Shown here in pieces: positions 1 to 33,408 of a DNA stretch of 33,408 bases. Within the stretch, counting starts at the first letter, position 1. Each line of letters opens with the position of its first letter. The stretch comes from Monosiga brevicollis MX1. Taxonomy: Eukaryota > Opisthokonta > Choanoflagellata > Craspedida > Salpingoecidae. The notes under the pieces are model-generated. The model searched no databases. It was not told where the DNA came from and worked only from the letters and a program-made list of their open reading frames with translations. Position numbers and translations under genes: made by a program. The DNA is taken from contig NW_001865047.1 of the NCBI RefSeq assembly GCF_000002865.3, positions 199,795 through 233,202 on the forward strand. The letters are read 5' to 3'.

Positions 1-3
1 CCT

Positions 4-22
4 CCCCCCCCCCCCCCCCCCC
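4..22. repeat. Poly-C tract at the left edge
   Basis: A run of 19 C residues opens the window. A similar tract closes it at 33386-33408. Homopolymer runs at both ends suggest that the window is bounded by sequence or assembly edges, so genes reaching the edges may be incomplete. Confidence 0.8.
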
Positions 23-218
23 GCGACCAAAAAGACTCGGCATTTTGCTTGCTCCCACCCCAATTTTTTCCGTGACCCTTGCACTGACACGCTGAGCGTG
101 CTAGATTCGCTGCCTTAAAGCATCAAGAGGAGCTATGCTTCCATTCTATGACTCAATTGATCTGCGAACGATCTTCACAAGCCCGCACTCACGTGCGCAC
201 CTGCCCGGAGGAGTTCTT

Positions 219-322
219 GGGTGTTTTCCTCACAGCCCACACGGCCTCCGCCGCGACACCCTGATGCACCCGGGTGTTTTCCTCACAGCCCACACGGCCT
301 CCGCCGCGACACCCTGATGCAC
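219..322. repeat. Tandem duplication of a 53 bp unit
   Basis: Two head-to-tail copies (219-271 and 272-322) of a unit starting GGGTGTTTTCC and ending CTGATGCAC are identical over about 51 bases. They lie about 75 bp beyond the CorA stop codon, probably in its 3' untranslated or flanking DNA. No gene is supported in 23-397. Confidence 0.85.
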
Positions 323-397
323 AAGTGAGGAGGGCAAAGGGAACGCCCGCTGGGCAGGCACGATGACCACGGCCCGAGCATTTGCCCAATTATGACA

Positions 398-3300
398 TTA
401 GTGACCAGAGAGTTGCCAGTAGCCCGAGAGACGGAACCATAGAATGGTAATGATCGTAAAGCCCGCCACCAAGGACCAGAACATGACATAACCGTAGCGC
501 CAATGGAGTTCCGGCATCTGCCGTAACAAGAGTTAAATGAGCGAGAACGAGTGCAAAGTCAGGAAGGGCCCGGCAGCCCCTAAAACGCACCTCCTCAAAG
601 TTCATGCCCCAAAGGCCCGTCAGGAACTGGGCTGGGATGAAGATGGTCGTAACCAACGTCAGCAAGAGCAGCACATTGTTCGTCTGCTCGTCTTGCACGC
701 TCTAACCCCCAAAAATAGGTAACCCATGCAGTTTGACACAGTGCGTGCAATAAGTGAATGGGTGGACGGATGGTAATGCGTTGGATTCCAGCAGACTGGC
801 ACGTTTGGACCCACGCGATAGAGCTGGAAGAGGTTTTGTGTCGTATCGTTCCAAGTCTTGGCTTCATCCAAAATGGTATTGAGCTGATCTCGCAAATCTT
901 GAAAGTAAACAAGCTGTCAAAATCAAGCCGGGCGATCAAGGTGAATCTGACCTGAGACAAGGAAGTACTTGCCCCTTGCGTCACAAGCCTGTCGCGTACC
1001 TCATTTTGAAAGAAGAAGGAGAAGGGCTCCACTTTGGCGTCCCAACGCAGCGTGTGAAGACGATTGGCTAGGGCTGACATCTCTCGCATGTACAGGCTCG
1101 AGACCTTGGCATACTCAAAAAGGTGTGCACGGTGCTCCGGGCGCGGTGTTTGCGAAATGCCGTCGTCAATCATTTCCAGCCATTGCTGATGGAGCAATCA
1201 ACGACAGCATGAATGAGACTTGTGAGCACAGATGATCCACAGCTCACCAGTAGCCTCGAACAATCGCACGATACCTTCAAGACATCGCGCATGTCGTAAT
1301 TGAGCTCGGACACAGCCTCGAGGAAGAGGTACGCGAGATATTTGACATTGCCCAGAATGACGTCTGGAAAGCGTCGAATAATTTGATCCTCAAGCTCGCG
1401 CACCACGTTATACACGGGGCTATCCAGCACATCAGGATCCCTGATAGAAAGCGTCGGGTCAGTTTGCCAGCATCGAATTCATCAACAAGAAGATGCGCAC
1501 AAGGCAAGGGGACAATCGCCTCGGGTCATAAACATGAGGGCCACAACCGCATGGTACCTGAGAATGACAATCATCAAGGACTCATCCACCACCACAATGC
1601 TAACAGGAAACGATTGGAGACTGGGTGGTTGCTCATCCAAATGCCGCTTGCTGACGAGACGCGGGTCTGTTGATGCGCGCAGCCTACCAAACCCCAGAAC
1701 CAAGCAAAAACACATCAAACCAGCGGGACCGAACGATTGTGACAACCTTGACATTGGGGCCCAGCTTCACGTACACATTGGCCAACCCATAGCTCTAGCG
1801 CACGCAATTTTCGCGATGAGTATGGCACACAGGCTTGTCGCCAACCAATTGCAAACGACTTGAACAAGACCTTACCGCGTCCGATTCTTCCATCTGTGAT
1901 TGGTCCGTCTATAGCCAGGGCCCCGGTCAAAGCATGACAACCAGAAAGGTTAGCCATCTTCGGTGAGCGGGCAGGTATGAAGAGCATCACTGTTTAGCAA
2001 GATGAGATCAAGAGTGCGCGAGCGAACCCACCGGGACGTAGATGGGTGAATTGTTCATGGCGTAGACGCTTGCTAAAATGTGCGCAAAGGGCTTTTCTGG
2101 GGGCCCAACAATCTCAATCTTATCACGCTGAATGGTCACGACGTCCTGAAGAATTTCCTCATGAATGTCCAAGGCAACGGAGAGCATGTCCGCAACATTG
2201 GGATCGTACCCCTTAACGGTGACCCAAGAGCGGATCGGCCTAGTATGATGCAAAACGCGGAATGAGTCTTGAAGCAGAGTCCTGAAACATGAGCAGAAGC
2301 GTTGGCACGAAGACGATATTGCAGCCAGCTCAAAAGCGAACCCAAGTTTTTGCAGCCGATGTCGATTATCAAGCCAGTCTTTGAACTGAGCCAGGTCAAA
2401 TTCGACGTGCTGATTGAGCTGCAGTTCATAGGACAGGAAGAACGTGAGAGTGCGGTAATGAGTCGCGCACGACGGCCGTCAACGAACATGTCGCAGAGCA
2501 GGTGTGGCCCACCTCGGCGTGATTGGACGAGGCACAATAGCTGACAACCTTCACGCGAACAGGATCACGCCGAGAGAAGCCCTGCAGCTTGCGCGTGATG
2601 TCATCCATACGCAGACGCTTAAAGAATTGCACAAACTCGTCCTCCTCAATGGTGCCGGCGTTGTCTCGATCAATCTACACGTAGAGTCAAGATGAGACTG
2701 ACTCAAAGAATGGAAAAAATCCTTTGTTAGACGCCCATGGCGCTTAAGTTTGAAAGATGTGACAACACGCACCGCTTTTAACAGCCGGCCAACGGCGTAT
2801 GGGTCCTTGGCCTGTGATCAAAACAAAAAACCATGGGTATTGAGACTTGACGCTCGACACAGTCCAGGTAAATGCAGATGGACGTTGGATGAACATGCAA
2901 GGTGGGCAAGCGGCACACCTCCATGCCCAGGGCGAGCAGACCAGACTGGAATTCCGCATGCGACAATCGGCCATCATTGTCTCGGTCAAAGAGACCTGTC
3001 AAGTGTAACGCGCCCAACCCAAAAAGAAAAGAAGGAGCGATGCGTGAGACCGGTTCTGTCCCTTCCCTCTTCACAATATTGCTGCCCCGCCCTTTGCCGC
3101 CCTTTGATATGGGTTGATTGTCTCTCATGCAATGCAGCCCCCCCCAAAAAAAACGAAGCTGCATGGGAACGAGTTGAAGGGGTCATGCTTACGAAAAAGA
3201 CCTAGAGCGAAAGGTGGATTCAAAGCAACAGAAAATACCACCAGATGTGAGGACGATGCAAGACCCAAATCCAGAGGCTCAGCCGGCTGCCCTGAAGGAT

Positions 3301-4929
3301 GCAGACTGGCCAAACACTACGGGCCCATTGCTGAGGGAAGCAGTCGATGCTGAGCGACAGCACGTACGATGCAGGTTGTGTTTGCCAAAGTCAGGTTCAT
3401 TGCCGGCAGCCTTTAGCAGACGATCGCGGCGAGAGATGGGAATGCTTGGGTCCACAAGCGCCGTATCTGTGAGGTCAACCAGATCGCGATCCAGCTCTGT
3501 CCAGAAGAATGGAACAATGCCACAAAACAGAAACACAAAGACATATGAGGTTGCTCGAAAAGCCTACACAGAGGCGTGGTCTTTGAGGTTGGCAGCACAG
3601 ACCTCCTCGTGAGAGACGCCGACGCAACTGCGGAAGCTTGGTGCCGTCCTGATGTGTGACGTAAGAGACATGAGTTGCCAAAGCTCATATGAGCTTCGCC
3701 GGGACGCTGATTTTGTGCGCTAAAGTCGTGAGTCAAGGCATCGGACGAGGTGACAAACCGAGTCCTGGTGCATGCTAGAAATATTGCTCGAACGATCCAT
3801 GTCTCGGCTACGGGGTGGGCGGCTACCTGAAGGAAAAGAGTGCGGGTGGGCTGTGAGTTTGATATGACAGGGTGAATCGATGCTTTAGACAGCAGTTTTG
3901 ACGCACTGAAAGGCGAGAGGGGCTCAGGGCCAGGGGAAAAGTCTGAGCTAGTGGCTGAAGCTGCTCTCTCGTGCATCAGCGGAGCTTGACGGCTGAGTAG
4001 AGCCGTGTTTTCGTTGGGACCGGGGCTTGGGCGTGTCTTGGGGTTGTTGCTTTGGCTGGGACTGGAGGCGAAGATGTCAACATCAATGACCGAGGCAGAT
4101 GGGGTGCGACGCTTGATGGTAACGGGTACTTCACGCGGGCCGCCTTGGGGGTCCAGCTGCAGAATGGTTGACTCGGGCTCAAACCTGGTCGGCTCTTGTC
4201 GCTGCAAGCCTTGTTGTCGCTCCCGAGGCCCTGTGCGTTTGAAATGAGGTCTCTCTGTGAATAACAATCTGACACAACCTCTTCCCGGACGCGCGATTCA
4301 TGTGGCGAAGCCCACGAGCAAGCGAGGCAGAGCGCAAGGTTGGGTGCGTTATTCGCACCGCTAGCAGGCCTGGACGACTGAGGTGAGGCGCGCTTGTGGG
4401 GAGATGTGCGGGGTGAGCGACGCGGTGACTGATGAGATGGCTGCAAGGGGGCGAGTTCGTCGTCGCCATCGTCGTCGGCATCTTCAACCTCTTCAGATGC
4501 CTCAGCCTCTTCGGCGTCTTTGGACGCTTCGGCCTCGTCGGATGGCTGAACGTCTGCGTTGAGGCTTGGCTCGACGTCCAGTTCAAAGACGTCCGGATCT
4601 GCTGTGGGGCGCAGATACTGAACGTTCATCCGCCCAAACTATGTCATTGGTATGGACAGGCAGTGAGCTTGCTCGATCAAGGCGAAGGGAGCAGACACAC
4701 GGCTCCTTGGAGGCAAACGCCTGGATCGTACATGATCAATTTCGCCGACGGCCTCGACCCCTTGCGTTGAAGTGACAATGTGCAGGCGGTCATGCTCAAA
4801 GGGCGTGCCCACTTCTGCATCAAGCATGGATTCTGGGTCAATGGGCTCGCTCACGGCTGTCTCCGAGGTGCTAGGTGCCGGCGTGGCCTCGTGGCCCGGT
4901 GGCTCTGATTCTACACGGCGTTCAGACAT
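398..4929 (-). CDS. EF-hand-containing CorA-type Mg2+ transporter (multi-exon)
   Basis: Predicted membrane Mg2+ channel of the CorA/Mrs2/Alr1 superfamily. Confident C-terminal exons on the minus strand are 1440-1275, 1185-1000, 913-815, 686-591 and 517-398, all phase-consistent. They encode the soluble helical stalk, a first membrane helix ending in the GMN signature (LTGLWGMNFEE), the conserved MPEL loop (MPELHWRYGYVMFW), a second membrane helix and a short tail ending LSGH. A CorA-like stretch (WVTVKGYDPNVADML...TIQRDKIE) lies near 2220-2100. Upstream, exons 2995-2919, 2811-2773 and 2674-2549 encode two EF-hand loops: DRDNDGRLSHAE (canonical) and DRDNAGTIEEDE (Ala at loop position 5). The N-terminus starts near 4929 (MSERRVESEPP) and continues, after a probable intron 3' of GEIDH, into a long acidic, Ser/Pro-rich, probably disordered region. 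Boundaries between 1559 and 2548 and above 2995 are approximate. The family call is firm; N-terminal exon structure is tentative. Confidence 0.85.
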
Positions 4930-5168
4930 GCCGGCGGCGCCACTAGCACACCCACTATCCTTGGCTTTGACCTAGAATTTGCACCGCACCCACCCTGTGA
5001 GCTTGATCCAGTGCTCATTCAAGACCCGAGCATTATCAGGACGACGCAGCTTTGTCGGTGCGCCACGAGCCCCTCAACCCAGGTCACAAGCCATCACAAA
5101 AAAACAAGCACGGCACAACGAGCTCCCACAGACCACCACACAGCAGCACTCCACGACACCCTCCAAGA

Positions 5169-5314
5169 GACACAAAGCCACACACAAGGCCACACACAAG
5201 GCCACACACAAGGCCACACACAAAGCCACACACAAGGCCACCACAAGGCCACCACAAGGCCACCACAAGGTCACCACGAGGCCACCACGAGGCCACACAC
5301 ACACACACACACAG
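5169..5314. repeat. 12 bp minisatellite grading into CCACAAGG repeats and (CA)n
   Basis: Units of about 12 bp (ACACAAGGCCAC) repeat from about 5172 to 5240. They grade into shorter CACCACAAGGC units and then a (CA)n run at 5295-5313. The array lies in the divergent gap between two genes. Confidence 0.9.
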
Positions 5315-5353
5315 AGCGGCGCGCGAACCAGACACACTCACCAATTTGAAGAA

Positions 5354-5354
5354 A

Positions 5355-5406
<52 letters not shown>
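5354..5406. repeat. (CT)n microsatellite
   Basis: An almost pure CT dinucleotide run with one interruption (TTCT). It lies in the divergent promoter region. Confidence 0.95.
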
Positions 5407-5410
<4 letters not shown>

Positions 5411-5679
5411 TTGGAGGCCTTTTGGGTCGCTCATGCTGACAATTCGATTCGACTCTGCATGGGTAAGCGATGGCGATGGTAGTGGTGGTGTTTGTTCTTC
5501 TCTCTGCTGGTTTAAGAGATGAGGGCGTGTATCTCTGGGAGGTTACTGTTTTACAGTGATAAGACAAATGAAGTTGTGTTCTTGGCTTCCCGTCTCTGTA
5601 ATTTCAACACCGTTCACACGTCCCTCTCTCTCTCTCGCTTTTTGCTCTCTCTCTCTCTCGCACCGACACACACACACAC

Positions 5680-7241
5680 ATGGCATCGACTTTATCGGGA
5701 TCGCGGCTCGTGCTGCGTGATGCCCGTATCACGGATCGACCGCGTCTGTTTCATGCCCTCTCCGACGGTATCTATGGCGGACATGACTACCTGTACGCTC
5801 TTGATTCCTCCATCTTGTGCTCTGTTGGTTGGCTCGACCGTAATCCCCCTCGAGCCTCTCCCTCCTCACATCCATCAACCTGGTGGTCCGCAACACGCCG
5901 CTCTTGCTCTCTCGCTCACGGGTAACGCTCGCCGATCAACAGGCCCTTGTTCTTTGAAAAGTGGCTTCACGATGATCTCCACCACATGATTGTGGCTGAG
6001 ATGGAGGAGGCGACCACGGCCGCAGAGCCCCACCCTGAGCTAGTGGGGCTTGACACGATTGGTCTCTACGATCAGGGCGCCACGGTTCTCTTTCAGGCCA
6101 TGCGTGTCAACCCGCGCTTTCGCGGACAGGGCCTTGCCAAGGAGCTCAGCGAGGGCGTGCGTCGCCTGGCACTGGCCCGATTTCCCAACGTGCGCCGGCT
6201 GCGTGCCGTGATCCAGCACCACCATACCTCGTCGATCCGCGTGCACGTAGCCCAGGGCTATCAGTGCCTTCATCGCGAAGCCTTTGGCATGGCCGCCATT
6301 GATGGCCGAGGGATGACCGCCCTTGCCCGCCGGTATGCCACGGCGGCTGCCCTCCTCGTGCAGCTGTCGGAAACTTGCGGTGGTTCCGCCGGCCACGTCC
6401 AGGCCCACGCACAGAGTTCGCAGGTTGATGTGCGGCTCGTGACAGCCCGTGAGCTCTGGGCAGGCTTGGCAGCCCTTGACGCAACCAAGCGGGCACAGTT
6501 GCTGCCTCATAACCTCTTTCTCGTCGATTGGATGCCATATGAAGCCACTTTGGATAATTTGTGCTTAATGGAACAATCTCTCGGTATGACTGCGTCTGTG
6601 CGTGGTTTGCCACTTCAACCAATGCAGTCGACCCGGTTCCATGCCTGACGTGCTTGTATGTATGCTCCGTCTCGCTGCCTTTGTCCTTTCTTCTTCTTCT
6701 TCTTCTTCCTGCTTTCCTTTCGTTTCGTGTTTCGACCCGCGCACAGACATGGCCTTTTTAGCGGCGCTGGATTCGCAGACCGGCTTGGTGGGCTTGGCTG
6801 TTTGCCAGCGCTCCGCTCGGTGCAGGTTGGTGTTTATCTGCCTCTGCGCGCCCCCGATACGTTTGTTTACACCCTACCCTGTCTTGCGCCTCGGGCTGAT
6901 GCTAGTCTCCCAATCTGGCTGACCTCCCGCTGTTGTTGTTGCGTGCCTTGTGTAGCGGGCAGCACCTCTTTGCTTGTGTCCGGTGCGACGGCGATCCGAT
7001 GCTGTTTGCGCGCTTGGCCGACGCCGCACTCGTGCTGTTTTGGCACGGATGTGCTTATCTCTGCCTTAGCTATGACCAAGCCCTGCGCGATAAGATAAGC
7101 CCCGCCGAGGACCGCCCCGACGCTCGACCGGTCCCATGCCTGACAGCCATGGCAACGCGCCTGCCCCTCGATTTCTCCGCCGACTACATGCACGGCTCTC
7201 AAGCAGTATATGAACTGGCCATTGAGCACGCTTCGACTTGA
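5680..7241 (+). CDS. GNAT-family N-acetyltransferase, NAT16 / histidine N-acetyltransferase-like
   Basis: Predicted acetyl-CoA-dependent N-acetyltransferase. The exon model is 5680-5792, 5943-6583, 6747-6825 and 6956-7241 (372 aa), with phases matching at every junction. Splicing exon 1 to exon 2 restores HDYLPLFFEKWLHDD, typical of this group. GNAT motif A is RFRGQGLA at residues 96-103 (R/QxxGxG/A acetyl-CoA pyrophosphate loop). A second conserved block is LVDWMPYEATLDNL. Vertebrate NAT16 proteins are about 370 aa with the same order: N-terminal GNAT fold plus a C-terminal extension containing a D-W-x-P-(Y/L) block. The substrate is unknown; histidine is suggested only by family resemblance. 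The start ATG follows a CT/CA tract and is the first ATG in frame. No signal peptide or membrane segment is seen, so a cytosolic location is likely. Confidence 0.8.
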
Positions 7242-8280
7242 CTCGATGCAGTTGTACGATGATGCCCAGCCGACCATTTAATTTCAATCTAATTTTGACA
7301 TAATTTATGCTTTATTTTCGCTGCATTTTTTAACATCACCCCTTACATCTAATGATCTTGCGCGTGGTACTGCTTCTGCGGGATGCCGTTTAGCAGCGGC
7401 GTGGGCGACGTGTCGCTCGTGCCGCTGGTGTCGTCCGGTGCCATGCTCCTTTACGGGCGATGATTGATGGAGTGAGGTTGTTCCCCATTTATGATACAAT
7501 TGGAGAACTCTGATGATTTGCAAGAATAGTATCCAACATCAAATTCAGTTCTCTATGTTTAATTAAACAAACAACAAGACAAATTAAAGAAGAATGGCGA
7601 CGGCAGCTCCCAAGTTCAACGTCCTTGCATGGCAGCGGTGTGCAGCATCGAATGCTGTTGGTTGGACACACGGCAAAACTCGACAGAGGCACGCAAGGAA
7701 ATGGATACTGACAATGAACAACGGAGTGTGCCGTGCAGTCAGCAAGACGCTTTGACTATCCCAACTGGGAGGCGAGGCTTCACATTCTCAACCCATGTGA
7801 CTGCGGTTGGCCATTCCAAAGCTTCACTTGAAGAGATACAGTTTGTAGTGGTTTAATTATTTTGGTGGCCGGGGCCAGCGATCGAGGTTTAGGGTTTCAA
7901 CAAGTGTGGGAGAAGAACGGACAACGTAAGAGATGTCATGTCTTCATCAGCGGCACACAGCCAACGCGAAGTGAGCAAGGGGGGTTTCAGACGCGCGCAT
8001 CCGTCTAGGCGTGCGCGCGTATGTGTGCAGCGAATGCGTACGTTTGTGTGGTGTGTTTAACCAGAAACAACAACAGCATCAAGAACGACGACAAACGACG
8101 GCGACAACATTTAGTATGTGACTAAAAAAAAAGAGACAAACCACACAACGACAAAACAACGGGATAGGAGGAGCGGCTTGAGCCTAATGACAAGTACGCT
8201 GCTCCGACAAAACTCACAACGTCCGTTGGGAAGAGGGAACAAGTGTGAGCCGGGCTGCCGGTTGCAACTCCATTTCTAGC
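7242..8280. other. Convergent intergenic / 3' UTR region
   Basis: This lies between the stop codons of two convergent genes. It contains an AT-rich block (about 7270-7330 and 7480-7590) and no coding region I can support. Part of it is presumably 3' untranslated sequence of the acetyltransferase and ornithine decarboxylase genes. Confidence 0.5.
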
Positions 8281-9914
8281 CTAGTTAGAATCAGCCTCGT
8301 ACTGCCAAGGCAGGTTGAGAACCTCGAGAGGGAAGTCATCGGGAAGGGCCGGGGGCTGGAACTCAGCCGAGTCGCCACTCTGATCGGGGACGTAGGCAGA
8401 GAAGGCGTAGATGAAATCAGCCTTGGCAAAGCCGTTGAAAGTAGAAGCCGCCGCGCCCGTGTAGGCGCCCATGCCCGCCACGTAGAGCCACTCGCCGACG
8501 TCCAGGTCAGGGAGTTGGCACGACTTGGCAACGCAGTCAATGCTATCGCAAGTGGGGCCCCAGACGGTGCTATTGTACTTCTTGCCCGTGGCCTTCTTGT
8601 AGTTGAGGGGCTGGAGCTCGACGTCAGCGTGGTCAAAGATGATGCAGTTGAAGGAGCCATACACGCCATCATTGACAAAGTAGTTGACCATGGCACCGGC
8701 CGGGATGGTCTCAAGCTCATCGGCATCAAGCATACCCTGGAAGGTAGTCTCGGAGGGCGAGATGTCACCGCTGGTCTCGGGAGCCACGACGCGCTTGGCA
8801 ATGACGCTGAGGGCCAGGGTCATGGCGTTGGCGGCGTAGTAACGTCCAGGCTCGGCAATGAGGCGCAGGCCTGACACGTCGCTAAAGTGGTTGGCGACAG
8901 CATCGCGGATGGAGTTGGCGATCGACTCGAAGCGCACCTTGGGGGTGCGACCAGCAACGGCCTCGCCAGGGAAGCCGCCTCCGACGTCGAGAACGGTAGG
9001 GGCAAAGCCATAAGCTTCGGCGTCGCGGAAGACCTGGCGGGCCTTGGCAATGGCATCATCGTAGACAGCGGCATCGGTGCAGCCACTGCCAACGTGGAAG
9101 CTAACGCCAGCAAGGTTGAGACCAGTGGCCTTGCATGCCTCGATCAACGAGGTGGTCTGCTTGCCGACGACGGCGCCAAACTTGAGGCCGAGACGGCAGG
9201 CCGACTTGCTGTCATCGGCGAGGATGCGAAGGACGACCGAGGCCTCGGGGTAGATGCCAGCGATCTTGCGGAGCTCCTCAGCAGAGTCAAAGGTCATGAG
9301 GGTGACGCCAACCTCCTTGGCGTAGCGAATGTGTGAGGCGGGCTTGCAAGGGTTGGCATCTATGGAACGGAAAAGGAAAGCCCAGATGTGAGATTTGTTG
9401 AAGAGCAAAACAAGAAAGAACAAGAACAAAAGCAGCAAACGCTGAAAGACACCTGCGGGCGTGTGGACGAGCAAAGGCAAGGGGATCAAGGGAAAACCAA
9501 CGTACAGATGATGCGTTCGGGGGTGACACCAATGCCGAGGACGGCTTCAATCTCAGCACGGCTGGCGCAGTCAAAGTTGGCACCGAGGGAGGCGAGGCAG
9601 CGAAGGATCATGGGATCCGGGTTGCACTTGACGGCGTAAAAAGGGGTCACGTCAGGCAGCTCCTGCTTGAAGAGGTGGTGTTGGCGATAAACCGAGCCGA
9701 GGTCAACGAGGAAGAAGGCGTGCTCCTCCTTCATGACACCGGCCTTGATGACGTGCTTCAGGGTGGAGCGGAGGTGATCATGGCGGTTGCCCTTGAGCGG
9801 GATGGCCGCCAAAGTAGGGGTTTCCTCATCATTTTCGGGTTTGTCTTCAAACCCCAGATAATCCTCGGGCAGGTCGGCCTGGATCAGACCAATGGGGGCC
9901 TCAACATCAACCAT
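8281..9914 (-). CDS. ODC1: Ornithine decarboxylase
   Basis: PLP-dependent decarboxylase that converts ornithine to putrescine, the first committed step of polyamine synthesis; cytosolic, active as a homodimer. Two exons, 9914-9506 and 9359-8281, join in phase to give IIYANPCKPASHIRYA; the product is 495 aa. Visible family residues: PLP Schiff-base lysine K96 in PFYAVKCN, H225 and S228 in FHVGSG, the phosphate-binding GGG at 263-265, E306 and R309 in EPGRYY, active-site C407/D408 in WGPTCDS, and Y436 in GAYTGA. All key ODC residues are present. The N-terminus is about 30 residues longer than in animal ODC. The C-terminal tail (after about residue 460) is short and ends YEADSN. Closely related decarboxylases (arginine, lysine) share the fold, but the C-D pair and overall match favour ODC. 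Confidence 0.95.
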
Positions 9915-11536
9915 CAGGCTTGGCGGGGGGGGGCACAAGAGACCGGAAGGAAGTACACTCCAAAACAAGTGAAAGCTGGCCAGTGACCAAGATTGTCGAC
10001 AATTGCTTGCGAAGCTTGCTGCACACTGAGGAGCGCGTTGGGAAAATGCCACCAACGCCCGCTTCGATCGAAGAAATAGAGAGAGAGAGAGAGAGTAAAG
10101 AGTACAGAATGTGTCTTGAGTTGATGGGGAGATGGCAAGGGAGCAAGTCGGGGAAGCGAATAGGGTAAGCCGACACAACAGTAAGCAAGTAACCGTCCGT
10201 TCACAGTCCGCGTGTGTGTGTGTGTGTGTGTGTGTGGGGTGGATGTTACTGAAGATCACCAATGACACAAGCATGCATACGAAATACAAAAACAAGCATA
10301 TGCAAACCAGCTTTGTTTGATACACTTTCAATGGTTGTTGCAGTCAAGCAGCTTGTCCTTGGGGCAGATTGCAGTCACATCATCGTGGTGGTATGTTGAG
10401 GCTGACGGGAGAGCGGGGAGGGGGGGCGCGTTAGGAGGGGCGCGTGAGTGGCAAGCCTTGCTCGGGGAAGCCCAAGCCTATGGGTTGGGTTGGCAAGGGA
10501 TGACGAGGATGTTGTCTTGGATTCCGTATGATCGGGGTCGCGGGCTTGCTCTGAAGCCATGTCTCCTCGGCGCTGCTTCGGGTCCAGGTCGGTACCATCG
10601 TGGCGAGAAAGAGGAAGGAAGGAAGGAATCACGTCACGTCGTGCCGACTCATTCAACTTCATCACGTGCCCGGCATTGATTTCTTGGTCAGCATGTTGCA
10701 GTAGTTGGCAGCTGGATTTGGGCGCATCTTCGCAATGCCTCCAAGATTCTGTGTGGGCAGGGCCTGTGCGGTTGCATGTCCATCGTTCTTCCAGTGATAT
10801 CTCATCCCAACGCACATTCCAGATCGGACTGACCAACTTCAGCCTGTGTCTGAAGACACAATGTCATTAGTCGCCGATCCAAGGCGCCGCTGCCATTTCT
10901 TGCCTCTCTAAGCTGGGGATAGGCGCGGTTTGGGGTTCTGGTTTTGTGGGATCTGGATTTAAAAACAAAGCAATACACGTTGTGTGGATGTGTTAAAGAA
11001 TACAAGGGATGCCACAGTGTTGGCGCACGAGGCAAGCAACACGCATCTTCGCCGTGAAGCATGTCATGAGACCCATACAGATATGGCCATGGCATTGTCA
11101 GACATATTATTATTTGTTTTTGATGACAATGTATCGGATATGCTCACTGACTTCACGGCGACATCGGAAGCCGCTTGAACAACCGCACAGAAAGAAGTGG
11201 AAGAGACAATTTGGGTGTTTGACTTGATTCGACTGTGGCCGGCTATGCAACCACACCACAAACACGCTTCCTTACAACACGCCAGGCGCTCAGTGACCCG
11301 AGGCGTTAACAGACGACACGTTTCAACAGAAAAGCAAGAGGGCACAAGGCAAAGCCCTTTGCTCGAGAAAACACGCTCCCACGGGATGGGATGCACAGGC
11401 CAAAAGGCGAACGGTAAAAAAAAAGGGCCAAAAATAAAAAAAGGAAGGCCGGGAGCCAGGGTGCAACAGATGATTATTGTGCATAGAAGCAGAGCACCAG
11501 CCTCTCGGCGGGATCGAACATTGAAATGGAGGCCAT
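9915..11536. other. Intergenic / 5' region with simple repeats
   Basis: Upstream of ornithine decarboxylase. It holds a (GA)n run (about 10077-10096), a (GT)n run (10211-10236) and a G-rich patch near 10410-10445. A 153-codon open frame on the minus strand (10836-10375) has no recognisable domain and no clear splice partners, so I do not call it. 10960-11536 also shows no supported gene. Confidence 0.4.
10211..10236. repeat. (GT)n microsatellite
   Basis: Thirteen GT dinucleotides in a row, upstream of the ornithine decarboxylase start. Confidence 0.95.
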
Positions 11537-12278
11537 TTATTCGGCCAGCCAGTATGACTCAAGCTGGAAAGTGTAGGAATAATAACCCACAAGGAGTTAA
11601 TGAGAATATCAAACCGGGTCCTCATAAATACACCTTCCTTTGCCTTGGCATCCATCTCGCGTTTCGAAGCGGCGTCAACTCTACCAGGAGAGATAAGAAG
11701 AGCGTACCTCGGCAAATTCACTTTCCCAATCAGAGTTGAAGACAGACTGAACGGTTGAGTTGATCAGCTTCATGCGGCACGCTGAGATTTCAGCGTCGGG
11801 CGTGAACAACACTGCATCGTCGCAATGGTTCATCTGGACCTCGCCTGTGGTATGAGCACATTCCAGATTGAGCAAAGGGTCAGCCCTGGGAACTGGGTTA
11901 TTCAGCTTGACTCTGCACGCGCGAGCAGTACAGATGTGCAGACGGCCCATCGGACGGCCTCATGTCACGTACAGGCGGGTGTAGCCAGCACGATGCTTGC
12001 AACGAAGACGGCCAACATGACTGCGCGCGCACGGATCAGGCAGACGGAAAGCATCAGTGCAGCGTTACGACAACCAGTCGAAGACTACCATGTGAGCCGA
12101 GCACCCGCAGATTCGTAGCGAGGTGCAAGTGTTTGGCTCCCCTCGCTTCCATCAATGGCGGCGCGATTGGGAAGCATGACATTGGCATTGTATCCAGCAG
12201 ATCGGCACGCCCCGGAAACATTGGGCAAAGAAGCCCTCCTCCAAGGGACTCACCCAGAGCAAGGCGGATGGAGAACAT
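11537..12278 (-). CDS. Small secreted protein of unknown function
   Basis: I do not recognise this protein. A phase-consistent four-exon model (12278-12254, 12020-11973, 11910-11708, 11563-11537) gives exactly 100 aa. The first two exons join to make a strong signal peptide: MFSIRLALV followed by MLAVFVASIVLATPA, with likely cleavage after ATPA near residue 24. The mature part is about 76 aa, acidic, with three cysteines (ECAHT, NHCDDA, SACRM) and one N-glycosylation sequon (NST). It ends ELESYWLAE. An in-frame upstream ATG exists at 12308 (MLNSDPTTAV...), but 12278 gives a cleaner signal peptide. The third acceptor reads GCAGAG rather than a simple CAG, the weakest point of the model. The odd cysteine count allows disulfide-linked dimers. 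Confidence 0.5.
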
Positions 12279-12768
12279 GACGGCGGTCGTCGGGTCGGAG
12301 TTTAGCAAAAGTGTGTGATCAAGCTACAAAAGTGCCCAACGCTCGCGTCAACCGGCGACAAAGCAACAAAGCAACGCTCCTCCTTGCGGTGCACTCTTTT
12401 CTCTTTTTGATTTTTCCCTTTTCGGGGGTTTTCCCTTTGGGTTATGCTTGTGGCTGTGTGGAGTGTGTGGAACAACGTGGTGGGGGGCACCAAACGTGTG
12501 AAAGAACAAAAGAGCGTAGTAGCAAAGTCCTTTTCAAGAGTTGTGTGTCTTGTTTTTCAGCAGAAAGTTGGTCTTGAATTGGGATCGCGGCAAAAACCTG
12601 GCCTAACTTATTCGTGATTTGCATTCAACCGTAGAATAATGAAAAAGAGTTGTTGTTGTGAGCCACGAGGATCATAAATTTGCTGACATTGAGAAACAAA
12701 AACAATTGAGGTATATATGTACTATTATCTCATCCAGCCCACAAGCAGTGCATTAGCTTGCGACCATC
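12279..12768. other. Intergenic region upstream of the tRNA pair
   Basis: No supported gene. It contains T-rich stretches (about 12400-12440) and an AT-rich segment (12625-12735) just before the first tRNA, which may help Pol III initiation. Confidence 0.4.
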
Positions 12769-12909
12769 GATGCCGTGGCCGAGTGGTTAAGGCGTTTGGC
12801 TGCTAACCAAATGGACTCTGTCCGCGTAGGTTCGAATACTACAAGACGTTGTTCATTGGCTTGATTGGTCTGTACACCATCGAGCACAACGAATATCCTG
12901 CCGGCATCG
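12769..12909 (+). tRNA. tRNA-Ser(GCU), copy 1, with a 59 nt insert in the T arm
   Basis: The acceptor stem GATGCCG (12769-12775) pairs perfectly with CGGCATC (12902-12908), followed by discriminator G. The A box is TGGCCGAGTGG. The anticodon arm is TTTGG-CTGCTAA-CCAAA (anticodon GCT). The long variable arm is GGAC-TCT-GTCC, as in serine tRNAs. The T stem 5' strand GTAGG and loop TTCGAAT end at 12837. The matching 3' strand CCTGC appears only at 12897-12901, so 12838-12896 is an insert. The insert folds: 12847-12852 pairs with 12886-12891 (6 bp), and 12859-12869 pairs with 12876-12885 (10 bp with one bulged T). A nearer CTAC (12839-12842) could also close a 4 bp T stem. Oligo-T runs at 12918-12921 and 12926-12929 fit Pol III termination. 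The insert could be an unusual intron, a retained arm or a disabling insertion. Confidence 0.75.
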
Positions 12910-13195
12910 GTTAATTCTTTTGCTCTTTTGGCCTCTGATCTCTTGTGCGACCTGAAGAAGTGAGGTGGGCGTCAGGCGGCCAGTATGTCGTAGCCCGGCT
13001 ACCCCCCTGTTTTTTTTTGATGCTTGCTTCCACCGATCAAGTCGGCCGATCTTCCCTTCCTCCTGAGACAGTTCCTGGAGAGAGCAAAGATTTGAACGCA
13101 CAGTTTTTCGTTGAGCAAAATCATGCTGACAATCGAGGCGATTCAAGTAATAAATAAGTTATATAACAAATTATCGTTCGTCGTTATCAACCCTC
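12910..13195. other. Spacer between the two tRNA genes
   Basis: This 286 bp spacer shows no gene. The sequence just before copy 2 is AT-rich (13141-13185), resembling the AT-rich flank of copy 1 in composition but not in sequence. Confidence 0.5.
12918..12929 (+). terminator. Pol III oligo-T terminators of tRNA copy 1
   Basis: Two TTTT runs lie 9 and 17 nt after the discriminator base. Their position fits RNA polymerase III termination just beyond the distal acceptor strand. This supports the full 141 nt unit as the transcript. Confidence 0.6.
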
Positions 13196-13337
13196 GATGC
13201 CGTGGCCGAGTGGTTAAGGCGTTTGGCTGCTAACCAAATGGACTCTGTCCGCGTAGGTTCGAATACTACAAGACGTTGTTCATTGGCTTGATTGGTCTGT
13301 ACACCATCGAGCACAACCGAATATCCTGCCGGCATCG
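13196..13337 (+). tRNA. tRNA-Ser(GCU), copy 2, with a 60 nt insert in the T arm
   Basis: Identical to copy 1 across the tRNA and insert except for one extra C near 13318 (ACAACCG for ACAACG), which bulges the outer helix of the insert. The insert spans 13265-13324; the T stem 3' strand is 13325-13329, the acceptor 3' strand 13330-13336 and the discriminator G 13337. Similarity to copy 1 stops almost exactly at the tRNA ends: the flanks differ within a few bases on both sides. The sharp boundary argues that the whole unit, insert included, is the conserved gene. A T7 run at 13343-13349 is a good Pol III terminator. Confidence 0.75.
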
Positions 13338-13342
13338 GTAGA

Positions 13343-13349
13343 TTTTTTT
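13343..13349 (+). terminator. Pol III T7 terminator of tRNA copy 2
   Basis: Seven T residues begin 6 nt after the discriminator base of copy 2, a strong Pol III stop signal. Confidence 0.7.
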
Positions 13350-13567
13350 GCTCTTCCTTGAAGCACGATTGGTGTTTATCAATCAATGTCCCCCTTATCT
13401 CCTTCCTCAGACTTTTTACCCCCTCATCTTCACGGTGTCACGTCGATGAGGGAATTCAATTTTGTAACTCAGGGCTGGAGGCAGTCTAACGAGGTGTGAG
13501 GGACTTGCTCGTGCACGCCAAATGTTCACTGCCGTGTGGCGTATCGGAGACGCTTCAAAGGGGCCAC

Positions 13568-14855
13568 TCACGCCTCGGCTCGAGCGTTCAGCTTGTTGCT
13601 GAGGGAGCGGAGGGCCATGTCGACAGCAATGGTAATGAGAACGCTGGTCACCACCATGCCGGCTTGTGCGGCTTGCGGATAGCCCACACCGTGAAGAGCA
13701 AAGGTCCACAGCGATAAGACGGCAGCCATGTTGGCCTGCAGTCCCCACCGATAACGACACAGTCCATGCACCAGAAGAGCTCAATGTGAGTGGGGCTACA
13801 AGACTGACGACAACAACGAGTCAGGAGACGTGGGGTGTCCCGCGGTTCCAACATACCGCACACGTGGCCAGCTTGCCTTCACCGCGTGCCTGGATGGCGC
13901 GCTTGGGCGCCGTTGAAAAGTAGTCTTGGAAACTGGGGAGGCGGAGGCGGTAAAAGTTGAGTGATGAAGCTGCATGCCTTTGTGTGGTTGCTTTTGTTTG
14001 AATGTCGAGGTCAAAATCAGGCGGGAAGATCTGATGCGCATGTTCCACATACCGAACAATCGCCAGGGTTGCCTGCACGGCAATCTTGATGTAGGCGGCA
14101 CGTCGCCAGAAGGTGCCGAGCGCCGAGCTCAGCGGGCTCATCAGCAACGCTGTCAACATGCCAATGTGGAAGAGCTGGGCGAGGAATGTTGCAAAGCCAC
14201 AGCCGATAAGAGAGCTCAGTGCTGAAGATGGCCTTCATCCTTGTGCTAAACTCACCTTGTCCACTTGGGCATCGAGAAAAGCCCCAAACTTGCCGTCGTC
14301 GCCTATGGGTCATCAAGCCGTGCAAAGAGCCGATTTTGGCGTCAAGCGAGAAAAACCAGGCGAAAAGCCGTGGAGGGAGAGCCGGGCAGCGTGTCCATGC
14401 GAGTTTGCCAAAAAGGGTGTGGCATACCTCCGGCACGGCCCTTGTTGTGGTCGGCGCGGGCTACGGCTCCATCCAGACGATCCAGCATGTCATGCAGCAA
14501 GGCCAAGCCACCTGCAAGTTGACAGATAACGCAGCACAAGCGCGGCACAGTGAGCCTGGATGGTTTTGTTGGTCAAAACTTGCAGGTTGGGGATCAGCAG
14601 GTATGTGCGTGCGTGTCAACGTTACCAACCGGCTGCGGCCAGGTAGGTGGGCGCGGGGGACTGCAGGAGGTGGATGCAGGGGATGAGGCACGCGCCCGCG
14701 GCAAAGGTAATGGCGTTGGGACTGAGGCAGCGCGGAAAGAAGCGCGAGTTGGCCAGGCTCGACATGAGCCGGTTCAACGGGTCATACACGAAGCGATGGT
14801 GCCAGCTCAAGATGGGCAGCGCCAGTGCATCGGGCAGCAACTGCAGCATCACCAT
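13568..14855 (-). CDS. CDP-alcohol phosphatidyltransferase family enzyme
   Basis: Integral membrane enzyme that transfers a phosphatidyl or phospho-alcohol group from a CDP-activated donor in phospholipid synthesis. Six exons (14855-14630, 14511-14428, 14302-14256, 14174-14053, 13932-13857, 13735-13568) join in phase to 240 aa. The N-terminal region contains LSPNAITFAAG, typical of the first membrane helix. The family signature D-x2-D-G-x2-A-R...G-x3-D-x3-D is complete: D86, D89, G90, A93, R94, then G110, D114, D118 (FGAFLDAQVDK). The gap between R94 and G110 is 15 residues rather than the usual 8. Further hydrophobic segments follow: LFHIGMLTALLMSPLSSAL, MAAVLSLWTFALHGVGY and MVVTSVLITIAVDMAL. 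The motif style (FGAFLD..VDK) is closer to phosphatidylglycerophosphate, phosphatidylinositol or cardiolipin synthases than to choline phosphotransferases. The acceptor alcohol cannot be assigned. Confidence 0.85.
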
Positions 14856-14990
14856 GGCACTGGTCTCTATGCTGTGTACTCTAAAGCAGCTCAGCGCCTG
14901 TCACAAGAAACAACTGCCGTCCAGAGAAGCAAGCAAGCAAAAGGGACGCGCCAGCACTTGAGACCAACTGCGGCAGGTGCGATCAATGTC

Positions 14991-15024
<34 letters not shown>

Positions 15025-15562
15025 GAGAGCGAGAGAGAGAGAGAGAGAAAATGAGCCAATGGCTCCATACACAGACAAAAGGGAGAGATAGAGGAGAGAG
15101 AGAAAAAGAATAGAGAGAGTGCGCGTTGTGGAGCCCTTGGTAGTGAATCAGTGTAAGCCATGGTCTTGAGTCACCAAGCTGGCTGCATGCTCCACTGCTT
15201 CTGCCACCAATCTCGGGCAACCGTCCAGCCCTCCCATAGCATCGGACGCTGGCTGTCTCGGTTCGGTGCACCTCCCCCTCGCTCCGACACCGCGTTGGCC
15301 CCCGGGCCTTTCTTCGCACCAGCACTCGCTGACATTGCCACAGCGACCCACAGCTTGTGTGCGCCCCGGGCAGAAAGTTCATCACACATCACACTTTATG
15401 ACCTTCAACCAACTTCTCTCTTCTGCGTGAAAATGTCTGACAAAATTGTCAGATAAAACAGGCAACGGTCGACAAATCAGCATCAACAACAAAACATGAA
15501 CGAACACGTTGAATAAAGGGGCCGCTACTGCTGGTGCTGCTGCTGCTGCTGCTGCTGGTGGG
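14856..15562. other. Divergent intergenic region with a (GA)n tract
   Basis: It separates two divergent genes. It holds a GA-rich microsatellite and a short polypurine tail to 15118. 15170-15450 contains open stretches on both strands without recognisable domains. Promoters for both neighbours should lie here. A TGC triplet run (about 15530-15556) sits just before the downstream start codon. Confidence 0.4.
14993..15048. repeat. (GA)n microsatellite
   Basis: GA dinucleotides with a few GAGC interruptions. The tract lies upstream of the phosphatidyltransferase start. Confidence 0.95.
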
Positions 15563-18500
15563 ATGGCGACCTCGGCGGTGTCGCAGCTGGTGCGGGACTT
15601 GGAGGTGGAGGTTGCGTCACTGGTACAGCAGCTGCGAAATGCATTGGCGAATCGGGTGGATGTGGCGGTTGTGCAATGTATAGATGGTTCGGGGGCGGGT
15701 CGAGGCTGGGGCCACTCGGCGCTCGGGTGGCTCGCGGCCATCCTTGATCTCTGCCGATCCGACACGTATGTCTGGCGATCCCTTCATTCTTGATCGGTAC
15801 TTGTCGCGTTCGTCTCACCTTGGCGACCTGGCGGGCGTCTGATAATGTTTGTGCGTAGGAGCCGACAAATGTCGCGCTGGGCTGTGCAGATAATGCTCGA
15901 CACGACCGTGCCAACATCGTTTTCAGCAGTCCGAATTGTCGTGGCCACCACCGCCATGCTTGCGGCCCAGCTCACCACCGAGCACGCGCTGTACGATCAA
16001 TGGTCTCACTGGGCACGACATACGCATGCTGATACCAGCAAGCTGTCTGCACTCGCCAACCACCTATGCTCCCCAATCGAGCAAGCCTGTATCCTTCTCT
16101 TTTTCGCATCTCAGCCAACCCTGGTGAGTGTGCAACCCCCCCTGTCCGAGTCTCCGCCGCGCAAGAACCCTTGGTGTCTCTCACTAGCGCCACAATGTAT
16201 CATGCTTCTCGGCTAACAGCCAGCTGACCAGCTGCTGAATCCAGAGTTTTTCCATGCCTGGGCTTGCCAGCCCAGTTTCTCCGCGCTGCTCCCTCATCGA
16301 GCCCACAGCCTATCTTCAAGCTTGGCCCGCGGCCTGTTGGAGGGTCTGAGCCGTTGTCCAGCCTTAGACACCGGCCCTGCACCGTGGTTCCCTCTTCTGG
16401 ATGACTTGTCCTCCCGTTCCGACTTTGCCGACGTCCTTACTGTGAGCCTTACCCGCGCTCGACGCTGTCGCATCTGCACACTTTGTGGCCACTCATCCCA
16501 GCCCGCTGGCACGCACAGAGCCATTCTGAAGATCCCCTTGCCGTTATGTCATTGCCCTTGCAGCTGCTGGTTTGCTGTTTGACCTACAAAGTATGCGTCC
16601 AGCTCAATCCGCCGTGCGAGCGCGTTGCAAGGCGCTTTCACCTCAAGTGCTCTCTTTGCTCGCTCCTAGACCTGGCCTGCGGACGATGTGGTGCAGATTA
16701 TGGTCAACGCTGCTGAACAATGCCAGCCTGGGTATGGCGAACGTGGTACTGCCCTTGTTGAGGGAGCGCCACCATGCTCCCCGCAGTCAGCGCGCCTCAC
16801 TCGATGATGCCTTTGTTTTGTGATAGCTCGCCTCAAAATCTGCTGGGCCCAACCGCGTGGTATTCGCTGCATCAGGCGCTAGATCAACTCTCCATTACCC
16901 TACCCAAAGTCTGGGTTCCACCCGAGCCGGAGGCTCAGATAAACCCCGAAGGGCTTCTGAATAATCTAGAACAACAGCTGGCCACGCTGGCCACAGCTTA
17001 TCCTGCACGGCAGCCCCAGATACCTGCTGCTTCGGCCCCGGACGTGCGTGCTGAGCATGGCGCCTCCAAAGCCTCGCGCGAGCCCGCCATCAAAGCCCTC
17101 TCGCCTGTGTCGGCACCGCCAGAGGCCAAACGCCGCAAAATCTCGCCTGATGTGACCGCCATTGAGTCCAGCATTGCTCAGACTGACGTCGCCGTGTCCA
17201 GCCCTCCACACCCAGCGCCCTCACCCGAGCGCAACCAAGCAAACCTAGCCTGGCTAACAGAGCAGCGGGGTCCTGACTGGGCCCCCACCAAGCACGACTG
17301 GCGTCGTGCAGCCGAAGTGCCCCAGGCGCATCTCCTCGCGGTAAAGCAAAAGCCTCCAACTCGTCTTCTCATGCCACCCTCGGAAAGCCGCTGCACCCTC
17401 AATGTTCTGCAATCAATCATTCATCAATGCTCCCACCGTGTCTTTGGTCGCTCCCACTTGCCGGACGAGCCACCCTCAATAGTATCCACCGCCCCCAACA
17501 CTGAGCTGGCTTGTTGCATGCTTTGCGCAGCGACTCACCCTGCCGGCCCCCAGCATTGATCAAGCCAATCGCCTCTGTATGTGTTTTGCTGCTCTCCGTG
17601 CCTGTCACGAGCACGCTGTTTTTCTTGCTGACGAGCCTGGATTCTCTTCGCTTCTGTCAACTCATGGCGGTGTGCTCTGCTTGTGCCATAGTTGTGTCCT
17701 GGCGACAGGCGGGCACATTCGCACACTTTGTTGCCATGGTTGAGTGGCTCGGGCAACACTCGGCTCTGCCGACTTGGTGTCCGTCCCCACTACCACCCAC
17801 CTTGCCTCTTACGCACACGCTCGTCTTGTCTCACTGGCATGAGTCCGCGCTCCCCGCAAGTCTGCCGGTGCTCTCTCTGACGCTGCTGCGCAAGCTGTTT
17901 TCCAGCTATGAGGGAGCTGCCGACGACGGTCTGATTGCCACCCGTGATTGCATGTGGCACCGTCTCGCAGCGCTAGTGGCCTTGCACAACATCATGTTGG
18001 GAAACCCTAGCGCTCAACAAGATCTCTTTGCAGACGCCGAACACTTGTTTCTCGAGTGTGTCTCGTTGCTGCTGCTGCCACGCGCCTTGCATCGAACACC
18101 GTCTTCTCAGGTCTCATTCTGGGCTTTATTGCCCCGGGTTACGTCTCGATGCGGCAGGGTGTTCATGCTGCGGCAGGCTAGTGAGACGGTGGCATGCGCC
18201 TCGAGCATGGTTGATCCACTTGTACACAAAGCCTCCCGGGTTATGATCGCGGTCAAGTCATGGCCGGGGCTGAACGTCGACGCCTTTGATGCCTGCGCAA
18301 CTGCCGTACGTGCTCTCTCAGCCCCAGCCGTGTCACAACCTTTGTGATGGGGATCAAGTTTGTCAAAGCGTATGCTCATGCCCTGATGGCGCGTCTGGGC
18401 CCCCATCTGGCGTTCAGCTCTTGCACTCGGCAATGTCCAAAAAGGATGGCAAGCTTTATGAGCATGCCATCTTGTTACGTACGTTGTCTCGTGCAGCCGT

Positions 18501-20501
18501 CTCGCCAGCGTGTGACAAGTCGCACAGACCCTCGCTGACCAGTTTTTTCTCCGCCTCTGCACTCTTTTCTTTGTCCTTGCCCTAGGGTTGGCTTTGGGCT
18601 TTGTCGCACCGACGCGAAATTCAACCATTGTCTTTCAGGTCTGTTTTCTTGCCTCCAACTCGTTGCTATGGGACGGAAGTCACGGTTTTCTGGTTTTCTT
18701 TCGTTGGCTGTCAGCCGTCGCTCACTTTCACCACACAACCTAGTGTATGGCTGAGAGCCACCTCAATGACAAGATTGCCGTCCATTTGGCGACAAACCTC
18801 TGCCGTATCTTAGAGCAGGCAAGGTCCCAAATTTGCTCCAGCAGTTGCGCCGTGCTTTTTAACGAGGGTTCGGCTTCCTCATCGCAGGCATCAAAGGAGA
18901 AACGTGCGATTGCCGATGGTCAGTGTGTTACAGCAGCAAACTTTCTGCGCGAGCGATTGGAAAAGGTTGCTTGCAGCCCTGAATCTGAAGCGGGGAGTGC
19001 GACCCGAAAGCTGTTGGTCAAGGTGCGTCCTGTCGGCACTGTATGTCCGTGTAGGATTATGCGTCTCTTCTCTTTCGATATCCTAGCCAGCTCTCATGAT
19101 AACCCTCATTTGTGTCGGATCACTTATCCGGAATACTCGTGCAGCTGTTCAAGTCTGTGGCTCTGTTGGTGGGCACTGGAACCGGGCTCGAGTGCGTGGT
19201 TCAAGCCCAGCTACTACAGACCCTCTCGCGCTGTTGTCGTCAGCCTGCGCTCCGTGCAAACGCTTCATTGGCCATGACAACCATCTGTGAGGTCTGTACT
19301 ACATTTATCTCTGACTACTTTGCGGCCTAGGGCCACGCACGGAGCTCAGTCACGTTCGTTTTCTGCCAGGCCATGGAATCCGAACCGCGTTTGCAGCAGG
19401 CGGTGCTGTGCGATGAAGCATGTGGCGACATGCTCGTTAATTTGCTTGACAGTGTCTTTGAGCTGCGCCACGAAGACGCCCGAGACTATTTTGAGAACGG
19501 GGTTCAAGTTTGTCTCTTCTCTGCGTGTTCAGCCCCTTTGCTGCCTTCCTCCGATTATAAAAAATTCTAATATGTTTGTCGGCACGCAGGCTTATGCGGC
19601 TTGCGCCTTGGCTTATAGTTGCTCGACGCTTTGGCGCTCCATCGCTTCTATGTTTAGGTGTTGGCAGCAGTCCTACGCTGGGAAATGAAGCACGTGGCTA
19701 CAGGCCGAGCGGGTGCGCCACAGCAGAATGCCATTTTTTCTTTCCCCATCACGGCTCGAGCTTATGAATGATGTCTTGGTCACCGAGAGTCTAGGTCCAC
19801 ACTGGAGTGAGTGGCTCACCAGGCTGGGGGTTGTGCTTTGCGAACATCTCGTTCGGGACCAAGATGAGCCAGTCCTGGTCGCAAGTTTACAGGAGGCCCC
19901 GGTCGTCTTTGACTTGAGCCACGCGCTACGCGCTTGCCTCAAGGACGAATCGACATTTCTGGCATTGCTTAAGGTGAGCCTCAATTGCTGCCTGGGGAGG
20001 GGAAAGAAAGTCGAGTACAAGGGTAGACGACTGCAAGAAGCCGTAGCTGCCTAATGGCGCAGCTCACTCGGGAGGTTGGCAATTCGTTTGCAGCAAGCCT
20101 CGTTTTCCAAGGTCGTGGGACAGTTGCTTGAGGCTGGAGCACGCTTGGATGAGTGCAATGACAAGGTGATGTTATTCGTGCCATTCTAACGACACAAGTG
20201 ATTCCCAGTTTTGTCGCATCTGATTCGTGTCTGGCTGCTTGGTGCTGGTCAATCTGATTCCGATGCACAGACGTCAGCCGCAGCGATTGTGGGCATGATT
20301 GCTGCCATGGTAGCGCATGGCAAGCATCGTGCTCAATTGCGTACCTCCAGCGTCGTGCAGGTGGGAGTGCAAGCGACGTCGAGGGCTGTGGGAATGTCGC
20401 GTGCTCATGCCAGTGTGGTCTCACGTGGGTAATTCCAGGTGTTGGCGCGTGCGCGCTGGCTACAACGCGACTCTAACACCGGCAAGCAGCTTTTGCGGTA
20501 G
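15563..20501 (+). CDS. Large, mostly helical protein of unknown function (multi-exon)
   Basis: I cannot assign a family. Twelve exons join in phase: 15563-15765, 15859-16123, 16232-16441, 16519-16590, 16670-16731, 16827-17481, 17531-17671, 17709-18305, 18418-18478, 18586-18638, 18744-19022 and 19145-19291, giving 915 codons. Further coding pieces follow (about 19369-19505, around 19740-19973, 20094-20165, 20210-20360 and 20439-20501 ending TGKQLLR), with unresolved joins. The start MATSAVSQLVRDLEVEV has a G at -3. The sequence is Leu/Ala-rich with repeated amphipathic helices, as in HEAT/ARM-type solenoid proteins. A central low-complexity linker of about 120 residues in exon 6 carries a basic cluster (PEAKRRKIS) resembling a nuclear localisation signal. 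No catalytic motif or membrane segment is evident. A nuclear scaffold or genome-maintenance role is possible but is only inference. Confidence 0.65.
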
Positions 20502-20802
20502 GTTGCGCTTGAGCGACTCGAAGTAGTAACCTTCTCAGCGAGCAGCCTTGCCCGGAACACGTCTGACTCTTGTGGTTGCGTGGTATGTGAGATCAGGTTT
20601 TGCAACACTTTGCTGGGTCGTTAGAGACTGAAAGCATATGTAGGTTCCAGAAGGTCATCGGGGCATTCAAACCCTGATGCTCGAAACTATTTAGGTTAAT
20701 GCAAAATACGTGCATCAATTGACATGTGAAGTACACACACTTCTGTTGGACACAAAAACAGCAGCACGGCTTCTGGGGCTTTGCAGGATGAGATCTGGCA
20801 TT
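20502..20802. other. Convergent intergenic region
   Basis: About 300 bp between two convergent stop codons. Nothing beyond probable 3' untranslated sequence is seen. Confidence 0.5.
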
Positions 20803-21819
20803 CTACATGGGTGAGCCAGGATACTTGGGGCAATCTGCTGCCACCCCCACGGCAGCATCAAAGCTTACTGGCTCAGCAGCTTGCGAGTGGCGGAGGCGGT
20901 CTTCTGCAGCGCACAGTGCCGCCCAAAGAAGACGCAAGACCGGAGTTTCGATTTTGGGATCACCAACCACTACATCGGGGTTTTCGCCGTACAGCTCGAC
21001 GGGATAAATGTTGCAAGCTCGGATGCCGACGTCATGGGCCAATTCGCGAACCACATCGGCGACTTTGACGTCAGCTCCGAGAAGGTCAATCTTCGTGAGC
21101 GCCACGAGGTATGGCGTGCGCCTTTCATGCAGGCGGCGACGCAGTTGAATGATATTTTGCTGCACGACGGGATCTTTGGCTTGGGGTGCCGCGACGGTGG
21201 CAATGACGCAGTGCACGGCGTGTTGAGGTCCCGGATTATCCCGCAGAAAGTGTTTGTCTTCGTTGTCGCCCCCCTGGGTAAGGGGGTGGCCGCTGAGCAT
21301 TCTGCCCGACAGCATGGCGCGCAGGTTGATTGAGTCTAGGTTGGCGTCGTGAAAACCCATGGTGTCCCAGAGTGACCAAGGCATGATGTGTGCGGCACGA
21401 TCGTCCAAGCGAACGCCGCGTTCTTCAGCCAGGCGGGCCACATCGCTTTGGTTCAGCTTGAACTGCGTTTTGAAGAGCCGGTTCGTCATCTATTGGATTG
21501 ACTCGTCTCGGATGAGCTGAGGTGCAAGCCACGGTGCGCAATGCGCACTGGCGGTGATATTATGGGTTATGCAGAGAAGAGGCAGCAGGACACAGACCTG
21601 ACCATCCGTTGCGGCTTGTCCTTGCTCGACAATGTCAGAGAGGTGGCCGCGAACCATGAAGATTGTGTGCAGGGTGTTCAGCAGGGCCGATTTTCCGCTT
21701 CCGGCAGCGCCCGCCAGTAGAACATTGACGAGCGGAATGATGCTGGTGACATTGTGTGAGAAGCCCAACACGTTTCCGAGTAGCTTGTCGCGGACTTCGG
21801 CTGAACTCGCGTCGGCCAT
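20803..21819 (-). CDS. IFI44-like GTPase
   Basis: Predicted GTP-binding protein of the interferon-induced protein 44 (IFI44/IFI44L) family. Two exons (21819-21598 and 21489-20803) join in phase at GQ|MTNRLF to give 302 aa. G1/Walker A is GAAGSGKS (37-44), G3 is DTMG (116-119) and G4 is TKID (206-209). The region after G4 (VVRELAHDVG, then VELYGENPDVV and ending LRLLWAALCAAEDRL) matches the layout of IFI44 proteins, which end their G domain in a similar LRxxLWAAxD block. The N-terminal TLDc-like part of some animal homologues is absent; the protein starts about 30 residues before the P-loop. No signal peptide or membrane helix is seen. IFI44 genes are interferon-inducible in vertebrates; no such system can be inferred here. 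The ATG has a favourable A at -3. Confidence 0.8.
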
Positions 21820-22296
21820 TTTGGCAAGTGGGATGGAAGAAACAGTCTTTTTGCAAAGGAGGTGGTTCGGATTGCCTATGGCAGAAAAATGCGTGGAAAA
21901 GCCACCGGTCGATCCGATCTTGAACAGCGGGGTAGGGCCTGTTCTTGACCCCGCAGCTCGTGATGCTTGCAATGCCAATGCACGCGTTTTGCTTGTGCTT
22001 GTGATGCTTGCGATGTGTTCTGCTTGTGCTTGCAATGTGTGCTTGTGTTCTGCTTGTGCTTGCAATGTGTGCTTGTGTTCTGCTTGTGCTTGCGATGTGT
22101 TCTGCTTGCAATGTGTGCTTGTGTTCTGCTTGCGTTCTGCTTGTGTTCTGCTTGTGTTCTGCTTGTGTTCTGCTTGTGCTTGCAATGTGTTGCAAAGTTT
22201 TGCTTGTGATGCTTGCGCCATTGCAGTGCGTGCTTTAAACTGGGGCATTTTTTTTTGCTGGCTTTGACCCTGTTGCTTTTCTTGGAGAGCAATGAA
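21820..22296. repeat. Minisatellite of TTCTGCTTGTG and a longer 30 bp unit
   Basis: From about 21960 to 22205 the sequence alternates an 11 bp unit (TTCTGCTTGTG) with CTTGCAATGTGTGCTTGTG, forming a higher-order unit of about 30 bp plus shorter variants. The array lies between the start codons of two divergent genes. Both strands are open in several frames, as expected of such a repeat, so long frames through it are not evidence of coding. Confidence 0.85.
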
Positions 22297-23328
22297 ATGT
22301 GGGGCTTTTTTTCCTCGCGCCAGACGCCTGCAAATCGGGATGCCGGCGCTCTCGAAGGCAGACCCCGACGGACGGTGGAGGGACAGAGGGGGCCCCGGGA
22401 TGCCAGCGCTCTCGAAGGCAGACTCCAACGGATGGAGGAGAGTCAACAGACGCTCCTGGCCGGGATAAACACGCTTGATGATCGCTTACGTCAGATGGAA
22501 ATCATCGTCAAAGCTGTCTTGTCATCGCAACACTCAGAATCGAACGTGACCTTGCCCCGTGTGATCGATGAACAAGAAGGTCAAGCCTCGGACCCGAGGC
22601 CAGGCCTCTTGTTTGAAGCGACAGCGTCACTGGAGAGAACGCACCAAACGCAGCAACCACGCACGTTTGGGGATCAAGGCACCGCCGACGACAAACATCC
22701 CTCGTCAAAACCAGAAACGCGCGAGCAAGGCGTTCAATGTGCACTACGCGTGGAGGCACAGAGTGGCCCATCGCACCCGCTCTCTCTTGGGTGCCAGGCT
22801 GCTCAGCAAGAGATTGGTCTTCGAGAGTGCAAGTCCCTACCAGCAGCGGCAGCCAGTTCGAGCTTTGTCTTACCACAACGCAAACCAGTGGCGTTGTGGC
22901 GGATGAACTGGTCTCTGACGCTCAACATGCCGGTGCTTGAGTTGCCGGTCGAAGGCGATACATCAGCCCATGCGCTGGCAGCTGTGCTATCGGCAGAGAA
23001 GGCAACACTTCGAGATGATGCCCAGCGCATGATCGTGCTTTCCAATGCCGAGTCACGTCTTGGGCAAAATCTGCAGAAAATGGAGCGACTGTGCAGGACT
23101 GGACTGCCTGGAGGCCCACACGGAGCAGTTCGCATCTGCCTTGCCCTGCTTGTTCAAGAGACACCCAAGGGTTCAATGGATTATATTTGCAATCACACGC
23201 CGACGCCGACCCCCCCAAACTGGCCTTCTTGTATCGTGGTATTGTACATCAACTCTCACGGCCAGCTACACCCGGGCGAAGCCAATGCGAGTGGCCTACA
23301 AAGGCTCAACCAGTGGCTGGCCCTGTAA
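22297..23328 (+). CDS. Hypothetical protein with an N-terminal coiled coil
   Basis: I do not recognise this protein. It is a single uninterrupted frame from ATG 22297 (MWGFFSSRQTP) to the stop at 23326-23328, 343 aa. Residues about 15-70 form heptad-like repeats suggestive of a coiled coil (LEGRLQRMEES, then NTLDDRLRQMEIIVKAVL). Two tandem 60 bp copies (22336-22395 and 22396-22455) encode related 20-residue units around RDAxALEGR. The middle is polar and low in hydrophobics. The C-terminal third has more globular character (MNWSLTLNMPVLELPVE). The frame stays open upstream of the ATG and continues from the minisatellite, so the true 5' end could lie further left or in another exon. Lack of introns is unusual for this window. 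It may be a real intronless gene or a chance long frame in GC-rich DNA. Confidence 0.4.
   Translation: MWGFFSSRQTPANRDAGALEGRPRRTVEGQRGPRDASALEGRLQRMEESQQTLLAGINTLDDRLRQMEIIVKAVLSSQHSESNVTLPRVIDEQEGQASDPRPGLLFEATASLERTHQTQQPRTFGDQGTADDKHPSSKPETREQGVQCALRVEAQSGPSHPLSLGCQAAQQEIGLRECKSLPAAAASSSFVLPQRKPVALWRMNWSLTLNMPVLELPVEGDTSAHALAAVLSAEKATLRDDAQRMIVLSNAESRLGQNLQKMERLCRTGLPGGPHGAVRICLALLVQETPKGSMDYICNHTPTPTPPNWPSCIVVLYINSHGQLHPGEANASGLQRLNQWLAL
22336..22455 (+). repeat. Two tandem 60 bp repeats inside the coiled-coil frame
   Basis: The segment around CGGGATGCC(G/A)GCGCTCTCG is duplicated with a spacing of exactly 60 bp, a whole number of codons. The duplication therefore preserves the reading frame and extends the predicted coiled coil by 20 residues. 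Confidence 0.8.
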
Positions 23329-23966
<638 letters not shown>

Positions 23967-25648
23967 ATGCAACTGCTTCAACTCTTCTGGCTGGCCTCGG
24001 TTGCCGTGGCATTGGGCCATGCTGCCACATGCCCTGGAGGTGGGTTGGTCAAGTCTGCTCCAAGCCCCTTGTCCCTTCTTGCCCTTTCAGCGACATCTTT
24101 CCCGAATTGTCCGAGATTTTCGCGCTGACTCTCACCATTTGCTTGGGGGCCAGGAGTGCCGGGCTGCTTGCCCGAAGCCAATGCGTGCCGGGTGTGCCAT
24201 CCGACGTGCCTGTACTGCCAGCGAATTGGAGATATGAGTCCTGATGGTGTTTGTGGACCGGACGACTGTTTGCAATGCCTGCACGTACGTGGTTGCCCGA
24301 GGCTTTTGCCTTTCCTCTGCAAGCTCAAGTACCAGGCGACAGCCTGTGATCGATGTCAAGCCGGGCTTGACAGTGGCGCATGGATGATGCGTGCTAATGT
24401 GGCGGCCCCGCTGTCACCCCGTGGCCTTGCACGCAATGCCAGGGCTATCGCTTCATTGAAAAGTATGAAGACGGCACCGGAGAGTGTACGGATCGACGTA
24501 CGTGGCCCAAACATGCCATCCACGAGTGGCAGGCCGGGTTGATGTTCATTGCGCGGGCTTGGCGTGCCCGCTCACCGATGCCCCTCCTCCTACTGGTGCA
24601 CCTCGGTTTTAGCGGCCATCTTCAAGGCTACGTGTCCGCAATCCTTTGCCTTGTGCTCTCCTGAAAATGAATGCGAGAGCTGTGACTCCTCCTGCGAATA
24701 CTGCCAGGTCTGTCTCGCACCAAATCACGGTTGCAAATCGTTGTTATGCCCATCTCCGCCTTCATGCTAAATCCCTGGTATGGTATGTGTCCTGCCTGGG
24801 CTGGATATCGGTAGGGAGAAACGCAGGTTTGCGGCGTCAAGGATTGCATGTCATGCCGCGAGGGCTTTGTGCACCATGAACTCTTTGACGATGGCACAGG
24901 CGAATGCTTACGTGAGTTGGTCGTATACCTGCTGAGTCTGCGGTGTTGAGGCGGATGTACTATTCAGCAGCACCGGGTCTGGGCGCAGGCCATGATGTTA
25001 GCGATGTTAACTCTGACCTCATGACTGCGCTTGCTTGTAATGAAATGCCGATGTGCCAATCAAAAGCGCCGGGTGTCCAATTGGAGCAACACGAGGTCAC
25101 CTGTCCAGAGGACATTCCTGGCTGTTACCGGGACAATCGGTGCGCTGAATGCCTCGTTCCTCTCTCCCACCACTGCGTACTGTATTGGATCTTTTGCGTT
25201 GCTCGATGCTCATACGCTGCTGAGGTCAGGTGTACGAGCTGTCATCCATCCTGTGAGTATTGCCAGAGCATGGTGACGTTTTCGGGGCAATGTACAGAGA
25301 TGGATTGTCACACGTGTCCCGAGGGGCGCATCCTCGAACGCATCGATGGTAGCACAGGTCGCTGTATTGTCCTGGGTAAGTTTGCTGTTTTTGTCTTGGC
25401 TATAAGGGGGCCACCAGATGGCCGCGTGCATGGTACTCGTTTCTTACCTGATGTCACTCTGTTGCTGGCACGCGTGAATAGAGCCCGAGCAGCGGGGGGC
25501 TGCAGCTGCAGCGTCTCAACCCGACAACGGGATGCCAGAGCTGGCAGAGCAAGCCAGCTCCACTCCTTTCTGGCTCTCGGTCTTTGTGGTTGGCGGTTGT
25601 GTGTATTTATTGTTCAAAATGGGAATCGTGCGCGCCTTGCTACGCTAA
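23967..25648 (+). CDS. Type I membrane protein with furin-like cysteine-rich repeats
   Basis: Predicted cell-surface or secretory-pathway protein. Eight exons (23967-24039, 24154-24284, 24443-24497, 24613-24707, 24827-24911, 25067-25139, 25230-25375, 25482-25648) join in phase to 274 aa. Residues 1-20 are a signal peptide (MQLLQLFWLASVAVALGHAA). Three repeats of about 65-75 residues follow, each with the pattern C..N.C..C..SC.YC then C..C..G..(..)GTGEC: NACRVCHPTCLYC, NECESCDSSCEYC and, after splicing, NRCTSCHPSCEYC. This resembles furin-like / growth-factor-receptor cysteine-rich modules. A short Ala/Pro/Glu linker, one membrane helix (FWLSVFVVGGCVYLLF) and a short basic tail (KMGIVRALLR) end the protein. 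No kinase domain follows. A similar exon phase pattern in each repeat suggests exon duplication. Ligand and role are unknown. Confidence 0.8.
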
Positions 25649-25961
25649 GCCACGCATTCCACTGGCAAGTCATGCATGCCTTGCCCTGTCTTGAATACGG
25701 GCACAAGCCACGGCGAGGACAAGATCGAGATTTCTTGTGGTTTATCAAATTGAAGGCGTATGATTATTATCAGGTGCGGGCGCATGAGCGGAGGGTTATC
25801 TGCAGGCCTCTTGCAAGAGAGGTGTTGTCAACGCCAACCAGATCCAAAAGGGTATATGATTGGAGGTCAATGACAAGTCTGTCAACCTGTATGTTGGCAT
25901 GGATGCGGGCGCAGTGGCCGTGCGTACCCATGGCATGTCAAGAGCCATTTGGCGTCAAATG
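25649..25961. other. Convergent intergenic region
   Basis: About 310 bp between two convergent stop codons. No supported feature is seen; it is probably 3' untranslated sequence. Confidence 0.5.
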
Positions 25962-27230
25962 TTATTGGCTGGTCGAGACGGTCGTGTTGCTACTGCCCGT
26001 GCTCTTGGCGTCGCGAAGCCATGCCGGGGGTGCCGTCCGCGTCGAAGGACTGTCTCGTGCAGCAGCCGGGGTAGGCGAGGGTGTTGAGGCCGTGCCTTGC
26101 TTGCGAAAGCGTTCAAAGTTCGTCTGCATAGCACTGAAGAGCTGCAGACCGTGCCCACCGGGCACATCAACAAAGTGACACTCGAACCAGTCCGATTTCG
26201 GGGCTGGGGTAATGATGGCCACAACGTCTCGTCCCTCGGCTCCGTTTAAAACGCTGACAAATCGAACCTCCTGGACGGGGCACCGCTTTAAGGCTTGATC
26301 TGTTGGTGGCGGCAACAGGCGCAGGTGAGTGGATAAACAGCACCGCTACTCGCGTCTTTCCCCGGTTGGTGATGTCCCTGATCCATGGGGACTTACTGGC
26401 ACCCTTGAGGGCAATCTGAAACACCTTGGTCGTGATTTGCACCAAAGCCGGCTGGCCTTTGGCCGCGGGATGTCCAGTTTTCTAAACACGATTAGACAGG
26501 GCAAAAAAAAACAAACACAAATTGCACACGGCAGGAATGAATAGATAGTTGACAGCCAGGGTGGAAGCAGAAAGTAGGATGAAGAAGAGGATGAGATCAT
26601 GGTCGGGGGCAAACGAAAAACAAAAACAAAAAAACGTACAGCGAGCTTGGCTCGCTTGGTTTGGTTGGCGTCGAAGGCACGAAGAACCACGGCGTCACCC
26701 TTGGAATTTCGAACGGGGACTGTGCCCAGATAGTTGCCAAAAGCGCGACCGGGGTTCTCTTTTTCCGGGGCAGTCTGTGCGGACTGAGCTGGTCGAACGC
26801 GCTGGGTTGGCTGGCGAGCTGGTGCGGCTGTTTTCTTGGGCTGGGCTTTTTTGGCTGGCGCGGATGACACAAATTTGTTTTGGGCAGCTGCGACACGACC
26901 GCTGACGCTACTGGCGCTAGGTACGTATTCTGGGTTGTCGTCAGACAGACGATGAGACCATGAGAGGGCAAAAGGCGGTGCAAAGGGAGGGGGAGGAGGA
27001 GAAAGCAACGAGGCAGATGGCGGATGGCGAAACAGCGGGACGGTGGCTGAAAGGGGTATTGGTGGATCCTCCATACCTTGCGCACGGGGTGGCGCGGCGC
27101 TGGGTGGTTCAGGCGTTCGGGTGGGAGTGACGGTATCATCGGGAAACTCGGCATAGAGGTCTTCTTGATCAAAGTCGCCCTCTTGCAGATCAGCCGGAGC
27201 ATCATAGAATTCGATCATTTGCTCTGCCAT
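25962..27230 (-). CDS. PTB/PID-domain protein
   Basis: Predicted cytosolic adaptor with one phosphotyrosine-binding domain. Four exons (27230-27077, 26929-26640, 26481-26397, 26299-25962) join in phase to 288 aa. Residues 1-110 are acidic, then Ala/Pro/Lys-rich, and look disordered. The PTB domain runs from about 112 to 240: first strand FGNYLGTVPVRNSKGDAVV (the YLG-V-V start typical of PTB), middle strand ALVQITTKVFQIAL, then CPVQEVRFVSVLNGAEGRDVVAII and SDWFECHFVDVP, closing with the C-terminal helix LQLFSAMQTNFERFRKQ. The tail is Ser/Thr/Pro-rich. No SH2, SH3 or kinase domain is present. PTB domains bind NPxY-type peptides, with or without phosphotyrosine; which applies here is not evident. 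Choanoflagellates and animals share expanded phosphotyrosine signalling. The start ATG has G at -3. Confidence 0.82.
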
Positions 27231-28335
27231 GGCGAACAGGTTCCGTTTCCCTGCCTTGGCACGGGCCTTAGCTGCAAGCCAAACAACCGAGCCGTGGCGG
27301 TGTGTGAGCGTGCGCACCGAGCTTGAGCATCTCCACCACCCAAAGCCAATCAACCATGATAACAAGCCCACCCCATCCCTCCCAGCAACAACGCCTGGAG
27401 CGAGCTGTTCGGAAAAGGAGGCAAAGCGCAGCCAGAGGGCGCAACGGGATGGAGCGAAAGAGGCGAGAGGGGGGGGCGGCTCCGAGCGCAATCCGTTTAG
27501 CCACACACACCTCGAGCGGCGAAAGCGAGAGAGATCAGGAGAGGGAGAGGAAGAGTTAGGGAGGGAAGAGGTACTGATGCACCGTCTGCCGTCACGTCCC
27601 CGCCCCTGTATACAAGTACATCGGATGGAGGCGACCGGACCGGCTGCCGTTTGACCCCCAAAATCGAGGAGTGTGTTAGATCGCCTTTGTCCCACAACTT
27701 GTTGAAGCGAGACGCGAGGAAAATGTAGATCTAATACAGTCTATAAGTTAAGTTATGGAAGATAGAATAGGGGTTATTGTCGGAAGGATGGAAACATCAG
27801 GACTCTTCTTTCTTCTTCTCATCCCTACCACAATACTCTCACTGCATTCGTCAAAACAGATCAACTACATTTAGTAGTACAACCCCAGTTGCATGCATGT
27901 ATGCATTTGGGCGGGAGCGGAATGCCAGAATGCCCGCTGCGATGGCCCATCGCAACCCAGGACTGCCATCTATGCTTGGTGCGTGCTCACACCCCATCTA
28001 CTGCTGTGAATTTGTGTATGTGCGCGCGCTTCCTGCAGCTGTGCGACCCGGCTGGGTCAGCTGACTGGCGAGAGACAGTCCAGTCGATACAGTTTGCGAT
28101 CGGAATGCTTGTGCAAGCGTCATTTTTTTTTTTGCTCTTTTGCGGTTCCGGTCTTTGACATCACGCTGCTTGCGCTACGGCCCAGGGCGCTCCTGCTGCA
28201 TGAAGCGACACAGCTGCTTGATCAAGCTTCCATTCCAGCGTTACCACTCGCACAGTTGCTGCGATCGGCCAAAATCAGACCACCAACACAGCTGCGGGGG
28301 TTCTCAAGGTCTAGCCAACGCCAGAGCAGAGCGCC
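27231..28335. promoter_or_regulatory. Divergent intergenic region between PTB and PH-like genes
   Basis: About 1.1 kb between two divergent start codons. It is GC-rich with purine-rich stretches near 27400-27560 and an AT-richer patch near 27720-27790. No gene is supported; open frames here lack domains and splice partners. Both promoters should lie in it. Confidence 0.4.
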
Positions 28336-29104
28336 ATGGCTGAGACGCTGCTGTGGGAGGGGGAAATTGTCAAGGAGGGCGGGGGCATCAAGTCGTGGCG
28401 GCGACGATTTTGCAAGCTCACATCGCAGCACCTCTCCTATCACTGCCACAAGCACGGCAAAGGACGCACCAACAAACGGGTGCCGCTGGCCCAGGTGCAG
28501 GTAGGCTGACTGCCACATTTGCTGCTCTGGGCCTGGTAATTCCGCTGCAGCCTCTCCTCACCCATGTATTCCCCCTGCACGAATCTCTTCCGCCCTCCTG
28601 CAGCGCGTGGTGCCGCCGCAGCAATGTATCACCGCCTGGAATGGTGTTGAGGATATGCGGCGCTGCCTTGGCGTGGCCTTGGAGACGGGCCGCACCCATT
28701 GCTTTGTGTTTGAGACGTCGGAGATTTGCCTGAACTTCCAGGTCCAGCTGAATCTGGCCCTCCTGCATACCCTTCAACACAGCGACAACGCGCTCATCGT
28801 GTCTTACGGCCTTGGGCAGCTGACCACCCTCCTGAATGCCCATCCCGAGCCCGTCGCAGCCGCCCTGCGGGAACCCGCCCGTCACATTGCCCGCCTGCAA
28901 GCCTTGGTGGCCGCCAAGGGCAAGCACCCCGTCATCATCGAGTACGCCGAGCTTTTGCTTGGTGCAGCCAATGCCCCATTGGTGGGCCGCCGCGACAGCC
29001 GCTATGGTCCTGAAAGCCTGCGTCGCCCATCTGCCACCGCCGTCCTTCCCTCACTCCCCGCCACCAACACCACCATCGCCATTCCCTCTGCCGCCTCGAG
29101 CTGA
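28336..29104 (+). CDS. PH-like domain protein
   Basis: Predicted cytosolic lipid- or protein-binding adaptor. Two exons (28336-28500 and 28604-29104) join in phase to 221 aa. The N-terminus reads LWEGEIVKEGGGIKSWRRRFCKL, the usual first two strands of a pleckstrin-homology domain with the basic loop between them (K-x-G...W-x-R-R-F). VPLAQVQ ends exon 1. The second exon continues with strands such as CLGVALETGRTHCFVFETSEICLNF and a helix around VQLNLALLHTLQ. The conserved Trp of the C-terminal PH helix is not obvious, so the C-terminal half is less certain. A helical region and a Ser/Ala/Pro tail complete the protein. The basic SWRRRF loop is compatible with phosphoinositide binding, but this is inference. 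The start ATG has G at -3 and G at +4. Confidence 0.65.
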
Positions 29105-29334
29105 CCAGCCGTGGGTCTCTGGAACACCCCCCCTTCCTAGCAAGAACAAAGCGTTCTTTTTGACTGCTGTGCTCTATTTTTATCTCATTCATTCCTGTGG
29201 GCACACGGCCCCGTACCATGTTTTCAGGTTTTTTTTTCAGTTGAGTCTCGTATCAGTGCGAGCGGCGTGAGCCGACCGAGCCAACCTGATTCTGTCAAAG
29301 CGGTATACAGGGGGTGGGAAGTGGGGGCGGAGAG

Positions 29335-29605
29335 ACTTAAAGAGAGCTTGAGAGAGAGCTTGAGAGAAAGCTTGAGGGAGCTTAAGAGAAAGAGAGCTTG
29401 GGAGAGAGCGTGTGTGTCAAGAGGAGAGCCAAGAGGCGATGAAGAGGAGACCAGGGTGAGGAGAGCAAAGAGGAAGATGAGGACCATGGCAAACATCCAT
29501 CCTACGTAACCTCCCATATGTGTGCGTGTGTGGCATTGACCAAATTTGGAAAAAGTGTGAGAGAGAGAGCTTGAGAGAGAGAGAGAGCTTGAGAGAGAGA
29601 GAGAG

Positions 29606-29645
<40 letters not shown>

Positions 29646-29711
29646 AGAGAGAGAGAGAGAGAGTTTGAGAGAGAGTTTGAAGAGAGAGAGTTTGAAGAGA
29701 GAGAGAGAGAT
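29335..29711. repeat. GAGCTTGAGA / GAGTTTGAGA and (GA)n arrays
   Basis: Two blocks (29335-29410 and 29556-29711) mix (GA)n with the interrupting unit AGCTTGAGAG or AGTTTGAGAG. About 145 bp of non-repetitive sequence separates them. Confidence 0.9.
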
Positions 29712-29802
29712 TTGTTGTGTTTCGAGCATTTCGCGCCTTCTCCTCTTACTCCTCTTACTCCTCTGGTGGTGCTGGTGGTGCTGGTGCTGCGGTTCTAGGG
29801 CC

Positions 29803-29880
29803 CTGATCTCTGGTGGCCTGATATCTGGTGGCCCGATCTCTGGTGGCCCGATCTCTGGTGGCCTGATCTCTGGTGGCCTG
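29803..29880. repeat. 15 bp minisatellite, five units
   Basis: Five tandem units of C(T/C)GATCTCTGGTGGC with single-base variants, followed by degenerate CTGGTGCC copies to about 29895. The period is a multiple of three, but no gene is evident here. Confidence 0.9.
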
Positions 29881-30204
29881 GTGCCTGGTGCCCTGGTTCT
29901 GACTCTCTGATTCTTTGATTCTCTGGTGCGAGCCCTCTAGTCTTATGGTCCTTGGCTCTCGGAAGCAAGCGAGCTTGTCGTTTGCGTTTCACAGCTCTTT
30001 TGGGCTCTGGTCGCCTTTTTTCTTTCCATCCAGGCCGCGTCATCGTGACAACGCCGCCGGGCATTCCTCAGGGGCCCGCTTTTGTTGAGCTTGTGCCAAC
30101 GTGGCATTGTAGCAAGCAAGCGAGATCACTTCAAACCAAAGGGGTGGAAGCTTGGGCCAAGGTCCGCGAGGCATCTCTGACGTTTCATTTTGCCACCAGC
30201 CATC

Positions 30205-31141
30205 ATGGGCGCCGTCATGTCCTGGATGTGGCCGCTGCGCGAGCATCGCATCGTCTTAGTCGGCTTGGATGCCGCGGGCAAGACCACCATTCTCTACCAC
30301 CTCAAGCTCGGAGAGGTGCTCCAGACAATCCCCACCATTGGCTTTAACGTCGAGCGCGTTGATCAGGATAACAAGAAGCTGGTGCTCTGGGACGTTGGCC
30401 TACGCTCTGCCGCCCGCCCACTTCTCCATCATTACACCGTCGACGCCGAAGGATTCATCTTCATCCGTAGGTCCCCGCATCGGCCAAACGTCAGCGGAAG
30501 AAGGGCGCTTCCCAAGGCTCTACCCCTTGCCACCGTGCTGCGTGACCGTCCGTTGCTTCCTCATTGCACATTTTGCGCGCAACGTTGTCATTGGCAGTTG
30601 ATTCGGCCGATAGGGAACGGCTCAGCGAAGTTCGCGAAATGCTCGATTTCAGCCTTTTGAAGGCTTCCCCCCGCACCCCCATTCTATGTGTGTTTATGCG
30701 GTCTTCTCGTTGACCCCCGCCGCCCAAGCATTCGTCCCTTTATTTCGCCCATTCAGCGTCGTGGCCCACATGCATGCTTTGGCATGACTATGCTCCTCCT
30801 CACCACTCTCTTGGTGCTCCAGTCGTGCTGAACAAACAGGACTTGGCCGGCGCCATGACCATAGACGAGTTTAAAACCGACTTTCTTCAGTCTAGCGATA
30901 TGAAGCGGCCATTGTACGTTGCCTGGTGCTGCGTTGTGTCGAGTTGGTGTTTCACACCGCCATCTGCATGCTGCTCTCCAAGCTCCTGCCTACTCAGCTC
31001 ACATGAGACGCGACTTGCTTGGTGTTGCCTTTGGGGACCTCGGACAGCCACATCATTGCCATCAGCGCCAATACCAAAGAGGGCATTCAGCAGCTGCAGG
31101 ATGACGGCCTAAGATGGCTCGCAGGCTCTTTATGCAAATAG
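30205..31141 (+). CDS. ARF-family small GTPase with altered switch II
   Basis: Predicted membrane-trafficking GTPase. Four exons (30205-30466, 30598-30687, 30823-30913, 31048-31141) join in phase to 178 aa, the usual ARF size. Gly2 after MGAVMSWMW suits N-myristoylation and the hydrophobic start suits the amphipathic helix. The P-loop is GLDAAGKT (20-27), switch I is IPTIGFNVE (42-50), G4 is NKQD (121-124) and G5 is SAN (154-156). G3 is WDVG (62-65), but the following residues are [12 protein letters not shown] where ARFs have GQ plus a basic stretch and RPLWRHY. The catalytic Gln (Q71 of ARF1) is replaced by Arg67 and the following Gly by Leu66. The rest of the fold looks intact, so the protein may bind GTP but hydrolyse it poorly. 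A sequencing error seems unlikely, because the frame is preserved on both sides. ARF versus ARL cannot be decided. Confidence 0.88.
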
Positions 31142-31736
31142 GGTTTCGGATAAAAAAGCAGCCACACTTTTGTTTGTTTGCAGGGTAATCAGTGCATAGA
31201 AGCACTTGTAGCAACGCGTGCTGACTGCCGAGCAGAAGTACCGTTTGCCCGACCCCCAGCCACACGAGGAAAGTGTCAGCTCCGAAATCGCAATCATGTT
31301 AAAAACACCTGTACCAACACGCTGCACCACTCTCAGCGGCCAGACGATACTCCAGCTCCGCCACCGCCCGCAACATCCCGCTGTTGTCGCCGCCATCCCC
31401 TCCGTCCAGCAAAAATGCCACCAGCCAAGGAAGAAGAAAACGCCTCAAACAGACAAGCATTGGATACCAGTCACACGACTTGAAAAGAAAAACAATCGTA
31501 GAGTTGGAGACGTGAGAGACTAAGAATTCAATTGTTGACACACGCCAGGTGCATCTTGACTCGCGGGCCTGGCCCAGCCCATGGTCGTAAGTATGCCCCG
31601 TCCAGCCTGCCAAACCGACGGGCTAGACGTGGCACCAACAGCAGCAAAAAGTTCTGCGTTGAGTGACCGGAAGCAGCTGAAAGAAAAGCAGCTGTCAAAG
31701 GAAGATTGAAAACAGTGTGTACCTACAACACTGCAC
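31142..31736. other. Convergent intergenic region
   Basis: This lies between the stops of the ARF-like and ABCG genes. Two overlapping frames of about 100 codons on the plus strand (31178-31523) lack a domain or a convincing start and are not called. 3' untranslated sequence is likely. Confidence 0.4.
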
Positions 31737-33237
31737 TTAAAGGGTATCAATGCGCAGGTGGTGCTCCGACGTTTGATGCGTCGACTGCGACGAGCCCAAA
31801 GACTCATCGGCATCCACCACATGGTCTACAAGCTCCACGTCAGTCGATATCTTGATAGCTGTTGCCTGGGTCGCGGTTGCTTCGCTTGATTCCGTTTGTT
31901 GCTACGTCAATACACACACCCACGCATTTCGAAATGAACGGCAAGCGCCTGCAATTGGAAAAAAAAAAAAACAAAAAAAAAAAAAAAAACAAAAACAAAA
32001 AAACAAGCATGCACAACAGCTGGGAGTTGACTTACGCTCTTGCCAAAGTTACGGTTTGTGAACCACAGCATGCCGAAATGGACGAAGCGCCAGAAGATGA
32101 CCCATGCAAGTACAACTACCCAGTCCTCCCAGATCTTGACATCGTCATCATACTTGAAGAGCTGTGTCAGGGGAACAAGGATCAAAAGACATGAGAAAAG
32201 ATATGTCTGGCAGTCATGAATAGATGCGAGCATAATTCAACCCGAGCCCACCCATCGCGAGAGAACAACTGACCGCAATCAACAAGTCGTTGCCGTCGAT
32301 CGAGGTCATGCCGTTGATGGGCTCAATGAGCTCATAAGTTTGACCACGCATAGCATTGGTCATGGAACCACGTGTGCCCCAAGCTGCCAGAGGACATTGC
32401 AAACGCCAGACGATGAATCATGAGTCGTTGTAAAGCATCGCGCGCTTGTGGCACGATCCTTGTCGACCTGAGCGAGGTAGACTTGTGCGTTTGAGCATTG
32501 TGCGATACATACTGCTGGGAATGATGTAGGGCACCCAAGATACGGCCGGCGGCATGTCATCGACAGGCAGGAAGAACCCTATGTAACACACACACAATAG
32601 GTCAGGCGACGGAGGCGCGTCGGCAGGGTTCGTCGACAGGGTTGCAGAGTACGCAAGCCATTCAGGATCGATGTACACCACCCCAATTGACCGTACCAGG
32701 GAAGAGGAAGAGCAGGCCCAGCACGATCATGGAGAACGACTGCAGCGAGGCGACAAGACGCATCGGATTACAAACGAGTGGACAAGTGAGGCAGACGCAA
32801 GTGCACGGTGGCACGGCCAGATGTCGCGGGCGCACACGTACGACAGAGAGCATGGGGTTTTTGAGACCTTCCACGACCGTCAGGACAATGGCCTCCATCA
32901 GCAGCATCAGCGCAAAGGCGGTCAAGACGGCGTAGGCAAAGGCATCAAAGGCATCGTTGAAGCCGGCCATAAAGTGGAGCGGAATTTCGTAGGCCAGGGC
33001 GCAGATAAAAGTGTAGGGCATGGAAGCGATGAACTGGGACACGCAAAAGCTGCTGAGGCGGTAGGCGCCATTGACATAATCTTGCTGGACGACGCGGCGA
33101 TCGACGCAAAAGGTCGGGGCACCGGCCACCACAGAGAACAACACGACCCAAATGTTCATAAAGAGAGCACCCGTGACCTCGGTCAGGCGAGACACGCTAT
33201 GTGCTGTACGCCAGTACAGACTGCCAATGATCAGACC
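31737..33237 (-). CDS. ABCG-type ABC transporter, C-terminal (membrane) part, truncated by the window edge
   Basis: Partial gene. The exons present are 33237-32842, 32739-32697, 32578-32513, 32383-32274, 32161-32036 and 31850-31737; phases agree. The encoded part starts GLIIGSLYWRT and covers the ABC2-type membrane domain of the White/ABCG subfamily: GALFMNIWVVLFSVVAGAP, then ENG-like QQDYVNGAYRLSSF, PYTFICALAYEIPLHFMAGF, FAYAVLTAFALMLLMEAIV, SFSMIVLGLLFLFPGGFF, and a last helix in WVVVLAWVIFWRFVHFGMLWF. The tail after NRNFGKS is acidic and Ser/His-rich. The ATP-binding half and upstream exons lie beyond the right edge. The exon between 32513 and 32383 is uncertain: ABCGs usually have a region like RYAYEALL here, and a fragment in another frame (RDALQRLMIHRLAFA) may belong to a missed exon. 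Substrate is unknown. Confidence 0.85.
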
Positions 33238-33408
33238 CTGAGCATCGTGGTAGGAAGGAAGCCACAAGCGAGGACATGGGTCGACACGACACAAGCGTGA
33301 GGTTTGCCCAGTGCAAGCTCTTGAAAAAGAGACGAAAAAAAAAAAAAAAACATAAAATTAAAAATAATATTCAAGCTTGAATCACCCCCCCCCCCCCCCC
33401 CCCCCCCC
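33238..33408. repeat. Right edge: poly-A and poly-C tracts
   Basis: An A-rich stretch (about 33336-33366), a 12 bp palindrome TTCAAGCTTGAA (33371-33382) and a terminal poly-C run (33386-33408). This would lie inside the ABCG gene, in the intron before its first visible exon. No coding sequence is seen. Confidence 0.6.

Follow-up and report, generated by a model that had tools for sequence, protein, structure and literature searches.

The nuclear genome of the choanoflagellate Monosiga brevicollis carries tRNA-Ser(GCU) and tRNA-Lys(CUU) genes with inserts at unusual positions and, judging from the gene sequences, these inserts are very probably non-canonical introns of functional nuclear tRNA genes, which the SEN endonuclease would remove. 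Two interrupted Ser(GCU) genes lie in the window (the whole stretch of DNA that was analysed, 33,408 nt; GC 0.51-0.59), and five interrupted Lys(CUU) genes were found outside it. The original prediction, made for the Ser pair, had weighed an intron against a retained extra arm. The intron is favoured because the junctions are motif-like, because all five Lys(CUU) genes, which lie on two other contigs, are interrupted at the same T-loop site, and because the inserts vary while the exons stay constant. In 7/7 of the Ser and Lys genes, the inserts lie away from position 37/38 and their removal gives an intact tRNA.

The two Ser(GCU) genes were confirmed at 12769-12909 and 13196-13337 (Table 1). 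As predicted, their T arm is split, by 59 nt in copy 1 and 60 nt in copy 2 between T-loop nucleotides 59 and 60, and the arms are otherwise intact, with 7/7 acceptor pairs, 5/5 T-stem pairs (one G-U) and a 7-nt T loop once the insert is removed. Excision of the insert from either copy yields one identical 82-nt tRNA-Ser(GCU), a full cloverleaf in ARAGORN. ARAGORN and the Rfam tRNA model detected the 5′ part of both genes; ARAGORN misplaced their ends inside the insert (12851 in copy 1, 13278 in copy 2), and the 3′ half, T CCTGC CGGCATC G, sits 59/60 nt further downstream than in an uninterrupted gene. Pol III-type T runs follow both copies, and the likeness between them is confined to about the tRNA span (12763-12927 and 13190-13355), the 150-nt flanks being without clear similarity; both features had been noted before. 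Conservation of the insert is seen only between these two tandem copies and would by itself be weak evidence.

Table 1. Features of the window and of the interrupted Lys(CUU) loci on other contigs (positions refer to the window unless a contig is given).
Feature	Position	Strand	Basis or remark
GNAT acetyltransferase coding exon	5926-6645	+	
Ornithine decarboxylase coding exon	8284-9546	-	
Ser(GCU) copy 1 upstream TATA-like element	12712..12718	+	from -57
Ser(GCU) copy 1 exon 1, tRNA positions 1-59	12769..12836	+	ARAGORN, in-silico splicing
Copy 1 acceptor 5′ strand	12769-12775	+	
Copy 1 D arm	12778-12793	+	
Copy 1 anticodon GCT	12802-12804	+	
Copy 1 variable arm	12813-12823	+	
Copy 1 T stem 5′ strand	12826-12830	+	
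Copy 1 T loop TTCGAA	12831-12836	+	
Copy 1 central helix 5′ strand TTCG (T loop 54-57)	12831..12834	+	
Copy 1 probable intron, 59 nt, between positions 59 and 60	12837..12895	+	in-silico splicing; borders are one of three equivalent registers, chosen by motif geometry
Copy 1 central helix 3′ strand CGAA, intron 3′ end	12890..12893	+	3′ bulge TA^T at 12894-12896
Copy 1 exon 2: T60, T stem 3′ CCTGC, acceptor 3′ CGGCATC, discriminator G	12896..12909	+	
Copy 1 Pol III-type T run	12918..12921	+	
Ser(GCU) copy 2 upstream TATA-like element	13160..13166	+	from -36
Ser(GCU) copy 2 exon 1	13196..13263	+	anticodon 13229-13231
Copy 2 probable intron, 60 nt, one extra C	13264..13323	+	in-silico splicing
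Copy 2 central helix 3′ strand CGAA	13318-13321	+	
Copy 2 exon 2	13324..13337	+	
Copy 2 Pol III-type T run	13343..13349	+	
Arf GTPase coding exon	30181-30657	+	
ABC-2 transporter membrane part, coding exon	32665-33357	-	
Lys(CUU) cluster, four genes	C32:250954-252790		
Lys(CUU), fifth gene	C53:857446-857527		

Both helices proposed for the Ser insert are present, at 12847-12852/12886-12891 (CGTTGT/ACAACG) and at 12859-12869/12876-12885 (GCTTGATTGGT/ACCATCGAGC, with one bulged base); the extra C of copy 2 falls in the first of them. The fold of the insert alone was matched by 2/200 shuffles for copy 1 and 13/200 for copy 2, and that of the whole precursor by 9 and 10 of 200 shuffles for the two copies. 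The structure thus exceeds chance only moderately. An alternative T stem, GTAG/CTAC, can close ahead of the insert and is present in free folds. The direct repeat CGAATA occurs at both ends of the insert; a mobile insertion with a clean target-site duplication was rejected by eye, since the expected target does not stand directly after this repeat.

All five Lys(CUU) genes that we found carry two inserts each, one at 59/60 (15, 15, 15, 15 and 16 nt) and one at 66/67 (34, 34, 35, 34 and 12 nt), and all were missed by ARAGORN. When spliced in silico they give one identical 73-nt tRNA. Their exons show 0/73 differences in 10/10 gene pairs. Over both introns combined, the number of differing aligned positions, gaps included, ranges from 2 (B vs D) to 28 (C vs E). 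With gap columns taken as differences, Fisher tests of exon against intron divergence gave 1.2e-6 (A vs C) and 3.9e-13 (A vs E). Gene conversion could homogenise the exons, yet it would be required to skip the introns. In the interrupted genes the last exon matches the 5′ acceptor strand across the inserts at 7/7 pairs, with two-sided changes at 4/7 pairs between Ser GCU and AGA and at 3/7 between Lys CUU and UUU, and a T run follows the last exon in 7/7 genes.

The assembly that we searched comprises 39.47 Mb in 57 contigs. An insert-free nuclear Ser(GCU), which the original prediction had set, together with a lack of transcripts from these loci, as a sign of pseudogenes, was not found in it: a native Ser probe (8/8 candidates scored) matched the two interrupted copies and six Ser(NGA) genes, and a human Ser-GCU probe returned the same eight genes. 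Native and human Lys probes (6/6 scored each) likewise detected no insert-free Lys(CUU) but the five interrupted genes and Lys(UUU); the match of the human probe ends at base 59 in 5/5 Lys(CUU) genes and spans 1-72 in Lys(UUU). Because DNA probes pass over very common words, so that non-detection falls short of proof, and because the genome is given as 41.6 Mb in excerpts of PMC6188563, about 2 Mb more than the present assembly, the absence of an insert-free Ser(GCU) is likely rather than proved.

In a genome search with the Rfam tRNA model, 63 of 760 candidates were scored; each of the 63 gave a match at E up to 10, nine of them on the mitochondrial contig and 54 nuclear. Seven of the 54, the two Ser(GCU) and five Lys(CUU) genes, reached only 29.9-33.0 bits; the remaining 47 align over the whole model with at least 55 bits. 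A human Gly probe detected eight genes with query bases 8-63 matched, T arm included, which indicates that the first Rfam search missed genes, and a restriction of the inserts to Ser(GCU) and Lys(CUU) cannot be claimed. A human Tyr probe had no match in the genome and was uninformative. The other nuclear Ser tRNAs found have the anticodons AGA, CGA or TGA. Across 348 codons of the window's ornithine decarboxylase ORF, AGC/AGT account for 9/24 Ser codons, and therefore a Ser(GCU) tRNA is needed; the Lys codons of the same exon are AAG in 15 cases and AAA in none.

The bulge-helix-bulge motif, which had been suggested as a check of the junctions, was recovered in part: an outer helix of 4/4 pairs, a central helix of 4/4 pairs and a 3-nt 3′ bulge are seen at Lys intron 2, but no junction is strict on the 5′ side. 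Every equivalent splice register was scored against the archaeal rule, which asks for a central helix of 4 bp and places each cut after the second base of a 3-nt bulge. At the Ser junction 1/3 registers fits, with the central helix TTCG/CGAA at 4/4 pairs in 2/2 copies, the T stem outside it and predicted cuts at AA^T and TA^T. At Lys intron 1 the central helix has 3/4 pairs (TTCG with CGAC). The 3′ bulge is 3 nt for both the Ser intron and Lys intron 1, and the 5′ bulge is too long in both. At Lys intron 2 the outer helix CCTC/GAGG and the central helix CCCG/CGGG are complete (4/4 each) in 5/5 genes and invariant across the copies. Its inner helix starts after 4 nt in four copies and is absent in the C53 copy, where the 3′ bulge reads TG^T rather than CA^T; even so, the archaeal rule leads to the same 73-nt product. 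Covariation in the inner hairpin is slight (2 pairs, reached by 30/500 shuffles; covariation score by 7/500).

The Ser central helix was reached by 6.5% of shuffled introns with G-U allowed and by 1.1% with Watson-Crick pairs only; this helix and the direct repeat at the insert ends are one and the same observation. The value of the Lys intron 1 central helix was reached by 17-20% of shuffles, and the three Lys helix criteria were jointly met in at most 6e-5 of shuffles. The statistical weight rests on Lys intron 2, its five genes being paralogs and not independent samples, and the Ser junction is supportive only. Folding energies range from mixed to unfavourable for the motif. It is the minimum-energy structure for the T-arm domain of Ser copy 2 but is lost when the domain is cut one pair shorter; for copy 1 another fold of this domain is better by 2 kcal/mol, and in free folding the motif is absent from both whole Ser precursors. 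For the Lys 3′ half, only the C53 gene (1/5) has the intron 2 motif in its free fold. As the central helix of intron 2 uses the 3′ strand of the T stem, the other four genes fold into the T stem instead.

Canonical eukaryotic tRNA introns interrupt a 7-nt loop, closed by a 5-bp stem, after its sixth nucleotide, and have their 3′ site in a 3-nt bulge. The T-loop inserts share this loop geometry and the 3-nt 3′ bulge, so the T arm may be read as a second anticodon-like arm; they differ from the 37/38 intron in lying in the T arm, not the anticodon arm, and in that Lys genes have two. We propose that Pol III would transcribe both exons within one precursor and that the T-loop TTCG would pair with the 3′ end of the intron, fully in Ser and imperfectly in Lys, which would put the 3′ splice site in the 3-nt bulge and the 5′ site in the larger loop. 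SEN would then cut the Ser precursor at the two predicted sites, and the exons would probably be joined by RtcB. Against this reading, yeast SEN is reported in excerpts of PMC4033280 to be strict for 37/38. In pre-tRNA-Lys, intron 2 appears to have its own motif, whose outer helix would borrow the 3′ end of intron 1: this helix has 4/4 pairs with intron 1 present and 1/4 after its removal, and the helices of intron 1 are independent of intron 2. Intron 2 should therefore leave first. According to excerpts of PMC9602550, Pus4 of Cyanidioschyzon merolae is inactive on pre-tRNA with a T-arm intron, suggesting that intron removal probably precedes that T-loop modification. We lean, with less assurance than for the introns themselves, towards the broader reading that a unicellular relative of animals relies on archaeal-style splicing, in which SEN would accept an anticodon-arm-like T arm and a nested T-stem/acceptor motif and two isoacceptors would be made only via ordered non-canonical splicing.

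The genome encodes candidate components for such splicing. The catalytic SEN domain PF01974 was detected at C41:228652-228987 (60.2 bits for neighbouring pieces together) and at C42:780867-781034 (31.3 bits); against a cut-off of 27 bits, the fetched exons gave 37.3 and 25.1 for the C41 pieces and 29.3 for the C42 piece. The Sen15 family PF09631 has one locus at 32 bits, the Sen54 N-terminal domain PF12928 has one borderline locus (24 bits at a cut-off of 24), and an RtcB match is also present.

If the interrupted genes were pseudogenes, working Ser(GCU) and Lys(CUU) genes would be located elsewhere, for instance in the roughly 2 Mb of published genome size that is not in the present assembly. 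According to excerpts of PMC6188563, M. brevicollis has one Lys gene for each codon, two in all, plus five putative pseudogenes of Lys(CUU), which from the same number and anticodon are probably our five interrupted genes. The functional Lys(CUU) counted there was not found in the present assembly, and this unaccounted-for gene is the strongest point against the intron reading of the Lys genes. PMC4090602, in the part available to us, also cautions that eukaryotic T-arm insertions occur mostly in one of many synonymous genes. Here, by contrast, every copy found of both isoacceptors is interrupted. The exons have not decayed as fast as the inserts, given the invariant Lys exons and the identity of the two Ser copies over 82 exon nt, and the acceptor strands pair across the inserts with compensatory changes. 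AGC/AGT codons are used, and the other nuclear Ser anticodons found are different ones. We therefore regard pseudogenes as unlikely.

Slightly less likely still is removal of the inserts by another nuclease and ligase instead of SEN. The junctions of Ser and Lys intron 1 deviate from the strict motif, and many nucleomorph introns of Guillardia theta are described as having no defined motif (PMC3978253, excerpts); Lys intron 2, however, has both helices in 5/5 genes, and SEN domains are encoded. Retention of the insert, which would give the tRNA an additional hairpin arm in its T loop, seems very improbable. It would fit the hairpin of the Ser insert and the alternative T stem that can close before it, but Lys would then bear two inserts, the second 12-35 nt long and variable in sequence, and the T loop is required for D-loop contacts and by maturation enzymes.

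Other candidates were rejected. Self-splicing group I/II introns do not apply, as only tRNA reached the Rfam gathering score in the window and the inserts (12-60 nt) are too short; at the Lys loci Rfam gave only tRNA and one sub-threshold plastid match. The exon order is normal in 7/7 genes, which excludes permuted genes, and the insert positions 59/60 and 66/67 exclude a canonical 37/38 intron. The Ser pair is not mitochondrial: the window is on C48 (1.26 Mb), and a separate Ser(GCU) is present on the mitochondrial contig C57.

Ectopic tRNA introns have been reported from archaea, C. merolae and nucleomorphs, and in 2014 reviews the eukaryotic non-canonical introns were placed in the red alga and algal nucleomorphs (PMC4090602, PMC4033280 and PMC3978253, all from excerpts, as are the comparisons below). 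Like the M. brevicollis genes, those of C. merolae have nuclear T-arm introns, several per gene, with bulge-helix-bulge junctions and ordered removal; C. merolae has D-arm introns and permuted genes in addition (PMC3978253, PMC4090602), and no Sen15 is stated to have been identified in it (PMC4090602), whereas M. brevicollis has a Sen15-family match. The G. theta nucleomorph also has T-arm introns, some genes with two or three, and their excision was confirmed by RT-PCR products (PMC4090602). The nucleomorph is a relict algal nucleus, and its introns are 3-24 nt, many lacking a defined motif (PMC3978253). In archaea, 59/60 is a listed site (PMC4090602), and of closely spaced introns one has to leave before the motif of the other forms (PMC8450103). 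Archaeal enzymes act there, and in M. brevicollis the predicted 5′ site of Lys intron 1, like that of the Ser intron, is in a larger loop. The tRNAscan-SE 2.0 paper limits eukaryotic tRNA genes to one intron (PMC8450103).

In a limited search of the open-licence PMC literature we found no earlier report of the Ser or Lys inserts as introns. If our reading is true, no opisthokont would, as far as we searched, have shown such splicing before, and yeast SEN, with its restriction to 37/38, would not be representative of the group. Non-canonical introns would then extend to the sister group of animals, and the genes listed as pseudogenes would need correction, as would the codon-usage conclusion based on that listing (PMC6188563, excerpts). 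It also raises the testable question of whether an opisthokont endonuclease kept or regained motif-based recognition. Since ARAGORN places the ends of the Ser genes wrongly and overlooks the Lys genes, more interrupted tRNAs may hide in other protist genomes.

A TATA-like 5-mer, often near -35, was observed upstream of 21/31 tested nuclear tRNA genes. The test took in 31 of the 54 nuclear genes, and between -60 and -20 the 5-mer occurs in 5/7 interrupted and 16/24 uninterrupted genes, against a background of 8/742 window stretches. This excess suggests upstream TATA boxes for Pol III in M. brevicollis. Past the presumed terminator, GCT follows the T run in 7/7 interrupted genes (GCTCTT in 3).

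On the mitochondrial contig C57, ARAGORN names a tRNA-SeC(TCA) at L046:3593-3666, which we take to be more likely a tRNA-Trp reading UGA. In the window, a perfect 12-nt inverted repeat, TCTTCACGGTGT / ACACCGTGAAGA, lies at 13427-13438 and 13686-13697, 247 nt apart, and may be due to chance. A very long CA/GT simple repeat at about 23490-23810 is open as His-Thr or Cys-Val in several frames.
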